Assembly (NCBI GenBank): GCA_017509785.1 | Contig: JAFWOT010000002.1 | Location: 62,001-126,000 of the forward strand | DNA: 64,000 nt | Direction: 5' to 3' | Origin: Clostridia bacterium | GTDB lineage: Bacteria; Bacillota; Clostridia; Christensenellales; CAG-138 | In this document: positions 1-64,000 of the stretch, in pieces | How the letters are laid out: the number at the start of each line of letters is the position of its first letter | Position numbering within the stretch: position 1 is the stretch's first letter | Program-made: the position numbers and the translations under genes | Notes under the pieces: generated by a model | What the model was told of the DNA's origin: nothing | Database searches by the model: none | The model's input: only the letters and a program-made list of their open reading frames with translations

Positions 1-45
1 GGCATCATCATCGACGGCATAACCTCCCTCACCGAGACCAACTGA
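1..45 (+). CDS. C-terminal end of an upstream gene (partial)
   Basis: Frame 1 runs open from the window edge for 14 codons and ends in TGA; the tail reads GIIIDGITSLTETN. Codon use (C or G in most third positions) matches the genes of this window, and a strong terminator follows 21 nt later, so this is probably the true end of a plus-strand gene. Too little is visible to name a family. Confidence 0.5.
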   Translation, partial: GIIIDGITSLTETN

Positions 46-66
46 TAACTTTTCAGTTTAATCGAA

Positions 67-97
67 AGCCCCCGCTTGAAAAAGCGGGGGCTTTTTT
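67..97 (+). terminator. Rho-independent terminator of the upstream gene
   Basis: Perfect 11-bp stem (67-77 with 82-92), GAAA tetraloop, then a T tract to 97. It lies just behind the partial gene at the left edge. Confidence 0.9.
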
Positions 98-124
98 GCC
101 GTTCCGGCGGGGCGGTCACACGCC

Positions 125-568
125 TTAAGGGCGAGCGCGAGTCAGGTCGATCCTCCCTCGCTCTATCGCGGAAAGGAAGCGCTCCTCCCAATCCGGGGCG
201 GAGAGGCGGAAGAACCACGCTTCACGCGAGAGGTCGGGAAGTCGGCGCAGCTCGGTAGCGGAAAGAGCGCGGTCGGAGCAGTATATGCTGCGTGAGGCGA
301 GGTCGACGAGGATGGGGAGCTCGGAGGCCGCCTCGAGGCTCTTCAGGCCCACCTCGGTGTTGGGTATGCGCTCCGGGAAAAGGAGGATATCGAAGCTTAC
401 TGCGCCGTAGCGGCGGAGGAGGAACTCCTCGCGGGTCTTAACGCCGCGGTACTCCAGCGCGAGCTCAAGCGCGGAAAACAGCAGCGTCTCCGCCGGGGCG
501 TTCCGGTAAAAGCGGATATCCGCTATCCGGCCTCCGGCGTAGACGGAAACGGTGGGACGAAACGACAT
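125..568 (-). CDS. Hypothetical protein, 147 aa
   Basis: No family is recognised. The frame extends to 646, but the start is placed at ATG 568 because AAAGGAG lies 8 nt before it. The protein is soluble-looking, with no signal peptide or membrane segment; it starts MSFRPTVSVYAGGRIADI, is rich in Leu, Arg and Glu, and ends with an Arg-rich tail. It stands alone. A perfect consensus promoter (689-717) and a roughly 110-nt leader with a hairpin precede it, so it is very likely expressed. The third codon position is strongly GC-biased, as in neighbouring genes, supporting a real gene. Confidence 0.75.
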   Translation of the reverse strand: MSFRPTVSVYAGGRIADIRFYRNAPAETLLFSALELALEYRGVKTREEFLLRRYGAVSFDILLFPERIPNTEVGLKSLEAASELPILVDLASRSIYCSDRALSATELRRLPDLSREAWFFRLSAPDWEERFLSAIERGRIDLTRARP

Positions 569-612
569 GAGCGTATCTCCTTTCGGGTGGATTTTTTGAG
601 AGAAATAAAAAT

Positions 613-640
613 GCAGATCTCTCCCAAAGGGATCATCTGC
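613..640 (-). other. 5' UTR hairpin of the 147-aa protein gene
   Basis: In the leader between promoter 689-717 and start 568, the transcript can fold GCAGAT...ATCTGC with an inner TCCC/GGGA stem, a TTT loop and an asymmetric GA/GAG internal loop. No T tract follows, so it is not a terminator. It could stabilise the mRNA or be a small regulatory element; no known riboswitch is recognised. Confidence 0.4.
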
Positions 641-688
641 TATCATAAAAACCCGCCCCGAAGGGCTATTCGGTTGTCACGAGTTGGG

Positions 689-717
689 ATTATAACAGAA
701 GCCGACAGGCTTGTCAA
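689..717 (-). promoter_or_regulatory. Perfect sigma-A promoter for the 147-aa protein gene
   Basis: On the minus strand TTGACA (712-717), 17-nt spacer, TATAAT (689-694): an exact match to consensus. Transcription would start near 682. An 8-bp inverted repeat TATATTCT/AGAATATA (731-738 and 745-752) lies just upstream of the -35 and could be a protein site. Confidence 0.9.
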
Positions 718-862
718 CAGGTTTTATAAATATATTCTCCATATAGAATATAGGTTTTTGCGCTTCCGGCGGGGGGTGCGAAGGGGGCCTGCGGTTGCAA
801 TGAAACGCCGGATATGATATCATTCCAGCACAGCAAACGATAATTCATTCAGGAGGTGCGCT

Positions 863-1930
863 ATGAAAAAGAGGATGATCGCGCTCGCTCTTTCGGCCGC
901 GCTGCTGGCTGCGCTTTCGCTCTGCGCCTGTACGGGAGCGGGGGAGGACGATCCCCATTACGCCGCCTTGACGGAGAGCTCGACTGACTCGCCGATCGTG
1001 ACTGACTCGCCGATCGTGACGGACGCGCCGATCGATACGGAGGCGGCCGGGACCACCGCGCCGGAGCTCACGGAGCCGCCCGCGACTGACGAGCCCGCGG
1101 CGACGAACGAGCCCAAAGCCACCATGTCCCCTTCCAATGGATTCGAGTGGAAGGAGCTGTATGCCGGGGAGCCGCCGGCTTCCGTCGATATCGATTTTGA
1201 CGGCGGGGACGATACCGTTCGCATAAGGGAGGAGAGCGTCGACCAATGGAGCTCGGATTATTATATCGAGATAACCACCGCGGCGCGGCCCGATGAAACG
1301 TTCTCGAGGAAGGTGGGGGAAGCGCTCTGGTATAACGCTGTCGTGCTGAATCCCGATCCGGAATCGGGGTATATGTACGTGGTCTCCTCCTTCGGCGTGG
1401 AGAGCGGCGACTCCTGCACCTGCATCCATTATGCCGATCCGGCCTCGGGGGAGATAGTCGAGCTCGAATCGTGGGATCTCATCGGCAGCTATGACGACGG
1501 CGAGTATCTCCATGACGGGAAGGCGATATTCCACAGCCGCACGGAGATAATGGGCACGGACTATCTCTTCGCGCAGTACGAGCTGACCCCCGAGGGGCCC
1601 GTTTTCGCGGGCGACGCCTACTATTATCAGCGCTATTACTGGGACGGCGGCTTCAAGCCCGTAATCACGGAGGACGACGACGGCGTCGTGGTCATAAAGA
1701 AGATCGGCGTGTCGCTGACAGACGAAAACGGCGGGATCGTCGGCTCCGCTAAGCTCCGCAAGGGCGACCGCATCTGGCCCCTGCGCACCGACGGCAAGAG
1801 CTTCGTCATCGCCCGAACAGATGACGGGCGCGAGGTGCGGATCGATTTCGTAATACCCGAGGGCGAATTCATCCCCTATATGGACGGCTATCCGCAGGAT
1901 ACGTTCTTCGACGTGTTCTGTTATGACTGA
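863..1930 (+). CDS. Putative lipoprotein, 355 aa
   Basis: Starts MKKRMIALALSAALLAAL with a hydrophobic signal and a lipobox ending at Cys23 (LCAC), so it should be exported and lipidated. Residues about 35-90 form a low-complexity Thr/Pro/Glu/Ala linker containing a near-exact repeat (DSPIVT twice), as in several other lipoproteins here. The rest is acidic and beta-rich, including FDGGDDTVRI, which resembles an FG-GAP-like turn, but no family can be named. AGGAGG lies 7 nt before the ATG. Single-gene unit closed by the terminator at 1961-1995. No consensus promoter is clear; the best -10 is TATGAT near 813. Confidence 0.8.
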   Translation: MKKRMIALALSAALLAALSLCACTGAGEDDPHYAALTESSTDSPIVTDSPIVTDAPIDTEAAGTTAPELTEPPATDEPAATNEPKATMSPSNGFEWKELYAGEPPASVDIDFDGGDDTVRIREESVDQWSSDYYIEITTAARPDETFSRKVGEALWYNAVVLNPDPESGYMYVVSSFGVESGDSCTCIHYADPASGEIVELESWDLIGSYDDGEYLHDGKAIFHSRTEIMGTDYLFAQYELTPEGPVFAGDAYYYQRYYWDGGFKPVITEDDDGVVVIKKIGVSLTDENGGIVGSAKLRKGDRIWPLRTDGKSFVIARTDDGREVRIDFVIPEGEFIPYMDGYPQDTFFDVFCYD

Positions 1931-1960
1931 TTGCGTGCACCGTTTGGTGCAGGACCGACA

Positions 1961-1995
1961 AAAAAGCTCCCCCCGGATAACGGGAGGAGCTTTTT
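1961..1995. terminator. Bidirectional terminator
   Basis: AAAAAGCTCC (1961-1970) pairs with GGAGCTTTTT (1986-1995), with an inner CCCG/CGGG stem. A/T tracts on both sides serve the lipoprotein gene (plus) and the korDABC operon (minus). A smaller 6-bp hairpin (1936-1951) precedes it. Confidence 0.85.
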
Positions 1996-2005
1996 GGTTG
2001 GATGC

Positions 2006-2554
2006 TTATTTAATCTGGTCCCTTACGGACTGCTTGCCGAGCTCGATGGCCTGCTCATTCAGGGGAATGAGGTGAGCCTTCTTCTCGCCCAGCTTATAGA
2101 GCAGCGCGTCGATGACGCTCTTGGAGTCGACCGCCTTGGTCGCCTCGAGGTAAGCGCCGAGCATGGCCATGTTGCCTACCTTGGGGTTGTTGAGGGAATC
2201 GGCGATCTCGTTGCAGGGAACGTAGTAGACGTCGATATCCGTGCGGGTGGCCTTCTTGTCGATGATGGAGCTGTTGATGAACAGCTTGCCGCCGGGGAGC
2301 ACGTTCGCCTCGAACTTGTCAAGGGAGGGACGGTTCATGGCGATGACGCAGTTGGCCATGTTGATGCAGGGGGAAGCAACGGGCTCGTCGGAAACGACGA
2401 CGGAGCAGTTCGCGGTGCCGCCGCGCATCTCGGGGCCGTAGGAGGGGAGCCAAGAAACGTTCTTGCCCTCATACATGCCGGCGTATGCTAAGAGCTGGCC
2501 GATGAGCAGGACGCCCTGGCCGCCGAAACCTGCGAAAATGTTAGTCCAAAGCAT
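2006..2554 (-). CDS. korC: 2-oxoacid:ferredoxin oxidoreductase, gamma subunit
   Basis: 182 aa; begins [20 protein letters not shown], with the GFGGQGV motif (residues about 9-15) typical of the gamma (PorG/KorC) subunit, which helps bind coenzyme A in oxidative decarboxylation of 2-oxoacids to acyl-CoA with ferredoxin reduction. Length fits the family. It is the last gene of a D-A-B-C operon, 12 nt after the beta subunit. The substrate could be 2-oxoglutarate or a branched-chain 2-oxoacid; sequence alone does not decide. Confidence 0.92.
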
Positions 2555-2566
2555 ATTCAGTCCTCC

Positions 2567-3310
2567 TTATTCGTTAGTGATGTCCTTCTTAACGCCGAGA
2601 GGATAGTAGGGGATCATGTCGGACTTGACCCAATCCATAGCCTCGGACGGGCTCTTACCCCAGTTGGTGGGGCAGGAGGAGAGGACCTCAACAAGGGAGA
2701 AGCCCTTGCCGTCAAGCTGGCACTGGAAGGCCTTCTTGATGGCGGCCTTGGCCTTCCTGATGTTGGGGGTGGAATCGACGGAAACGCGCTCTACGTAAGC
2801 GGCGCCCTCGATGGTGGCGATCATCTCGGCGATGCGCAGGGGCTTGCCGCAATGCTCGGGATCACGGCCGTAGGGGCTGGTGGTGGTCTTCTGACCGACA
2901 AGGGTCGTCGGAGCCATCTGGCCGCCGGTCATGCCGTAAATGGCATTGTTGATGAATATGGTGGTGATCTTCTCACCGCGGTGAGCGGCATGGACGATCT
3001 CCGCCGCGCCGATGGAGGCGAGGTCGCCGTCGCCCTGGTAGGTGAATACGACGTTGTTGGGGTTTACGCGCTTGCAGCCGGTGGCGGCGGCGGGAGCGCG
3101 GCCGTGGGCGGCCTCAACGCAGTCGATATCGAAGTACTTGTAACCGAACACGGCGCAGCCGACGGGAACGAAGCCGATCGTCCTGTCCTGGATGCCGAGC
3201 TCTTCGATCACCTCGGCAACGAGGCGGTGCACGATGCCGTGACCGCAGCCGGGGCAGTAATGCATAACGGTGTTCGTGAGAACGGGAGTTTTCTTAAATA
3301 CAGTCTTCAT
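2567..3310 (-). CDS. korB: 2-oxoacid:ferredoxin oxidoreductase, beta (TPP-binding) subunit
   Basis: 247 aa. CPGCGH (19-24) and a GDGD motif (93-96) followed by FINNAIYGMTGG form the thiamine pyrophosphate/Mg site of the beta subunit. The frame is open to 3397, but ATG 3310 is chosen: GGGAGG precedes it, the upstream gene stops only 4 nt before, and homologues begin this way. It forms the catalytic centre with the alpha subunit. No extra ferredoxin domain is present, consistent with a separate delta subunit. Confidence 0.93.
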   Translation of the reverse strand: MKTVFKKTPVLTNTVMHYCPGCGHGIVHRLVAEVIEELGIQDRTIGFVPVGCAVFGYKYFDIDCVEAAHGRAPAAATGCKRVNPNNVVFTYQGDGDLASIGAAEIVHAAHRGEKITTIFINNAIYGMTGGQMAPTTLVGQKTTTSPYGRDPEHCGKPLRIAEMIATIEGAAYVERVSVDSTPNIRKAKAAIKKAFQCQLDGKGFSLVEVLSSCPTNWGKSPSEAMDWVKSDMIPYYPLGVKKDITNE

Positions 3311-3314
3311 GGAT

Positions 3315-4382
3315 TTACGCCTCCCTCGTCTTGAGAATGTATTCGGCGATCTCCTCCGCGGTGGGAGTATAGCTGCCGGGCTTGCCGTAGAAGTCAACGG
3401 GCTTCGTGCCGTTGATGGCGAGGCGCACGTCCTCGTGCATCTGACCGGCGCTGATCTCGACCGTCAGCTCGCGCTTGACGGAATCCTGAGCCATGACCTC
3501 CTTGAGCTCCTTCTCGGGGAAGGGCCAAATGGTGATCGGGCGAACGAGACCGACCTTGACGCCCTTCTCCTCGCAAAGGGCGATGGCGCTCTTCACGATA
3601 CGGGCGACGGTGCCGTAGGCGCAGACGATGACCTCGGCGCCCTCGGTCTTATACTTCTCGACCATGACTTCCTTCTCCCGGATCTCGGCATAGCGGGCCT
3701 GGAGACGGTCGTTCATCTCCTGGAGCTCGTCTACCTCGATGTAGAGGGAGTTGACGATGGAACGCTGACGGCCGCTCTTCGGGTCGTAACCGGTGACGGC
3801 CCAGGGCTTGGCGGGAAGCTCGCGCTGCGCATGCTCATGGAACTCGACGGGCTCCATCATCTGACCGATGATACCGTCGGCAAGGAGCATGACGGGGGTG
3901 CGGTAGATATCCGCAAGGTCGAAAGCGTTGTGCATGAGGTCGACCGCTTCCTGGACGGAGGAGGGAGCAAGCACGATGAGGTGATAATCACCGTGGCCGC
4001 CGCCCTTGGTGGCCTGGAAGTAATCGCCCTGGGAGGGCTGTATGGAACCGAGGCCGGGGCCGCCGCGCATCATGTTGCAGACTACGCAGGGCAGCTCGGC
4101 GCCCGCGATATAGCTGATGCCTTCCTGCTTGAGGGAAACTCCCGGGGAGGAGGAACTCGTCATTACCCTCGCGCCCGCGGCGGCAGCGCCGTAGACCATG
4201 TTGATCGCGGCGACTTCGCTCTCAGCCTGGAGGAAGCAGCCTCCGACCTTGGGCATACGCGCGGACATGTACTCGGGAATGTCGTTCTGGGGGGTGATGG
4301 GGTAGCCGAAGAAGAAACGGCAGCCGGCCTGGATGGCGGCTTCGGCGATGGCTTCGCAGCCCTTCATAAGTTTCTTTGCCAT
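3315..4382 (-). CDS. korA: 2-oxoacid:ferredoxin oxidoreductase, alpha subunit
   Basis: 355 aa; begins MAKKLMKGCEAIAEAAIQAGC, then FFFGYPITPQNDIPEYM, the classic N-terminal motif of the alpha subunit (PorA/KorA pyrimidine-binding domain). A C-terminal transketolase-like domain II follows. No gamma domain is fused at the N terminus, so this is the four-subunit type. It lies 12 nt after the delta ferredoxin and 4 nt before korB, so translation is probably coupled. Confidence 0.94.
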   Translation of the reverse strand: MAKKLMKGCEAIAEAAIQAGCRFFFGYPITPQNDIPEYMSARMPKVGGCFLQAESEVAAINMVYGAAAAGARVMTSSSSPGVSLKQEGISYIAGAELPCVVCNMMRGGPGLGSIQPSQGDYFQATKGGGHGDYHLIVLAPSSVQEAVDLMHNAFDLADIYRTPVMLLADGIIGQMMEPVEFHEHAQRELPAKPWAVTGYDPKSGRQRSIVNSLYIEVDELQEMNDRLQARYAEIREKEVMVEKYKTEGAEVIVCAYGTVARIVKSAIALCEEKGVKVGLVRPITIWPFPEKELKEVMAQDSVKRELTVEISAGQMHEDVRLAINGTKPVDFYGKPGSYTPTAEEIAEYILKTREA

Positions 4383-4394
4383 GGGTGTTCCTCC

Positions 4395-4607
4395 TTACTC
4401 TTTCTCGACGGTGATGACCGTGTCGGGGCAGGTCCACGCGCAGGACGCGCAGGCGATGCAAGCCTCCTGGTCGATGCACTCGGCGGGGTGATAGCCCTTT
4501 TCATTGAGCTTGGTCTTCGAGATCTGCATTATCTTCTTGGGACATGCGCGGACGCAAAGCCCGCAGCCCTTGCAGCGGTTCTCGTCAACGGTTACTTTGG
4601 ATACCAT
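4395..4607 (-). CDS. korD: 2-oxoacid:ferredoxin oxidoreductase, delta subunit (2[4Fe-4S] ferredoxin)
   Basis: 70 aa with two cluster motifs: CKGCGLCVRACP (about 13-24) and CIACASCAWTCP (about 49-60). It passes electrons from the catalytic subunits to soluble ferredoxin. First gene of korDABC; AAGGAGG lies about 12 nt before the ATG. The operon order and sizes match KGOR/VOR enzymes of anaerobic Firmicutes. Confidence 0.94.
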   Translation of the reverse strand: MVSKVTVDENRCKGCGLCVRACPKKIMQISKTKLNEKGYHPAECIDQEACIACASCAWTCPDTVITVEKE

Positions 4608-4689
4608 AAGCTTTTATGACCTCCTTGTTATTGGGGGTAAATTACGCCAATCGCGAACAGGCGCAAAAACTCCCTTTTATCCACATTCA

Positions 4690-4718
4690 ATTATAGCACC
4701 GATGCGGGAAGCGGGAAA
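4690..4718 (-). promoter_or_regulatory. Probable promoter of korDABC
   Basis: Minus strand TATAAT (4690-4695) with a weak -35 TTTCCC (4713-4718) at 17 nt, 83 nt before korD. The -10 is perfect but the -35 matches poorly, which suggests help from an activator or an extended element. An AATATATT palindrome (4730-4737) lies just upstream. Confidence 0.55.
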
Positions 4719-4819
4719 GGGATTTTTAGAATATATTAAGGAGCAAAAAAGGGGATAGGGGATCGGCGATCGGGATGACGGAGGGGGAAGCCAAGCGGCG
4801 GCAGACGATAAGCCTTCCC

Positions 4820-4917
4820 CCGGGGCGGGCTGCCGACATACGCTCGGCAAGGCCGCCCGTTCTCCGCCTTTTTGACCATTCACCGGATGGTCAAAATCGC
4901 CATTGGCGACCGGCTCC
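4820..4917 (-). repeat. 98-nt repeat element (copy 1 of 3, inverted)
   Basis: Reverse-complement copy of the two identical 98-nt units at 42042-42139 and 42142-42239, with one mismatch seen. Similarity continues into the flanking CCCCCAAGGGAAG arm, so the shared block is about 115 nt. It contains the hairpin TTTTGACCAT/ATGGTCAAAA. It sits inside repeat array A. Confidence 0.9.
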
Positions 4918-4958
4918 GAACCCCCAAGGGAAGCCAAGAGCGGCAGACGATGCAATAA

Positions 4959-5411
4959 GCCTTCCCCCGGGGGAAGGTGCCGCCGCAGGCGGCGGATGAG
5001 GGACAAGGCAGCTGCGGAGGGATTGATTGGCAGCGATACTTTTCGATCCCTCAGTCATCCCCGCTGCGCTCGGCTGACAGCTCCCTTTCCCAAAAGGAGC
5101 CAAGCAACGGCGGGCGAGACGAAAAGCCTTCCCCCGGGGGAAGGTGCCGCCGAAGGCGGCGGATGAGGGATAAGGCAGCGGCGAAGGACGGTTTCCGATA
5201 GGGCTTTTCCCTCATCAGTCATCCTCGCTTTGCTCGGCTGACAGCTTCCCCCAAGGGAAGCCAAGAGCGGCAGACGATAAGCCTTCCCCCGGGGGAAGGT
5301 GCCGCCGAAGGCGGCGGATGAGGGACAAGACAACGGCGGAGGTTGGTTTGTGAAGGGCTTGTTCCCTCATCAAAAGCGACTGCGTCGGCGGAGCTTCCCC
5401 CAAGGGAAGCC
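4959..5411. repeat. Palindromic repeat array A (three elements)
   Basis: Three elements at 4959-5101, 5126-5262 and 5281-5411. Each has a left arm GCCTTCCCCCGGGGGAAGG, a small hairpin and GGATGAGGGA; a variable centre of 50-60 nt; and a right arm TCCCTCATC...CTTCCCCCAAGGGAAGCC (diverged in the first copy). Linkers of 18-25 nt resemble AAGAGCGGCAGACGATAA. The 4741-5460 region has no credible gene; its short open frames are repeat translations. Similar repeats are familiar from gut Clostridia. Confidence 0.9.
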
Positions 5412-5462
5412 AAGCTGCGGCAGACGATGCAATAATCCTTCCCGGAGCCCGCCTGCCCGCAC

Positions 5463-5493
5463 AAAAACACGGAGCCGGCGATGCGGCTCCGTG
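5463..5493 (-). terminator. Terminator of argF
   Basis: 10-bp stem CACGGAGCCG/CGGCTCCGTG (5468-5493), followed on the minus strand by TTTTT (5463-5467), 18 nt after the argF stop. Confidence 0.88.
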
Positions 5494-5510
5494 CGTGATG
5501 CTCTCGTATC

Positions 5511-6500
5511 TTATTTGCCGATGGTGGCGACCATGACGGCCTTTATGGTGTGCATGCGGTTCTCGGCCTCGTCGAAGACCTTGCTCATGGAGGAGCGGAA
5601 CACCTCGTCGGAGACTTCCTGCTCCTTCAGGCCGTACTTCTCGTAGATGTCGCGGCCGACGGAGGTCTCAAGGTCATGGAAGCTGGGCAGGCAGTGCAGG
5701 AAGATGACGTCGGGGTTGTGGGTCATCTTCATCATGTCCATGGTGACGCGGTAGGGCTCAAGGAGCTTGATGCGCTCTTCGAACTGAGCCTCTTCGCCCA
5801 TGGATACCCAAACGTCGGTGTAGATGGCGTCCGCGCCGTCGACGGCCTCGATCTTGTCGGAGAACTCGATCTTGGCGCCGGTCTTCTCGGCGAGCTCACG
5901 CATCTCGTTCACGAGACCCTCTTCGGGCCAGAGGCACTTGGGCGCGATGCCGACGAAGTGCATTCCGAGCTTGGCGGAGATGATCATGAGGGAGTTGCCC
6001 ATGTTGTTGCGGGCGTCGCCGACGTAAACGAGCTTTACCTTGTTCACGGGCTTTGCGATGTTCTCACGGATGGTGAGCAGATCCGCAAGCACCTGGGTGG
6101 GATGATACATATCGGTGAGGCCGTTCCAAACGGGAACGCCGGCGTACTTGGCGAGCAGCTCGACGGTCTCCTGCTTGAAGCCGCGGAACTCGATGCCGTC
6201 GTAGAAGCGGCCGAGGACCTTCGCGGTGTCCTCCATGGATTCCTTCTTGCCCATCTGGGAGTTGGAGAGGAACGTGACGTTCGCGCCCTCGTCGTAAGCG
6301 GCGACTTCAAAAGCGCAGCGGGTACGGGTGGAGGTCTTCTCGAACAGCAGGACGATGTTCTTGCCTGCCATCAGATCGCCGCGGATGCCGGCGCGCTTCT
6401 TCGCCTTGAGGTCGGCGGCGAGGTTCAGCAGATACATGATCTCCTCGGGGGTGTAGTCCTTGAGGGTCAAGAGGTGACGGCCTTTAAGATTAACGGGCAT
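5511..6500 (-). CDS. argF: Ornithine carbamoyltransferase
   Basis: 329 aa. Carbamoyl-phosphate site STRTR (57-61), HPTQ (about 132-135), the SMG ornithine loop (VWVSMGEE) and [10 protein letters not shown] with the catalytic Cys are all present, so the enzyme should be complete. It makes citrulline from ornithine and carbamoyl phosphate in arginine synthesis, or the reverse in arginine deiminase catabolism (arcB). No arginine gene is adjacent, so direction is undecided. AAAGGAG lies 9 nt before the ATG; single-gene unit with its own promoter and terminator. Confidence 0.95.
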
Positions 6501-6539
6501 GGTAAATATCTCCTTTGCTGATATAGGGTTTACAGGGGA

Positions 6540-6568
6540 ATTATAACAGAATACCCGCCTGATTAAAA
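6540..6568 (-). promoter_or_regulatory. Probable promoter of argF
   Basis: Minus strand TATAAT (6540-6545), 17-nt spacer, weak -35 TTTTAA (6563-6568). The promoter overlaps the hairpin at 6549-6578, so formation of the hairpin DNA or readthrough from upstream could affect it. No ARG box was identified. Confidence 0.55.
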
Positions 6569-6578
6569 GCGGGTATTC
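6549..6578. terminator. Hairpin after the 922-aa gene (possible terminator)
   Basis: Perfect 10-bp stem GAATACCCGC/GCGGGTATTC with a 10-nt loop, 22 nt after the stop of the minus-strand gene at 6601. The minus-strand tail (TGTTATAATT) is only moderately T-rich, so termination is plausible but not strong; the plus-strand side has CTGTTTTTG. Confidence 0.5.
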
Positions 6579-6600
6579 CTGTTTTTGCGCAATATACTTT

Positions 6601-9369
6601 TTACTCGACGGGGATCCAGTCCGCGTGAGCCAGCGGAAGCATGAAGTAGGGATCGTCGAATATTATCGGCGCTATTATCTCGAGAACGTCGCCGCGCTCC
6701 GTTATCCAAACGCCGTGCTTTTCCTCATCGTCCGAACATATCATCCACACGCCGTCCTCTTCCGCAAGGCCGGTGTAAAAGCGGGTGTTCGAGATGATAT
6801 CGTTGACGAGCGCCTCGGCGTCGTCCGCTCCGAGCCCCCTGTGCCAGATCAGCACGAAGCGGTTGGGGTCGTTTTCGTCTGCGTCCCATACGTCTATGTC
6901 GACGCAGTCGTATTCGATCTCGATCGTATCCGCCGTGACGGTGACGCTCTTGAAGCGCCCCTTGGCGGAGGTCTGCGCGTTATGGAGCAAATAGTAACCG
7001 TCAAGCCCGTAATATACGCTGTCGGGATCACCGCGGCCCTCGCGCAGGGCGGCGGTGAACGCATCGAGATCGGTGTAGCGCACTTCTTCTTGGGTTTCGG
7101 GCTCCGGCGTTTCTTCGTATGACGGCGTTGCAGCGGGCTCATCAAGGGATACCCATGTAGCATACGGCCAGGTTGCAATATTGCTGTCCATAATGAACGG
7201 GAATCTGAACTCAAAAACCTCGCCGCTTTCGTTTACCCAAACATTTGCCATTTCGGGGCCCCAAGTCCAGACGACCCATACATCGTTAATGAGCCGGACG
7301 GCTTCAAAGGTTTCATATCCGGCGCCGATGCTTTCAGCCAATTCTTCCGCTTCGGCAGGATCGGCGTTCCTGTGCCATACGAACGTATAATCTCTGGTGT
7401 CGGTCTCACCGTTCGACATAGTGGAGGTACACACATATTCGTACTTCACCATATCGGCTGAGGCTGATATGGTGATAGGATCCCTATCGGGAACAAACCC
7501 TATGCAAGGAGTATAATACCCTTCGAGCCCATAAAACATGCTGTCGGGATCGCCGCGGCCCTCGCGAACTGCGGCGTCGAACTCTTCGAGGCTCGAGAAG
7601 ACCGCGGTCTCCGGGCGGGCGATCCACAGAGCGTATCCGTCGCAGCCCTTTGCCGTGCCGGTCAATTCGCCGTTCACGAAGGGCCTGTCGGAATACTGCA
7701 GGAGGATATCCACGGCAAGCCTGTCGGTCTCGCTCCAATCGAAGGTCCGCATGAATTCCATGAGCTCCGCGGCGTCCGCAAGCCGTATGGTCTCCGCCGT
7801 GTCGTTTTCGGCGACTCCGAAGACCTGTATCTCCATGAGCGTGCACGGGTAGTCTTCGGGCAGTACGAGCTCGATCTCACTGTCGGCGTAAAGCACGGGG
7901 AGCTCGTCGCTGATCTTCGGGAGCAGGCTGTAAAGGGGCATGCCGTCCGCCTGAAGTGCGGAGCCCTGTCCCGACTCGGGGTCGGACCCGTAATCGACGG
8001 TGGACCAGAGCATATGCCGGTAAGGCAATATCTCGTTCACAGCGCCGTTTTCGTCCGTCGCCATTATGACGAGCCCGCCGGCGGTCTCCGGCCCGACGAT
8101 CTCCGGCGTGGGCTCGGGCTCCGCTGAGACGGGTTCCCCGACGAACCCGGCGCGGCAGAGGGCCTTCACTTCCTCTTCGGTGAATTCGGGGCGCTCGAAA
8201 TCCCACGTGCGGCTGATGCAGAAGCAATCCTCGCCCTGGTGCCAGTAGAATCCGATCTCGCCGCCGTATCTGCCGGAGTATTCCCACTCCGTCATGAATA
8301 CGTCGCCGTACTGCGTGACACGGCTCAGGCTGCCTGCGGGATGCAGATAGTCCTCAAGCTCATCGGGCTTCGTGTCGCGCAGATAGGAGAACTTCAAGCC
8401 TTCGAAACTATGATTGAGGATCTTGCCGTAAGCGAGGAAGACCTCCGAATCGTCCACCTCCATTACGGAGATCGCGTCCCTGTCTGCGGGGGGATCGTAA
8501 AGCGCCCAATACCCGTTTAGGCCGTAAAGCGCGCTCGTTTCGGGAATATTGCCCGATATCGCGTCGAAGAACGATTTTTCGGTATGGAACATGAACCTGC
8601 TGTCCGGCTTCGGCGCGGCGGGAAGTATTTCGCGCACGGCGGAGCAATAGTCGATTATCGTCTCTTCCTCATAATAGGGGGGTACGTTGAGCTCCAGCAC
8701 GTGCCCGTCCTGCTCCCAGCACGCTGTTTTATACAGCCAGCGGTCAATAATGTAAACGTCCTTGGATCCGGTATCGATCTCGGTATATTCGACGCCGGGC
8801 AGGTCGATCCTCTTCGAGGGATCCTTATAGAAGCCCATGCTGAAATTGTTTTCGATATTCAGCTCGTAATGCACCCAAACCATATCGGGATCCGCCTCGA
8901 TGTATTGGAATTCCGCTTCATCCGGAAGCTTTTCGGGCACGTAATAGTACGAGAGCCCGTAAAGCACGTCTTTCGGATCGTCATGCGGGCCGCCGAGGAT
9001 CCACTCCTCAAGCTCCTCCTGCGAATAGAAGACCTGCCTGTCGCCGTAAGTCGGGACCTGCGTGGCCTCTGGCACGGCGTCGCTCGGGGAAGAGGTATTC
9101 GCCCACTTCGGCCGGAATACGGGCTGCTCGGCCGCGGGCTGCTCGGTCGCGGGCTGATCGCCCGCGGGCCCGCCGATCTGCCTTGAGGCGGAGGTGTGCA
9201 GGATCGCCGCGACGGTCCCCAGCACGAAGACCGCGGCCAGCACCGAGGCGACCGCCTCGATCCAGCGGAAGCGGCGGCGGCGCGGCTTTGCCGCCTCCGT
9301 CACGAGGCTGTCGTCGATATCGCCGAGAACGTCGGCGCTCTTCAATGATCTTTCGAATCTTTCATCCAT
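6601..9369 (-). CDS. Large membrane-anchored partner of an ECF sigma factor, 922 aa with four repeats
   Basis: The start overlaps the upstream sigma gene by 8 nt, with AAAGGAGG before ATG 9369. The cytoplasmic N terminus carries [11 protein letters not shown] (about 17-27), matching IDEDLVDEAA in the partner protein at 11822-12751. One membrane segment follows (about 36-58), then a long extracytoplasmic region. That region holds four copies of a motif like [23 protein letters not shown] (near 115, 260, 590 and 760); copies three and four are most alike. Between copies two and three is an unrelated 150-aa segment. Likely an anti-sigma or sensor protein by position; the repeat domain is not recognised. 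Confidence 0.8.
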
Positions 9370-9898
9370 CGAATATGCCCTCCTTTATTAGGTAGGTCCT
9401 GAGTTGATCCCTCATCCTGAACAGGAGCGAGGTCACCTTGCTCTCCGAAACGGAGAATTCCCCCGCGATGTCCTTGATCGGGTAAAAATACCAGTAACGG
9501 CGAATGAACATATCGCGCTTATACGGGGGCTGCTTCTTCAAAAACCGGCTTATGAGCTCCGCCGTGCCGAGGCTGTCCGCTTCCGGTGCGGGGAGCGTGC
9601 TCTCGATCTCCGAAAGGGGGATCTCCAGCCCCTGCTTCGGCTTTAACGTGCGGGCCCGCATGAGCGCCTCGTTGCGCGCGGCTTTGGCGGCGTAGGCCTT
9701 GAGGTCGCCGGGCTGAGCCGGAGGTATCGCCGACCAGAGACGGAACATGACGCCGTTAAGGCACTCCTCCACGTCCCGCGGATCCTCCAGGACGTTGGAG
9801 ATGATGCTTCGGCACAGGCCGCCGTATTTCTCGAAGAGAAGCTCTGCGGCCCTCTCGTCCCTCCTGTTCAAAAGCCCGAGTATCTCGCTGTCCTCCAT
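9362..9898 (-). CDS. RNA polymerase sigma factor, ECF type (pair 1)
   Basis: 178 aa. Region 2: EKYGGLCRSIISNVLEDPRDVEECLNGVMFRLW (about 24-56). Region 4: YKRDMFIRRYWYFYPIKDIAGEFSVSESKVTSLLFRMRDQLR, a helix-turn-helix that recognises the -35. The charged linker LKPKQGLEIPLSEIES joins them. AAAGGAG precedes the ATG by 5 nt. It is coupled to the membrane protein at 6601-9369, its likely anti-sigma. A 12-bp AAAATATATTTT palindrome lies about 105 bp upstream (10003-10014), as for the other two sigma genes here. Confidence 0.9.
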   Translation of the reverse strand: MEDSEILGLLNRRDERAAELLFEKYGGLCRSIISNVLEDPRDVEECLNGVMFRLWSAIPPAQPGDLKAYAAKAARNEALMRARTLKPKQGLEIPLSEIESTLPAPEADSLGTAELISRFLKKQPPYKRDMFIRRYWYFYPIKDIAGEFSVSESKVTSLLFRMRDQLRTYLIKEGIFDG

Positions 9899-9977
9899 GG
9901 AGCTCCTTTCTTCGCGCGGGCGCGTTCTCCCGAAAAGCGCGTTCGTCGTTTCGCTTTCATATTCTAAGATGCAAAGA

Positions 9978-9998
9978 GCCCCGCATCCGTTGCGGGGC
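9978..9998 (-). terminator. Probable terminator of the response-regulator gene
   Basis: 8-bp stem GCCCCGCA/TGCGGGGC (9978-9998) 15 nt after the response-regulator stop, with a short TCTTTG tail on the minus strand. The tail is weak, so some readthrough into the sigma gene is possible. Confidence 0.6.
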
Positions 9999-10002
9999 GG
10001 TC

Positions 10003-10014
10003 AAAATATATTTT
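10003..10014. promoter_or_regulatory. Palindromic AT box upstream of ECF sigma gene 1
   Basis: Exact palindrome AAAATATATTTT, 105 bp before the sigma start at 9898, overlapping the response-regulator stop codon. The same 12-mer occurs upstream of the other two ECF sigma genes (13385, 52578) and inside the palindrome at 20190. A shared operator is inferred. Confidence 0.5.
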
Positions 10015-10681
10015 AATCCATCCTGTAGCCGACGTTCCTTACCGTGGTTATGCATCTGCCGCTCTCGCCGAGCTTCTGCCGCAGGGTCTTTATATGCATG
10101 TCGACGGTGCGGGTCTCCCCCGCGAAATCGTAGCCCCAGACGGTGTTTATCAGCTTCTCGCGGCTCTGGACGGCGCCCTTGTTGCTCATGAGGGCGAAGA
10201 GCAGCTCGTATTCCTTGAAGGTCAGCTCCAGCTCCTGCCCGTCGACGCTCACGGTGCGTTTGTCGCAGTCCATTATGATGTTCCCGACGATGAGCTTATC
10301 GTGCGCCGCCTCGCGCACGCGGCTCCTGCGCAGGAGCGCCTTCACGCGGGAGACGAGCTCCATCACGCCGAAGGGCTTCGTCAGGTAATCGTCCGCTCCC
10401 TGGTCGAGCCCGCGGACCTTGTCTATCTCGCTCGTCTTGGCGGTGACCATTATGACCGGCACGCTCTCGAGCCGCGCGTCCGCCCTCAGGCGGGAGAGTA
10501 TCTCCAGCCCGTCCTCCCCGGGGAGCATTATGTCGAGCATTACGAGCTCGGGGATATCGTCCCACATCTTCTCGAAAAGCTCCCTGCCCGTCTCGCAGGC
10601 GATCACATCGAACCCGCTCGAGGTGAGCGCGTACCGCTCCATCTCGCGGATGTCGGCGTCGTCTTCAACTATGTAGATCAT
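10013..10681 (-). CDS. OmpR/PhoB-family response regulator (orphan)
   Basis: 222 aa. Receiver domain 1-118 with acidic pocket EDD (6-8), phospho-acceptor Asp50 (VMLDIMLPGEDG), Thr80 and Lys102 (TKPFG). The C-terminal winged helix (about 128-222) has ELTFKEYELLFALMSNKG and TVDMHIKTLRQKLG, which bind tandem DNA repeats. No sensor kinase lies in the window beside it, so its partner is encoded elsewhere. It has a strong promoter of its own (10714-10742) and AAAGGAG 10 nt before the ATG. It is divergent from the YwaF-like gene. Confidence 0.93.
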   Translation of the reverse strand: MIYIVEDDADIREMERYALTSSGFDVIACETGRELFEKMWDDIPELVMLDIMLPGEDGLEILSRLRADARLESVPVIMVTAKTSEIDKVRGLDQGADDYLTKPFGVMELVSRVKALLRRSRVREAAHDKLIVGNIIMDCDKRTVSVDGQELELTFKEYELLFALMSNKGAVQSREKLINTVWGYDFAGETRTVDMHIKTLRQKLGESGRCITTVRNVGYRMD

Positions 10682-10713
10682 TTGCGGAAACTCCTTTGCT
10701 TATTTACAAGGGA

Positions 10714-10742
10714 ATTATACCGCATTCCGGGGGATTTGTAAA
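10714..10742 (-). promoter_or_regulatory. Promoter of the response-regulator gene
   Basis: Minus strand TTTACA (10737-10742), 17-nt spacer, TATAAT (10714-10719); five of six and six of six matches. Start of transcription near 10707, giving a short leader. Confidence 0.85.
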
Positions 10743-10807
10743 ATGCCGGGGCCGCGTTTCGGGTAAAATCTGTGTAAAATCCGGCGCGGGCTTTCGTATT
10801 TATCCCC

Positions 10808-10836
10808 TTTTCATAACGCGATCCATGCGGTATAAT
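10808..10836 (+). promoter_or_regulatory. Promoter of the YwaF-like gene
   Basis: TTTTCA (10808-10813), 17-nt spacer, TATAAT (10831-10836), 33 nt before the ATG at 10870. Confidence 0.75.
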
Positions 10837-10869
10837 GGGGTATCAACCGAAAGGAAACGACCGACCGCA

Positions 10870-11670
10870 ATGTATGAATTTTTAAATTTGATCGATTCAA
10901 AAATGGAGACCCCGGCGCCGTACGGGGTCTTCCATCTCTGCGCGTTTGGGCTCGTCATAATGGGGAGCGTGCTGCTCTGCGTATTCTGCAGGGACGTGAA
11001 GGACGGCCCGTTCCGCCGCATCTGCCTCGCCTTCTGGGCGGTGCTCGTGCTCTTCGAGACGTATAAGCAGATCAATTTCTCGTTCAACTATAACGGCGGC
11101 GCCCCCTATTGGGATTATCAGTGGTACGCGTTCCCGTTCCAGCTCTGCTCCGCGCCGATATACGTGCTGCCGCTCATATTCCTCACCAAGGAGGGCTCCC
11201 GGGTGCGTACGGCTGCCGTCGCGTTCATGGCGACTTACGTGCTCTTTGCGGGCGCGGCCGTGATGTTCTATCCGGTGAGCGTGTTCATAAGCACTATCGG
11301 CATCAATATCCAGACTATGGTCTGGCACGGCTCGCAGGTGATGCTCGGGACGTTCTTCCTCGCAAGATACCGCCGTGAGCTTAACGCGAGGTTCTTCCGC
11401 CGCGGCGCGGGGTTGTTCCTCATCATGACGAGCACGGCGCTGGCGCTCGATCTGATAGTCCCGAACTTCACCGACGAAACCTTCAATATGTACTTCATCT
11501 CGCCCAAATTCCCGTCGACCCTGCCGATACTCTCCATGCTCTACGGCGAGGAGCCCGTCGTGCCGTGGGTCGTGTTCTTCGCGATATACCTCGTCGGCTT
11601 CACGCTCGCCGCGCTTTTGACGTTCATCCTCGGAAGGGCGCTCGCAAGAGCGGGGAGAAAGACCGCATAA
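10870..11670 (+). CDS. YwaF-like (TIGR02206-type) integral membrane protein
   Basis: 266 aa starting MYEFLNLIDSKMETPAPYGVFHLCAFG. The open frame reaches 10696, but the promoter at 10808-10836 lies inside that extension, so ATG 10870 (GAAAGGAAA upstream) is used. About six to seven membrane segments; conserved-looking FNYNGGAPYWDYQWYAFPFQLCSAPIYVLP and MVWHGSQVMLG match the TIGR02206 family, whose function is unknown. Divergent from the response regulator, so the two may be co-regulated. It ends with a terminator formed by a repeat (11682-11716). Confidence 0.8.
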   Translation: MYEFLNLIDSKMETPAPYGVFHLCAFGLVIMGSVLLCVFCRDVKDGPFRRICLAFWAVLVLFETYKQINFSFNYNGGAPYWDYQWYAFPFQLCSAPIYVLPLIFLTKEGSRVRTAAVAFMATYVLFAGAAVMFYPVSVFISTIGINIQTMVWHGSQVMLGTFFLARYRRELNARFFRRGAGLFLIMTSTALALDLIVPNFTDETFNMYFISPKFPSTLPILSMLYGEEPVVPWVVFFAIYLVGFTLAALLTFILGRALARAGRKTA

Positions 11671-11681
11671 AAGCGGAAAAA

Positions 11682-11762
11682 GATGACAAGGGGACGGTTC
11701 TCTTGTCATCTTTTTTCTTCTTCCGGCTGTCGTCGGATGACAGGAGAACCGTCCCCCTGTCA
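11682..11762. repeat. Paired inverted palindromes (BIME/REP-like); first half is the terminator
   Basis: Two inverted copies of GGGGACGGTTCTC-TTGTC (11684-11707 and 11739-11762), each itself a hairpin: GATGACAAG/CTTGTCATC (11682-11710, followed by TTTTTT) and TGACAGG/CCTGTCA (11738-11762). The first hairpin plus T tract should terminate the YwaF-like gene. The ACGGTTCTC core resembles palindromic repeats common in other bacterial genomes, sometimes beside IS200-like transposases; none is present here. Confidence 0.85.
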
Positions 11763-11821
11763 CATATCTTAATGGAAGATAGCCGGAGTTGCCTTCCATG
11801 TAAGATACTATGACGAATACA

Positions 11822-12751
11822 TTAATACGTCCCTGAAGCAAACAAATATTCGTTAGAAAAATACAGTTTATACGCCAGCTCGGGATCAGCCGGGAAACAC
11901 TCGATCTGCTCCTTTGTCAGCAGTGCGCTGCAATGCCAACTATTACCATCGTATTCGATAGATCCTATGTCGATCCAAAGACCATTTGCTTCAAGCCTTT
12001 CTGCCTCGGCGACGACAGCTCTTCGCATCTCGTCGGATCTGTTAATAATGTCGGTCAGGCCTTCCCTAACATAATATCGAGCTTTCTCAACTTTTTTAAT
12101 GGCTTCTCTGTATTCCTCTGCTTTTGACTGCGGAATGCTGCCGGATATTTCGGATAAGTATCTTTCCGTAAAACCTTCAAGTCCTCGGGTTTCCCAAAGA
12201 TTGGCCTCCTCGGGAGTAAAATTCCGGCCGTTCTCCTCGAGCCATACAAGTTCGCCTTCAATAAACTCGACATATGCCGGATCGCTTTCCGCCTGCACGC
12301 ACTCCTTCTGATACTTTTTGGCGAGCTGATCGATCTCTGCGGAGCCGATGTAGAGAAACACGATTTTAACATCGAATAAACAGTTTGAAGTCTCCTCGCT
12401 AGATAGCGCTTCGGGAAGGGTCCCCATTAACCTCACTGTGCCTTTATCCTGAACCGAATTGAGTGAAGGGCAATCTTCGCCGCTGCCGTTCACTATCCTC
12501 ATCGAGCTAATATCCGGCGTAGGGACGGGAGTCTCCGCCGCCTCCGTCGGCAGGGCCGCGCTCTGTTCCGGCGCGGGCTTATTTACCAGCTTCGTCGCCG
12601 CGAATATCGCGCCGCCCAGAATCAGCACCGCCGCCGCCGCGAGCAGCCGGGGGATAAAGCTCCTGTCCGCGAAGCGGTACTCCGCCGCCTCGTCGACAAG
12701 GTCCTCGTCTATCGAATCGATAGCTTTGAAAAGAGTCTCCTTATCTATCAT
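11822..12751 (-). CDS. Membrane-anchored partner (putative anti-sigma) of ECF sigma 2
   Basis: 309 aa. N-terminal cytoplasmic segment MIDKETLFKAIDSIDEDLVDEAAEYR shares the ID-DLV-EAA motif with the 922-aa partner of sigma 1. One membrane segment (about 33-54), then an extracytoplasmic domain of 250 aa, Glu/Ala-rich with heptad-like stretches around 120-220. Start and sigma stop overlap as ATGA (12748-12751). The extracytoplasmic domain is not recognised. A sigma-binding role for the N terminus is inferred from position and the shared motif. Confidence 0.78.
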   Translation of the reverse strand: MIDKETLFKAIDSIDEDLVDEAAEYRFADRSFIPRLLAAAAVLILGGAIFAATKLVNKPAPEQSAALPTEAAETPVPTPDISSMRIVNGSGEDCPSLNSVQDKGTVRLMGTLPEALSSEETSNCLFDVKIVFLYIGSAEIDQLAKKYQKECVQAESDPAYVEFIEGELVWLEENGRNFTPEEANLWETRGLEGFTERYLSEISGSIPQSKAEEYREAIKKVEKARYYVREGLTDIINRSDEMRRAVVAEAERLEANGLWIDIGSIEYDGNSWHCSALLTKEQIECFPADPELAYKLYFSNEYLFASGTY

Positions 12752-13305
12752 ATAAATTCGCCTTCGCTTTCAAGATATTTTTTGAGCCCGGCGCGGAGCT
12801 TCGACAGCCTTTTCGAGAGCCTTTTCGGGTGGATCCCCGTTCTTTTCGAGAGCTCCTCTATCGAGTCGCCGTACCGGTACCTCCGCACGAACAGCACTCT
12901 CCTCTCGGGCTCGAGGCTCCTCAGCCAACGGGATATCATCGCGGAAAGCTCGGCCGCGTCGATGCTGTCTTCGACACCCGCGGCGGAGGGTATGCATTCA
13001 TTCAGCTCGTCAAGCGATCCAATGCCGGCGAGACCCCTCTTCCTTGCCGCCTTCCTTCGGTGCGCGTCGAGCGCGGCGTGCTTCGTTATGCTCGCGAGAT
13101 ATGCCCGCACTGACTTCGGGTCTTCGGGGGGGATGCTGTTCCACGCTTTGAAAAGCGCGTCGTTCACCGCCTCCTCCGCGTCTTCGTTGTTCTTAAGGAT
13201 GTTTCTCGCGACGCTGAACATAAGCCCGCCGTATTGTTCCCGGGCGGCGGATATCGCACGCTCATCACGGCTGTTGAACAGCTCAATAAGCTCGGCGTCC
13301 TGCAT
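12748..13305 (-). CDS. RNA polymerase sigma factor, ECF type (pair 2)
   Basis: 185 aa. Region 2 includes EEAVNDALFKAWNSIPPEDPKSVRAYLASITKHAALDAHR; region 4 includes ERRVLFVRRYRYGDSIEELSKRTGIHPKRLSKRLSKLRAGLKKYL. It is similar in layout to sigma 1 (both begin with an LFNSRDERA or LLNRRDERA motif), suggesting paralogues. GGGAG lies 10 nt before ATG 13305. Coupled by a 4-nt overlap to its membrane partner. An AAAATATATTTT palindrome lies 80 bp upstream. Confidence 0.92.
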   Translation of the reverse strand: MQDAELIELFNSRDERAISAAREQYGGLMFSVARNILKNNEDAEEAVNDALFKAWNSIPPEDPKSVRAYLASITKHAALDAHRRKAARKRGLAGIGSLDELNECIPSAAGVEDSIDAAELSAMISRWLRSLEPERRVLFVRRYRYGDSIEELSKRTGIHPKRLSKRLSKLRAGLKKYLESEGEFI

Positions 13306-13384
13306 CGCTTCACATCTCCCTTCGGTTTTTAAAGGCCTTCACCAATTAAGACGGATTTTTCGGGGCGATATCCCCCCTGCTTCA

Positions 13385-13396
13385 AAAATATATTTT
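13385..13396. promoter_or_regulatory. Palindromic AT box upstream of ECF sigma gene 2
   Basis: Exact AAAATATATTTT, 80 bp before the sigma start at 13305 and just behind the terminator of the DUF1295 gene. On the sigma strand it reads GATAAAATATATTTTTGA, close to GATTAAAATATATTTTGA at the first sigma gene. Confidence 0.5.
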
Positions 13397-13398
13397 AT

Positions 13399-13424
13399 CA
13401 AAAAGGAGCGGCAGACGCCGCTCC
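13399..13424 (-). terminator. Terminator of the DUF1295 gene
   Basis: 8-bp stem GGAGCGGC/GCCGCTCC (13405-13424), then TTTTT on the minus strand, 14 nt after the stop. Confidence 0.88.
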
Positions 13425-13438
13425 TCCGAGGTCGTTTT

Positions 13439-14305
13439 TCATTTTTTCACGGTCTTCTTTATCGGCAGGAGCATCCTCGTCCTGCGCTTGTAATCGGCGT
13501 AGCCGCGCTTTTTCGACTGGCGATCATCCATCATGGGTATGCTGACGAACACGAACAGCAGCGTATTGAGGAGCGCCCCCGCGAGCAGGTACCATCTGTC
13601 GAGCAGCGCGAACACGGAGTACAGCCCGATCCCCCACCACATGAGTATCTCGCCGAGGTAGTTGGGGTGGCGGGAGTATTTCCACAGCCCCTTCCGCAGG
13701 AGGCTGCGGCTCCCTTGCGCGTGGTGGCGGTGCATTTGGATATCCGAAACGAGCTGCAGCACCGCCGCCCCTGCCGAAACGAGGAAGAATATCGCGCAGA
13801 TGGGGCGGAAGTAGGCCTCCTCCTTATAGAGGAACACGGCGGGCAGCGTGCAGGCGTAAACTATGAGCGTCGGCACGAGGTGTATCCCGAAGAAGTTGAC
13901 GAGCGGATAGAGCTTACCGCTCCTTTCGCGGAGCATGACGTAACGCCAATCCTCGTGCTTAAAGCCCCGGAACGAGTACGCCCAGTTCGCGGTGAGGCGC
14001 AGCCCCCAGAAGCACACGGCGGCGAGGGGCAGCAGGTTGACGAACCTCACCCCGTCGACGACGGAGAAGAGCACGAGTATGACCATCGGCTGAACGCTCC
14101 AGTAGGGATCGTAGACCGAGGCGTTTTTGAATATCAGGCTGAACGCGAAAACCACGACGGTCGACGCGATATCGGCGACGAGCAGGCTCAGCCAGAAGGG
14201 GAACGGCAGCGCGAGGTATAAAGCCGCCCCCGCGCACGCTGCGACAAGGTAGATGAGAGCCGCCGCGATAAAGCTCTTCACGCGGCTTTGTTTGATGCTT
14301 TCCAT
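13439..14305 (-). CDS. DUF1295 / steroid 5-alpha-reductase-like membrane protein
   Basis: 288 aa with about seven membrane segments. The C-terminal part carries RKGLWKYSRHPNYLGEILMWWGI (about 204-226), the RHPNY(L/F)GE motif of the DUF1295 family, related to isoprenylcysteine methyltransferases and steroid reductases; these bind a nucleotide cofactor near that motif. YDPYWSVQPM (about 66-75) is also typical. Substrate unknown. GGAGGC lies 5 nt before ATG 14305; single gene with its own promoter and terminator. Confidence 0.88.
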   Translation of the reverse strand: MESIKQSRVKSFIAAALIYLVAACAGAALYLALPFPFWLSLLVADIASTVVVFAFSLIFKNASVYDPYWSVQPMVILVLFSVVDGVRFVNLLPLAAVCFWGLRLTANWAYSFRGFKHEDWRYVMLRERSGKLYPLVNFFGIHLVPTLIVYACTLPAVFLYKEEAYFRPICAIFFLVSAGAAVLQLVSDIQMHRHHAQGSRSLLRKGLWKYSRHPNYLGEILMWWGIGLYSVFALLDRWYLLAGALLNTLLFVFVSIPMMDDRQSKKRGYADYKRRTRMLLPIKKTVKK

Positions 14306-14341
14306 GATGCCTCCGATGATGATAATAATGAAGCTGTACAG

Positions 14342-14370
14342 ATTATATCAGCTTTCGCCGAAAAAGTAAA
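14342..14370 (-). promoter_or_regulatory. Promoter of the DUF1295 gene
   Basis: Minus strand TTTACT (14365-14370), 17-nt spacer, TATAAT (14342-14347), 37 nt before the ATG. It is back to back with the ABC-transporter promoter. Confidence 0.8.
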
Positions 14371-14414
14371 TCGAAAAGACTCACGGGAAACGAACGGATT
14401 TTTCTCCGCCCAGG

Positions 14415-14443
14415 TAGACAAGCGCCGAAAAATGCGATATAAT
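14415..14443 (+). promoter_or_regulatory. Promoter of the ABC transporter operon
   Basis: TAGACA (14415-14420), 17-nt spacer, TATAAT (14438-14443). The leader of about 50 nt contains GGTGATTCACC and GGCC-type hairpins but nothing that resembles a purine riboswitch. Confidence 0.85.
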
Positions 14444-14501
14444 TTTAAGGTGATTCACCGGCCGGGGAAGGCCTTTACCGAATGTGAAGGAGGGGACGAT
14501 C

Positions 14502-16097
14502 TTGGAAAAAGCGAAAGTAACGACCGTGCAGAACGAGCCCGCGGCGGAGGGGCGTGAGGCTCCCGAAAGGAAGCCCGCCGTCGAGCTGATCGGGCTGACG
14601 AAGTATTTCAGATCCATACCTGTCAACGACAACATCGATATGTCCATCTACAAGGGGGAGATCCTTTCCCTGCTCGGCGAGAACGGCAGCGGCAAGACCA
14701 CCCTTATGAACATGCTTTCCGGCATCTATTTCCCCGACGCGGGGCATATAAGGGTCAACGGGAAGCCCGTCGTGATCAATTCGCCGAAGGACGCGCTCGA
14801 CCTGCACATCGGCATGATACACCAGCATTTCAAGCTCGTCGACGTGCTCACCGCGGCGGAGAACGTAGTCCTCGGCCTCAACGAGAGCTTCCGCCTCAAC
14901 CTCCGCAGCGTGAAGCGCGAGGTCGAAGCCATCTGCCAAAGGTACGGCTTCGAGGTCGACCCCGACAAGAAGGTCTACGATATGTCCGTCTCCGAGAAGC
15001 AGACCCTCGAGATAGTCAAGGTCCTCTACCGCGGGGCGGATATACTCATACTGGACGAGCCCACCGCCGTGCTGACCCCGCAGGAGACGAAGCGCCTCTT
15101 CGAGGTCATGCGCAACATGAAGCGCGACGGAAAGTCCATAGTTATAATCACGCATAAGCTCCATGAGGTCATGGAGATATCCGACCGCGTAGCGGTCCTT
15201 CGCAAGGGCAAATACGTCGGCGATATAGAGACGGCGAAGACCAGCCCGCAGGAGCTCACCGACATGATGGTAGGCAGGTCGGTCAGCCTCAACATAGAGA
15301 GGCCGGAGCCCCACGACGTGCGCGAATGCCTGCGCGTGGAGCACCTGAGCGTCACCGACGCGGACGGCGTCAGGAAGCTCGACGACGTCTCCTTCAAGGC
15401 CTACGGCGGGGAGATACTCGGCGTCGCCGGCATTTCGGGCAGCGGGCAGAAGGAGCTTCTCGAGGTCGTCGCCGGCCTTCAGGGGGCGGAGCCCGGCTCC
15501 GTCGTCATATACACGGACAGGGACGGCAGGACCTCCTCTCTCATAGGAAAGACCCCGATGGAGATCAAAAAGCTCGGCGTGCACCTCGCCTTCGTTCCGG
15601 AGGACAGGCTCGGCATGGGGCTCGTCGGCGATCTTGACATCGCCGACAACATGCTCATCCGCACCTATACGGAGGGCGGCGGGATATTCGTCAACATGAA
15701 GAAGCCCCGCAAGCTCGCGGAGGAGATAGTCGAGGAGTTCGAGGTCGTCACCCCCGATATGCTCACCCCCGTCAGGAAGCTCTCCGGCGGCAACGTGCAG
15801 AAGGTGCTCGTCGGGCGTGAGATCTCGGGCGAGCCCTCCCTGCTGATGAGCGCCTACGCCGTAAGGGGGCTCGACATAAACACCTCCTACACGATCTACC
15901 GCCTCATGAACGAGCAGAAGGAGAAGGGCACCGCCGTCATATACGTCGGCGAGGATCTCGACGTCCTCCTCGAGCTCTGCGACAGGATCCTCGTCCTCTG
16001 CGGGGGCAGGGTCAGCGGCATAGTCGAGGGAAGGAAGACCACCAAGGAGGAGGTCGGCCTGATGATGACCCACGTCGGAGCGGTCCGCGCGGAATGA
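14502..16097 (+). CDS. Nucleoside-type ABC transporter, twin ATPase subunit
   Basis: 531 aa, two ABC domains in one chain. First: Walker A GENGSGKTT (59-67), MSVSEKQTLEIVKVL signature region and ILILDEPTAVLTPQE Walker B. Second: degenerate Walker A GISGSGQKE, LSGGNVQKVLVGREI signature and unusual Walker B PSLLMSAYAVRGLDI. This fits the RbsA/NupA/YufO group that energises nucleoside or base uptake. Start: GTG 14484 would place the SD inside the gene, so TTG 14502 is used, with AAGGAGGGG ending 6 nt before. First gene of a three-gene operon; no BMP lipoprotein is adjacent. Confidence 0.9.
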   Translation: MEKAKVTTVQNEPAAEGREAPERKPAVELIGLTKYFRSIPVNDNIDMSIYKGEILSLLGENGSGKTTLMNMLSGIYFPDAGHIRVNGKPVVINSPKDALDLHIGMIHQHFKLVDVLTAAENVVLGLNESFRLNLRSVKREVEAICQRYGFEVDPDKKVYDMSVSEKQTLEIVKVLYRGADILILDEPTAVLTPQETKRLFEVMRNMKRDGKSIVIITHKLHEVMEISDRVAVLRKGKYVGDIETAKTSPQELTDMMVGRSVSLNIERPEPHDVRECLRVEHLSVTDADGVRKLDDVSFKAYGGEILGVAGISGSGQKELLEVVAGLQGAEPGSVVIYTDRDGRTSSLIGKTPMEIKKLGVHLAFVPEDRLGMGLVGDLDIADNMLIRTYTEGGGIFVNMKKPRKLAEEIVEEFEVVTPDMLTPVRKLSGGNVQKVLVGREISGEPSLLMSAYAVRGLDINTSYTIYRLMNEQKEKGTAVIYVGEDLDVLLELCDRILVLCGGRVSGIVEGRKTTKEEVGLMMTHVGAVRAE

Positions 16098-16146
16098 CCC
16101 GCCGCGCAAAGCTCCCTGACAGCGACAATAGTTCATGTGAAAGGAT

Positions 16147-16165
16147 GGCCCCTTATCCCGGGGCC
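16147..16165 (+). other. Intercistronic hairpin between ATPase and permease genes
   Basis: GGCCCC/GGGGCC stem with a 7-nt loop, directly before the GGGGG ribosome-binding site of the permease at 16180. No T tract, so it probably affects mRNA stability or translation and does not terminate. Confidence 0.45.
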
Positions 16166-16179
16166 GGGGGATTTACAGC

Positions 16180-17301
16180 ATGATACATATAAGCAAACGT
16201 CCGGATTTCAACCGTTTCACCGGTGAAAAGAAAAAATACAACCGCTATGCCGGCATGCTCATAGGCGTCGGCATAAGGCTCGCGGCGCTGCTGCTTTCGC
16301 TCGTCGTCAGCGGCGTCGTGATCTACGCGATAACGAAGCTCAACCCCCTCAAGGTATACGCCGAGATGGTGAGCGGCAGCTTCGGCACCTCGCGCAGGGT
16401 GTGGGTCTGGCTGAGGGACACGGCGCTCCTGCTCGTGATCGCGGTCGGCCTCGCGCCCGCGTTCAAGATGCGCTTCTGGAACATCGGCGCGGAAGGTCAG
16501 GTGCTCGTCGGGGCGCTCGCCACCTCCGCCTGCATGATCTACATGGGCTCCGCCAACATACCGACGCCGCTCTTCCTCATAATAATGGCGGCGGCCTCCG
16601 TGCTTGCGGGCGCGCTCTGGGGGATCGTCCCCGCCGTATTCAAGGCGAGGTGGGGCACTAACGAGACCCTCTTCACGCTCATGATGAACTATATCGCGAT
16701 ACAGCTCACCAATTTCTTCATCCCCATGTGGGAGCACCCCAAGGGCTCCAACACCGTCGGCATCATAAACGCCGGCACCAAGGCGGGCTGGTTCCCGGAG
16801 ATATTCGGTCAGCAGTACCTGCTGAACGTGCTCATCGTCGCGGTCATTTCGGTGCTCATGTTCTTCTACCTCAAGCGCTCGAAGCACGGCTATGAGATCG
16901 CCGTCGTCGGCCAGAGCGAGAACACGGCGAGATACGCTGCGATGAACGTGAAGAAGATCATAGTCAGGACGACGACCCTCTCCGGCGCCATCTGCGGCCT
17001 CGGCGGGTTCCTCGCCGTCGCGGGGGCGGATCACACCGTCTCCACGGGAACCGCGGGCGGGCGCGGTTTCGTCGCGATAATAGTCGCGTGGCTCGCCAAA
17101 TTCAACCCGATAATAATGGCGCTCATATCCGCAATGCTCGTCTTCCTCAATAAGGGAGCCATCGCCATCGCTTCCAGATTCAATCTCTCGAACGACGTCT
17201 CCGATATAATTCAGGGCATAATACTCTTCTTCATATTGGGGAGCGAGTTCTTCATCAACTATCGCGTCCGCATCACCCGCGGCAAGGAAAAGGAGGCGTG
17301 A
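16180..17301 (+). CDS. Nucleoside-type ABC transporter permease 1
   Basis: 373 aa with about nine membrane segments. FKMRFWNIGAEGQVLVGALATS (about 100-121) is the conserved motif of the BPD_transp_2 permeases in BMP-dependent nucleoside transporters (NupB/YufP-like). WGTNETLFTLMMNYIA is also typical. It lies 82 nt after the ATPase gene and touches the next permease, whose SD lies in its last codons. It forms the membrane channel together with permease 2. Confidence 0.92.
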   Translation: MIHISKRPDFNRFTGEKKKYNRYAGMLIGVGIRLAALLLSLVVSGVVIYAITKLNPLKVYAEMVSGSFGTSRRVWVWLRDTALLLVIAVGLAPAFKMRFWNIGAEGQVLVGALATSACMIYMGSANIPTPLFLIIMAAASVLAGALWGIVPAVFKARWGTNETLFTLMMNYIAIQLTNFFIPMWEHPKGSNTVGIINAGTKAGWFPEIFGQQYLLNVLIVAVISVLMFFYLKRSKHGYEIAVVGQSENTARYAAMNVKKIIVRTTTLSGAICGLGGFLAVAGADHTVSTGTAGGRGFVAIIVAWLAKFNPIIMALISAMLVFLNKGAIAIASRFNLSNDVSDIIQGIILFFILGSEFFINYRVRITRGKEKEA

Positions 17302-17303
17302 GC

Positions 17304-18362
17304 ATGGATACCGTATTGGCACAGATGATCTCCCTCATAACGACGGCGGTCTCATTCGGAACGGTCATAATGTACGGCAGCCTCGGCGAGATACTGACCG
17401 AAAAATCCGGTCACCTCAACCTCGGCGTGCCCGGCATAATGTACATGGGCGGCATCGGCGGACTCACCGGCGCGTTCCTCTACCAGACATGGACCGCGGA
17501 GCCCGTTCCCGGGGTCGGCCTCGTGATAGCGCTCTTGAGCACGCTCGTATGCTCCGTGCTGGGCGGCCTCATATACAGCTTCCTCACGGTCACCCTCCGC
17601 GCCAACCAGAACGTCACCGGCCTCACGCTCACCATATTCGGCAGCGGGCTTGCCAATTTCTTCGGCGGGAGCCTCTCGAAGCTCGCGGGAGGCGTCGGGC
17701 AGATCTCCGTCGCCGTGACGAGCTCCGCCTTCCGCGCGACGCAGCACGCCACCGATTCGCTCGTCACGCTCGTATCAAGGGGCGCGGGGGAGAGCGGCTT
17801 CATGCGCGTGCTCTCCGGCATACTCGACACGCTCGACAAGACCGTTTTCAGCTACGGCTTCATGGTTTACCTCGCGGTCGTCATTGCGATAATTCTCAGC
17901 CGCTTCCTCAACAAAACGAGCCGCGGCCTCAACCTGCGCGCCGTGGGCGAGAACCCCGCGACGGCGGACGCCGCGGGCATAAACGTAACGAGGTATAAGT
18001 ACCTCGCCACCTGCACCGGCGCGGCGATATCCGGCCTCGGCGGGCTCTACTACGTCATGGATTACATAAAGGGCACCTGGGCGAACGACGGCAATATCGA
18101 GGCGCTCGGCTGGCTCGCCGTCGCGCTCGTCATATTCGCGACTTGGAAGCCCCTGCGGTCCGTCTGGGGCGCGTACCTCTTCGGCGCTCTCTACTGGCTC
18201 TACAACTTCATCCCCGGCCAGTCGAGATCCATGCAGGAGATATTCAAGATGCTCCCCTACGTCGTCACGATAATCGTGCTCATATCCGTCTCCCTCAGAA
18301 GGAAGCGCGAGAATCATCCCCCGTCCTCGCTGGGGCTCTCGTATTTCAGAGAGGACAGGTAG
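17304..18362 (+). CDS. Nucleoside-type ABC transporter permease 2
   Basis: 352 aa, about eight to nine membrane segments; LGEILTEKSGHLNLGVPGIMYMGG (about 30-53) and NLRAVGENPATADAAGINVTRYK are hallmark motifs of the NupC/YufQ-type permease. GTG 17298 sits only 1 nt behind AGGAGG, so ATG 17304 (7-nt spacing) is preferred. The upstream stop TGA ends at 17301. Last gene of the operon, followed by a terminator. The substrate-binding lipoprotein must be encoded elsewhere. Confidence 0.92.
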   Translation: MDTVLAQMISLITTAVSFGTVIMYGSLGEILTEKSGHLNLGVPGIMYMGGIGGLTGAFLYQTWTAEPVPGVGLVIALLSTLVCSVLGGLIYSFLTVTLRANQNVTGLTLTIFGSGLANFFGGSLSKLAGGVGQISVAVTSSAFRATQHATDSLVTLVSRGAGESGFMRVLSGILDTLDKTVFSYGFMVYLAVVIAIILSRFLNKTSRGLNLRAVGENPATADAAGINVTRYKYLATCTGAAISGLGGLYYVMDYIKGTWANDGNIEALGWLAVALVIFATWKPLRSVWGAYLFGALYWLYNFIPGQSRSMQEIFKMLPYVVTIIVLISVSLRRKRENHPPSSLGLSYFREDR

Positions 18363-18384
18363 TTAACGAAGATCAAAGCATAAC

Positions 18385-18415
18385 AAGACCCGGCTCCGAT
18401 TTGGGGCCGGGTCTT
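18385..18415. terminator. Bidirectional terminator
   Basis: 10-bp stem AAGACCCGGC/GCCGGGTCTT closing the transporter operon (plus) and the RCC1-like lipoprotein gene (minus). The T tracts are short on both sides. Confidence 0.75.
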
Positions 18416-18436
18416 TGCTGCTCCCGCTTGTTCTTG

Positions 18437-19885
18437 TTACGGCAGCGTTATTTCATAGGGCAGATCGCTCGCTTCGCCCGCGGGCGTGCAGAAGCCGAGG
18501 GAGAAGAGCCCGCCTTCGGCGGTCTCATACAGTATGCTGTCGGCCTTGATCCCCGAAACGGCGAATTTGACGTCAGCAGCCTTCGGCTCGACGCCGAGCG
18601 CATCGTATGTATTGCCGGCAAAGAGATCTGCGGCGGCGTCGATCAGCACTCCGCGGCCCATCCTCATGGAAATAAAGGCTGCGTTTTCCGCGAGCTTGAC
18701 GGGCGCACCGCCTGTGAACAAGGAAGAATACGCAGCTCCGGAGGAGTCGATGAACACGATATGGTCGTTAAGATCGACCCCGCTGAATTCATCAAAGTAA
18801 CTGCCGCTGTAGCCGCACCTGTCGATTCGGGCAAAAACGATATTTTCCGCAAGCTTGGCCTCGGTTTCCGCTCCTTTGCGGGCAAAGCGGACGTGCAGGT
18901 CACCGTAAGCGTCTATATAATAGTATTCGCCCGCCCAGCCTCCGGCGTCTATTACGTTTTCGGCGACAAGCACGCATTCTCCCTTAGGCTCGGTCCTTCC
19001 GGGAACATCCGAGTCGTAGGTGCCGAAAAGCTTTGAAGCGCGGTGCTCATACTCCGCGTTCCTAGTATTGTCCGCATAGAAGCAGCCGTCGAGCGTAAGA
19101 TAGGCCGCTGCGCCGAGCGCGCATCGCGGATCGACGTTCTCGGCGATGAGCGCGGGAGAGCCGTCCTCGGTTGGGAAGCTTATATCCCATGCATAAAGCT
19201 TGTTATCGGCTGTGACAGTGCAGACGGAAACACCGTCCTGCCCTATATTCACGGCGTTTTCAAAGAGCTTTACAGGCTCCTCGGCCTTTTCGAAGCTGCC
19301 GAACATGGAGCCGGGGTTGGAGCCCCTCAGCCAAACGGAGCCGTCGTTTTTCAAATAGATCAGGCTCTCGAAATATTGCCCGTCGTACTTGTATTCCCTC
19401 TGTGCAAAGCCGAACATGCAGGCCGTTTTTACGTCGGTATCGAGCAGGAAGGCAGTGCCGGGCTTTATGAAGCTGACGGTCATGGAGCCGTCCGCGTCTA
19501 TATTGTCCATATAGGAGCGATCGAGTTCTATCTCTGCGGGAACGCACTCCGCGCCGCCGAAAACGCCGTCCTTGTTTTCTCCTTCTACTGCGTACATACG
19601 CCCGTCCTCGGTGATATATACCGTTCCTACGGCGGGATCGCTGACGATGCTTGTCCTCGGGGATTCAAGCAGCGAGACTTCCTGCTTCGGGACCTCTGTG
19701 GGTGCTTCGGTGGGTGCTTCGGTGGGTGATTCGGTCGCGGGCTCCTCACCGGGATCGGTCGCCTCCGGCGCGTCAGTGACCTTTGCAGGCTCCTGCGCGG
19801 AGGGATCGCCGGGAGAGCGGGTGCAGGCGGTCGGCAAAACCAACACAAAAGAAAGAATCAATATCAGAGCAATTATTCTTTTCAT
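18437..19885 (-). CDS. RCC1-like repeat lipoprotein, 482 aa
   Basis: Signal MKRIIALILILSFVLVLPTAC with the lipid Cys at 21, then a Pro/Thr/Glu linker with ATESPTEAPTEAPTEVP (to about 68). The body has repeats such as GTVYITEDGRMYAVEGEN, SLIYLKNDGSVWLRGSN, CTVTADNKLYAWD and AAYLTLDGCFYADN, which resemble the DG-x-V/L-Y-A-W-G strands of RCC1 beta-propellers, here degenerate. Surface-anchored binding protein is the inference; no enzyme motif is seen. AAGGAGG precedes the ATG by 8 nt. Unusual leader of about 175 nt from promoter 20069-20097. Confidence 0.8.
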   Translation of the reverse strand: MKRIIALILILSFVLVLPTACTRSPGDPSAQEPAKVTDAPEATDPGEEPATESPTEAPTEAPTEVPKQEVSLLESPRTSIVSDPAVGTVYITEDGRMYAVEGENKDGVFGGAECVPAEIELDRSYMDNIDADGSMTVSFIKPGTAFLLDTDVKTACMFGFAQREYKYDGQYFESLIYLKNDGSVWLRGSNPGSMFGSFEKAEEPVKLFENAVNIGQDGVSVCTVTADNKLYAWDISFPTEDGSPALIAENVDPRCALGAAAYLTLDGCFYADNTRNAEYEHRASKLFGTYDSDVPGRTEPKGECVLVAENVIDAGGWAGEYYYIDAYGDLHVRFARKGAETEAKLAENIVFARIDRCGYSGSYFDEFSGVDLNDHIVFIDSSGAAYSSLFTGGAPVKLAENAAFISMRMGRGVLIDAAADLFAGNTYDALGVEPKAADVKFAVSGIKADSILYETAEGGLFSLGFCTPAGEASDLPYEITLP

Positions 19886-20068
19886 AATAAAACCTCCTTG
19901 TTTTCTGTTTGTAAGAGCGGAGTGTCTGTTAATGACGTAACCGCAGCAACACCAACCGGCTGTATGGGGACAGCCGGCATGACTGTTAAAGTCACAAAAG
20001 ATATAATTCGTTTTAACATGGAGACCGCCTTTGGATTTATTATCAGGGCAAGCACATGTCCTGAAATC

Positions 20069-20097
20069 ATTATACTATAAGCTTATAAATACATCAA
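20069..20097 (-). promoter_or_regulatory. Promoter of the RCC1-like lipoprotein gene
   Basis: Minus strand TTGATG (20092-20097), 17-nt spacer, TATAAT (20069-20074). Its start point near 20062 leaves a leader of about 175 nt, the longest inferred for any lipoprotein gene here. Confidence 0.8.
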
Positions 20098-20189
20098 TAA
20101 ATTATTAGCTTCCGATCAGCCCTTTTTTCGTGCCGGCCGGGAAAAGCCCTTCGCCTATACAGACACTTTTGGGTGCAAATGTCACACCT

Positions 20190-20211
20190 TTTGAAAAATA
20201 TATTTTTCAAA
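20190..20211. promoter_or_regulatory. 22-bp perfect AT palindrome
   Basis: Core TTGAAAAATATATTTTTCAA (20191-20210) extended by T/A on each side; contains the AAAATATATTTT 12-mer found upstream of the sigma genes. It lies 88 bp before the AI-2E family transporter ATG and 305 bp before the divergent lipoprotein gene. Candidate operator. Confidence 0.55.
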
Positions 20212-20298
20212 GAGTAAATGATCGGTAAAAAACCCGATAATTCCCGTTATGGTTACCTGCCGATCTGCTCAAACTGCTGATTGAAAGGAGCGCAAAGC

Positions 20299-21447
20299 AT
20301 GAGAAAGAGGCTGACCGGCAAACTGAGGGAACGCTATGCCGTGCAGGCGGCGATCGCCTTCGGCGCAGCCGCGCTTTATGCAATGCTGCGCGGGCTGCCC
20401 TCGGTCATCGGGTTCCTGCGGGGCTTATTTGAAGCGGCGGCCCCTGTCACGGCGGGGCTCGGGCTCGCCTTCGTGCTCGGCCTGCCGGCGGGCTTTCTCG
20501 AAAGACGGGTGTTTTCAAGGCTCCGCGTAAAGCCCCGCACGGCGAGGAAGCTCGCCCTCGTATCGACGCTCGCCCTGCTCGTCGGGTCGCTGGCCGCGCT
20601 CTTCGCGCTGATACTGCCGCGCCTCGGCGAGAGCGCGAGGATCCTCGCCGAAAATTCCGGGAGGTACCTCGATTCCGCCCGCGCGCTCCTGCGGCGGGTC
20701 GTCGGCTCCTTCCGCGGGGCGGCGGAGGCGGACCGCGTGACGGAGCTCCTCATTGACAGCGCGGCGGGCCGCGTGCGCGAAACGGCGGAGGCCGCGCTGG
20801 AGCGCCTCCCGGGCATGACGGTCTCGGCGGTCACGGCGGTCTACCGCGCCGTGCTGACGCTCGTCATCTGCGTGCATACGCTCGTCAGCCGCGAGGGGCT
20901 CCTTCGCTTCCTCCGAAGGGCGGCGACGGCCGTCCTCCCCCAAAGGCGCATACCGGGGTTCTTCCGCGGATGCTCCCTCGCGAACGTCACGTTCCGCCGG
21001 TATTTTTCCGCCCAGCTCATAAGCGCGCTCATGATAGGCGGCGCGGGCTATATAGGCATGCGCGCGCTCGGAGTCCCCTTCCCGGAGCTCATCGCCGTGT
21101 TCTGCGCGTTCGGGGCGCTCGTGCCGATAGTCGGCCCGTGGGTGAGCATCGGCGTCTCCGCCCTCATGACGGCGGCCTCCGGCGGGGCGGAGCTCGCCGT
21201 GCGGTTCGTCATACTGATGCTTGCGATACAGCTCGTCGAGGATAACGCCGTCTACCCGAAGCTCATCGGCGGCGCCATCGGCATGACGGGGCTCGAGGTA
21301 CTCGCCTCGGTCATCGTCGCGGGCGGTCTGATGGGTCTGCCCGGGCTGCTCATCGCCGTGCCGACGGTCGCCGTCGCGCGGAGGCTCATAAAGTCCGCCG
21401 TCGACGCCCGCAACGCCGCAAGGGCCGAAGCCGCCGAGACCGCGTAA
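20299..21447 (+). CDS. AI-2E family transporter (permease-like membrane protein)
   Basis: 382 aa. The frame opens with TTG 20281, but AAAGGAG lies 8 nt before ATG 20299, which is chosen. Paired N-terminal membrane segments, a hydrophilic middle with many Arg/Ala/Glu (about 110-190), and a C-terminal cluster of membrane helices with GVPFPELIAVFCAFGALVPIVGPWVSIG and GLLIAVPTVAV, as in PF01594. The family covers exporters of varied solutes, including Na+/H+ antiport-like members, so the substrate is unknown. Single-gene unit with terminator. Confidence 0.88.
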   Translation: MRKRLTGKLRERYAVQAAIAFGAAALYAMLRGLPSVIGFLRGLFEAAAPVTAGLGLAFVLGLPAGFLERRVFSRLRVKPRTARKLALVSTLALLVGSLAALFALILPRLGESARILAENSGRYLDSARALLRRVVGSFRGAAEADRVTELLIDSAAGRVRETAEAALERLPGMTVSAVTAVYRAVLTLVICVHTLVSREGLLRFLRRAATAVLPQRRIPGFFRGCSLANVTFRRYFSAQLISALMIGGAGYIGMRALGVPFPELIAVFCAFGALVPIVGPWVSIGVSALMTAASGGAELAVRFVILMLAIQLVEDNAVYPKLIGGAIGMTGLEVLASVIVAGGLMGLPGLLIAVPTVAVARRLIKSAVDARNAARAEAAETA

Positions 21448-21449
21448 AA

Positions 21450-21492
21450 AAGTTCGCCCCAAGGATCGCTCCTCGGGGCGGACTTCTTTTTT
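21450..21492 (+). terminator. Terminator of the AI-2E family gene
   Basis: Long stem AAGTTCGCCCC/GGGGCGGACTT (21450-21485, one G-T pair) with an inner AGGA/TCCT, then TTTTTT (21487-21492). Confidence 0.88.
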
Positions 21493-21510
21493 CAGAAAGG
21501 AAGAAAACCA

Positions 21511-21582
21511 ATGAACTTCGGCGCCGGGTTGACCGGACCCGCGCCTCTTCGGAACCTCTTTTTTGTTCCGTCACTTATATAA
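21511..21582 (+). CDS. Possible 23-aa small ORF
   Basis: ATG 21511 follows GAAAGGAAG by 8 nt and reads MNFGAGLTGPAPLRNLFFVPSLI to TAA. It sits after a strong terminator and before the murC promoter, so no obvious transcript covers it. The SD match is its only support; it may be chance. Confidence 0.2.
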   Translation: MNFGAGLTGPAPLRNLFFVPSLI

Positions 21583-21652
21583 CGAACGAGCCCGCCAAAA
21601 GGTTCCCAAAGATTTTAATAAATTTTTAAAAAATAAATATATTTTTCCGCCG

Positions 21653-21680
21653 TTGCCTTTTGGGCTGATTTGGAATATAA
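21653..21680 (+). promoter_or_regulatory. Promoter of murC
   Basis: TTGCCT (21653-21658), 16-nt spacer, TATAAT (21675-21680), 38 nt before the ATG. An AATATATT palindrome (21636-21643) lies just upstream. Confidence 0.75.
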
Positions 21681-21718
21681 TTGAAGTTCAGAGATAAACC
21701 CGATTCCCGGAGGAAAAC

Positions 21719-23101
21719 ATGGAAACAGATCTTAAAAAGATTAGGAAGATACATCTCATAGGCATAGGCGGCTGCTCCATGAACGGGCTCGCGCAGATAT
21801 TCCGCTCGCGCGGGTACGAGGTCAGCGGCAGCGATTCCGCCGAGTCCCCCTTCACCGAGAGGCTTGCGGAGCTGGGCATACCCTTCACGATAGGCCAGAA
21901 GGCGGAGAACGTCGAGGGCAGCGACCTCGTGGTCTATTCCGCCGCCATAAAGCCCGACAACCCCGAGCGCGTCCGCGCCCGCGAGCTCGGCATCCCCGAG
22001 ATGGAGCGCTCCGTCGCTCTCGGCCGCATAAGCGAGGCTTACGGCACGGTGGTCGGCATTGCCGGCTGCCATGGGAAGACGACCATCACCTCCATGCTCG
22101 CCCTCATCTCGGAAAGGGGCGGCCTTGACGCGAACATCCATATAGGCGGCTTCGTCGAGTTTTTGAAGGGCGGCACCCGCATCGGCTCGCGCGATCTGTT
22201 CATAACCGAGGCCTGCGAGTACGTCGAGAGCTTCCTCACCCTGCACCCGACGGTCGCCCTCATAAACAACATCGACGACGATCATCTCGATTATTTCAAG
22301 GATATCGACCATATCACCGACGCCTTCAGGAAGTTCGTCCGCCTCATCCCCGAGGGCGGCCTCTTCATCGGCTGCACGGACGACCCGCGCGTGCGCGGCC
22401 TGCTCGGGGAGTTCCGCGGCTCCGTCAACGAGCTGACCTACGGTCTCGAAAAGGAGTATTCCCCCGATTATTATCCCGAAAACGTCCGCTATGACGATTA
22501 CGGCTGCCCCTCCTACGACCTGTATTTCAGGGGCGAAAAATGCGGCCGCGTGACGCTGCACGTTCCCGGGCGGCACAATATGCTCAATTCCATCGCGGCG
22601 ATGGCGGTAGCCCTCTCCCATGGGGAGGAATTCGCTGTGGCGGCCTCCGCGCTTGCGGAGTTCAAAAACACCCGCCGCAGGTTCGAGTATTACGGCGAGC
22701 GTGACGGCGTGCGCGTATTCCACGATTATGCGCATCACCCCGCCGAGATCCGCGCCGCGGTCGATTCCGGCCTGCGCACCCCGCATAAGGATCTCTACTG
22801 CGTGTTCCAGTGCAACAGCTATACGCGCGCGAAGACCCTCTTCTGCGGGCATCAGGGCGACTGCTTCGCAGGCGTCAAAAAGGTGCTCGTTCCCGATATC
22901 TATCCCGGCCGCGAGAAGGACGACGGCTCCGTCCACGCGCGCGACATGGTCGCCGCCATCAACGAGGCGACGGGCAACGCGCTCTACATCCCCACGTTCG
23001 AGGGCATTTCCGATTGGCTGAAGGAGAACGCCTCCGCGGGCGACATAGTCGTCACCCTCGGCAGCGGCGACGTTTACAAGCAGACGTATAAGCTGCTGTG
23101 A
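21719..23101 (+). CDS. murC: UDP-N-acetylmuramate--L-alanine ligase
   Basis: 460 aa, full length. N-terminal Rossmann motif HLIGIGGCSMNGLAQ (12-26), ATP-binding loop GCHGKTT (116-122; most homologues have GTHGKTT), metal/ligand segment FITEACEYVESFL and INNIDDDHLDYF, then HDYAHHPAEIRA of the C-terminal domain. It adds L-alanine to UDP-MurNAc in peptidoglycan synthesis. CGGAGG lies 6 nt before the ATG. It is alone, not in a dcw cluster. The EYV/ALINNIDDDH signature fits murC better than mpl. Confidence 0.9.
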   Translation: METDLKKIRKIHLIGIGGCSMNGLAQIFRSRGYEVSGSDSAESPFTERLAELGIPFTIGQKAENVEGSDLVVYSAAIKPDNPERVRARELGIPEMERSVALGRISEAYGTVVGIAGCHGKTTITSMLALISERGGLDANIHIGGFVEFLKGGTRIGSRDLFITEACEYVESFLTLHPTVALINNIDDDHLDYFKDIDHITDAFRKFVRLIPEGGLFIGCTDDPRVRGLLGEFRGSVNELTYGLEKEYSPDYYPENVRYDDYGCPSYDLYFRGEKCGRVTLHVPGRHNMLNSIAAMAVALSHGEEFAVAASALAEFKNTRRRFEYYGERDGVRVFHDYAHHPAEIRAAVDSGLRTPHKDLYCVFQCNSYTRAKTLFCGHQGDCFAGVKKVLVPDIYPGREKDDGSVHARDMVAAINEATGNALYIPTFEGISDWLKENASAGDIVVTLGSGDVYKQTYKLL

Positions 23102-23112
23102 GAAAAAACAAT

Positions 23113-23145
23113 GTCCGGAGCGGATCGTCCGCCCCGGACTTTTAT
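23113..23145. terminator. Terminator between murC and the V-ATPase operon
   Basis: GTCCGG/CCGGAC outer and GCGGA/TCCGC inner stem (23113-23139) with T-rich plus-strand tail; also just behind the ntpD stop on the minus strand, where the A-rich 23102-23109 gives a T tract. Confidence 0.82.
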
Positions 23146-23156
23146 TTTGCCTTTTT

Positions 23157-23786
23157 TTACTCCTCCTTGGCCTTGAGCATATCCTTCGTCTTCATGAGCC
23201 TTGTGAGGTTGCCGCGCTCGTTTTCGTCGAGCTTCATGGAGATATCGTGTATGGCGGTCTCGAGCTGGGGGATCATCACGTATTCCAGCGCGTTTACGCG
23301 GCGGCGGGTCTTCTCGATCTCGTCCGCCAGAAGGTTGCAGGTCTTCTCGACCTCCGCAAGCTCGATCAGAAGCGGCATCAGCTCCGCGAATTTTACAACG
23401 GCGGAGTCGAGCTCGCTCCCCGTGCCGAGCGCCCCGTAGGGCAGGCTCCGGCTGCCGGAGGGCACGTAGGTGAGCCGGGGGACCTCCGTCGAGAGCACCT
23501 TCCCGCTTCCGACCTCCACCTTCGCGGAGGCCGCGGGGACTATGAGCGCCTCCTCCACGGCGGCGGTGCTCATCGCGGCCTTTGCCAAAACGAAGCTCGC
23601 CATCGCCTCGCCCATGAGCTTTTCCACGCGCTCGCGCAGCTCGCCGTTGCGCCGCACGAACGTGATGAAGCGGCGCACCGTTTCATCGCGCTTGTCCTTC
23701 ATCAGCTTGTGGCCCCTCGTCGCGGTGACGAGCCGCTTTTTGAGGCGGCTCATCTCCATGCGTGTGGGTTTATAAGAAATCGCCAT
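23157..23786 (-). CDS. ntpD: V-type ATPase subunit D
   Basis: 209 aa, MAISYKPTRMEMSRLKKRLVTATRGHKLMKDKRDE: the conserved N terminus of the central-stalk D subunit. Long coiled-coil helices at both ends form the rotor shaft inside the A3B3 head. The frame is open to 23831, but ATG 23786 with GGAGA upstream matches homologues. Last gene of the operon, 99 nt after ntpB; the gap has two hairpins that could tune its expression. Confidence 0.93.
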   Translation of the reverse strand: MAISYKPTRMEMSRLKKRLVTATRGHKLMKDKRDETVRRFITFVRRNGELRERVEKLMGEAMASFVLAKAAMSTAAVEEALIVPAASAKVEVGSGKVLSTEVPRLTYVPSGSRSLPYGALGTGSELDSAVVKFAELMPLLIELAEVEKTCNLLADEIEKTRRRVNALEYVMIPQLETAIHDISMKLDENERGNLTRLMKTKDMLKAKEE

Positions 23787-23885
23787 GCTTATCTCCAAAC
23801 AAAAGGTCGTTGTAAAGTTTTTCTTCTCCAAAAAGGAGAGACCCGAACGCCCGCGAAGAACGGTTCGACGGGCGTAAAGGTCGTT

Positions 23886-25271
23886 TTATTCTTCGGCGGG
23901 TCTGTCGTAATACTTATCGAGATACGCGTCGCGTATACGCCTGAGCTCGCTCCGGGGGAGTATCCTCAGAAGCTCCCAGCCGATGTCGAGGGTCTCCTCG
24001 ACGGAGCGGTTCGTGTTGTACCCCTGGGAGACGTACCTCGTCTCGAACTCGTCGGCGAATTTCGCGTAGAGCTTGTCGACCTCGGAGAGGGCGGCGTCGC
24101 CGAGTATGACGGCGAGCTCCTTCGCCTCCTTGCCCCTCGAATACGCGGCGAAGAGCTGGTTCATAGTGTCGGCGTGATCCTCGCGCGTTTTTCCCTTGCC
24201 TATGCCCTTATCCTTTAGACGGGAAAGCGAGGGCAGTACGTTCACGGGCGGAGTCACGCCCTTCCTGTGCAGCTCGCGGGAGAGGATTATCTGCCCCTCG
24301 GTTATGTAGCCGGTAAGGTCGGGTATGGGGTGGGTGATATCGTCCTCGGGCATGGAGAGTATCGGTATCATCGTGATGGAGCCGGGCAGCCCCCTTATGC
24401 GGCCCGCGCGCTCGTACATCGTCGCAAGGTCGGTGTAGAGGTAGCCGGGATATCCGCGCCTGCCGGGGACCTCCTTGCGCGCGGCGGAGATCTCGCGCAG
24501 AGCCTCCGCGTAGTTGGTTATATCCGTTATTATGACGAGCACGTGCATCCCGAGATCATAAGCCAGGTACTCCGCGGCGGTTATCGCCATGCGCGGGGTG
24601 GCTATGCGCTCGATGGCGGGGTCGTTCGCGAGGTTGACGAAAGTGACCGTCCTCTCGATGGCGCCCGTCCTCTTGAAGTCCTCGATGAAGAAATCCGCTT
24701 CCTCAAAGGTTATGCCGACCGCCGCGAAAACGACGGCAAAGGGCTCGTTCGTGCCACGGACCTTCGCCTGCCTCGCTATCTGGGCGGCGAACTGCGCGTG
24801 CGGCAGGCCGGAGCCGGAAAACACGGGCAGCTTCTGCCCGCGAACGAGGGTGTTGAGCCCGTCTATCGCGGAGACGCCCGTCTGTATGAATTCGTTGGGG
24901 TAGTCGCGTGCGGCGGGGTTCATGGGCGAGCCGTTTATGTCGAGGGTCTTCTCGGGCAGGAGCGGAGCGCCGCCGTCCTTGGGGCGGCCCATGCCGTCAA
25001 AAACGCGCCCGAGCATATCGGGGCTGACGGCAAGCTCGATGCTGTGGCCGAGGAATTTCGCGCGGGAATCGGAAATTTTCAACCCCTGCGACCCCTCGAA
25101 GAGCTGTACGAGGGCGCGGTCGCCGTTGACCTCGAGCACCTTGCCGCGCCTCGTGTCGGAGCCGTCATTGCGCTTTATCTCGACGAGCTCGTCGTATTTT
25201 ACGCCGTCAACGCCGTCGACCATTACGAGCGGGCCGACGACCTCGCGGATGGTGGTGTATTCCTTACGCAT
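23886..25271 (-). CDS. ntpB: V-type ATPase subunit B
   Basis: 461 aa. Regulatory head subunit; its P-loop is degenerate as expected ([19 protein letters not shown]), so catalysis is done by subunit [26 protein letters not shown] at the N terminus and [26 protein letters not shown] in the middle are typical. Start overlaps the end of ntpA by 8 nt. Confidence 0.95.
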
Positions 25272-27039
25272 CGTTCTGCACCTCCGTAAGCTTCCTTATT
25301 TCGGAAATGAGCTGACCGGAGAGCTCCTGCGCCAGCAGCTTGTGATCCTTCTCCTCGCAGTATTTATAGCGGCCGAGCTGCTCGCGCACGGGCAGCGAAG
25401 CCAGACGGTCGAAATCCGCCCCCGCCTCAAGCGCGGCGTTCCCCCTGTCGTGGAAATCGAGCAGGAGCTTCAGAAGCGCGTGCTGCTTCGAGGGGGAGGT
25501 GTAGGTATCGGTCGCGTCGAAGGCGTTCTGATGCAGGTAGTCCTCGCGGATGCTTCGCGCCGTTTCGAGCTTTAACCTGTCCTTCACGGAGAGCGCGTCT
25601 ATGCCGACGAGCGAAACTATCTCCTGCAGCTCCGATTCCTCCTGCAAAAGGGCCATCGCCCTCGTCACCGTCTCGCTCCAATCCTCGGCGACGGACGAGT
25701 CGAACCAGGGGGAGAGGCGGTCGAGATAGAGCGAGTAGCTGGAGAGCCAGTCTATCGCGGGGAAGTGCCTCGCGTACGCGAGCTTTGCGGAGAGCCCCCA
25801 GAAGACCTTGACTATCCTCAGCGTCGCCTGGGAGACGGGCTCCGAGATATCGCCGCCGGGAGGCGATACCGCTCCTATCGCGGATATCGCGCCGGACTTG
25901 CCGGAGCCGAGCACCTTCACCTGGCCCGCCCTCTCGTAGAACTCCGCAAGGCGGCTCGAAAGGTAGGCGGGGTAGCCCTCCTCGCCGGGCATCTCCTCAA
26001 GGCGGCCGCTCATCTCGCGCAGGGCCTCCGCCCAGCGGGATGTGGAATCCGCCATTATAGCGACCTTATAGCCCATGTCGCGGAAGTATTCGGCGATGGT
26101 GATGCCGGTGTATATGGAAGCCTCGCGCGCGGCGACGGGCATGTCGGAGGTGTTGGCGATGAGCACGGTCCTCTTCATCAGCGAGAGCCCCGTGCGCGGG
26201 TCGACGAGCTCCGGGAACTCGGTGAGGACGTCGGTCATCTCGTTGCCGCGCTCGCCGCAGCCCACGTAGACGATTATGTCGGCGTCGGCCCATTTTGCGA
26301 GCTGGTGCTGAACGACCGTCTTTCCGCTGCCGAAGGGGCCGGGAACCGCGGCGACGCCTCCCTTTGCTATGGGGAAGAAAGTGTCGATGACCCTCTGGCC
26401 GGTTATCATCGGCTCGTTAGGGGGGAGCTTTTCGGCGTAGGGGCGGCCGCGGCGGACGGGCCACCTCTGCAGCATGGGCAGCTCCACCTCGCCCTTATCC
26501 GTCTCTATCACGGCGATGGGCTCGGTTATCGTGTAAAGCCCCTCGGGAGCGAGCTTTTTGAGCCTGCCCTTCACGTTGGGGGGCAGCATGATGATGTGCT
26601 TGACGGCGCCCGTCTCCTGAACGAAGCCGAGCTCGCATCCGCCGGTCAGCTCGTCGCCGACCTTCGCCGTGGGCTGGAAGTTCCATTTCTTCTCCCTGTC
26701 GAGGGCGGGGGCGGCAATGCCCCTCGTTATCCTCGAGCCCGCCTGCTCGAAGAGCACGGTCAGCGGCCTCTGTATGCCGTCGTATATGGACTCGATGAGC
26801 CCGGGCGCCAGCTCGACGGAGAGCGGCGCGCCCGTGGGGTAGACGGGTTCGCCGGGGCCGATGCCGCCTGTCTCCTCGTAGACCTGGATGGAAGCGCGTT
26901 CGCCCCTCAGTTCGATCACCTCGCCAACGAGCTGCTTCTCCGAAACGTGCACGACGTCGTACATCTGTACTTCGCCCATGCCGTCCGCCGTGATGAGCGG
27001 GCCCGCGACCTTGACGATGGTTCCGTGATTGTCGTTCAT
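25264..27039 (-). CDS. ntpA: V-type ATPase catalytic subunit A
   Basis: 591 aa. Walker [10 protein letters not shown] (about 232-240), the A-specific bulge domain (about 115-190), [19 protein letters not shown] and [32 protein letters not shown] are all present, so catalysis is expected. Length is normal. It hydrolyses or makes ATP in the A3B3 head, depending on conditions. Located between subunits F and B; the 42-nt gap to ntpG carries its SD. Confidence 0.96.
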
Positions 27040-27081
27040 AATGTCCTCCGTAATGTTGGAAACCGGGAAGCTTTCCGCTTC

Positions 27082-27393
27082 TCAGAATAAAATGTTCACT
27101 CCGATGGCCTTTTCCACGTTCGCGCGGACGTTCTCCATCGCGGCGCCGGTCGGGCCCGTGCTGTCCGGTATGGGGATTATAGCGGGGAAGGGGCGGGAAC
27201 GGTATTTGTTCACGGTCTCGGCGGCCGCCGTGAAAACGGCCTCCGTCACGAATATGACCTTCGTATCCTCCCTCGCGAGCCTGTCGATGAGGCGGCCCGC
27301 CTCGCGCCCGTCGGTCTCAAAATACACGTCGAGCCCGGCCGCCCTTCCGAGAAGGACGGAATCCTTATCGCCTATCATCGCAATATCAGCCAT
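27082..27393 (-). CDS. ntpG: V-type ATPase subunit F
   Basis: 103 aa, MADIAMIGDKDSVLLGRAAGLDVYFE, the Rossmann-like central-stalk F subunit (NtpG in Enterococcus nomenclature). It binds subunit D and stimulates ATPase activity. Overlaps the end of subunit C by 8 nt. Confidence 0.9.
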   Translation of the reverse strand: MADIAMIGDKDSVLLGRAAGLDVYFETDGREAGRLIDRLAREDTKVIFVTEAVFTAAAETVNKYRSRPFPAIIPIPDSTGPTGAAMENVRANVEKAIGVNILF

Positions 27394-28372
27394 ACAGCTC
27401 CAGGCTCCTTTCTTCCAAAGCGGAAGCGGGTATGCCGCTGCGCTTCGCGGTCAGTATCAGCCGCACGACCTCCGCCTCGCGCTCCCTCGCAAGGAGGAAC
27501 CCGATTATGGGGGCGGGGGAGTCGATGTCGGTCTTCCCCTTTGCGGCAAGGCTCAAAAGGTACTCGTCCCTCGCGGACTCGAGCACGGCGGCGCTGCGGG
27601 TCTTTATATAGGCTTCAAACGCCCCGCGCAGCTTCTCCTTCATGGCCCCCGTTTCAAGCGGGGTCTTTATAAGCTCCGGCACGCGCTCGGGCTCGCTGTG
27701 AAGCGCCTCCGCTATGGCGGCGAGGCGCTCCTTACCGTATTCTCCGGGCGGGAGCATGCGCTCCTCCCCGAAGCCCCTTGCCGCGGCGATGAGGTTCGTC
27801 ATATCGGCGAGCGCGCCGAAGTATTCCTTTGTAAACGCCGAATGCAGCCCGCGGGCGTAGGATATGTACGCGCTGTCGAGCGCGGCGGAAACGAGCGCCG
27901 GATCGGGGTTCTTATAGGTGGCGACGTCCAGCTCCTCGAGCGCGGAGGCGAACTCCTTCGGGAGCATGGAATAATCCCCCGAGGCTATCGCCTTTTTGAG
28001 CGCCTCCTCCTCATATATGCCGCCGAAATCGAGCTTTGCGGAGGAGAGCTCCTCCCCCTGCATACGGAGCTTATAGAGGAGCTTTACGTTTATGAGGTCG
28101 TGCTTCATTCGGAAGACCTCCGCCGCGGGGGCGTGGCGCTTCGGCATGAGGTCGCTCACGAGCTCATACGTGCGGGTGAGCTGCGTCCTAGTCAGGGATT
28201 CGATCTCGTCGCCCCCCTCGGGCGCGCCCGCGCCGTAGCCGGCCTCCGCGAGCAGCTTCAGGCAGTCCTCATATGAGGGCGCGGCAAGGAGCCTGCCGAC
28301 GAATTCCTTCGTGAGCAGTTCCTTTTCTATAACGCGCAGCCTCGCTATGGAGTTTATAAGGCTTTCGGCCAT
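27386..28372 (-). CDS. ntpC: V-type ATPase subunit C
   Basis: 328 aa, helix-rich; IARLRVIEKELLTKEFVGRLLAAPSYEDCLKLL at the start matches the C (AC39/d) subunit that couples the central stalk to the K ring. Length normal. 15 nt after ntpE. Confidence 0.88.
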   Translation of the reverse strand: MAESLINSIARLRVIEKELLTKEFVGRLLAAPSYEDCLKLLAEAGYGAGAPEGGDEIESLTRTQLTRTYELVSDLMPKRHAPAAEVFRMKHDLINVKLLYKLRMQGEELSSAKLDFGGIYEEEALKKAIASGDYSMLPKEFASALEELDVATYKNPDPALVSAALDSAYISYARGLHSAFTKEYFGALADMTNLIAAARGFGEERMLPPGEYGKERLAAIAEALHSEPERVPELIKTPLETGAMKEKLRGAFEAYIKTRSAAVLESARDEYLLSLAAKGKTDIDSPAPIIGFLLAREREAEVVRLILTAKRSGIPASALEERSLELYG

Positions 28373-28387
28373 GTGTGATTTCCTTTA

Positions 28388-28966
28388 TCAGCTGAACAGC
28401 TTTGCGGCGGCTTCGGATTCGGTGAGCTGCCTCACCTCTTCCATGAGGGCCGCAAAGGAGCAGTTCTTGCGGTAGTTGGGCCCGACAAGCGTGAACCCGT
28501 CGGTTATATCGGGGTCGTTCCCGCCGAGGGTGAGCCCGCTATAACCGACCTCGCCTATGAGCTCCCCGATGAGCGCCCTGTCCTTCGCGGCGGGGAGGAC
28601 GCGCTCGTTCCCCTCGCATTCGCGGAGGAGGAGCTTCTTCAAAAGGCCGCGGCGCTTCTCCCCGTCAAGGGAGCGGATGCGCGCATACGCCTCCCCGTAG
28701 GCGCGGTCGATGAGGGCGCGCTTTCCCGCGAGCAGGTCCTTCCTCGCGGTGAGCTCGGCGTTGGTGCGGGCGGTCGAAAGGGTCAGCTCACGGGCGTCCT
28801 CCGCCTTTTTCGTGAACTCGTCGCGCACGGCGGCGCGGTCCTCCTCGAGCCTGCGCTTTATCCCGGAGATCGCCTCGGTGGAATGCCACTCGATCGCGGC
28901 AGCCTGCTCGTGCGCCTCCTGCAGTATGCTTGAAATGAGCCTGTCGGCTCCGTTGTTGGTTTCCAT
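28388..28966 (-). CDS. ntpE: V-type ATPase subunit E
   Basis: 192 aa; long N-terminal Glu/Ala/Arg helix (about 1-100) forming the peripheral stalk with the G/H subunit, then a globular C-terminal domain. Order and size fit subunit E. Four nt after the proteolipid gene. Confidence 0.87.
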   Translation of the reverse strand: METNNGADRLISSILQEAHEQAAAIEWHSTEAISGIKRRLEEDRAAVRDEFTKKAEDARELTLSTARTNAELTARKDLLAGKRALIDRAYGEAYARIRSLDGEKRRGLLKKLLLRECEGNERVLPAAKDRALIGELIGEVGYSGLTLGGNDPDITDGFTLVGPNYRKNCSFAALMEEVRQLTESEAAAKLFS

Positions 28967-28970
28967 GGCT

Positions 28971-29582
28971 TTACGCGTTTACGGGTACGCCGACGACCAT
29001 CAGAATGGAGATGATGAGCGCGAGTATCGCGTAGAGCTCGACCATGATGGCGAAGGTTATGCCCATGCCGCCGTTGCCCTGCTTGGCGACGATGCCGATG
29101 CCGGCGCAGCACACGCGGGACTGGAAGTACGCCGAAACGAGACCGACGACGCCGATGGGCAGGCTGGCGTAGAAGAAGCTGCGGCCGAGATCGGTCGCAA
29201 GGTTCATGACGGAGCCGGAAAGTATCCCGCTGAACACGGCGATGAACATCGCGATGACGAAGCCGTAGAGGCCCTGCGTCGCGGGGAGGAGCTCAAACAT
29301 AAGGCAGGCGCCGCTCTTTTCGGGATCCTCTGCGGCGACGCCGGCGGCCGCGCGGCCCGCCATGCCAACGCCCAGAGCCGAGCCGATGCCGGGGAGTATC
29401 ATCGCGACGCAGCAGCCGAGGGCCGCCCAGATATAGCCCTTGGGGGTGTTGTCAACGGGCGCTCCGCCGACGGTCATCATGGGGTCTCCCCCGGGGGCGG
29501 GCTCCGCGAATACGGCGCCGCATACGGCGAGCGCGAGTATGGCGATGATTGCGACAGCAGCGAATTTCCTGAACTTTTTCAT
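28971..29582 (-). CDS. ntpK: V-type ATPase proteolipid subunit K, sodium-type
   Basis: 203 aa: an extra N-terminal hydrophobic segment that looks like a signal peptide (VCGAVFAEPAPGG), then two helical hairpins (four membrane segments). Helix 2 has LLPATQGLYGF and helix 4 MVELYAILAL, with a Gln in helix 3 (YFQSR). These match the Leu/Thr/Gln/Gln/Glu Na+ ligands known for Enterococcus hirae NtpK, so Na+ rather than H+ coupling is predicted. It forms the membrane rotor ring. The unusual N-terminal extension may be cleaved. Confidence 0.92.
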   Translation of the reverse strand: MKKFRKFAAVAIIAILALAVCGAVFAEPAPGGDPMMTVGGAPVDNTPKGYIWAALGCCVAMILPGIGSALGVGMAGRAAAGVAAEDPEKSGACLMFELLPATQGLYGFVIAMFIAVFSGILSGSVMNLATDLGRSFFYASLPIGVVGLVSAYFQSRVCCAGIGIVAKQGNGGMGITFAIMVELYAILALIISILMVVGVPVNA

Positions 29583-29605
29583 GGTTTTCTCCTTTTGCAG
29601 AAAAA

Positions 29606-31558
29606 TTATTTTACGTTATTGTATTTTGTATCTATACCCAGGGGCTTGAAGAGCTTGCCGCCCGGGGTATAAAACCTGTTGTAGTATTCGATGAACTGGA
29701 GCCTTGCGCAGTGTATGAATGCGCCGAGCGCGTTCATCGCGATGCTGAACACGTGCAGTACGGCAAGCAGCGCCGCCGCGACGATGAAGCTCACGACCCC
29801 GCCGACTACGGGTATGCCCTTCAGCATATCCCGCGCGATCCCCGCGACGAGGTTGAATGCCGAACCCATGGCGCCCGTCGCAAGGCCCAGCGCGAACACT
29901 CGCGAATAGGAGAGCACGTCGGAGAGGAACCCCGTTATATCGTAGAGCTTGCCGAAGCCTCCTACGATGCGGCCTATGCCCTTCTTCGCCCTGCCGCCGA
30001 AGCCGACGAGCAGCAGGAGCCCCAGCCCCAGCAGCCCCCAGCCGACGTATTTGACCGGGCTCTTTACGAGCAGCAGTATCGCCGCCCCCGCGAATATCAT
30101 CAGCCACGAGCCTATATCGAAGAGCGCCGTCTGCCAATCCCCGTTCTTTATATGAAGGACGATCGAGATTATCATTCCGACTATTATCTGCCCGAAGCCT
30201 AACGCGCAGTAGGTGATTATAGCCGTCATCTGATCCTTCATCGGATCGAGCAGCGGGAAGGGGAAGCTCTCGCCGAAGAGGTCGTACCAGTTCATTCCGA
30301 AGAACGTCCCCGCGAGCAGGCCGAAGACTATCGTCGAAAGCCCGCCCCAGAATATTATCCGGGCGACCTGCCCGGCGCCCTTCTTCGGCTTCCTGAGCTT
30401 TATGAAGAGCGCGGCGGCGATACTCATCAGTATGCCGTAGCCCGTATCGCCCATCATCAGCCCGAAGAAGAGCAGATAGAAGGGCGTCATAACGACGGTG
30501 GGATCGAACCCCCGCGGATCGGGGGGAGAGTACATATTGGTAATGAATTCGAAGGGAGCGAAGAATTTGCTGTTCTTGCAGTAGGTCGGGGGCTGTTCGT
30601 CGTCCTCCGGATCGCGCACCTCGATATAATGCGTCGGCGCGGTCTCATCCAGTATGCGGAGGAGCTTATCCGCCTCGTCGCTCCTGACCCAGCCCGTCAG
30701 CGCGAAGGTCTCCTTTGTGGAGAAGAGCTCGCACCTCGCCTCGGCGCGGGCCTTTTCTATCATCGCCCCGTCAAGGCCCCTCTTCAAAATATCGCCCTTT
30801 TCGGCAAGGGCCTCTATCGCCTCCGCCGTCTCCTTCTGCGAAAGCTCGAGCGAAGCGAGCTCGCTCTCTATAAGGGAGATCTCCTCCGCGGGGACTCCGG
30901 AGATATCCGGCAGGGCGGCTTCCGTAAAGCCCGCCCCGTGAAGGATCGAAAGCGTCTGCTCCCGCTCGGCGTTCGGTATCGCCGCAAGCACGGGCACGCG
31001 CGCGCCCGCTGCGGGGAAGGCGTCGTACATGATGCCCGCCTCGTCGAGCAAGCCGAGCTTTTCCTCCCTCATGAGGCCGAGAAGGAACCCCGCCGTTTTC
31101 GTCGGGCGGATGCTCCCGAGCGGCATATCCACGCCGGAGAAGGGCTTCAGCGCCTTTAGGGAGGCGTTGTGCTTTTCCGCCTGAGAGCGGAGCGCCTGCT
31201 GCTTCTTCTGAAGCTCGTCGAGCTCCCGACAGACCTCCAGAGCCTCCGGCACGGAGGAAACGAGCGTCTCCTCGTCCGCCTCGGGCGGCGCGTCCAAAAA
31301 GCCCACCTTAGGCAGATAAGCGTTAAGACGGCTCAGCGCCGCCTTTATGGCAGCCGCGTCGTTGGCTTTTTCGGCAAGCTCCGTCTGCGCGGACGCCCTG
31401 AAAAGACCCGCGGCGGGGCTGAGTTCCGCCCCCTCTGCGGGAGAGTCCCCGTCAAAGCGTTCTATCTGCACGACGCCGTTCTCCTGAAGCGCCTTCATTA
31501 TGCGCCGCTCGTCGTCCTTTCTGGCGAACAGCGATATGTGCTTCATCGGTACGATCAT
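29606..31558 (-). CDS. ntpI: V-type ATPase subunit I (a-type stator)
   Basis: 650 aa. N-terminal cytoplasmic half with coiled coils (about 80-290); C-terminal half with about seven membrane segments forming the ion half-channels. MVPMKHISLFARKDDERRIMKAL-like start and FMMGDTGYG (here FGLMMGDTGYGILMSIAAA) are diagnostic. GGAGAAG precedes ATG 31558. Confidence 0.94.
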   Translation of the reverse strand: MIVPMKHISLFARKDDERRIMKALQENGVVQIERFDGDSPAEGAELSPAAGLFRASAQTELAEKANDAAAIKAALSRLNAYLPKVGFLDAPPEADEETLVSSVPEALEVCRELDELQKKQQALRSQAEKHNASLKALKPFSGVDMPLGSIRPTKTAGFLLGLMREEKLGLLDEAGIMYDAFPAAGARVPVLAAIPNAEREQTLSILHGAGFTEAALPDISGVPAEEISLIESELASLELSQKETAEAIEALAEKGDILKRGLDGAMIEKARAEARCELFSTKETFALTGWVRSDEADKLLRILDETAPTHYIEVRDPEDDEQPPTYCKNSKFFAPFEFITNMYSPPDPRGFDPTVVMTPFYLLFFGLMMGDTGYGILMSIAAALFIKLRKPKKGAGQVARIIFWGGLSTIVFGLLAGTFFGMNWYDLFGESFPFPLLDPMKDQMTAIITYCALGFGQIIVGMIISIVLHIKNGDWQTALFDIGSWLMIFAGAAILLLVKSPVKYVGWGLLGLGLLLLVGFGGRAKKGIGRIVGGFGKLYDITGFLSDVLSYSRVFALGLATGAMGSAFNLVAGIARDMLKGIPVVGGVVSFIVAAALLAVLHVFSIAMNALGAFIHCARLQFIEYYNRFYTPGGKLFKPLGIDTKYNNVK

Positions 31559-31574
31559 TTACAGCTTCTCCAAA

Positions 31575-31889
31575 TCAAAGTTTAAAGAGTATCGTCTCCG
31601 TGATGAGATCGGCGGCGGCGGGGAGGTTCTTCTCCGCCTTTGCGAGCAGCTCCGCGGCCTCGGCGCGCCTGCGCTCCAATATGCGGGCGGCTTCCGCCCC
31701 GGCCTCCTTCTCGGCCATGGCGGCGGCGAGCGCCAGCCCGGCCTTCGCTTCCTCCCGCGCGATCTTCAAAGAAGCGGCGGCCTCATCCTCGGCGGCGGCC
31801 TCCGCGCTCCTCGCGGCTTCTGAAGCGTTCTTCCTCAAAGCCTCGGCGTCCGCCTCCGCGGCGGATATCCTCTCTATCACAGTGGGCAT
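31575..31889 (-). CDS. ntpF: V-type ATPase subunit G/H (peripheral stalk)
   Basis: 104 aa, almost entirely an Ala/Glu/Lys/Arg coiled coil (RISAAEADAEALRKNASEAARSAEAA), as expected of the peripheral-stalk partner of subunit E. First gene of the operon. The frame is open to 31991, but promoter 31963-31991 lies in that extension, so ATG 31889 with GAAGGGA upstream is used. Confidence 0.82.
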   Translation of the reverse strand: MPTVIERISAAEADAEALRKNASEAARSAEAAAEDEAAASLKIAREEAKAGLALAAAMAEKEAGAEAARILERRRAEAAELLAKAEKNLPAAADLITETILFKL

Positions 31890-31962
31890 TTCGGTAAATT
31901 CCCTTCGTAAAAATGCTGCGCACGGAGCCTTTGCCCCGAATGCGCATAATTGCTTGTATATC

Positions 31963-31991
31963 ATTATAACAGCATCGTGCCTCCAATGCAA
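31963..31991 (-). promoter_or_regulatory. Promoter of the V-ATPase operon
   Basis: Minus strand TTGCAT (31986-31991), 17-nt spacer, TATAAT (31963-31968), 74 nt before the first start codon. It would drive all nine genes (31889 to 23157). Confidence 0.8.
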
Positions 31992-32044
31992 GTAAAAAGG
32001 AGGTAAAATTTGATCGACCGCCTCTCCCCTCCGGCAAAGGAAAA

Positions 32045-32068
32045 GCGGCCGCCGGGGAAGGCGGCCGC
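32045..32068 (-). terminator. Terminator of the lipoprotein gene at 32086
   Basis: 9-bp perfect stem GCGGCCGCC/GGCGGCCGC, then TTTTCCTTT on the minus strand. Confidence 0.8.
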
Positions 32069-32085
32069 GGGAGCGTGAAGGGGCG

Positions 32086-32985
32086 TTACGGAAGGTCGAC
32101 GTCGAGGATGCGGTAATTCACAGGATAGCCCTCCGCGTCCGGCAGGATATAGTCCTCGCTGTAAATGATGTTGCGGATCTCTATCGTATGGTCTTCGCTC
32201 ATGACGTATTCTATCTTCAGAATGCCGTCGGAGAGATAATGAACGCTCGAATGATAGTATCCGAACTCGTTTTCATCATTGAATGCGAGCGGATCGGGAT
32301 ACTCCGCATAATTTGAGAATATGCCCCGATAGAGCTCCCCCGCGGGATCGACCGCACAGACGTCGTCGATGGTATCTCCGATCTTGAGAGCCTTGAAGTC
32401 ATCATATCGAAGCGCCTGTTTTACTATCAGCGGCAGCCCAACGCGAACGCCGTAGCCGTGCTGCTTATCGGTAAGTATGAACACCCGATATCCCGTTTCC
32501 GTATCGTAAACGAGGTACCCGCGGTCATCGGAGCATTTGCGGAAAGCGGCGCCGGGATAGCACGCCAGAGTTTCCTGAAGCGCGCCCATCGAGCCCGAGC
32601 CGTAATATAAGCATGCTTCCCGCGTGTAATCAAGCGTCATCACAGCGGCTTTGCCGATGAGATCCTCCTCATAGTAAACGGGCACTCTCTCAAGGGAGCT
32701 CGTCGTATCGGGCTCGGCCGTCTTGAAGGAGCCTATCAGCGCCCTGATCCCGTCGATCGCACCATCCGCGATCTCGGTCACCATGTGAAGAGGTACGACG
32801 GCCTCCGGCTGCTCTGTCGTCGCCTCAGTAATAACGGGAGCTTCCTCCGAAATGGCGGGATCATTCCCGCCATTCGCTTCGGGATCAAGCACGGGCAACA
32901 CGCCAGGGCTTGTCGTGCATGCGCCTAAGAAAAGAACGAGAACAATACTCGCGCAAAACAGAGATAAAATCAACGACTTTTTCAT
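32086..32985 (-). CDS. Putative lipoprotein, 299 aa
   Basis: Signal MKKSLILSLFCASIVLVLFLGAC with lipid Cys23, then a short acidic linker (to about 65). The body has no recognised domain; it is beta-rich with segments such as DDLIGKAAVMTLDYTREACLYYG-like strands and a repeated pattern of Tyr/Asp. AAGGATG precedes the ATG. The 48-aa secreted peptide gene ends 82 nt upstream with no clear terminator between, so the two may be co-transcribed. Promoter of its own is weak (TAAGAT near 33004). Confidence 0.78.
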   Translation of the reverse strand: MKKSLILSLFCASIVLVLFLGACTTSPGVLPVLDPEANGGNDPAISEEAPVITEATTEQPEAVVPLHMVTEIADGAIDGIRALIGSFKTAEPDTTSSLERVPVYYEEDLIGKAAVMTLDYTREACLYYGSGSMGALQETLACYPGAAFRKCSDDRGYLVYDTETGYRVFILTDKQHGYGVRVGLPLIVKQALRYDDFKALKIGDTIDDVCAVDPAGELYRGIFSNYAEYPDPLAFNDENEFGYYHSSVHYLSDGILKIEYVMSEDHTIEIRNIIYSEDYILPDAEGYPVNYRILDVDLP

Positions 32986-33067
32986 TTTATTTTCATCCTT
33001 ATTTTAATTTATCTTAACCCAATGCGGATATCGAATATCGTCAGTAGCGCAGTAGAAAATATCGCCA

Positions 33068-33214
33068 TTATAAATCGGAATCGTTCTCCCTCATCGCGAG
33101 TATCTCCCCTATGACCTCCGGGGGTTCGCTTTCCCCGGGGACGGAGGGCCCCGGGGCCGAAACGGGAACGAGGAGCGTGACCAAAGCCATGAACAGAGAA
33201 AGGGTCTTTTTCAC
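33068..33214 (-). CDS. Small secreted peptide, 48 aa
   Basis: GTG 33214 follows GGGAGG by 8 nt. The product begins VKKTLSLFMALVTLLVPVSA, a classic signal peptide with a predicted cut after PVSA, leaving about 28 residues (PGPSVPGESEPPEVIGEIL and an acidic tail to DSDL). A good promoter (33241-33269) stands 27 nt upstream. It lies before the lipoprotein gene at 32086-32985 in the same direction. Function unknown; no Cys, no double-glycine leader. SD, signal sequence and promoter together make it convincing despite its size. Confidence 0.65.
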   Translation of the reverse strand: MKKTLSLFMALVTLLVPVSAPGPSVPGESEPPEVIGEILAMRENDSDL

Positions 33215-33240
33215 GGTTCTCGCCTCCCTGTCCGGCTGAT

Positions 33241-33269
33241 ATTATAGCATAAAAGAGTTGGGAAGTAAA
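33241..33269 (-). promoter_or_regulatory. Promoter of the small secreted peptide gene
   Basis: Minus strand TTTACT (33264-33269), 17-nt spacer, TATAAT (33241-33246). Confidence 0.78.
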
Positions 33270-33308
33270 CGGGTAATATAGTATATTGTCTATCGCTCGT
33301 CCCGAGCC

Positions 33309-33337
33309 TTGCCAATTTGCGCGGGCTATACTATAAT
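33309..33337 (+). promoter_or_regulatory. Promoter of the DMT transporter, probably giving a leaderless mRNA
   Basis: TTGCCA (33309-33314), 17-nt spacer, TATAAT (33332-33337). The ATG at 33345 begins only 8 nt after the -10, so transcription should start at or next to the start codon. Confidence 0.75.
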
Positions 33338-33344
33338 TGAGGGC

Positions 33345-34283
33345 ATGAAATCAAAGCTCAGATCCACGCTGCTTCCGCTGCTTACGGCGCTCATATGGGG
33401 CACGGCGTTCGTCGCGCAGGACGTCTGCGCCGAGGATATCCCGCCGATGACGTTCAACGCCATCCGGTTCTTTATCGCGGTGCTGTTCCTGCTTGCGGTG
33501 AAGGCGGTGCTTAAAAGAATAAAGCGCCCGGCCGCGGCTCCGGCGGGCGAAGGGGAACGCCGCACGGCGCGCCGCAGGCTCGTCCGCGCGGGGCTGCTCT
33601 GCGGGGCGGCGCTCGCGCTTGCTTCGAATCTCCAGCAGGCGGGCCTCGAGATGGGGCTCGACGCGGGCAAGTCGGGCTTCATTACCGCGCTCTACGTCGT
33701 GCTGGTGCCGCTCGGCGGGCTCCTCCTCGGGAAAAAGCTCCCCGCGATATTCTGGGCTGCGCTCCCGCTTGCCGTCGCGGGGCTGTACCTGCTCTGCATC
33801 AGCGGCAGCTTCACCATCGCCCCGGGGGACTTGCTGACCCTTCTCTGCGCCGCGGCCTTCACCGTGCAGATACTGCTCATAGACCGCTTCGCCGGGGAGC
33901 TTGAGCCGATCTCCTTCTGCATAGCGGAGTTCGTGACGGCGAGCGTCGTCTCGGCGGCGGGCGCTCTCATCGCCGAAAAGCCCGAATTCGCCCTCGTGAT
34001 GAAGCACGCGCTGCCCGTGCTCTACGTCGCGGTGTTCTCCTGCGGGGTGGCTTACCTGCTCCAGATAATCGCCCAGAGGGAGGGCGACCCCGCGATAGTC
34101 TCCCTGCTCTTCAGCATGGAATCGGTGTTCTCCGTCATCGGCGGGGCGATAATACTCGGCCAGAGCATGACCCTCCGCGAGTACGCGGGCTGCGCGCTCA
34201 TACTGGCGGCCGTGCTCATAGTGCAGATAAGGGGCTCCGGCGGGGGAAAAACCGATTGCCAACCGGGCTCCCCCGATGTATAA
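33345..34283 (+). CDS. DMT/EamA family transporter 1
   Basis: 312 aa, ten membrane segments in two EamA repeats. MKSKLRSTLLPLLTALIWGTAFVAQ is the typical first helix with the WG(T/S)xF motif; the second repeat ends AGCALILAAVLIVQ. A metabolite or drug exporter; substrate unknown. ATG 33345 is the homologous start but has no usable SD (GAGGG is 1 nt away), consistent with the leaderless promoter geometry. Confidence 0.88.
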   Translation: MKSKLRSTLLPLLTALIWGTAFVAQDVCAEDIPPMTFNAIRFFIAVLFLLAVKAVLKRIKRPAAAPAGEGERRTARRRLVRAGLLCGAALALASNLQQAGLEMGLDAGKSGFITALYVVLVPLGGLLLGKKLPAIFWAALPLAVAGLYLLCISGSFTIAPGDLLTLLCAAAFTVQILLIDRFAGELEPISFCIAEFVTASVVSAAGALIAEKPEFALVMKHALPVLYVAVFSCGVAYLLQIIAQREGDPAIVSLLFSMESVFSVIGGAIILGQSMTLREYAGCALILAAVLIVQIRGSGGGKTDCQPGSPDV

Positions 34284-34284
34284 T
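34256..34284 (+). promoter_or_regulatory. Promoter of the beta-propeller lipoprotein pair
   Basis: TTGCCA (34256-34261), 17-nt spacer, TATAAT (34279-34284); it overlaps the stop codon of the DMT transporter gene. Confidence 0.78.
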
Positions 34285-34321
34285 GATAAAGTGAAAATCT
34301 GTGCGTAAAGGAAGCTTTTCA

Positions 34322-35782
34322 ATGAAACTGAAGACAACAGCGGCGCTGCTTGCCGCCCTCTGCCTGGCGGCCGCGCTCGTCTCCGGCTGCGCCGGAGGGG
34401 GGAACGTCTCCGTCAAGGAATACGATTCAAGCATCAATTACTATTATGCCGACGAGGAGGGCATGACCCGCTTCATAGTCGATTCGACCCTTCTCGGGGA
34501 CGCGATCTCGGGCTACGTCGATTCGTTCCTCTCCTGCGACGGGACCGTCGGCATAGCGAGGGCGGGCACGGGCCTCTACCGCGTCTCGGCGGAGGGCATA
34601 CTCAAGATCTACCCCGCCGGGGTGGAAAGGGCGCTCCTCTCGCTCGACAATAACGTCATCGTTTTCACCACGGCGACGGAGCTGCATATCTACGATCACC
34701 GCACGGGCAAGCTCGAGGATATCCGCCCCGAGGGCGCTTCCGGGATCCCCACCATATGCGTCTCGCCCGATTCCTCGACCGTCGGCTACACCGTGAAGAC
34801 CTCCGACGGCTGCTTCGCCTACGCGTATGAGAACGGCGCGAGCCGCCTTCTCGCCAACGGCGCGAATATCGCCGCCATCGCCGAAGGCGCGGAACGCTTC
34901 TATTATATGGAGCCCGATTCCGGCGATCTGCACTGCGTTTCCGGCGGCTCCGACAGGCGCATCGGCACGGGCGTGACGGGCGTGCTCGAATTCAACCGCG
35001 ATCTAACGGAGGCGCTCTTCGACATGAACGGCGTCACCTATTACAGCGTCCGCGGCTCGGCGGCAAAGGCGCTCGTCGCCGGAACCTCGCTCTACCCCAC
35101 GAACGCGGAATGCGAATCCACCCAGGGCGGGGCGGAGGTAAGCGTCTCCGTCAAGGATACGGATTCGCTCTTCGGCGGGATATTCTTCCGCGTGAGGACT
35201 TCCTCGGCGGATCCCGACGCGCGCGCGGCCTACGATCTCTGGTACGTGGACGGCGCGAAGCGCGTGACGGAGCTCGTCAGGGGGGCGTATCAGTTCTTCG
35301 TGATCGAGAACAGGACCCGCGTCGCCTGCCTCGTCGACGGTGACGTCTACAAGCTCGACCCGAAGTCCCCCTCCGACCGAACGCTCATCAGCTCCAACAC
35401 GTATAATTTCAACGTCTCCGAGGACGGCAAAAGCTTCTACCTCGTCGGCTACGACATGGGCCTCTACTACGCGGAGCCCGGCAGGCTCCCCGCGCAGATC
35501 GACACGAACGTCATCCATTCCCAGCTCACGACCGGAGGCGTCTGCCTCTATTTGAAGGATTACGACCTCGGCGGCAGCCTCCGCGCGGTGAGAGGGCTGA
35601 CCGAGCCCGTGGATATAACGGGGGGCGTCGCCCAGATCGAGCTCGCGCCGAAGGCCGCCTTCTACTACACGAGCATATACGAGGACGAGCTCGGCAACCG
35701 CGTGTATGACGTTTACGTCAGCGCGGACGGATTCGGCTTTGAAAAGGCGGTCGCCTGCGCGGCGGTCACCGCCGGGAATTGA
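34322..35782 (+). CDS. Beta-propeller-like lipoprotein A, 486 aa
   Basis: Signal MKLKTTAALLAALCLAAALVSGC with lipid Cys23. The body shows repeating blade-like units: VGIARAGTGLYRVSAEGILKIYP, LHIYDHRTGKLEDIRPEG, TICVSPDSSTVGYTVKTSDGCFAYAYE, VSEDGKSFYLVGYDMGLYYAE, suggesting a WD40/TolB-like propeller. No enzyme motif. ATG 34322 is preferred to GTG 34301 because AAAGGAAG lies between them. Followed 8 nt later by a paralogue of the same size and layout, so the pair arose by duplication and likely works together at the cell surface. Confidence 0.8.
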   Translation: MKLKTTAALLAALCLAAALVSGCAGGGNVSVKEYDSSINYYYADEEGMTRFIVDSTLLGDAISGYVDSFLSCDGTVGIARAGTGLYRVSAEGILKIYPAGVERALLSLDNNVIVFTTATELHIYDHRTGKLEDIRPEGASGIPTICVSPDSSTVGYTVKTSDGCFAYAYENGASRLLANGANIAAIAEGAERFYYMEPDSGDLHCVSGGSDRRIGTGVTGVLEFNRDLTEALFDMNGVTYYSVRGSAAKALVAGTSLYPTNAECESTQGGAEVSVSVKDTDSLFGGIFFRVRTSSADPDARAAYDLWYVDGAKRVTELVRGAYQFFVIENRTRVACLVDGDVYKLDPKSPSDRTLISSNTYNFNVSEDGKSFYLVGYDMGLYYAEPGRLPAQIDTNVIHSQLTTGGVCLYLKDYDLGGSLRAVRGLTEPVDITGGVAQIELAPKAAFYYTSIYEDELGNRVYDVYVSADGFGFEKAVACAAVTAGN

Positions 35783-35790
35783 GGTGCGGC

Positions 35791-37206
35791 ATGAAAAGAT
35801 TCTTCTGTATCGTTCTGGCGGCGCTCATTGCGGCGGCGCTCGCCGGGTGCTCCGGCGGGGGCTCCGCGGGGCCCGTGCTCTCGCACAATATCGCAAGGCT
35901 CTATTTCCCCGATGAGCGCGTCTCCCGCTTCGTGCTGGACGGCGGGCTGATAGAAGGGTCCGTCCCCGGCAAGGCTCTCATGGATACCTCCGCCGACGGC
36001 AGGACGAGCCTCGCCTGGGTGGATACGGCGGTCAGCTTCGTCTCGGCGGAGGGCGCGGAAGCCCTCGGCACGGGGATAAGCGCGGCGGAGATCTCCTTCG
36101 ACGGGCGAAAGGCCGTCTGGCTCGACGGGAACGAGCTGAAGCTCTATTCGGCGGAGACCCGAAAAACGGAGGTCATCGCCTCCGGCGTTGAGAAGCTGAC
36201 TCAGGCAGCCATCTCCCCCCAGAGCGAGTGCATGGCGTTCACCCTCCGTTTCGAGGGCGAGGACGCCGACGTCTGCCGCCTCTTCCGCGCGGGTGAGCTG
36301 ACGGAGCTCCTTCCCGATGAAAGGGCGACCGTGCTCGCCGTCTCCGACGACGGTTCCCTCGTCTATTACCTCGTTGCCGCAACCGGCGAATTCCGCGTCC
36401 GCAGAGGGGAAGAGAGCGTCACCGTGTTCGATTCCTGCGGCGGGGCGACCAACTACAATTTCACGAACGATCTTAAAGAGGCCGCCTTCAACGGCGAGGA
36501 CGGCGTCTGGCGGCTCTGGCGCCTTGAGGACGGCAGCCTCACGGAGCTCGGCGGCGGCTTCCAGTTCACGCTGAAGACCGATATTTACAGCATGAACCTC
36601 ATCACCGCATTCGTCTATATAAACGACGTCGAAACGTTCACGAACGGCCTCTGGCTGAAGAGGGTCAAGGCGAACGATTCGTATGAATACACCGTCTGCT
36701 TCATGGACGGGAAGGGGGACCTCCGCGTGCTGGCGGAGAACGCGGACGCTTACGCCGCCTCGCCCGACGGCTCCTGCGTCTATTACACCGCCGGGGGCGA
36801 GCTTTTCCGCGCGAAGGTGAACGGCGGCACGGAGCGTATCGCCTCCATGGTGAACGATTTCTGCCTTACGGAGGACGGGAAGAACCTCTACTTTATAGAC
36901 GGCGCCTCTGAGGTCGAGCTCTACACCGGCTCAGGCAGACCGGAAAGGGTCATTGCGGGCGAAGTCTCCTCCGTTTCGGCCATCGGCTCGCGCGGGCTCT
37001 GCATCAAAGCGGACGGAACGCTCTGGTCGCTCCGGGGCGCGAAGACCGAAAAGCTCCTCGACAACGCCTCCTATATGGATAAGCGATCGGGTCAGCTCAT
37101 GGTCTATGCCGATGAGACCGAGGTCGAAGGCGCGTCCCTTTACAGCGTGTATTTCACCACCGACGGCGCGAGCCTCAGCCTCCTCGGCGAGAGGGTCATG
37201 CCTTAA
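35791..37206 (+). CDS. Beta-propeller-like lipoprotein B, 471 aa (paralogue of A)
   Basis: Signal MKRFFCIVLAALIAAALAGC with lipid Cys20, Gly/Ser linker, then blade-like repeats: FVSAEGAEALGTGISAAEISFDGRKAVWLDG, AISPQSECMAFTLRFEG, VSDDGSLVYYLVAATGEF, LTEDGKNLYFIDGASEVELYT. It shares opening SRFVLDGGLIEG with RFIVDSTLLGD of A, and C-terminal layout YASPDGSCVYYTAGGELFRAKVNGG. GAGGTG precedes ATG 35791. Ends the operon at a strong terminator. Confidence 0.8.
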   Translation: MKRFFCIVLAALIAAALAGCSGGGSAGPVLSHNIARLYFPDERVSRFVLDGGLIEGSVPGKALMDTSADGRTSLAWVDTAVSFVSAEGAEALGTGISAAEISFDGRKAVWLDGNELKLYSAETRKTEVIASGVEKLTQAAISPQSECMAFTLRFEGEDADVCRLFRAGELTELLPDERATVLAVSDDGSLVYYLVAATGEFRVRRGEESVTVFDSCGGATNYNFTNDLKEAAFNGEDGVWRLWRLEDGSLTELGGGFQFTLKTDIYSMNLITAFVYINDVETFTNGLWLKRVKANDSYEYTVCFMDGKGDLRVLAENADAYAASPDGSCVYYTAGGELFRAKVNGGTERIASMVNDFCLTEDGKNLYFIDGASEVELYTGSGRPERVIAGEVSSVSAIGSRGLCIKADGTLWSLRGAKTEKLLDNASYMDKRSGQLMVYADETEVEGASLYSVYFTTDGASLSLLGERVMP

Positions 37207-37220
37207 AAGGATGCTTTGCA

Positions 37221-37247
37221 GCCCGGCAGGCGAAGCCGGGCTTTTTT
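37221..37247 (+). terminator. Terminator of the beta-propeller lipoprotein operon
   Basis: 7-bp stem GCCCGGC/GCCGGGC followed by TTTTTT, 14 nt after the stop. Confidence 0.9.
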
Positions 37248-37288
37248 GCGCCATGCCGTGCGCGAATATAATATATTTTAAAAGTGAA

Positions 37289-37317
37289 TTGACAAAGTTC
37301 CCGAATAGAAGTATAAT
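37289..37317 (+). promoter_or_regulatory. Perfect sigma-A promoter of the 178-aa lipoprotein gene
   Basis: TTGACA (37289-37294), 17-nt spacer, TATAAT (37312-37317); an exact consensus. An AATATATT palindrome (37270-37277) lies 12 nt upstream of the -35. Confidence 0.92.
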
Positions 37318-37386
37318 ATAAATGCCAAACAGGAAAAATGGGTGGGCGTCCGCCCTCTGCCCGTAAACCATCGAAAGGAGTACCCC

Positions 37387-37923
37387 ATGAAGAAACCGAC
37401 GAGCATCATCTGCCTCGCCCTGATTGCGGGGCTCCTCGCGGGCTGCACCTCGAGCATCCCGCCGGAGGGCGCTTCCGCGCAGAGGGAAACGCCCGCGCCC
37501 GTAACGGAGGTACCCGCGGCAAGGGAGACCGAAGCTCCCGAAACGGAGGTTCCCGCGGCAAGGGAGACCGAAGCTCCCGAAACGGAGGTTCCCGCGGCAA
37601 AGGAGACCGAAACGCCCGAAACGGAGACCCCCGGGAAGACCGAGATAAAGCTCAACGTGCCCGAAACGGGCATGATGTCCGATATGACGGATGACCGGAT
37701 ATTCGCCCTTCTGGACGAACGCGGCGTGGAGTATTCGAGCGAGATAAGGAATATCTGCAGAGTCCACGAGCTTGCCGCCCGCTTTGAGAAAGATCCGTAT
37801 ACGCCCGTTATTCTGGATCACATCGAATACGCCCTTTTTATTGAGGAAGTCAGGCAGGCCGTGCTGGACTATTACGGCCTGGAGGATCAGGCCGACGTAC
37901 CCCCGTATCTCGGCGGGAACTGA
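37387..37923 (+). CDS. Lipoprotein with tandem-repeat linker, 178 aa
   Basis: Signal MKKPTSIICLALIAGLLAGC, lipid Cys20. Residues about 42-80 are three tandem copies of VPAARETEAPETE-type units, encoded by an almost identical 39-nt repeat (37510-37626). The C-terminal 90 residues are a small acidic helical domain (MTDDRIFALLDERGVEYSSEIRN ... EEVRQAVLDYYGLEDQ) of unknown function. GAAAGGAG lies 8 nt before ATG 37387. Single gene; array B starts right after it. Confidence 0.8.
   Translation: MKKPTSIICLALIAGLLAGCTSSIPPEGASAQRETPAPVTEVPAARETEAPETEVPAARETEAPETEVPAAKETETPETETPGKTEIKLNVPETGMMSDMTDDRIFALLDERGVEYSSEIRNICRVHELAARFEKDPYTPVILDHIEYALFIEEVRQAVLDYYGLEDQADVPPYLGGN
37510..37626 (+). repeat. 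39-nt tandem repeat inside the lipoprotein gene (three copies)
   Basis: Copies start GT(A/T)CCCGCGGCAAGGGAG; first two are identical but for one base, the third more diverged. Each adds 13 residues to the linker, so slippage would change linker length in frame. Confidence 0.85.
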
Positions 37924-37964
37924 AACGGACCGGGGAAGCCAAGCGGCGGCAGACGATACAAAAA

Positions 37965-38490
37965 GCCTTCCCCCGGGGGAAGGTGTCAGCGTAAGCTGAC
38001 GGATGAGGGACAGATATTCGCCTCACGCCGACTCGATATCCCTTTGATGAGGGTCAAAGGCGCTGTTCCGAATGATCCTTGAAACCTGCTCCGTCCCTCA
38101 TCAACAGCGACTGCGTCGGCGGAGCTTCCCCCAAGGGAAGCCTAGCGCCGGCAGACGATACAAAAAGCCTTCCCTTGGGGGAAGGTGTCAGCGTAAGCTG
38201 ACGGATGAGGGACAAGGGACAAGGGACTCTTCATCGATATTCGCCTCGCGCCGACTCGACATCCCTTTGATGAGGGTCAAAGGTGCTATTCCAAATGATA
38301 CTTGAAACCTGCTCCGTCCCTCATCCGTCATTTCTCCCTTGCGGTCGAAATGCCACCTTCCCCCAAGGGAAGGCGTGCGGTGGCAGACGATACAAAAAGC
38401 CTTCCCTTGGGGGAAGGTGTCAGCGTCAGCTGACGGATGAGGGACAGATATTCGCCTTACGCCGACTCGATATCCCTTCGGGGAGAAAAA
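37965..38490. repeat. Palindromic repeat array B (two full and one truncated element)
   Basis: Elements at 37965-38142, 38167-38373 and 38399-about 38490 (right arm missing). Left arms carry the hairpin GTCAGC/GCTGAC; the right arm of the second has GTCATTTC/GAAATGCC. Centres share ATATTCGCCTC(A/G)CGCCGACTCGATATCC. Linkers contain GGCAGACGATACAAAAA. No gene in 37924-38562. Confidence 0.9.
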
Positions 38491-38524
38491 GAGCCGACCC
38501 GTCATCCGCGCCGTGCACAAAAAA

Positions 38525-38559
38525 CGATCCCGCGGTTTTCCCGCGGGATCGGCTTTTTT
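38525..38559. terminator. Bidirectional terminator
   Basis: Perfect 11-bp stem CGATCCCGCGG/CCGCGGGATCG, T tract on both strands; it closes the NlpC-like gene (minus) 4 nt behind its stop region. Confidence 0.88.
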
Positions 38560-38562
38560 CGT

Positions 38563-39726
38563 TTACCCCCACCTTGCGTAGAGGGTGTGATCGACGAGCA
38601 GCTCTATCGGCGTGCCGGGGGCGATGACGTCGCCGCCGAACTCCGTGAGCCCCCAGCCGAGGAAGGAGTATCCCGCCCTCGTCGGGGTGAAGGAGATGAC
38701 CTCGTCATAGGTCGCGGTATTGCCCTGCGCGTCCCGCGCGAAGACGATGGCGACGCTCTCCTCGTCGGCGAGCGGGTCGCCGCCCGAAACGTCGTAGCTT
38801 ATCTCCAGCTCGAGCTTCAGGTGGCTCTTTGAAATGAGACGGTAGAATCTGAAGTACGCCCCGGAGGAGGCGAGCCTGTTCGCGTATTCGAGAAACTCCT
38901 CCGCCGTGCGGTGCTTCGAGATGGCGCGGGGGGAGATCTCCTCCACGGTGTCGACGTATTCCGGCCTGCCGGAGGAGTCGAGCCCTATCCCCGTAATGAC
39001 GACGCAGTGCCCGCGGTAGAGCGGGTTGCCGTGCTCGTCGTGCCCGCTGACGTTGGCGCAGACCATCGCGTCCCCCGGTTCGAGGGAGAGGAGATCCTCC
39101 TTCGTGTAGCGGCTCTCATGCCCGCGGGTCGCGGGGACCTCGCGGCAGATGTTCCAGTCGACCGCGTCCGAGGTGAACATGTAGGTCGTCATATGCGGTA
39201 TCTGCCAGGCGTAGGAGAGGAACGCCGAGCAGTCGGAGCCCAGCAGAGCGCCCCAGTTCGCGCCCTCGGCCGCTGCCGCGCCCGCCGCCCTGTCGAATAC
39301 CGAACCGGGCGTATTGGCGAGCCGCAGGAAGTTCGCTATCGTGTAAGCATATGAGGGAGTCGCGCCGGAATCCGCGTCCACCCAGCCCACGTACTGCTGC
39401 ATGCCGACGAAATCCGTCGTGTTGAAGAGCGCGCTCCTCGAATACGGCATGCTGTATTCCGCCGCGCCGGCGGTGTAGCCCTTCTTCGAATTGCAGGCGA
39501 GGAAGCTGTACCGCGGCAGCCACGAGGCGCCGCCCTCCTCCTGACCGAGGAACGCCAGGCGCATCGCCCGGCGGACGATTATCATATCCGCCTCGCTGCC
39601 GGGGACGCTCCTCTCCGGGGAAGCGTGCGCGGTTTCGAACCGCATGGGAAAAGCCCCCGCTCCGAGCGTGAGCATTATCAAAAGGAGCGCGAGGGCGATG
39701 AATTTTTTGAATGGACCGCGGAGCAT
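38563..39726 (-). CDS. Secreted NlpC/P60-like protein with a C-terminal InlB-type repeat
   Basis: 387 aa. Signal region MLRGPFKKFIALALLLIMLTLGAGAF. The middle (about 150-290) has GSDCSAFLSYAW with a candidate catalytic Cys and GHCVVITGIG with a candidate His, the layout of NlpC/P60 cell-wall peptidases. The C-terminal about 60 residues (EVISFTPTRAGYSFLGWGLTEFGG ... LYARWG) match the Listeria-Bacteroides (Flg_new/InlB) repeat. The frame extends to 39885, but that overlaps upp and has no signal; ATG 39726, 2 nt after the upp stop, is chosen although its SD (GAGG directly before the ATG) is poor. Confidence 0.75.
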   Translation of the reverse strand: MLRGPFKKFIALALLLIMLTLGAGAFPMRFETAHASPERSVPGSEADMIIVRRAMRLAFLGQEEGGASWLPRYSFLACNSKKGYTAGAAEYSMPYSRSALFNTTDFVGMQQYVGWVDADSGATPSYAYTIANFLRLANTPGSVFDRAAGAAAAEGANWGALLGSDCSAFLSYAWQIPHMTTYMFTSDAVDWNICREVPATRGHESRYTKEDLLSLEPGDAMVCANVSGHDEHGNPLYRGHCVVITGIGLDSSGRPEYVDTVEEISPRAISKHRTAEEFLEYANRLASSGAYFRFYRLISKSHLKLELEISYDVSGGDPLADEESVAIVFARDAQGNTATYDEVISFTPTRAGYSFLGWGLTEFGGDVIAPGTPIELLVDHTLYARWG

Positions 39727-39728
39727 CC

Positions 39729-40367
39729 TCACATCGTGCCGAAAATACGGTCGCCGGCGTCGCCGAGGCCGGGCACGATGTAGCCGTGCTCGTTGAGGTG
39801 ATCGTCTATCGCGGCGGTGAATATCTTGACGTCGGGGTGCATCTCCTGCACGGCCCTTATGCCCTCGGGCACGGAGACGAGGCACATGAGGCGGACGGAC
39901 TTGCAGCCGGCCTCCTTGACCTTCCTTATGCCCTCGCAGGCGGAGCCGCCCGTCGCGAGCATGGGATCGACCACGATCACGTCGCGGTCCTCAATGTCGG
40001 CGGGGAGCTTGCAGTAATAGGTGACGGGCTTTAAAGTCTCCGGGTCGCGGAAGAGGCCGATATGCCCCATCTTCGCCGTGGGGATGAGGTTCATGATGCC
40101 GTCCGTCATGCCGAGGCCGGCACGCAGTATGGGCACCACGCCCACCTTGCAGTTGACGAGCATATGCGCCTTCGTCGGGGCGACGGGGGTCTCTATGCTG
40201 ACCTCGTCAAGGGGAAGATCCCTCGTGACCTCGTAGGCCATGAGGGTGGAAAGCTCGGAAAGAAGCGTGCGGAAATCCTTCGTGCCGGTGTTCTTGTCAC
40301 GGAGCAGGGCGAGCTTGTGCTGTACGAGGGGATGGTCGATAACGGTTACGTTCTTGAATTCGCTCAT
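39729..40367 (-). CDS. upp: Uracil phosphoribosyltransferase
   Basis: 212 aa. [27 protein letters not shown] at the start, PRPP-binding loop [14 protein letters not shown] (about 128-141) and the uracil site [17 protein letters not shown] at the end are diagnostic. Converts uracil and PRPP to UMP (pyrimidine salvage). GGAGG lies 7 nt before the ATG; 19 nt after rpiB. The rpiB-upp neighbourhood is common in Firmicutes. Confidence 0.97.
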
Positions 40368-40386
40368 GATATGCCTCCAATTTTGA

Positions 40387-40830
40387 TTAGTGTGCTTCTT
40401 CGTATGCGGAGATCTTGCCGATGCGGTCCTCGTGGCGGCCCCCGTCGAACGGGGTCGAAAGCCAGGCCTTCGTGATGGCCTTCGCCGTCTCGGGGCCGAT
40501 TATCCTTCCGCCCATCGCGAGCACGTTCGAATCGTTGTGCCGCCTCGTCAGCTCGGCGGAGAGCACGTCCCCGCAGAGGGCGCAGCGTATGCCCTTCACC
40601 TTGTTGCAGCAGATGGAAACGCCTATGCCCGTCCCGCAGACGGCAATGCCGCGCTCGTATTCGCCCCGCGCCACGGCCTCCGCCATGGGGAATGCGAAAT
40701 CGGGGTAATCTACAGAGGCTTCGGAATAACAGCCGAAGTCGTAAACCTCGTGCCCCATTTCCTCAACAAAACCGATGAGCTTCGTCTTCAGCTCAAATCC
40801 TCCGTGATCGGAACAAAACGCTATCTTCAT
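40387..40830 (-). CDS. rpiB: Ribose-5-phosphate isomerase B
   Basis: 147 aa. [15 protein letters not shown] and [23 protein letters not shown] (catalytic Cys in the CGTGIG loop), and [12 protein letters not shown] are family hallmarks. Interconverts ribose-5-P and ribulose-5-P in the pentose phosphate pathway. AAAAGGAG precedes the ATG by 8 nt; 22 nt after tsaC. Confidence 0.96.
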
Positions 40831-40852
40831 AATGAACTCCTTTTGAGAAAGA

Positions 40853-41893
40853 TCATTCGTCGAGTACGGTGAACCCCGAGGCCCTGAGGAGCCTGTTCAT
40901 GTAGGCGAGGCCGCGGCCTTCCGTTTCGATGGCCTCGGCGAATATGACGTCGACCTTCCCGCTCCACCTCCGCAGGGCGGAAAACAGCTCCGCGCAGAGC
41001 GTTGCGGGGTCGTCCCTATCCCCGATTATATCATAATTCATCCCGTGATAACAAGAGCGAGTTTGCTCCGTGCCCAAAATAATGCAGCGGGAGCCCATCG
41101 CTTCCTCTATTTCGTACTCGCGGCAGATTATGGAGGCGGCCTTTCGCCACGAGCCCGAAGCCACGACGACGCGCGCGTCCGGCGCGTAATGCCGGTGCTT
41201 CATCCCGGGGGAGGGAGCGGCCTCGCCCTCCTTCAGAGGGCGCAGCACCGCGGGGGAAACGTCCACCTCGCCTATGACCTGCTCGAGCATCTCGCGGGTT
41301 ATCCCGCCGGGGCGGAGTATGGTCGGCCTTCCGACGAGCGTCAGCACCGTCGATTCCACGCCCACCTCGCAGGGGCCTCCGTCCAGTATCACGTCGATGC
41401 GCCCGTCCATGTCCGCCAATACGTGCTCCGCGCAGGTGGGGGAGGGGCGGCCGGAAATATTCGCGGAGGGCGCGGCTATCGGCACGCCCGCGGCGCGAAT
41501 GAGAGCGAGCGCGGTCTTGTGCTCCGGCATCCGGACGGCGACGGTCCCGAGCCCGGCGGTGACCTCGTCCGGGACTATGCCGCTCTTTAAGAAGATCAGC
41601 GTCAGCGGCCCGGGCCAGAAGGCGTCCATGAGCCGCTTTGCCTCGTTCGGCACGTGAGCCCAGAGGTCCTTCACGTCGGATTTTTTCGCGACGTGCAGTA
41701 TGAGCGGATTGTCCGAGGGGCGGCCCTTCGCTTCGAATATCCTTTTGACAGCCTCGCCGTCCAGCCCGTTCGCCCCGAGGCCGTATACCGTCTCCGTCGG
41801 GAACGCGACGAGCCCGCCCGCGCGGATCACCCGCCCGGCGTACTGCGTGCCGTTTTCCTTTTGCGTTTTTGCGTTGAACAGTTCTGTGGTCAT
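40853..41893 (-). CDS. tsaC: L-threonylcarbamoyladenylate synthase (TsaC/Sua5)
   Basis: 346 aa. YrdC domain (about 10-205) with VAFPTETVYGLGANG, KGRPSDNPLILHV and APSANISGRPSPTCAEHVL; C-terminal Sua5 domain (about 225-346), joined by the SPGMKHRHYAPDA linker. It makes threonylcarbamoyl-AMP for t6A37 of tRNA. Start ATG 41893 matches homologues but lacks a clear SD. The frame stays open up to 42343 through repeat array C, so an N-terminally extended product is possible but unlikely. The array separates it from prfA. Confidence 0.93.
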   Translation of the reverse strand: MTTELFNAKTQKENGTQYAGRVIRAGGLVAFPTETVYGLGANGLDGEAVKRIFEAKGRPSDNPLILHVAKKSDVKDLWAHVPNEAKRLMDAFWPGPLTLIFLKSGIVPDEVTAGLGTVAVRMPEHKTALALIRAAGVPIAAPSANISGRPSPTCAEHVLADMDGRIDVILDGGPCEVGVESTVLTLVGRPTILRPGGITREMLEQVIGEVDVSPAVLRPLKEGEAAPSPGMKHRHYAPDARVVVASGSWRKAASIICREYEIEEAMGSRCIILGTEQTRSCYHGMNYDIIGDRDDPATLCAELFSALRRWSGKVDVIFAEAIETEGRGLAYMNRLLRASGFTVLDE

Positions 41894-42041
41894 AAACTTT
41901 GGTTCCGTATCTCGTGTTGTGAGTTCCGTGTTGTGGGTCCCGGGAGGAATTGCTTTTTCTCCCATTCTCTCCTTCTCGCCGAAGGGAAATCGAGCGCCGC
42001 GAGGCGCATATCGATGAAAGCATGCCTTCCCTTGGGGGTTC

Positions 42042-42139
42042 GGAGCCGGTCGCCAATGGCGATTTTGACCATCCGGTGAATGGTCAAAAAGGCGGAGAAC
42101 GGGCGGCCTTGCCGAGCGTAAGTCGGCAGCCCGCCCCGG
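42042..42139 (+). repeat. 98-nt repeat element (copy 2 of 3)
   Basis: First of two head-to-tail copies; starts GGAGCCGGTCGCCAATGG, ends CAGCCCGCCCCGG, with the internal hairpin TTTTGACCAT/ATGGTCAAAA. Identical to the next copy; the third is inverted at 4820-4917. Confidence 0.92.
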
Positions 42140-42141
42140 GA

Positions 42142-42239
42142 GGAGCCGGTCGCCAATGGCGATTTTGACCATCCGGTGAATGGTCAAAAAGGCGGAGAAC
42201 GGGCGGCCTTGCCGAGCGTAAGTCGGCAGCCCGCCCCGG
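42142..42239 (+). repeat. 98-nt repeat element (copy 3 of 3)
   Basis: Identical to the copy 100 nt upstream, so the duplication is recent or maintained by recombination. Confidence 0.92.
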
Positions 42240-42389
42240 CAAGGTGGCATTTCGACCGCAAGGGAGAAATGACGGATGAGGGACGGAGCGGGCTTCTGAC
42301 CCCCCTCCTCATCCACCGCAAGCGGTCCTCCTTCCCCGCGCATGGGGAAGGCCGATCATCTCCTCCTCCGTCATCCCGATTCCCGATCG

Positions 42390-43454
42390 CTAATTGTTTT
42401 GAAGCAGCTTCATCCTCTCGTCGAGAATGAGCGCGTCTATCATCTCGTCCATGTCGCCGTCGATGAATGCCTCGAGCTTATAGAGCGTGAGCCCTATGCG
42501 GTGGTCGGTCACGCGGCTCTGGGGGAAGTTGTATGTGCGGATCTTCGCCGAGCGGTCGCCGGAGCCGACCATCTGCCGCCGCGCCTCGGCCTCCGCGTCG
42601 TGCGCCTGTGATGAATACAGGTCGTAAAGGCGGCTCTTCAGGACGCGCATCGCCTTCTCGCGGTTCTGTATCTGGCTGCGCTCGTCCTGGCTCTGGACGA
42701 CTATCCCCGTGGGGAGGTGCGTTATGCGGATGGCGGAGGAGGTCTTGTTGACGTGCTGACCGCCCGCCCCGCTGGAGCGGTAGGTGTCCACCCGGATATC
42801 GTTCGGGTCGATGACGACGTCCACGTCCTCGGCCTCGGGGAGCACGGCGACGGTCGCCGCGCTCGTGTGGATGCGCCCCTGGGATTCGGTCTCCGGCACG
42901 CGCTGCACGCGGTGGACGCCGCTCTCGAACTTCATGCGGGAGTACGCCGCCTTCCCGTTTATCTGGAAAACGGCCTCCTTTATGCCGCCGATCTCGGTAT
43001 CGTTCATATCTATGACTTCGAGCTTGAAGCCGTGCCTCTCGGCGTAGCGGGAGTACATCCGGAAGAGCGTCGCCCCGAAGAGCGCCGCCTCGTCCCCGCC
43101 GATGCCCGCGCGTATCTCGATTATGACGCTGCGCTCGTCGTTCGGATCCTTGGGAAGGAGCATCAGCTTCAGCTCCTCTTCCAGCTTTGCCGCCCGCTCC
43201 TCGGCCTCGCGAAGCTCCTCGTGGGCGAGCTCGCGCAGCTCCGCGTCGGATTCCTCCTCAAGGAGAGCGCGGCAGTCGGCGGCGGCCTCCTGCGCCCCGC
43301 GGTACTCGTCGTAAACGGAAACGATCTCGCCGAGCTGCGAATGCTCCCTGGCGAGTTCACGGAAAAGATTCTGGTCGGCTATCACGGCGGGCTCGCTCAA
43401 ACGCTCGCCCAGCTCCTCGTAATGAGCCTTCATTTTCGCAAGTTTTTCAAGCAT
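42390..43454 (-). CDS. prfA: Peptide chain release factor 1
   Basis: 354 aa. PET tripeptide (187-189) that reads UAA/UAG stop codons (usual PxT) and the catalytic GGQ (231-233) in [20 protein letters not shown]. Full length. It starts 4 nt after the prmC stop with no good SD, suggesting coupled re-initiation. PrmC, encoded just upstream, methylates the GGQ glutamine. Confidence 0.97.
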
Positions 43455-43458
43455 AATT

Positions 43459-44265
43459 TTAAAAGAACACTTCCACCACCCGCTCGATCCCGTTGAGATC
43501 GGGAAGAATGCGGACTGTGTTTTTTGGGAACAATGCGGCGACGGAGCGGGCTTCGCCGAGGCCGACCTCCATAAGCAGCGCGCCGCCGGGGTTTACGTGG
43601 GCTTCGGCTTCCGCGGCGATCCGGCGGTAGAGGGCGAGCCCGTCGGGGCCTCCCGCAAGGGCGAGGCGGGGCTCGAAGGCGACCTCGCGCTGGAGGGAAT
43701 CCAGCTCCGCGTCCGGGATATAGGGCGGGTTGGCGGTGACGATATCGTATCTCCCCGCTCCCTCAAAGAGATCGGCGGTGCGTACGGTCATATCAACGCC
43801 GTTTCTTTCGGCGTTCCTGCGGGCGAGGGCGGCGCACGCGGGCGATACGTCCGAAGCCTCCGTCCTTATCCCCGAAATCGAAGCCAGCGAAACGGCGATG
43901 CAGCCCGTGCCCGTGCAGATATCGAGCAGCGTTTTATAGCCGCGCTCCCTTATCAGCCGAAGCGCCTCCTCGCAGAGGGTCTCGGTGTCCTGCCTCGGGA
44001 TGAGTGCCTCGGGGGAGACGGTGAATTCCAGCCCCATGAACCCCCACGAGCCCAAAACGTACTGTACCGGCTCGCCTTTTTCGCGGCGTTCGAGCGCGGA
44101 GAAAAGCTCCGCAAGGCGGGCTTCGTCTGCCTCGGCGTCCGGCGTGAGCGCGGGGCTCCGCACGCCCATGAACCGTGAAAACAGCAGGGCGGCCTCGGGC
44201 GCGGCCTCGTCGGTGATGCGCGCAAGGCGGCGGCGCAGCGCGGAATACGCTTCGTTAAGCTTCAT
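43459..44265 (-). CDS. prmC: Release factor glutamine methyltransferase
   Basis: 268 aa. SAM motif DICTGTGC (115-122) and NPPY (179-182), the N5-glutamine methyltransferase signature; N-terminal helical domain 1-85. Methylates the GGQ Gln of release factors. The frame is open to 44397, but ATG 44265 with GAGG upstream is used; it overlaps the DUF1385 gene by 11 nt. Next gene is its substrate, prfA. Confidence 0.95.
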
Positions 44266-45403
44266 CGGGAGCCTCTTCCGGCTCGTCACGCGGCGCTTCC
44301 GCTTCCCCTTCGGGAGCCTTCTCCGGCTCGTCACAGGGGATCTCGACGGCCTCCCGGGCCTTCTTCGCGGCTTCCTCGGCGAGCTTCTTCTCCTCAAGCG
44401 GGTTCTTTTCGCCCATGGCGAGGTAGAAGGCGTAGATGGCGACCTCGAGCATATCGAGCTCGGGCTCCCTCGTCGTGATGAGCTGGAGCGCCATGCCGGG
44501 GGCGCGTATTATCTTTGTCAGCCAATTGTCGGTCTTGGCGGCGGCGCGCAGCACCTCGTAGGAGAGGCCCGCGATTATCGGCAGGAACAGTATCCGCACG
44601 CCGAAGCGGATGAGGAACGCGGCGGCCTTGCCCATGCCCTCGGGCGGGAAGCCGAGCGCGTGCATGATTATGTCGACCCCCGTGAGGGTGATTATGGATA
44701 TCGCCATCACGAGGAAGAGGTAGTTCGTCCCGCAGCGGGGGTGGAGACGCTTATATTTCTTCGCGTTCTCGGGGGTGAGCTCGTCGACGCCCGCCTCGTA
44801 GCAGGCGATGGTCTTGTGCTCCGCGCCGTGGTACATGAACACGCGGCGGATGTCCTTTATAGCGGAGACGAGGAAGAGGTAGCCTATGTAGATCGCGAGG
44901 CGCAGCCCGCCCTCGAGGAGCGAACGCCAGACGTAGTTCTTGTCGACCGCGCCGGAGGCGGCCTTCCCGAATATCAGCGAGGCGATGAGCTGGGGCAGGA
45001 ACATGAAGAGCCCCACCGCGAGGGCGATCCCCAGCACCATGGCGACCGCCATGACCGCGTCCATTACGTCGATGTGGAGCTTTTCGGCGAGCCATTTTTC
45101 GAAGCGGGAGGGTTCCTCCTCGAAGCCCTCGCCAAGCATCTCGGCGGATTTCGAGGTCGTCCCGAGGCCGGTCTTCAGACTCTCGACGAAGGCGACCACG
45201 CCGCGCACGACGGGCAGCCCCCAGAAGGTCCCCTTCTGCGCCTTCGAACGGAATTTTTCATAGCTCCTCACGATGGTCCCGTCGGGGCGGCGCACCGCCA
45301 TCGCGATGCCGACGTCCGACTTCATCATGACTCCTTCCATGACGGCCTGCCCGCCCACCGAGCAGCGGCGGATGGCGGGAGCCTGCTTTTTGTCTTTCTT
45401 CAT
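44255..45403 (-). CDS. DUF1385 family membrane protein (YqhQ-like)
   Basis: 382 aa. CSVGGQAVMEGVMMKS (about 14-29) and MYHGAEHKTIACYEAG with LHPRCGTNYLF are the DUF1385 signature; about five membrane segments, acidic Glu/Pro-rich C terminus (about 330-382, [15 protein letters not shown]-like repeats). Function unknown; in Firmicutes it usually precedes prmC-prfA, as here. The TTG directly before ATG 45403 is in frame, but ATG 45403 fits the SD (AGAGGA) better. Confidence 0.93.
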   Translation of the reverse strand: MKKDKKQAPAIRRCSVGGQAVMEGVMMKSDVGIAMAVRRPDGTIVRSYEKFRSKAQKGTFWGLPVVRGVVAFVESLKTGLGTTSKSAEMLGEGFEEEPSRFEKWLAEKLHIDVMDAVMAVAMVLGIALAVGLFMFLPQLIASLIFGKAASGAVDKNYVWRSLLEGGLRLAIYIGYLFLVSAIKDIRRVFMYHGAEHKTIACYEAGVDELTPENAKKYKRLHPRCGTNYLFLVMAISIITLTGVDIIMHALGFPPEGMGKAAAFLIRFGVRILFLPIIAGLSYEVLRAAAKTDNWLTKIIRAPGMALQLITTREPELDMLEVAIYAFYLAMGEKNPLEEKKLAEEAAKKAREAVEIPCDEPEKAPEGEAEAPRDEPEEAPDEA

Positions 45404-45449
45404 CAAATATCCTCTCTGCCGTATTCACGGCGCCTATATTTCCAGTATG

Positions 45450-45478
45450 AGTATAACACAAAACAAAGGCGGAGTAAA
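45450..45478 (-). promoter_or_regulatory. Proximal promoter of the DUF1385 operon
   Basis: Minus strand TTTACT (45473-45478), 17-nt spacer, TATACT (45450-45455), 47 nt before the ATG. Confidence 0.7.
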
Positions 45479-45669
45479 CAGTCTCGTTCACCCGGGATGC
45501 ATGCTCCGGATACGCATATGCGGACTATATAGTTCATATAGAAAAAACAGAAATAAAAACAATATAGAGCCTATATCTATATAGCTATATTATCTATATG
45601 ATCTATATGATCTATATTTTTTATTTATCCTTTTCCTATAAATTATATAGATCCTATAGTATCTATATA

Positions 45670-45699
45670 ATTATAGCACAAACATTCTATATCTGTCAA
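45670..45699 (-). promoter_or_regulatory. Distal promoter reading into the AT-rich tract
   Basis: Minus strand TTGACA (45694-45699), 18-nt spacer, TATAAT (45670-45675). Its start near 45663 would make a transcript through the AT-rich tract into the DUF1385 operon. Confidence 0.78.
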
Positions 45700-45702
45700 G
45701 TC

Positions 45703-45724
45703 AAAAAGAGGGGGTGACCCCCTC
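45703..45724 (-). terminator. Terminator of the galK/transglutaminase operon
   Basis: 7-bp stem GAGGGGG/CCCCCTC (45708-45724) with a 3-nt loop and TTTTT on the minus strand. Confidence 0.85.
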
Positions 45725-45754
45725 CTTCGAAAAAATATATTGGATCTCGTGTAC

Positions 45755-46831
45755 TCAGGACCAATCCTCGCGCCGGAGCTTCGGCCCCGTGGTGGAGGTC
45801 CCGTCGTTTGAAACGTGGTGACGGTCCGCCGTGAACATGAACCACTCGAACCATCCCCGCTCGCGGAAGGTGGAGGCGGAGCCGTCCGCCCAGGTGACGT
45901 CAACGTAATACGTCCCGCCGTCGAGGGTGACGATATCCCAGAAGTGCATGTTGTCGTCGTTAAAGGCGTTGCGGACGCGGCGGCAGTCGAGGTTCGCGCA
46001 GCGGCAGAGGTATTCGAAGCCTATCGTGTACCCCTGGCAGATGGAATACCCGTTTATGAGCGCGCCGTATGCGCCCGTGGCGTAGGGCGGGATATTCCCG
46101 TGGGTGTAGCAGTATTGGCTCGTCAGGCTGATATAGTAGGCGAGGGCGCGGTATTTGTCGATGACGGAGAAGTCCTCCGGCACGCGGGAGGCGACGTATT
46201 CGCCCACGGCGCGGAACGCCTCCGCCTGAGCTTTTACGGCCTCCATATCCTCGGTTGCCTCGACGCGGGGGCCCTCCGGCAGGAAGTAGACCGAATACCA
46301 CAGGCATGGGTCGGAATTCTTCGTGCCGGTCGTCATCATGGTGAAATAGGTCTCTATATCCGGGCGGTCGAAAAGGAGCGCGTCCCGGGCGGCGAGCGCC
46401 TCGTCAAAGCTCCCCGTAAGCTCGAGGGGCGCGAAGCTCTCCGCGGCCTCCAGCATCAGGTCGTAATAGCCCTTTCCCTCTTCCGAAAGGCGGGAGCGCA
46501 TATCCGCGGGAACGAAGGGATTGGTCGATGAATCGAAAGCGATCGGGTCTTCCGCGATGTATTCGATGACCCTGTCCATGCGCTTCGCGGCGGAAAGCAC
46601 GCATTCACGGGCGTATTCCCCGAGCGCCGCCGCGGGATCCTCCGTTGGGGCGGCCGTGGGCTCCTCCGTTGGTGTGGGCGTGGGCTCCTCCGTAGGGGCG
46701 GGAGTCGGCTCCTCCGTTGGGGCGGGAGTCGAAGCCGGAGCCTCCGTCGGGGCGGGGCTCCCCTTCCCGAAGCACCCTGTAAGCGCGAGCAGCGCCAGCG
46801 CCAGCACCGGAAACAAGACGAGCTTCCTCAT
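45755..46831 (-). CDS. Transglutaminase-like lipoprotein, 358 aa
   Basis: Signal MRKLVLFPVLALALLALTGC, lipid Cys20; linker of PTEEPTPAP-type repeats (about 26-66). The C-terminal domain has YSICQGYTIGFEYLCR (Cys), NDDNMHFWDIV (His) and TYYVDVTWADG (Asp): the Cys-His-Asp triad of the transglutaminase/protease-like superfamily. It may be a peptidase or cross-linking enzyme at the surface. ATGA overlap with the end of galK (46828-46831) indicates coupling, an unexpected pairing. Confidence 0.85.
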   Translation of the reverse strand: MRKLVLFPVLALALLALTGCFGKGSPAPTEAPASTPAPTEEPTPAPTEEPTPTPTEEPTAAPTEDPAAALGEYARECVLSAAKRMDRVIEYIAEDPIAFDSSTNPFVPADMRSRLSEEGKGYYDLMLEAAESFAPLELTGSFDEALAARDALLFDRPDIETYFTMMTTGTKNSDPCLWYSVYFLPEGPRVEATEDMEAVKAQAEAFRAVGEYVASRVPEDFSVIDKYRALAYYISLTSQYCYTHGNIPPYATGAYGALINGYSICQGYTIGFEYLCRCANLDCRRVRNAFNDDNMHFWDIVTLDGGTYYVDVTWADGSASTFRERGWFEWFMFTADRHHVSNDGTSTTGPKLRREDWS

Positions 46832-48027
46832 CCGCGCGCACCTCCGAAGGGCGCGTCGGCGGTGGAGGCTTCGAGTATCTCGCATTCGTAACCCGTCTCG
46901 GCGTGATAAATGCGGGCGATATTCCGGGCGGCGTCCCCGGCCTTCCCGCGGAGGGCGAGCGCGATCGCGCAGCCTCCGAAGCCCGCTCCGGTCATCCTCG
47001 CGCCGAGGACGCCCTCCTGCGCCCTCGCGGCGTTCACGATGGAATCGAGCTCGCGCCCCGTGACCTCGTAATCATCGCGGAGCGAATCGTGCGAGGCGTT
47101 GAAGAGCCGCCCGAGCTCAGCCATATCGCGGCGGCGCATTGCGTCGGCGGCGAGCTTCGTGCGGGCGTTTTCCGTCACGGCGTGGCGCGCGCGGCGCAGA
47201 AGCGCGGGCGGGAGAGCGCGGCCTGCCGCGGGGAACTCCTCCGGAGCGATCGCGCAGAGCGAGGGGTAGGGTGAGAGCCGGTTTTCGTTTATAAGGCGGA
47301 GCGCCTCCGCGCATTCGGCGCGGCGCTCGTTGTACTTGGAATCCGCGAGGCGGCGGGGCTTCCTCGTGTTCATTATGAGGAGCTCGCAGTCCCCGGTATC
47401 GAAGGGGATGTACTCATAGTCGAGGGTGTGCGTGTCGAGCAGCACGGCTTCACCGCGCCTGCCGACGGCGCAGACGAACTGATCCATTATGCCGCAGTTG
47501 ACCCCGGCGCAGTCGCGCTCCGCCTCGAGGGAGAGTCGGGCGGCGGCCGTTCCGTCGAGGTCCGCACCGTAAAGCTCCGATATCACGGCGCAGGTGAGTA
47601 TCTCGAGCGAGGCGGAGGAGGACAGCCCCGAGCCGCGGGGAAGGCTCCCCGTGACGGCCATCTCGAACCCGCCGGACGAAAACCCGGCGCGGGCGAGCTT
47701 CGCGCAGACGCCGAGCGGGTAAGCCCCCCACCCGAAGCGGGAGTAGCTCCCCGGCTCCTGCGGGAGGGAGAGGAGCTCCGCGTATAAGGCGGAGACGGTC
47801 TCGCCGGGCATATCGGCGGAGACGAGCAGTATGCGCCCGTCGTCACGGCGGCGCGCGGCGGCGTAAGTCCCGAGGGAGAGCGAGCAGGGCAGCACCCTGC
47901 CGCCGTTGTAGTCGATATGCTCCCCGATGAGGTTCGCCCTCCCGGGGGAGAAGAATGTCCGCGCGTCCCCGCCCTTGCCGAAGGTCTCCTCGAGCAGGGT
48001 CAGGGCGCGGAGTGCGTATTCGTTCAT
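46828..48027 (-). CDS. galK: Galactokinase
   Basis: 399 aa. GHMP kinase motifs: PGRANLIGEHIDYNGG (28-43), PRGSGLSSSASLE (about 125-137, ATP loop) and MTGAGFGGC (near the C terminus). Phosphorylates galactose at C1 for the Leloir pathway; galT and galE are not in the window. The open frame extends to 48921 but AAAGGAA and promoter 48058-48086 fix ATG 48027. Confidence 0.93.
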   Translation of the reverse strand: MNEYALRALTLLEETFGKGGDARTFFSPGRANLIGEHIDYNGGRVLPCSLSLGTYAAARRRDDGRILLVSADMPGETVSALYAELLSLPQEPGSYSRFGWGAYPLGVCAKLARAGFSSGGFEMAVTGSLPRGSGLSSSASLEILTCAVISELYGADLDGTAAARLSLEAERDCAGVNCGIMDQFVCAVGRRGEAVLLDTHTLDYEYIPFDTGDCELLIMNTRKPRRLADSKYNERRAECAEALRLINENRLSPYPSLCAIAPEEFPAAGRALPPALLRRARHAVTENARTKLAADAMRRRDMAELGRLFNASHDSLRDDYEVTGRELDSIVNAARAQEGVLGARMTGAGFGGCAIALALRGKAGDAARNIARIYHAETGYECEILEASTADAPFGGARG

Positions 48028-48057
48028 AAAGGGGATTCCTTTCGGTTTTTCAAGCCC

Positions 48058-48086
48058 ATTATACCACCGCAAAAACCCCGATGCAA
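48058..48086 (-). promoter_or_regulatory. Promoter of galK
   Basis: Minus strand TTGCAT (48081-48086), 17-nt spacer, TATAAT (48058-48063), 30 nt before the ATG. No clear operator. Confidence 0.8.
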
Positions 48087-48097
48087 CGGGCGCGAGG

Positions 48098-48127
48098 TTG
48101 ACTATACGCCCCGGCGGATGGTATAAT
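48098..48127 (+). promoter_or_regulatory. Promoter of the 335-aa membrane-anchored protein gene
   Basis: TTGACT (48098-48103), 18-nt spacer, TATAAT (48122-48127), divergent from the galK promoter with only 11 nt between the two -35 boxes. Confidence 0.8.
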
Positions 48128-48162
48128 TCAAAAAAAGGGCCCCGCCCGGGAAGGAGCAAGCC

Positions 48163-49170
48163 GTGAGAAGAAGAACCAAGGTCCTGCTGGCGCTCGCCGT
48201 CGCCGCCGTAATACTGTTCGCCGTCACGGCGGAGCTCCCCCTCCCCGTGAGGACGGACGAGCCGAAGCGCTTCTCGCCTCCGCCGCCCGCCGTCAGCCTC
48301 CTCTACCGCGAGGCGGACGGGGTCATGCTTGCCACCTGCACCCGCGTCACAAGGCTCGAGGGGCAGCCCACCCGCTCCCGCTTCAGGATAGACGACGAGA
48401 TCGACGGTCTGAGCTTCGGCGGGGAGGACGTGACCCTCATAGCCGAGGCGCTCCCCGGGCAGCAGTATCTCATCTACGTCAGGCGCTTCGCCGACCCCGA
48501 TACCGGGGAGAACGACGGGATAGAGGTCGTCCCCGGAGGGCTCATCGCCGTTGACGAGGGGCAGGCCGTTTACGGGGGCGCGGGCTTCGCGCTGGAGAGC
48601 GTGCTTTCGGATATAGAAAGGCAGAAGAAGATATTGAGCGTCCCCGCGGCGGGCTATTATTACGGCGACCTCGCCTCCCTCGCGGCGGCCTGCGGCGAGA
48701 TAGTCGTCGGCAGGGTCCTCTCCGTGAGCGACCCGACCCCGACGCTGTGCAGATCCTCCTCGCGGGGGGAAAGCACGCTCAGTACCCTCGACGAGATATT
48801 CATAAGCATCAGCGTGGAAAACGTCCTTTCGGGGAGCGCTTCCCCCGGGCAGAAGCTCAGCGTGGTGCTGGAGCCCTGGTACGCCCGCCCCGTGACGAAC
48901 GCGCTCGATCTCACGCCGCACACCGTCCCCGTCCCGCCGGAGTCCTCCCCGAGGGTCGGGAGCTCGTACGTGTTCTTCCTCATCAAAAGCGGGGATTCGA
49001 AGAGCCCCGTCTATTTCACCGTCAACCCGTACGAGGGGTACGTCCTCCTCGCGGGGGATACGCTCGTCTGCCCCTATTATAACGGGGCGCTCGCCGGCGT
49101 GCCCGATATAAAAAAGCTGGCGGAAGAGCTCCGCCTGCTTTCGGAAGATTCAAACGTTGAGCAGCACTAA
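48163..49170 (+). CDS. Membrane-anchored protein, 335 aa, with two similar halves
   Basis: GTG 48163 with AAGGAG 8 nt before. One N-terminal membrane segment or uncleaved signal (TKVLLALAVAAVILFAVTAELPL), then Pro-rich linker. Two domains look related: residues about 47-110 (ADGVMLATCTRVTRLEG ... PGQQYLIYVRRF) and about 175-290 (ACGEIVVGRVLSVSD ... VGSSYVFFLIKSG), each an apparent beta-rich module that ends in a (Y/S)xV(F/Y)-rich strand. No family recognised. Its last 21 nt overlap the convergent DMT transporter gene. Confidence 0.75.
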   Translation: MRRRTKVLLALAVAAVILFAVTAELPLPVRTDEPKRFSPPPPAVSLLYREADGVMLATCTRVTRLEGQPTRSRFRIDDEIDGLSFGGEDVTLIAEALPGQQYLIYVRRFADPDTGENDGIEVVPGGLIAVDEGQAVYGGAGFALESVLSDIERQKKILSVPAAGYYYGDLASLAAACGEIVVGRVLSVSDPTPTLCRSSSRGESTLSTLDEIFISISVENVLSGSASPGQKLSVVLEPWYARPVTNALDLTPHTVPVPPESSPRVGSSYVFFLIKSGDSKSPVYFTVNPYEGYVLLAGDTLVCPYYNGALAGVPDIKKLAEELRLLSEDSNVEQH

Positions 49171-50013
49171 CGCCGCAAGTATCATCCCGAACCCGATCGC
49201 CTTTCGTCCGCTGAGACGCTCGCCGAATATGAATATCCCGGCAAGGCCGATGAGCACTATCGCGCCCACGTTGTAGACGGGGTAGACGACGAACGCGGGC
49301 AGGCTCCCCAGCGAGAGCAGCAGGAACCGCGAGCAGAAATAATTCGGTATCCCGATCATCACGCCGAAGGCCAGATCCTTCCACGTGACGGTTTTTCTTT
49401 TGAAGAGGGTGATCGACCCCGCGAGCACGAACGCCGTCGCGAAATTGAAGAAGAGGAAATTGTCCTTTATTTCGGGGCTGCCGAGCTTGTCGTATACGTT
49501 CGCCATGGATTCGGTGAGCCCGCTCACGAGAAGGAGCAGCAAAAGCAGCAGCGAGGCCGCCGAGAGCCCGCGCTTTTTTTCGCCGGAGGGCGCGTCCGCG
49601 GAGGGCGCGGTGTAGATGATGATTATCGCCGCCGCCGCGATGAGGAACCCGACCGCCTGGAACGCAGTCGGCTTTTCCCCGAAGAAGACGAGCGCCATCA
49701 CGGCCGGCACCAGAACGCCCAGCTTCATGAAAACGGAGGAGAGCATCACGCCGTTATCGTGTATGTTCCGCTTCAAAAGCACGAAGCATGTAAGGTAGAG
49801 CGCTCCGCTCCCGAGCCCCAGAAGCAGCGCGAAGGTAAGCCCCTCGCGCGGGGCGAACACGTTCCTGTTTTCGACGAAAAGGAACGCGATCAGCGCACAG
49901 ACGAAATAGTTTGCCATGAACATGGCGAAGTTGTTAGTGACGTGTTTCTCCGAAACACGCATTATCACCGCGACGAGCGAGCTCATCAAAACGGCTGCCG
50001 CAAGACAGATCAT
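49150..50013 (-). CDS. DMT/EamA-like transporter 2
   Basis: 287 aa, about ten membrane segments in two halves; MALVFFGEKPTAFQAVGFLIAAAAIIII and GLAGIFIFGERLSGRKAIGFGMILAALVLLN are the EamA terminal motifs (GE.xxxxxxxG). Substrate unknown. GGGGGG precedes ATG 50013; the frame is open to 50070 without an SD. Its 3' end overlaps the convergent gene by 21 nt. Confidence 0.86.
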   Translation of the reverse strand: MICLAAAVLMSSLVAVIMRVSEKHVTNNFAMFMANYFVCALIAFLFVENRNVFAPREGLTFALLLGLGSGALYLTCFVLLKRNIHDNGVMLSSVFMKLGVLVPAVMALVFFGEKPTAFQAVGFLIAAAAIIIIYTAPSADAPSGEKKRGLSAASLLLLLLLLVSGLTESMANVYDKLGSPEIKDNFLFFNFATAFVLAGSITLFKRKTVTWKDLAFGVMIGIPNYFCSRFLLLSLGSLPAFVVYPVYNVGAIVLIGLAGIFIFGERLSGRKAIGFGMILAALVLLNV

Positions 50014-50127
50014 ATTTCCCCCCGGTTCGTGATTCCCGTGAAGTATAGCACATCGCGGCGCGGGATACAACCCGCTTCCCGCTCTTTGCCCTCGCGAAAA
50101 AAATTTTAAAAATTTTGAAAAAACCCC

Positions 50128-50156
50128 TTGACAAGGGAATTTGGATTGTGTACAAT
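50128..50156 (+). promoter_or_regulatory. Promoter of the gpx-PNPOx-ohrR operon
   Basis: TTGACA (50128-50133), 17-nt spacer, TACAAT (50151-50156), 64 nt before the ATG. The -10 lies inside the OhrR-like operator. Confidence 0.82.
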
Positions 50157-50175
50157 TAAATCACACAAAATCCAA
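50141..50175. promoter_or_regulatory. OhrR-like operator overlapping the -10
   Basis: TACAATTAAAT (50151-50161) equals the left half and centre of the Bacillus subtilis ohrA operator as I recall it (TACAATTAAATTGTA); the right half here diverges. Around it lies a wider imperfect inverted repeat TTGGATTGTGT (50141-50151) / ACACAAAATCCAA (50163-50175). A repressor bound here would block RNA polymerase. The regulator is likely the ohrR of the same operon. Confidence 0.6.
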
Positions 50176-50220
50176 TGCGCCTCCGAACCGCGCATAATAT
50201 CGATCAAGGAGGATGGAAAA

Positions 50221-50760
50221 ATGAACGCTTATGATTTCAAGGTAACGGCACGCGACGGCAGCGAGGTCTCTCTCGCGGATTACAGGGGCAAGGTGCTTCT
50301 CGTGGTCAACACGGCGACGGGCTGCGGCTTCACCCCCCAGTACAAGGACCTGCAGGAGCTCTACGACGCCCATCATGAGGACGGGCTCGAGATACTCGAT
50401 TTCCCCTGCAACCAGTTCGCGGATCAGGCTCCCGGCACGGATGAGGAGATCCACACCTTCTGCACCGGGCGCTTCGGCATCAAGTTCCCCCAGTTCGCGA
50501 AGGTGGACGTCAACGGCGAAAACGCCATCCCCCTCTTCAAGTGGCTGACGGAGAACACCTCGTTCGAGGGGTTCAACGGCCCCATGGGGCTGATGCTCGC
50601 GGGAGTCGTCAAGAAGTACGATAAGGATTATAAGAAGAACGGTCTCGTCAAGTGGAATTTCACCAAGTTCCTCATCGACCGCGAGGGCAACATAATCGGC
50701 CGCTTCGAGCCGACCCTCGATATGAAGAAGGTCCGCGAGGCCGTCGAGAAGGCTCTGTGA
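50221..50760 (+). CDS. gpx: Glutathione peroxidase family thiol peroxidase
   Basis: 179 aa. Catalytic tetrad: Cys35 (NTATGCGFTPQY), Gln65-containing FPCNQF, and WNFTKF with Trp/Asn. A Cys rather than selenocysteine is used (codon TGC). A second Cys near 63 (FPCNQF) may act as resolving Cys; bacterial members usually use thioredoxin. Reduces hydrogen or organic peroxides. AAGGAGG lies 10 nt before ATG 50221. First gene of a peroxide-response operon with ohrR. Confidence 0.94.
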   Translation: MNAYDFKVTARDGSEVSLADYRGKVLLVVNTATGCGFTPQYKDLQELYDAHHEDGLEILDFPCNQFADQAPGTDEEIHTFCTGRFGIKFPQFAKVDVNGENAIPLFKWLTENTSFEGFNGPMGLMLAGVVKKYDKDYKKNGLVKWNFTKFLIDREGNIIGRFEPTLDMKKVREAVEKAL

Positions 50761-50768
50761 GGCGCGAT

Positions 50769-51161
50769 ATGGAAGAGGTCTATGAATTCCTGAAGAAGGC
50801 CGGAGTCTACTACCTTGCCACCTGCGAGGGCGACCGTCCCCGCGTGCGCCCCTTCGGCACCATCGATATTTTCGACGGCGCTCTCTGCATCCAGACGGGC
50901 AGGGTGAAGAAGGTCGCCGAGCAGATGAAGGCGAACCCCAACGTGGAGCTCTCCGCCATGTGCGAGGGCAGGTGGGTGAGGCTCTCCGCAAAGGCCGTGC
51001 TCGACGAGCGCATCGAGGCGCAGGAGCATATGCTCGAAAGCTATCCCGAGCTTCGCTCCATGTACGCCCCCGGCGACGGCAACACCGAGATCTACCGTCT
51101 CACCGAAGCCGAGGCGTGCATCTGCTCCTTCACCGAGCCCGCAAAGGAATACCGCTTCTGA
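50769..51161 (+). CDS. Pyridoxamine 5'-phosphate oxidase family protein
   Basis: 130 aa, MEEVYEFLKKAGVYYLATCEGDRPRVRPFGTIDIFDGALCIQTGRVKKVAEQMKANP-like layout of the PNPOx split-barrel fold, which binds FMN. NVELSAMCEGRWVRLSAKAVLDE follows. Small single-domain members are often flavin-dependent reductases of unknown substrate. GAGG precedes ATG 50769, 8 nt after gpx. Position suggests a role in peroxide or aldehyde stress. Confidence 0.87.
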   Translation: MEEVYEFLKKAGVYYLATCEGDRPRVRPFGTIDIFDGALCIQTGRVKKVAEQMKANPNVELSAMCEGRWVRLSAKAVLDERIEAQEHMLESYPELRSMYAPGDGNTEIYRLTEAEACICSFTEPAKEYRF

Positions 51162-51177
51162 TAAAACGGAGGATACC

Positions 51178-51618
51178 ATGCCCGGAACGACGGACGTATT
51201 AAAGCTTGAAAATCAGCTCTGCTTCCCGCTCTACGCCGCCTCGCGCGAGGTGATAAAGCTCTATAAGCCGAAGCTCGACGAGCTCGGCCTCACCTACACC
51301 CAGTACATAACCATGATGGTCCTGTGGGAGAGGGAGCGACTCACCGTGCGCGAGCTGGGGGAGAGGCTCTTCCTCGATTCGGGCACGCTGACCCCCCTTT
51401 TGAAGAAGCTCGAACAGAAGGGCTTCATAACAAGGGAACGCTCCGCCGAGGATGAGCGCGCGCTGGACGTCCGCCTGACGGAGGAGGGGCGCGGCTTGCG
51501 CGCCGCCGCGCTCTCCGTGCCGGAGTCCGTTGGCAGATGCATCCCCCTCTCGCCCGAGGAGGGCGTGACGCTCTATGGCCTGCTCTATAAGATACTGGGG
51601 AAAACCGATCGGCAATAG
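51178..51618 (+). CDS. ohrR: Organic hydroperoxide-sensing MarR family repressor
   Basis: 146 aa. LENQLCFPLYAASREVIKLYKP puts the redox-sensing Cys at position 15, as in Bacillus OhrR; LGLTYTQYITMMVLWE and the winged helix LTVRELGERLFLDSGTLTPLLKKLEQKGFITRER follow. Oxidation of Cys15 releases the DNA. A second Cys near 121 (VGRCIPLS) could form a disulfide. CGGAGG precedes the ATG. Its own operon has an OhrR-like site at the promoter, so autoregulation is expected. No ohr gene is in the window; gpx appears to replace it. Confidence 0.93.
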   Translation: MPGTTDVLKLENQLCFPLYAASREVIKLYKPKLDELGLTYTQYITMMVLWERERLTVRELGERLFLDSGTLTPLLKKLEQKGFITRERSAEDERALDVRLTEEGRGLRAAALSVPESVGRCIPLSPEEGVTLYGLLYKILGKTDRQ

Positions 51619-51679
51619 GGATAGAGGCCGACGGGGAGACGCCTTCCCCGGGGAAGCCGTGAGGCGGACGGTACAAAAA

Positions 51680-51961
51680 GCCTTCCCCCGGGGGAAGGTG
51701 TCAGCGTCAGCTGACGGATGAGGGACAACGCATCGGCAGAGGTTGGTTTGTGAAGTGCTTTTTCCCTCATCAACAGCGACTGCGTCGGCGGAACTCCCCC
51801 CAAGGGAAGCCAAGCGCCGACGGACGGTACAAAAAGCCTTCCCTTGGGGGAAGGTGGCGCCGAAGGCGACGGATGAGGGAGAGGCAACTGCGTAGTTAAG
51901 TTTCAAAAACAACTTTTTCCTTCATCAACAGCGACTGCGGGAGCTTCCCCCAAGGGAAGCC
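51680..51961. repeat. Palindromic repeat array D (two elements)
   Basis: Elements at 51680-51811 and 51836-51961, same architecture as array A. Hairpin arms differ: GTCAGC/GCTGAC in the first and GGCGCC/GGCGAC in the second. Linker ACGGACGGTACAAAAA. The flanks 51637-51679 and 51962-52000 hold further partial arms. No gene in 51619-52071. Confidence 0.9.
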
Positions 51962-52012
51962 AAGCGGCGGCGCTTCGGCGGGAAGCCGGAAACAGAGCGG
52001 CCTCATCATAAA

Positions 52013-52046
52013 AAAAGACCGGGACGGATCGCCGCGCCGGTCTTTT
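52013..52046. terminator. Bidirectional terminator
   Basis: 10-bp stem AAAAGACCGG/CCGGTCTTTT with T-rich tails both ways; closes the 111-aa protein gene on the minus strand. Confidence 0.85.
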
Positions 52047-52071
52047 CGTTTGGATCTGTTTCCCGCGCCTT

Positions 52072-52407
52072 TTACTTCTTCGGCGCGCTTTGGGGGTTGT
52101 CGAGCGCGTAAAGCTCCCGCAGCCACTCGACCACGGCCCCGTTGTTCAGGTACCCGAGCAGTACGCCCGGGCAGCGCTCCTCGCGCGAGACGGCGCTCTT
52201 CAATGCGGCGATTATTTCCGCGCCGGGCACGCCGGGCTCGTCGGGCTGATCTTCAAGCGTCGTGCAGAAGCGGTGCACCACGTCCCAATAATCAACGTAC
52301 GGGGTGCCCGTGAGCCTCCCCTGCGAATCATATTCCGTGACCCATTCGCCGAGTTCCTCATAGTCAAGCGCGTCAATGTACCTCGTCAAAGCTTCGTATC
52401 TTTTCAT
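52072..52407 (-). CDS. Hypothetical protein, 111 aa (possibly DUF6508-like)
   Basis: MKRYEALTRYIDALDYEELGEWVTEYDSQGRL-type start with YVDYWDVVHRFCTTLED. The pattern resembles DUF6508 small cytoplasmic proteins as I recall them, but this is uncertain. No signal or membrane segment. AAAGGAGGGAG lies 9 nt before the ATG; single gene with a good promoter (52462-52490) and terminator. Confidence 0.72.
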   Translation of the reverse strand: MKRYEALTRYIDALDYEELGEWVTEYDSQGRLTGTPYVDYWDVVHRFCTTLEDQPDEPGVPGAEIIAALKSAVSREERCPGVLLGYLNNGAVVEWLRELYALDNPQSAPKK

Positions 52408-52461
52408 CGGCAGCTCCCTCCTTTCCCGTTCTGAGGCATGTTTTTAGCTCGATTCCAATAT

Positions 52462-52490
52462 ATTATACATTATACCGAAGGATTTGTAAA
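52462..52490 (-). promoter_or_regulatory. Promoter of the 111-aa protein gene
   Basis: Minus strand TTTACA (52485-52490), 17-nt spacer, TATAAT (52462-52467); the -10 overlaps an AATATATT palindrome (52457-52464). A second TATAAT lies in the spacer. Confidence 0.78.
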
Positions 52491-52509
52491 GCCCCTTTGA
52501 GCGATTACA

Positions 52510-52527
52510 AAAACAATATATTGTTTT
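52510..52527. promoter_or_regulatory. 18-bp perfect AT palindrome
   Basis: AAAACAATATATTGTTTT, between the divergent promoters of the 111-aa protein and ECF sigma 3; 22 nt upstream of the sigma -35. Candidate operator related to the AAAATATATTTT boxes. Confidence 0.5.
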
Positions 52528-52548
52528 CCCCGGAAAGCGGCGGCGGGC

Positions 52549-52577
52549 TTGCAATGCGGCGGCTTTCGTGATACAAT
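52549..52577 (+). promoter_or_regulatory. Promoter of ECF sigma gene 3
   Basis: TTGCAA (52549-52554), 17-nt spacer, TACAAT (52572-52577), 71 nt before the ATG. The palindrome AAAATATATTTT (52578-52589) begins at the next base and covers the predicted start point. Confidence 0.68.
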
Positions 52578-52589
52578 AAAATATATTTT
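52578..52589. promoter_or_regulatory. Palindromic AT box at ECF sigma gene 3
   Basis: Exact AAAATATATTTT directly behind the -10 of sigma 3; a protein bound here would block transcription start. Same 12-mer as at 10003 and 13385. Confidence 0.5.
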
Positions 52590-52647
52590 CCCTTTCCGCA
52601 ATAAAACGGGCCCTTCGCGGGTTAACAGGGTGAAAGGAGATGAGAGC

Positions 52648-53217
52648 ATGCTTATATTCACCTCGATGGCGGAGCCCCGCGAACCGGACGGGAGCGAGCT
52701 GATCGAAAGCCGGCTTCGGATGCTTGCCGAGGGCGACTCCGCCGCCATGGAACAGATATACGAGCTGACGCGCACGGCGGTCTACGCCTACGCGCTCTCG
52801 CTGCTCAAAAACTCCTTCGACGCGGAGGACGTCATGCACGACTGTTATCTTCGGCTCTACGCCTCGGCGGGCGCGTACGACCCGCGGGGCAAGCCCATGG
52901 CGTACATACTGAGGATAGTCCGCAACCTTTGCCGCGACAGGCTCGCGGAGCGGGCGCGGCGGGCGGAGGTCACGGAGGAGGAGTGGGGATCCCTTCTCCG
53001 GACGGACGATATCCCGAGCAGTCTTCAAGCCGCGGAGTGGATGAGCATACTCCGCGACGACGAGAGGCAGATAGTCCTGCTGCACGCGGTGGCGGGCTTC
53101 AGGCACAGGGAGACGGCCTCCTTCATGGGGATGCCGCTCTCGACGGTGCTCTCGAAATACTCCCGCGCTATAAAGAAGCTCAGGAAACACATAACGGAAA
53201 GGGAAGATCGGATATGA
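52648..53217 (+). CDS. RNA polymerase sigma factor, ECF type (pair 3)
   Basis: 189 aa. Region 2: AYALSLLKNSFDAEDVMHDCYLRLYASAGAYDPRGKPMAYILRIVRNLCRDRL. Region 4: ERQIVLLHAVAGFRHRETASFMGMPLSTVLSKYSRAIKKLRKHI. AAAGGAG precedes ATG 52648; the frame is open to 52549 but lies over the promoter. Its TGA overlaps the ATG of the RsgI-like gene (ATGA, 53214-53217), which is its likely anti-sigma. Differs from sigma 1 and 2 in sequence. Confidence 0.92.
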   Translation: MLIFTSMAEPREPDGSELIESRLRMLAEGDSAAMEQIYELTRTAVYAYALSLLKNSFDAEDVMHDCYLRLYASAGAYDPRGKPMAYILRIVRNLCRDRLAERARRAEVTEEEWGSLLRTDDIPSSLQAAEWMSILRDDERQIVLLHAVAGFRHRETASFMGMPLSTVLSKYSRAIKKLRKHITEREDRI

Positions 53218-54977
53218 AGCGCAGAAGCATTGAAGAAACGATTAGAGAGGCCTTTGAGGCCGTAACGCCCGAGATGAAGGCGGAGCTCCTTTCCGACGTC
53301 AAAAAACAGAAAGCGAAAGGAAAGGTGCTCAAAATGCCCGAAACGAACAATAAAAACAAGAAGCATTGGTGGATGCTCGCCGCGGCCGCCGCGCTCCTGC
53401 TCATCGTCGGAGCGGGGTTCGCGCTGAAGGGCGTTCTCGCCCCCGGGAACGCCGCGGTAGCGTCGGTGATGATCGACGTCAACCCCAGCATCGAACTCTC
53501 CGTCAACAGGAACGACCGCGTGCTCGAAGCCGCCGCCCGCAACGCCGACGGCGCGGAGGTGCTCTCCGATATGGATCTGACCGGCAGCGACGTGAAGGTC
53601 GCCGTCAACGCGATAGTCGGCTCCATGCTCCAAAAGGGGTACCTCAACGAGCTTGCGAATTCCGTGCTCATCAGCGTTGAAAGCGCGGATGACGGCGTAG
53701 GCACCCGCCTGCGCGACACGCTCGGCGTCGACCTGCGCGACCTCATGGGCGGGAACCCCTTCGGCTGCGCGGTGCTCAGCCAGGCCATCGAGCCGGACGC
53801 CGGGGTCAGCACCCTCGCGGAGGAGTATAACGTCACAAGGAGCAAGGCGCAGCTCATCTCAAAGCTCGTCGCCGCGAATCCCTCCTATGATTTCGGCACG
53901 CTCGCCGCGCTCTCCATAAACGAGCTCGGGGTGCTCCTCGGGAACAACGCGGTCGAAAACCTCCGCGCCTACGGTTCCTCCAGCGAGATGGCGTTCATCG
54001 GCGCCGACCGCGCGCTTGAGATCGCCCTTGCCCACGCCGGGGCGGAGGCCGCCGAAGCGAGCGGAGTCGAGGTCGAGCTCGACTGCGAGCACGGCTCCAT
54101 GATCTACGAGGTCGAATTCAAGGCGAACGGCCTTGAGTACGATTACGATATCGACGCCGTCACGGGCGAGATACTGAAGCACGAGTCGGAGCCCGCCGAC
54201 GGCCCCGCCCCCACGCAGGACGGCTCCGCGCCCGCGGCGACGCCCAAGCCCACCGCGCAGCCGCTCATCTCCTCCGAAAGGGCGCTCGAGATCGCCCTCG
54301 GTCACGCCGGGGTCGACAGGAGCGAAGCGAAGGATATCGAGATCGAGCTCGGGCGCGAGGACGGCAGACCCGTCTACGAGGTCGAATTCAAGGCGAACGG
54401 CGTCGAATACGATTACGATATAGACGCCGAAACGGGCGCGGTGCTGGATCACGACTCGGAGGAGCATCACGCCTCATCCCCGACGGCGAAGCCCACCTCG
54501 AAGCCGACCGAGAAGCCCTCCGGGTACATAGGCGGCCGCGCGGCGCTGAGGATCGCCCTTGAGGACGCGGGGGTCACCTCCTCGCAGGCGCAGGACGTAG
54601 ACGTCGAGCTCGAAACGAAGAACGGCGTCAAGGTCTACGATATTGATTTCGAGGCCGGAGGCTACGAATACGATTACGTCATCGACGCCGTCACGGGCGA
54701 TATAATCGACAAGTCCCGCGAGAAGGAGGACGGCGGTCACGGCGGGAGCGCCTCCGCCCCGCAGACGGAGCTCATAGGCGAAGCGAGAGCATGGGAGATC
54801 GCCCTTGCCCGCGCCGGCCTCACGATGAGCGAGACAAACGACAGGAGCATCGAGCTCGAAACGGACAACGGCGTCCGCTGCTATGAGCTCGAATTCGCAA
54901 GCGGCGGCTGGGAGTACGAGGTGAAGATCAACGCAGTCACCGGAGCGGTGCTCAAATTCGAGAGGGAGCGCGATTGA
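53214..54977 (+). CDS. RsgI-like anti-sigma factor with four PepSY domains
   Basis: 587 aa. Cytoplasmic N terminus (1-50; EETIREAFEAVTPEMKAELLSDV) should hold the sigma; one membrane segment (52-72); then ASVMIDVNPSIELSVNRNDRVLEAAARN (about 83-110), the RsgI-type domain whose Asn90-Pro91 corresponds to the self-cleavage site known in clostridial RsgI. Four PepSY repeats follow (about 263-330, 352-420, 437-505, 521-587), each with YE(V/L)EFxxxGxEYDYxID. Pro/Thr linkers join them. A four-nt overlap couples it to sigma 3. Likely senses envelope or extracellular state. Confidence 0.88.
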   Translation: MKRRSIEETIREAFEAVTPEMKAELLSDVKKQKAKGKVLKMPETNNKNKKHWWMLAAAAALLLIVGAGFALKGVLAPGNAAVASVMIDVNPSIELSVNRNDRVLEAAARNADGAEVLSDMDLTGSDVKVAVNAIVGSMLQKGYLNELANSVLISVESADDGVGTRLRDTLGVDLRDLMGGNPFGCAVLSQAIEPDAGVSTLAEEYNVTRSKAQLISKLVAANPSYDFGTLAALSINELGVLLGNNAVENLRAYGSSSEMAFIGADRALEIALAHAGAEAAEASGVEVELDCEHGSMIYEVEFKANGLEYDYDIDAVTGEILKHESEPADGPAPTQDGSAPAATPKPTAQPLISSERALEIALGHAGVDRSEAKDIEIELGREDGRPVYEVEFKANGVEYDYDIDAETGAVLDHDSEEHHASSPTAKPTSKPTEKPSGYIGGRAALRIALEDAGVTSSQAQDVDVELETKNGVKVYDIDFEAGGYEYDYVIDAVTGDIIDKSREKEDGGHGGSASAPQTELIGEARAWEIALARAGLTMSETNDRSIELETDNGVRCYELEFASGGWEYEVKINAVTGAVLKFERERD

Positions 54978-54984
54978 TCTCCAG

Positions 54985-55012
54985 AGGGAGCGGGACGTCC
55001 GCTCCCTTTTTG
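54985..55012 (+). terminator. Terminator of the sigma 3/RsgI-like operon
   Basis: 9-bp stem AGGGAGCGG/CCGCTCCCT followed by TTTTT. Confidence 0.88.
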
Positions 55013-55048
55013 TGCGGATCGATGACACAGAAAAGCCCGAATTTATTG

Positions 55049-55077
55049 TTGCTTTTGGGGCTCACGGGTGATATAAT
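55049..55077 (+). promoter_or_regulatory. Promoter of the amphipathic protein gene
   Basis: TTGCTT (55049-55054), 17-nt spacer, TATAAT (55072-55077), 63 nt before the ATG. Confidence 0.75.
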
Positions 55078-55139
55078 ATACAAGAAGAAGCCCGGCGCGG
55101 ACAGCCCGGCGCAGATCATTTTTCGGAAGGAGAAAAATC

Positions 55140-55601
55140 ATGGAAGGCATTTTGGAGAAGATCAAGAACCTCTTCGGCAAGGGAGAGGATAAGGCGGAAG
55201 AGGCCGCCGAGACCGCCGAGGCGAAGGCGGAGAACGTAGTCGAGGGCGTTAAGGACGACGTTAAGGACGCCGCAGAGGGCATCAAGGACGGCGCTGGGGA
55301 GATGGTAGACGCCGTGAAGGATAAGGTCGGCGACGTGGTCGATGCCGTAAAGGACAAGCTTCCCGACATAGGCGCGTTCTTCGAGTCCATAATGGGCAAG
55401 CTCCCCGTGGATGGCGAGCTCGGCGATCAGGTCAACGAGGTCGTCGGTTCCGTCCGCTCCTCCGCGACCGAGGGCATGGGCATCGGCGATATAGTCAACA
55501 AGATAATCGAGGCGCTGAAGTCCAAGTTCGGTCTTGAGGGCGAGATCGGCCAGAAGATCCAGGCCGTCATCGATTTCATCAAGTCCAAGATCCCCGTCTG
55601 A
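55140..55601 (+). CDS. Amphipathic helical protein with 11-residue repeats, 153 aa
   Basis: AAGGAG precedes the ATG by 7 nt. Residues about 17-75 are near-regular 11-mers of Glu/Ala/Lys/Val (EGVKDDVKDAAEGIKDGAGEMVDAVKD), typical of LEA-like or apolipoprotein-like helices; the rest is a second helical domain with conserved Gly/Ile/Lys (IGDIVNKIIEALKSKFG, QKIQAVIDFIKSKIPV). No signal peptide, so cytoplasmic or membrane-surface. Possible stress or membrane-associated role is inference. Highly negative with Lys clusters. Flanked by its own promoter and terminator. Confidence 0.78.
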   Translation: MEGILEKIKNLFGKGEDKAEEAAETAEAKAENVVEGVKDDVKDAAEGIKDGAGEMVDAVKDKVGDVVDAVKDKLPDIGAFFESIMGKLPVDGELGDQVNEVVGSVRSSATEGMGIGDIVNKIIEALKSKFGLEGEIGQKIQAVIDFIKSKIPV

Positions 55602-55616
55602 TCCGGGGAAGGATCA

Positions 55617-55644
55617 AGCCCGAAGGCGCGCTTTCGGGCTTTTT
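55617..55644 (+). terminator. Terminator of the amphipathic protein gene
   Basis: 8-bp stem AGCCCGAA/TTCGGGCT followed by TTTT. Confidence 0.85.
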
Positions 55645-55647
55645 GTG

Positions 55648-55676
55648 TTGCCAAGTTCAATTCGGCATGTTATAAT
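55648..55676 (+). promoter_or_regulatory. Promoter of the M3 peptidase gene
   Basis: TTGCCA (55648-55653), 17-nt spacer, TATAAT (55671-55676). It begins 3 nt after the preceding terminator tail. Confidence 0.82.
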
Positions 55677-55707
55677 CGTTTTATCAAAACCAAGGAGGCA
55701 TTTCAGC

Positions 55708-57411
55708 GTGAAATTCAAGGAAATGACCTATGTCCGCCCCGATGCGGAAAAAGTTAAGCAGGAGCTGAAGGAGCTGACCGAAAAGCTCGCTTCCGCCGGG
55801 GATTACGAGCAGGCCCGCGCGATCTTCTTCGAGAAGGAGGAGGCCGAGAAGCAGGTGATGACCATGGCGGAGCTTGCGATGATCCGCCACTCCATAGACA
55901 CGCGCGACGAGTTCTACGACGGCGAGAGCACCTTCTGGGACGGGTTCGGCCCCGAGCTCGGCGAGTATCAGCAGGCGTGGACGGAGGAGCTTTTGAAGAG
56001 CCCCTTCCGCCGCGATTTCGAGAGGGAGTTCGGCACGCTCATGTTCGTGAACGCCGAGATCGAGATAAAGTCCTTCTCGCCCGAGATCATCCCCGAGATG
56101 CAGAAGGAGAACGAGCTGACGACCGAGTACGATAAGCTCGTCGCCTCGGCGCAGGTGCCCTTGCGCGGGAAGGTCTACACGCTCTCGCAGCTCTCCCCCT
56201 TCAAGACGGACGCCGACGACGAGCTCCGCCTCGAAGCATGGAAGGCCGACGGCGGGTGGTACACCGCCAATCAGGAAAGGCTCGATTCCATTTACGACGA
56301 GCTCGTCCATCTGCGCGACACGATGGGCAAAAAGATGGGCTATGAGAATTACGTCGAGCTCGGCTATTACCGCATGGGCCGCAACTGCTACACGAAGGAC
56401 GACGTCGAAAAGTTCCGTTCGGCGGTCGTGAAATACCTCGTTCCCGTCGCCGATTCAATAATCCGCAGGCAGGCGGAGCGTCTCGGCAAGACCTACCCGC
56501 TCTCCTTCGCGGACGCCGCTCTCGAGTTCCGTTCCGGCAATCCCCGCCCCGCTGGGGACGCGGACGCCATACTTGCCGCCGGCAGGAAGTTCTACGACGA
56601 GCTCTCCCCCGAAACGGGCGAATTCTTCCGCCATATGCTCGACGACGAGATGATGGACGTCCTCTCCACCGAGGGCAAGCAGGCCGGCGGCTACTGCACG
56701 GGCCTGCCCGCGTATGAAACGCCCTTCATTTTCGCCAACTTCAACGGCACCCAGCACGACGTCGAGGTCGTCACGCACGAGGCCGGGCACGCCTTCGAGT
56801 ACTGGCTCAACCGCAAGCGCATACCGCTCTCCTACGCTTGGCCCAGCATGGAGGCCTGCGAGGTCCATTCCATGAGCATGGAGTTCTTCGCGTGGCCGTG
56901 GGCGAAGTATTTCTTCGGCAGGGACGAGAAAAAGTTCCTCTATTCCCACCTGGCGGGCGCGATCACGTTCATCCCCTACGGCACGATGGTCGATCACTTC
57001 CAGCACATAGTCTACGAGAACCCCGAGCTCACCCCCGCGGAGCGTCACGCCGAGTGGAAGCGCCTGCTCGGCATATACATGCCGTGGCTGAAGCTTGACG
57101 GCGAGATCCCCTTCTATTCCGAGGGCGAGGCGTGGCAGCGTCAGGGGCATATCTACGACAGCCCCTTCTACTATATCGATTACTGCCTCGCGCAGACGGT
57201 CTCGCTCGAGTTCTGGGCGATGATACAGAAGGACATGAAGGACGCCTGGGCGCACTACATGGCGTACACCATCCAGGGCGGCAGCCGCACCTTCACCGAG
57301 CTTTTGAAGAACGCGGATCTCGTATCCCCCTTCGACGAGGCCTGCCTCAGGGGCGTCTGCGCCGCAGCTTCGAAGTGGCTCGAAAGCTATGATCTCGGAG
57401 GAGTGGAGTAA
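55708..57411 (+). CDS. M3 family oligoendopeptidase (PepF-like)
   Basis: 567 aa from GTG 55708 (AAGGAGG, 9-nt spacing); the open frame continues upstream across the previous gene and is not used. Zinc site HEAGH at residues 357-361 (VVTHEAGHAFEYW), with the third ligand Glu in MEACEVHSMSMEFF. Domain order matches M3 oligoendopeptidases, which cut short peptides inside the cell; no signal peptide. Own promoter and terminator. Confidence 0.92.
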   Translation: MKFKEMTYVRPDAEKVKQELKELTEKLASAGDYEQARAIFFEKEEAEKQVMTMAELAMIRHSIDTRDEFYDGESTFWDGFGPELGEYQQAWTEELLKSPFRRDFEREFGTLMFVNAEIEIKSFSPEIIPEMQKENELTTEYDKLVASAQVPLRGKVYTLSQLSPFKTDADDELRLEAWKADGGWYTANQERLDSIYDELVHLRDTMGKKMGYENYVELGYYRMGRNCYTKDDVEKFRSAVVKYLVPVADSIIRRQAERLGKTYPLSFADAALEFRSGNPRPAGDADAILAAGRKFYDELSPETGEFFRHMLDDEMMDVLSTEGKQAGGYCTGLPAYETPFIFANFNGTQHDVEVVTHEAGHAFEYWLNRKRIPLSYAWPSMEACEVHSMSMEFFAWPWAKYFFGRDEKKFLYSHLAGAITFIPYGTMVDHFQHIVYENPELTPAERHAEWKRLLGIYMPWLKLDGEIPFYSEGEAWQRQGHIYDSPFYYIDYCLAQTVSLEFWAMIQKDMKDAWAHYMAYTIQGGSRTFTELLKNADLVSPFDEACLRGVCAAASKWLESYDLGGVE

Positions 57412-57429
57412 GGACCTTACAAGGCAAGC

Positions 57430-57456
57430 AAAAAGGCCGGCGGCGCCGGCCTTTTT
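57430..57456. terminator. Bidirectional terminator
   Basis: 11-bp stem AAAAAGGCCGG/CCGGCCTTTTT with a CGGCG loop; closes the M3 gene (plus) and the CotH gene (minus). Confidence 0.9.
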
Positions 57457-57464
57457 ATTATGTA

Positions 57465-59774
57465 TCACCACTTGCTGCCGAAATAGCTCCGCATCTCGGC
57501 GTCCGTCAGGCCGAAGAAGTTCTTCACGCCCCGGAGGTAGGTCTTGTCGCGCCTGCCGTCCTTTACGTAGCTCTTGAGCTGCTCGATCGCGCTCCGCCAC
57601 CCGCTCACGGTGAAGCCGTACTTCTCGCGATCGGCGGCTATCTCGGGCTCGAGGAGGGCGGCGAACTCGTCCGCCTTCGCGCAGATGGCCTGCTCGTTCA
57701 GCACGGAGCCCATGAGCTTCGCCATACGCTTCAGGAAGCGGTCCTTAAAATCGGGGTTCTTGAAGAGCGCGCGGATTATCTCGTGATTGCCGTCGTTCCT
57801 CGCCGTGACGCCGATGGGGTCGGTCGTCTCGTTCCAGAGCGCCCAATCGAGATCGTAGAAGCACCAGCGCCATTTGCCGTCGGCCTCCTCGGAATTGTAC
57901 ATCCTCACGTTCGCGAGGTCGGTATCCCCCATGTAGGAGCGGCAGATGTACCAATCCATGAGGCTCGTCACGTCGAGCTTTGAGGTGACGTACTCGTAAT
58001 CTTCGGGGTTTTTGAGATCGTGCGTTTTGCAGTACCGGACGAGATCGGCGAACCCCTTGCCCGAGCCCGCGACGACCGCCTCGCCGTAGTCCTTCAGCAT
58101 GTTGATCGATTCGTCGCTCACGCCGAGGCGCTGCGCGCAGTATTCCTCATCGTAGCGCTCGCGGATGAAGTAGATCCCGTGGTACTCGTAGCCGAGGAAG
58201 AGTATGACCGGCCTGTACGCCTGGACGGAAAGCTCCGTCACCCCGTCGACGAGCGAGGTGCAGAGCTCGTCGCGGAAGTTGCAGAAGGTGAAATCCTCGC
58301 TCCCGCCCTTTAAAATGAGGGAGTTGAACTCCTCTATATCGCGGTTTTCGAAGAGCTTGTATTCGAGCTTCGACATCCCGTATTTCGAGCGGAAGCGGAG
58401 CTGGAAATTCTGCTTTGCGCCCTTCTTCGAATCGTTCCCGTGGAGCTTGAACCCGCAGGGGGCGGAGAAGAGCTCCTCGCCGTTTTCCATCATGGTGACG
58501 AAGGCCTCGTACTCGTACTCGTTCTTCACGTTCGTGAGTACGCCCTTTTCCCCCGTGAGGCGGTCGCGGCTTATGGCGACGCTCAGTATCGGGAAGGAAT
58601 GCTCCTCGTTTACGGCGTAGAAGAAGGAGGTCTCGTCGCTCTCGCGCCCGCCGTCCGCGCAGAAGGCGCGTATGCACGCCATGTGGCGGACCGTGATGGG
58701 CCCCGAGTAGACGTTCGAATAGACCGTGGGGGCGGAGCCGTCGAGCGTGTAGTAGATGGTCCCTTCGCCCGAAAGCTCGATGGAAAGCTCGCTGTCGTAT
58801 GAGCCCGTGGGCAGGCTCGCCGTCGGCGGGAGGAGGCTCGCCTCATGCCCGGCGGAGTTCGGCGCGCCCATAGTGGGGGCGCTCATGTAGGCGTACCCGG
58901 AGGCGCTCCTGCCGTAGCTCTCGTTCTTTTTCACGTCGCCGGGGACGTTCATGAAGTCGACAACGCCGTTCGCGTCGCTGAGGTAGAGCTTCTCGCCGGA
59001 GGAGCTGATCTTGAAGGGCGCGTGCCCCTCGCCGACGCCGGAGCAGCAGACGACGAAATACCCGCCGGGCTCCAGATCGGCCTCGGGCAGGCGGAACCGC
59101 TGCGGCTCGCTCCTCTTGTCGGAGAGCCAGAACCCCGAAAGCGCGACCGCTTCGGAGGAGGGGTTGAATATCTCCACCATGTCGCAGAAGCTGCCGTCGG
59201 GCGCGGGGATGCTGTCGTTTGAGGAGATGACCTCGTTTATAAGGAGAGCGGGTACGGGCAGGGAAGCGAGGTACGCTTCATGCCCGGCGGCGCTGTTCTC
59301 GAACCCCGGGGTGGGGAATTCGGCCGTTCCTTCGTGCGTGTGGGAGGCGGAGCCGAGCGAGGCGTCGAACGTGAGCTTGTCGACGAGCTTATTCCCGTTG
59401 TAAAGGAGGAGGCTGTCCCCGTCCTTCGAGAGGCGGAACGGCGCGTCCTCCCCGAGGCGGACGACCGCGTACCCGTTCGCGGGGACGGTGTACGAATCGA
59501 GACGGATCACGGGGGAACCGGGCTCCTCCTTCGCGAGACAGAACCCCGTGAGCGCGATATCCCTGTCCTCGCCGCTGCGGAGCTCGACCCAGTCGTCGAA
59601 GCAGCCCATCACAAAATCCTCGTTATCGGCCATGAGCTCGCTCAGCGTAATATCGGCCTCCCGCGGGACGTCGACGTCCACGACGACGGGGGAAAGCCCC
59701 TCCCCCTTATTGCAGGCGGAGGCCGAACAGATGAGCGTGCAGAGCGCCGTAAATAAAGCAAAGAGCTTTTTCAA
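57465..59774 (-). CDS. CotH-type kinase lipoprotein with lamin-tail domains, 769 aa
   Basis: The best start is TTG 59774 (GAGGGATG upstream), giving signal MKKLFALFTALCTLICSASAC with lipid Cys21. Two lamin-tail (LTD) beta domains (about 45-165 and 175-305; ADNEDFVMGCFDDWVELRSG, SIPAPDGSFCDMVEIFNPSSE), a chitobiase-like domain (about 315-385; GTIYYTLDGSAPT), then a CotH domain (about 400-765) with FKLHGNDSKKGAKQNFQLRFR and WRWCFYDLDWALW (kinase-like Asp motif). Such proteins are surface-exposed in Clostridia; CotH of Bacillus is a protein kinase of spore coat. Single gene. Confidence 0.9.
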   Translation of the reverse strand: MKKLFALFTALCTLICSASACNKGEGLSPVVVDVDVPREADITLSELMADNEDFVMGCFDDWVELRSGEDRDIALTGFCLAKEEPGSPVIRLDSYTVPANGYAVVRLGEDAPFRLSKDGDSLLLYNGNKLVDKLTFDASLGSASHTHEGTAEFPTPGFENSAAGHEAYLASLPVPALLINEVISSNDSIPAPDGSFCDMVEIFNPSSEAVALSGFWLSDKRSEPQRFRLPEADLEPGGYFVVCCSGVGEGHAPFKISSSGEKLYLSDANGVVDFMNVPGDVKKNESYGRSASGYAYMSAPTMGAPNSAGHEASLLPPTASLPTGSYDSELSIELSGEGTIYYTLDGSAPTVYSNVYSGPITVRHMACIRAFCADGGRESDETSFFYAVNEEHSFPILSVAISRDRLTGEKGVLTNVKNEYEYEAFVTMMENGEELFSAPCGFKLHGNDSKKGAKQNFQLRFRSKYGMSKLEYKLFENRDIEEFNSLILKGGSEDFTFCNFRDELCTSLVDGVTELSVQAYRPVILFLGYEYHGIYFIRERYDEEYCAQRLGVSDESINMLKDYGEAVVAGSGKGFADLVRYCKTHDLKNPEDYEYVTSKLDVTSLMDWYICRSYMGDTDLANVRMYNSEEADGKWRWCFYDLDWALWNETTDPIGVTARNDGNHEIIRALFKNPDFKDRFLKRMAKLMGSVLNEQAICAKADEFAALLEPEIAADREKYGFTVSGWRSAIEQLKSYVKDGRRDKTYLRGVKNFFGLTDAEMRSYFGSKW

Positions 59775-59820
59775 TTCATCCCTCACATCCGGCCGGAAGC
59801 ACCGGCCGCATTTTTGTAAT

Positions 59821-59849
59821 ATAATACCACCCGATCCCGCGGGAATCAA
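59821..59849 (-). promoter_or_regulatory. Promoter of the CotH lipoprotein gene
   Basis: Minus strand TTGATT (59844-59849), 17-nt spacer, TATTAT (59821-59826). The short leader holds a GGCCGG/CCGGCC hairpin (59791-59807) before the TTG start. Confidence 0.7.
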
Positions 59850-59877
59850 GCGCCGCAGGGCCGCTTTGGCGGGGTTT

Positions 59878-61377
59878 TCACGAATAAAGGCGAGTATATT
59901 TTTCCTTCAGGAAGTCGATGTAGATCTTCGGGTCGGGCTCCTCCCCGCAGGCGCGGAGAATGAGTCCGCGCGGGGAGTCGAGCTTCCCACGGCAATGGAC
60001 CCTTTCGGCGAGCCACGCGGTGACCTCGGGTATGCGGCCCGCCTCGATGAGCGAGTCCGCGTCGAGCGAGCGGCGCAGCGCGGCGTATATCTGCGCGCCG
60101 TAGGCGTTGCCGAGGGCGTAGGTCGGAAAGTAGCCGATGAGCCCGCTGCCCCAGTGCATATCCTGCAGTATGCCCTCCCGGTCGGAGGGGACGTCGACGC
60201 CGAGGTACTCCCCGCAGAGCTTTCGCCACCGATCCGGCGCTTCCGCGGCGGAAAGTTCGCCCCGGATGAGCGCGCGCTCCATCTCATATCGGATGATCAC
60301 GTGCAGGCAGTAGGTCAGCTCGTCGGCCTCGGTGCGCTTCAGGGTCGGCTCCACGCGGTTGACGGCGCGGAAGAACTCCTCCCGCGTTACCCCGCGAAGC
60401 TGCTCCGGGAAGGTCTCCGCGAGGATGGGGAATATGAGCTTCGAAAACGCCTCCGACCTGCCGATGAGGTTCTCGTAAAGGCGGGACTGGCTCTCGTGCA
60501 TACCGGCGGAGGCTCCGTGCGCCAGGGGCGAACCGTCGAGCTCCGGCGAAACGCCCAGCTCGTAGAGCGCGTGCCCGCCCTCGTGGAGTATGCTGAACAT
60601 GTTCGCCGTGACGAAATGCTCGTAATAATGGGTCGTCATGCGCACGTCGCTGCGGCTGATGAACGTCGTATACGGGTGCTCCGCCTCCGCGAGGGTGCAG
60701 CGGTCGGGGTCTATCCCCATGAGGTGCATCACCTCGCGGGAGAAGCGCTTCTGCTCCTCCTTCGGGTAGCGCAGGTGAAGGAAGGAATCGTCCGGCTTTT
60801 GCTTTTTTGATATCCTTTCGATGAGCGGGACGAGCTCCCTTTTTATGAGCGAAAAGAACCCGTCGAGACGCTCCTCCGTCATGCCCTCCTCGTTGGAGTC
60901 GAGCCAGTAGGCGTAGGGGTCCTCCCCCGGGGCGGCGGCGAGGGCGACGCGGCGCGCGCTCGAAAAGACGGCTTCGAGCTTCGGCGCGAACAGGGAATAA
61001 TCGTTTTTCAGCTTCGCTTCCCGCCACGCGGCGGAGGCTTCGCCCGTTATGCGCCTGTGCTCCGCCCAGAGCTCCGCCGGCACGCGGCGGAGACGGTCGA
61101 GCGCCTTGCGCTCCTCCTCCGCTTCGCGCAGGGTGATCTCGTCAAGCTCCTCCCTTCGGGCAAGCAGCCCGCTGAGAAGCTCCGCGTACTCCCCGCCGGA
61201 AACGAGCTTATGCTCCTCTGCGGCGAGTATCGCCCGCGTTCGCGCAGCCCCGGCTGCGGAGCCCGCGGGAGCGCAGGTCATCGCGTCGTAATCCATCAGG
61301 GCCGCGCAGCGGCGGTAGGCCTCCCTCACGCGGAGGATCGCCTTGAATTCGGTTTTGAGTCCTTCTGTCCGGGTCAT
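59878..61377 (-). CDS. M32 family metallocarboxypeptidase (Taq-like)
   Basis: 499 aa. Zinc motif HEGGH (265-269, SILHEGGHALYELGV) and downstream HESQSRLYENLIGRS, both signatures of thermostable carboxypeptidase 1 (M32). Cytosolic; removes C-terminal residues. ATG overlaps the QueG-like gene by 4 nt, so it is the last gene of glgD-glgA-QueG-like-M32. Confidence 0.95.
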   Translation of the reverse strand: MTRTEGLKTEFKAILRVREAYRRCAALMDYDAMTCAPAGSAAGAARTRAILAAEEHKLVSGGEYAELLSGLLARREELDEITLREAEEERKALDRLRRVPAELWAEHRRITGEASAAWREAKLKNDYSLFAPKLEAVFSSARRVALAAAPGEDPYAYWLDSNEEGMTEERLDGFFSLIKRELVPLIERISKKQKPDDSFLHLRYPKEEQKRFSREVMHLMGIDPDRCTLAEAEHPYTTFISRSDVRMTTHYYEHFVTANMFSILHEGGHALYELGVSPELDGSPLAHGASAGMHESQSRLYENLIGRSEAFSKLIFPILAETFPEQLRGVTREEFFRAVNRVEPTLKRTEADELTYCLHVIIRYEMERALIRGELSAAEAPDRWRKLCGEYLGVDVPSDREGILQDMHWGSGLIGYFPTYALGNAYGAQIYAALRRSLDADSLIEAGRIPEVTAWLAERVHCRGKLDSPRGLILRACGEEPDPKIYIDFLKEKYTRLYS

Positions 61378-62186
61378 GATTCTTTTCCGTCCCTCTTCAG
61401 AAAATTGACGGCCTCCTTCGTGAGCTTGCCCCGCCCGGTGAAGTTCTTCCCGACGAGGAGCCTCGCCTGCTTCGTGTTCCCCTCCGCGAGGCCGTTCAGG
61501 TCGAAGGCGAGGCGGATATCCTCCGGCGGCTCCTCAAAGCCGATCCCGGCGTTCCTCGGGCAGACCGCCTGGCAGACCTCGCACCCCATGTGCGTCCTCT
61601 GCACGCCGTAGACCCAGTCGGGGTAATCCGCGCCGTCCATGTAGTAGCGCATGCATTTTTTAACGTCGAGGCCGTCCTCGCCTATGGCCCCGGCGGGGCA
61701 GGCGGCGGCGCAGGCGCGGCAGGCGCCGCAGGGCTCGTTCACGGCTTCATAGCTCTCGGCGGCAAAGGGATGCTCCCGGGAGGAGCCCAAAAGCAGCGAT
61801 TGGAAAACCACCCTCGTTCCCAACCCCGGCAGGCTGACGAGCGAGTTGCGGCAGGGGGAGCCGACGCCGTATTTCAGCACGAGCTGCTTTATAGGCAGCT
61901 CCCGCCGGGCGCATTCGACGCCCCGGGTCTCGAGCTCGCGGCAGAGGGCGACGCTCGCGTGGTAGGAGGCGTTACTCGCTATATAATAGGCGGGTATGCG
62001 GCAGCCCTCCGGGTAGGGGCGGTAGGCCGAGACCAGCAGCAGCGAGACCTCCGCCCACGGGTATTCGGAGGCCTCCCAGACTATCGACGGCTCGTCGTCA
62101 TGGCGCACAAAATCGGGCAAGGGCAAAAAGTATGCCCTTGCGAATCCGTATCCGTATGCGAGCGACCTGAGTTCCCCGTTGGTCAT
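61374..62186 (-). CDS. 4Fe-4S double-cluster protein, QueG-like (epoxyqueuosine reductase family)
   Basis: 270 aa. N-terminal half with HxSVALCRELE-type helix and a vitamin-B12-like region; two clusters near the middle: CGACRACAAACPAGAI (about 150-165) and HMGCEVCQAVCPRN (about 194-207). QueG reduces epoxyqueuosine in tRNA, but is usually about 100 aa longer; here the C-terminal HEAT-like part is missing. It could be a short QueG or a paralogue. Ten nt after glgA, overlapping the M32 gene. Confidence 0.78.
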   Translation of the reverse strand: MTNGELRSLAYGYGFARAYFLPLPDFVRHDDEPSIVWEASEYPWAEVSLLLVSAYRPYPEGCRIPAYYIASNASYHASVALCRELETRGVECARRELPIKQLVLKYGVGSPCRNSLVSLPGLGTRVVFQSLLLGSSREHPFAAESYEAVNEPCGACRACAAACPAGAIGEDGLDVKKCMRYYMDGADYPDWVYGVQRTHMGCEVCQAVCPRNAGIGFEEPPEDIRLAFDLNGLAEGNTKQARLLVGKNFTGRGKLTKEAVNFLKRDGKES

Positions 62187-62196
62187 TCTTTTTGTA

Positions 62197-63624
62197 TCAG
62201 GCTTCGCGGTAGAGCCGGAGATATTTTCCCGCGCTCACGCGCCAGTCGAAATCGCACGCCATTGCGCGTTTGACCATATCGCGCCAGCGCTCCCTGTCGC
62301 AGTAGAGATCCATCGCGAGCTCGGTGACGTAATTGAAAGCCTCCTGCCCGAGCCCGCAGAACGAGAACCCGTTGCCCGTGTTCTCGTACTTGTTATAGGG
62401 GCGGACGGTGTCGTAAAGGCCGCCCGTCTCGCGCACGATGGGTATGCACCCGTAGCGGAGCGCCAGCAGCTGCGAAAGCCCGCAGGGCTCGAACCGCGAG
62501 GGCATCAGGAACATATCCGCGCCCGCGTAGATGCGGCGCGAGAGCGCGTCGTTCATCTCACAGCGGAAAGCGAAGGCGGGGTTCTCCCATGCGAGGCGGC
62601 CGAAGAAATCGACGTAGCGCTTGTCGCCCATGCCGAGCACGACCGCCTGCGCCCCCTCGCGCAGGAGCCGCGGCAGCAGCCCCGCTATGAGGTCGACGCC
62701 CTTCTGATCGGTGAGGCGGGAAATGACCGCGAAGAGCGGCCTCGAGGCGTCCTCCGCAAGGCCGAGCTCCCGCAGGAGGGCGAGCTTGCATTTTTCCTTC
62801 CCCTCGAGGGAATCGGCGGTGTAATTGGCTTCGAGCGCGGCGTCGGAGGCCGGATCGAAGAGCTTCGTCGAGATGCCGTTAAGTATCCCGCACAGATCCC
62901 CCGCGCGGAGGCGCAGATCGAGATCCAGCGTCTCGCCGTAGGCGGGGGTGAGTATCTCCGCCGCGTAGGTGGGGGAGACGGTCGTCAGCTTATCGGCAAA
63001 GCGAATGCCGGCCTTCATCGCGGAGGCGCAGCCCGAATACTCGATGCTGTTGAGATCGTCCTGCCCGAGCGAGAGCAGATCCGCGACGAGCCCGCGGTCG
63101 CCTATCCCCTGGAAGCGGAGATTGTGTATCGTGAACACGGTCTTTATATTCGCGTAATCGGGGCGTATGCCGTACTGCTTCACGAGCAGGGGCACGTAGC
63201 CCGTCTGCCAGTCGTTGCAGTGGATGACGTCCGGCATGAAGCCGAGCCGCGGCAGGCTCTCCATCACGGCCTTGCAAAAGAAGCAGAAGCGCTCCGTCTC
63301 GAAATTTCCCGAGCCGTAGATATAGTCGCCGCCGAAATAGAATTCGTTGTCTATGAACCAGTAGGTCACGCCGTCCCGCACGTACTCGTCCACGCCGAGG
63401 TACTGGTTCCTCCAGCCGAGGTTGATCCGGGTATCGAACTTGTGCACGGTGTTGAAGCGGACCTCCTCGGGGATGCTCCCGTACTTCGGGATCATCACGC
63501 GCACCTCGGCGGAAGGATCGAGCTCCATGACGGCCTTGGGGAGAGTGCCCATCACGTCGGCAAGACCGCCCGTCTTTATGAAGGGCAGGCACTCCGAAGC
63601 GGCATAAAGTATCCTCATGCTCAT
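62197..63624 (-). CDS. glgA: Glycogen synthase
   Basis: 475 aa. MRILYAASECLPFIKTGGLADVMGTLPKAV carries the KTGGLADV ADP-glucose site; C-terminal half has PSRFEPCGLSQLLALRYGCIPIVRETGGL with the catalytic Glu. GT5 family, ADP-glucose dependent. ATGA overlap with glgD. ATG 63624 or 63618; AGGAAGGGG favours the first. Confidence 0.96.
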   Translation of the reverse strand: MSMRILYAASECLPFIKTGGLADVMGTLPKAVMELDPSAEVRVMIPKYGSIPEEVRFNTVHKFDTRINLGWRNQYLGVDEYVRDGVTYWFIDNEFYFGGDYIYGSGNFETERFCFFCKAVMESLPRLGFMPDVIHCNDWQTGYVPLLVKQYGIRPDYANIKTVFTIHNLRFQGIGDRGLVADLLSLGQDDLNSIEYSGCASAMKAGIRFADKLTTVSPTYAAEILTPAYGETLDLDLRLRAGDLCGILNGISTKLFDPASDAALEANYTADSLEGKEKCKLALLRELGLAEDASRPLFAVISRLTDQKGVDLIAGLLPRLLREGAQAVVLGMGDKRYVDFFGRLAWENPAFAFRCEMNDALSRRIYAGADMFLMPSRFEPCGLSQLLALRYGCIPIVRETGGLYDTVRPYNKYENTGNGFSFCGLGQEAFNYVTELAMDLYCDRERWRDMVKRAMACDFDWRVSAGKYLRLYREA

Positions 63625-64000
63625 ACGTGGGTCCCCTTCCTCAGTATGACGGGGTAGGTCTCATGCCCGGAGAGCACGCGCCTCGGCCCGACCGTGACGC
63701 CCTTGTCGAGTATGACGCAGTCGAGGCTCGAGCCCTCGCCGACGTCCGCCGCCTGCATTATTATGCTGTTCCTGACGACGGCCCCCGGCGCGATGTGCAC
63801 GCCGCGGAAGAGCACGCTGTGCTCGACGCGCCCCTCTATCACGCAGCCGTCCGCGACGAAGGAATCCACCGCCGTTCCCCCGCCGACGTAGCTCGCGGGG
63901 AACTCGTCCTTGATCTTCGTGTAGATGGGATGCTCGTGGCTGAAGAGATCCTTCGAGACGGTCTTGTCGAGCAGGGCCATGTTGTGGCGGTAATAATCGT
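63621..64000 (-). CDS. glgD: Glucose-1-phosphate adenylyltransferase GlgD subunit (C-terminal part)
   Basis: 126 codons are visible; the frame runs to the window edge, reading DYYRHNMALLDKTVSKDLFSHEHPIYTKIKDEFPAS, then a left-handed beta-helix pattern (ADGCVIEGRVEHSVLFRGVHI). The pattern matches GlgD, the regulatory partner of GlgC in Firmicutes, better than GlgC. N-terminal nucleotidyltransferase domain lies outside the window. Confidence 0.92.
   Translation of the reverse strand, partial: DYYRHNMALLDKTVSKDLFSHEHPIYTKIKDEFPASYVGGGTAVDSFVADGCVIEGRVEHSVLFRGVHIAPGAVVRNSIIMQAADVGEGSSLDCVILDKGVTVGPRRVLSGHETYPVILRKGTHV

Follow-up and report, generated by a model that had tools for sequence, protein, structure and literature searches.

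The 12-bp palindrome AAAATATATTTT is a real promoter element that is common to one genus of Clostridia, and in our judgement it is probably an UP element of palindromic form that serves ECF promoters and some sigma-A promoters. It occupies the A/T-rich site just 5' of the -35 (about -40 to -60), as an UP element requires, and AAATATATTTT, contained within the 12-mer, matches the consensus AAAWWTWTTTT in full. This combination of position and consensus favours an UP element over a repressor specific to sigma genes.

Copies of the palindrome in the window

The window, by which we mean the whole stretch of 64,000 nucleotides that was analysed, holds four exact copies of AAAATATATTTT (Table 1) and two more at one mismatch. 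The four exact copies are real and far beyond chance: dinucleotide shuffles give 0.03 expected copies at up to one mismatch compared to 6 observed. An earlier, sequence-only reading had located all four, had argued that chance was very unlikely and had placed the fourth inside a 22-bp palindrome, where the exact copy is indeed found at 20195-20206; its list of copies holds for the exact ones and misses those at 21634 and 37268. A Sigma70_r4_2 search gave three ECF-type sigma genes in the window, whose start codons lie 104, 79 and 58 bp from their respective copies, within 1 bp of the 105, 80 and 59 bp given before.

The copy 5' of sigma 1 shares 2 bp with the stop codon of a response-regulator gene (10013-10681, minus strand). 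That of sigma 3 had been described as lying on the predicted start point, which is correct for a sigma-A-like TTGCAA-N17-TACAAT that would initiate inside the palindrome. A Pfam scan of the anti-sigma pieces and of four lipoprotein-like proteins gave no family. We also observed an 18-bp palindrome, AAAACAATATATTGTTTT, 5' of sigma 3 (52510-52527), which includes the core AATATATT.

Table 1. Promoter elements and associated genes in the window
Feature	Position (strand)	Remarks
UP-type element AAAATATATTTT, sigma 1 promoter	10003..10014 (-)	31 nt 5' of CATC-type -10
Sigma 1 ECF-type -10 and start region CATCTTAGAATATGAAAG	9954..9971 (-)	Score 12.7/19, weak
Sigma 1 putative -35 CGCAAC	9989-9994	Within terminator-like hairpin; by eye
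ECF sigma 1 gene	9362..9898 (-)	Pfam Sigma70_r2 and r4_2 (r4_2 just below cut-off)
UP-type element AAAATATATTTT, sigma 2 promoter	13385..13396 (-)	
Sigma 2 ECF-type -10 and start region CGTCTTAATTGGTGAAGG	13336..13353 (-)	Score 17.3/19; palindrome 31 nt away
GATATC in sigma 2 -35 region	13367-13372	
ECF sigma 2 gene	12748..13305 (-)	Pfam Sigma70_r2; r4_2 below cut-off
AAAATATATTTT with proximal A-tract (TCAAAAGG)	20195..20206 (-)	Complete UP consensus; 5' of TGTGAC 20181-20186
ECF-type -10 and start region TGTCTGTATAGGCGAAGG	20148..20165 (-)	Score 17.0/19; toward lipoprotein-like gene 18437-19885 (-)
AAAATATATTTT 5' of sigma 3	52578..52589 (+)	No promoter call
Sigma 3 GTGAAAGG of ECF start region	52630-52637	Usual offset; -10 poor
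ECF sigma 3 gene	52648..53217 (+)	Pfam (scan from 52651)
ATAATATATTTT, one mismatch	37268..37279 (+)	9 nt 5' of perfect sigma-A promoter
Sigma-A promoter behind 37268 copy	TTGACA 37289-37294, TATAAT 37312-37317	
TAAATATATTTT, one mismatch	21634..21645 (+)	7 nt 5' of TTGCCT-N17-TATAAT; next gene MurC-like (named by eye)

Distribution in the genome and the genus

In the bacterium's own genome (2,400,542 bases in 30 contigs) AAAATATATTTT occurs 19 times exactly while the reversed sequence of equal composition is absent; at up to one mismatch the counts are 65 and 3. Exact copies sum to 102 in 13 genomes of the genus, compared to 8 for the reversed sequence, while forward and reversed counts are about equal in other families of the order. 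With a strict composite pattern, 5 of the 13 genomes of the genus yielded 17 matches and 2 of the family's 90 other genomes yielded 3; the control yielded none. The preference for this spelling is thus mostly limited to the genus. Twelve loci from named relatives contain no close motif (the best has two mismatches), and in a Clostridia MAG (L206) an identical -10 and start region follow a different A/T tract.

Thirteen of the 19 exact copies are placed 29-31 or 41 nt 5' of an ECF-type -10, in promoters that precede ECF sigma/anti-sigma operons or lipoprotein genes. Two more lie 5' of sigma-A promoters (31 nt away at L003), and four, which count against an UP element, have no promoter call (sigma 3, L008, L010 and the far L016 copy). 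Seven ECF sigma/anti-sigma operons are preceded by 8 exact copies, 7 of them at 57-104 bp before the start codon (that of L055 adjusted by hand) and one extra copy 305 bp away. Other exact copies precede proteins with a lipobox, recognized by eye (L002, L005, L007, L013), or an ABC transporter (L006).

At up to one mismatch and within 230 bp, the palindrome accompanies 9 of the 12 own ECF genes of the RDE-type family and 36 of 106 ECF genes in the 13 genomes. The 106 comprise the 12 own genes and 94 fetched upstream regions (93 from relatives plus L138 of the own genome), with six weaker regions (L181-L186) left out. Equally long A/T palindromes, drawn at random about 100 times, accompany on average 0.54 ECF genes compared to these 36. 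Across the 13 genomes the number of copies follows that of ECF matches, which reaches 39 per genome (Spearman 0.78). The genome-wide search suggested by the sequence-only reading therefore reveals that promoters of ECF sigma and lipoprotein genes are strongly preferred, and not the even spread through AT-rich intergenic DNA that it had named as the opposite outcome.

Promoter architecture and spacing

Aligned upstream regions show a module consisting of AAAATATATTTT, a variable -35 (TGTGATATC, TGTAAC, GTTACC or CGCAAC), the -10 CGTCTTTATA, the start region GGTGAAGG and a ribosome site. For the ECF genes of the genus, CGTC follows the palindrome's end at a distance of 29-31 in 18 of 25 promoters and of 39-41 in the other 7, with nothing between (motif counted at up to two mismatches). 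The own genome gives 29-31 in 18 and 41 in 2 of 20 calls over a scanned range of 5-56. The step between the two classes is 10-11 bp, one turn of the helix.

Fifty-five of the 106 ECF upstream regions reach 13.4 of 19 or more for the ECF-type -10 (CGTC), with varying -35; the -10 scores for both ECF and sigma-A are home-made, and the thresholds (12.5, 12.7 and 13.4 of 19) were chosen after the first alignments had been inspected. The 30 of these 55 promoters that have no motif carry a T-tract from -38 to -32 and an A-tract from -29 to -26, counted from CGTC, which corresponds to the TTTT-nnn-AAA form of UP element. By eye, their T-tract is often the terminator T-run of the upstream gene.

Several further features were observed in these promoters. 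The CGCAAC-like -35 of sigma 1 lies within the loop of a terminator-like hairpin (window 9960-10002), likewise in the relatives' L141, L147 and L156. Short palindromes (TGAAGGCCTTCA, TGAATGCGCATTCA, TGAAAGGCCTTTCA) occur at the predicted transcript start at many loci and, in imperfect form, after the sigma 2 -10 (window 13331-13343, minus strand); they are perfect over at least 10 bp in 7 of 48 promoters, where shuffles expect 0.095, and are maybe a 5' hairpin or an operator. At L005:1409-1601 a single lipoprotein gene has three ECF-type promoters in tandem before it, spaced at 89-92 bp and each with a palindrome of its own.

The palindrome also serves sigma-A promoters and is not tied to one sigma factor. 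Sites with up to one mismatch are found 9-10, 17-21 or 29-32 nt 5' of sigma-A-type -35 elements (window 37268; L004, L190, L197, L199). We read 55 of the 65 such sites, the others being unlisted or too near an end, and 38 of the 55 have a promoter call within 80 nt compared to 15 of 47 control A/T sites. The 26 sigma-A distances show a periodicity of about 10 bp: R is 0.57-0.59 with a simulated p of 0.0006, and the Rayleigh test at 10.5 bp gives R 0.57 and p about 2e-4, compared to R 0.07 for the control. In this analysis, which covered periods near the known helical repeat, some sites enter once per strand and two that overlap are counted twice; 16 distances from the control sites show no periodicity. 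At L004:1501 and L191:701 divergent sigma-A promoters flank the palindrome, which could act on both of them. Another class of promoter, CTGTCCACTT followed by GCTTGCTATATAAGTGA, has the same upstream element (L001:1597, L005:1409, L041:143, L201:701) and is probably read by another sigma factor.

What binds the palindrome

An UP element lies just upstream of the -35 and may consist of one or both subsites, as stated in passages of PMC10911233. In the part of PMC13293322 that gives the consensus AAAWWTWTTTT, a sequence of this kind made a C. difficile promoter 40-fold stronger, and excerpts of PMC3817407 report that in E. coli the ECF promoters of GC-rich genomes were often active only with an added synthetic UP element; portions of PMC5333181 were also considered. 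The 20195 copy reads AAATATATTTT-TCA-AAA-GG-TGTGAC, and 14-15 of 19 composites have an A-tract at offsets 2-5 behind the palindrome, while most copies at sigma genes are without a proximal A-tract. The perfect two-fold symmetry of the palindrome, which an UP element does not require, counts against this reading.

On this model the alpha-CTD of RNA polymerase would bind the palindrome and would strengthen a promoter with any sigma, leaving sigma specificity to the -35 and -10. The -10 of the module presumably belongs to the ECF sigmas, and the sigma/anti-sigma operons may be autoregulated. Within the genus the element is found at the ECF-type promoters of these operons and of genes for lipoproteins; sigma-A promoters carry it more rarely. 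The alpha-CTD motifs R..NC and NLGxKS are intact in the own genome. R265, N268, C269, G296, K298 and S299, numbered as in E. coli, where these residues contact UP DNA, are present there and in all 9 genus relatives read, and the pattern matched in 28 of 29 relatives read. The 16S gene, whose rRNA promoter would have provided an independent test of the UP element, was not found in the assembly.

The sequence-only reading had inferred a shared repressor, or a nucleoid protein, controlling the envelope-stress sigma factors. The element's strong bias toward promoters of ECF sigma and lipoprotein genes agrees with it, and this bias of a shared element is the part of the claim that stands. The protein itself we reject as very improbable, because the palindrome also serves sigma-A promoters of unrelated genes. 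It further lies 5' of the -35 and leaves the promoter core uncovered, many sibling sigma genes lack it or have T/A tracts instead, and phased spacing and the UP consensus count in the same direction. With these observations the AT-rich UP element, named earlier as a first fallback, fits best. The second fallback, a terminator remnant, was rejected on sequence and on spacing: terminator-like hairpins adjoin some copies and terminator T-tracts seem to act as a substitute element, but the 12-mer has no G or C, hence no G+C stem of its own, and its distance to the downstream promoter is fixed. Together with plain AT-rich intergenic DNA, which does not account for 19 copies versus 0 of the reversed sequence, we find it scarcely credible.

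Oddly for an UP element, one spelling is favoured in the genus by about seven- to tenfold above the other sequences compatible with such an element. Among the 100 matches to AAAWWTWTTTT listed, 61 (at 42 places) read AAATATATTTT and seven other forms together make up 39, and in 264 kb AATATATT occurs 18 times where other A/T palindromes of 8 bp occur at most 7 times. One fixed spelling makes a palindrome-binding activator the main rival. The palindrome would then be the operator of a putative dedicated dimeric activator or architectural protein, acting from -50, -61 and -72 on ECF and sigma-A promoters, an explanation we regard as possible but doubtful. The near-fixed, two-fold symmetric AATATATT core resembles a sequence-specific site, the preference over other A/T sequences is strong, and helical phasing equally suits class I activators. 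Enrichment is found mainly in the genus, where the alpha-CTD contacts are unchanged: an altered alpha-CTD was rejected as the cause of the genus preference since its contact residues are identical in genera without enrichment, and the alpha-CTD alone is therefore insufficient to explain it. Against an activator, sibling ECF promoters carry ordinary T/A tracts at the same place, the site agrees with the generic UP consensus, and the many unrelated genes served form no single regulon. A broader form, in which a putative global activator or architectural protein binds AATATATT in helical register 5' of both promoter types, replaces the UP element and acts as a direction-neutral booster, at divergent promoters too, appears rather unlikely. 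A literature search for AATATATT returned nothing on this element among the matches listed.

With the palindrome, ECF promoters and the genes they control can be located from sequence alone in a gut lineage that is GC-rich and has a large set of ECF paralogues. As an UP element it would be a natural case of one spelling selected many times, and such repeated selection makes a sequence preference of the alpha-CTD, or a hidden competitor protein, testable.

Comparison with known promoter elements

E. coli sigma-E promoters have A/T-rich upstream regions. UP elements of E. coli and Clostridia promoters, such as C. difficile slpA in the relevant part of PMC13293322, share with the palindrome the consensus, the site 5' of the -35 and independence of sigma class. 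They differ in that here one nearly invariant palindromic spelling recurs across many promoters of one genus, and in that the known elements include a proximal A-tract whereas here the distal half often stands alone, and its position shifts by one helical turn at a time. The ECF promoters with synthetic UP elements described in excerpts of PMC3817407 have the same type of sequence directly 5' of the -35 and -10; compared to those additions, the element reported here is natural, present in multiple copies and common to paralogous ECF operons with differing -35s.
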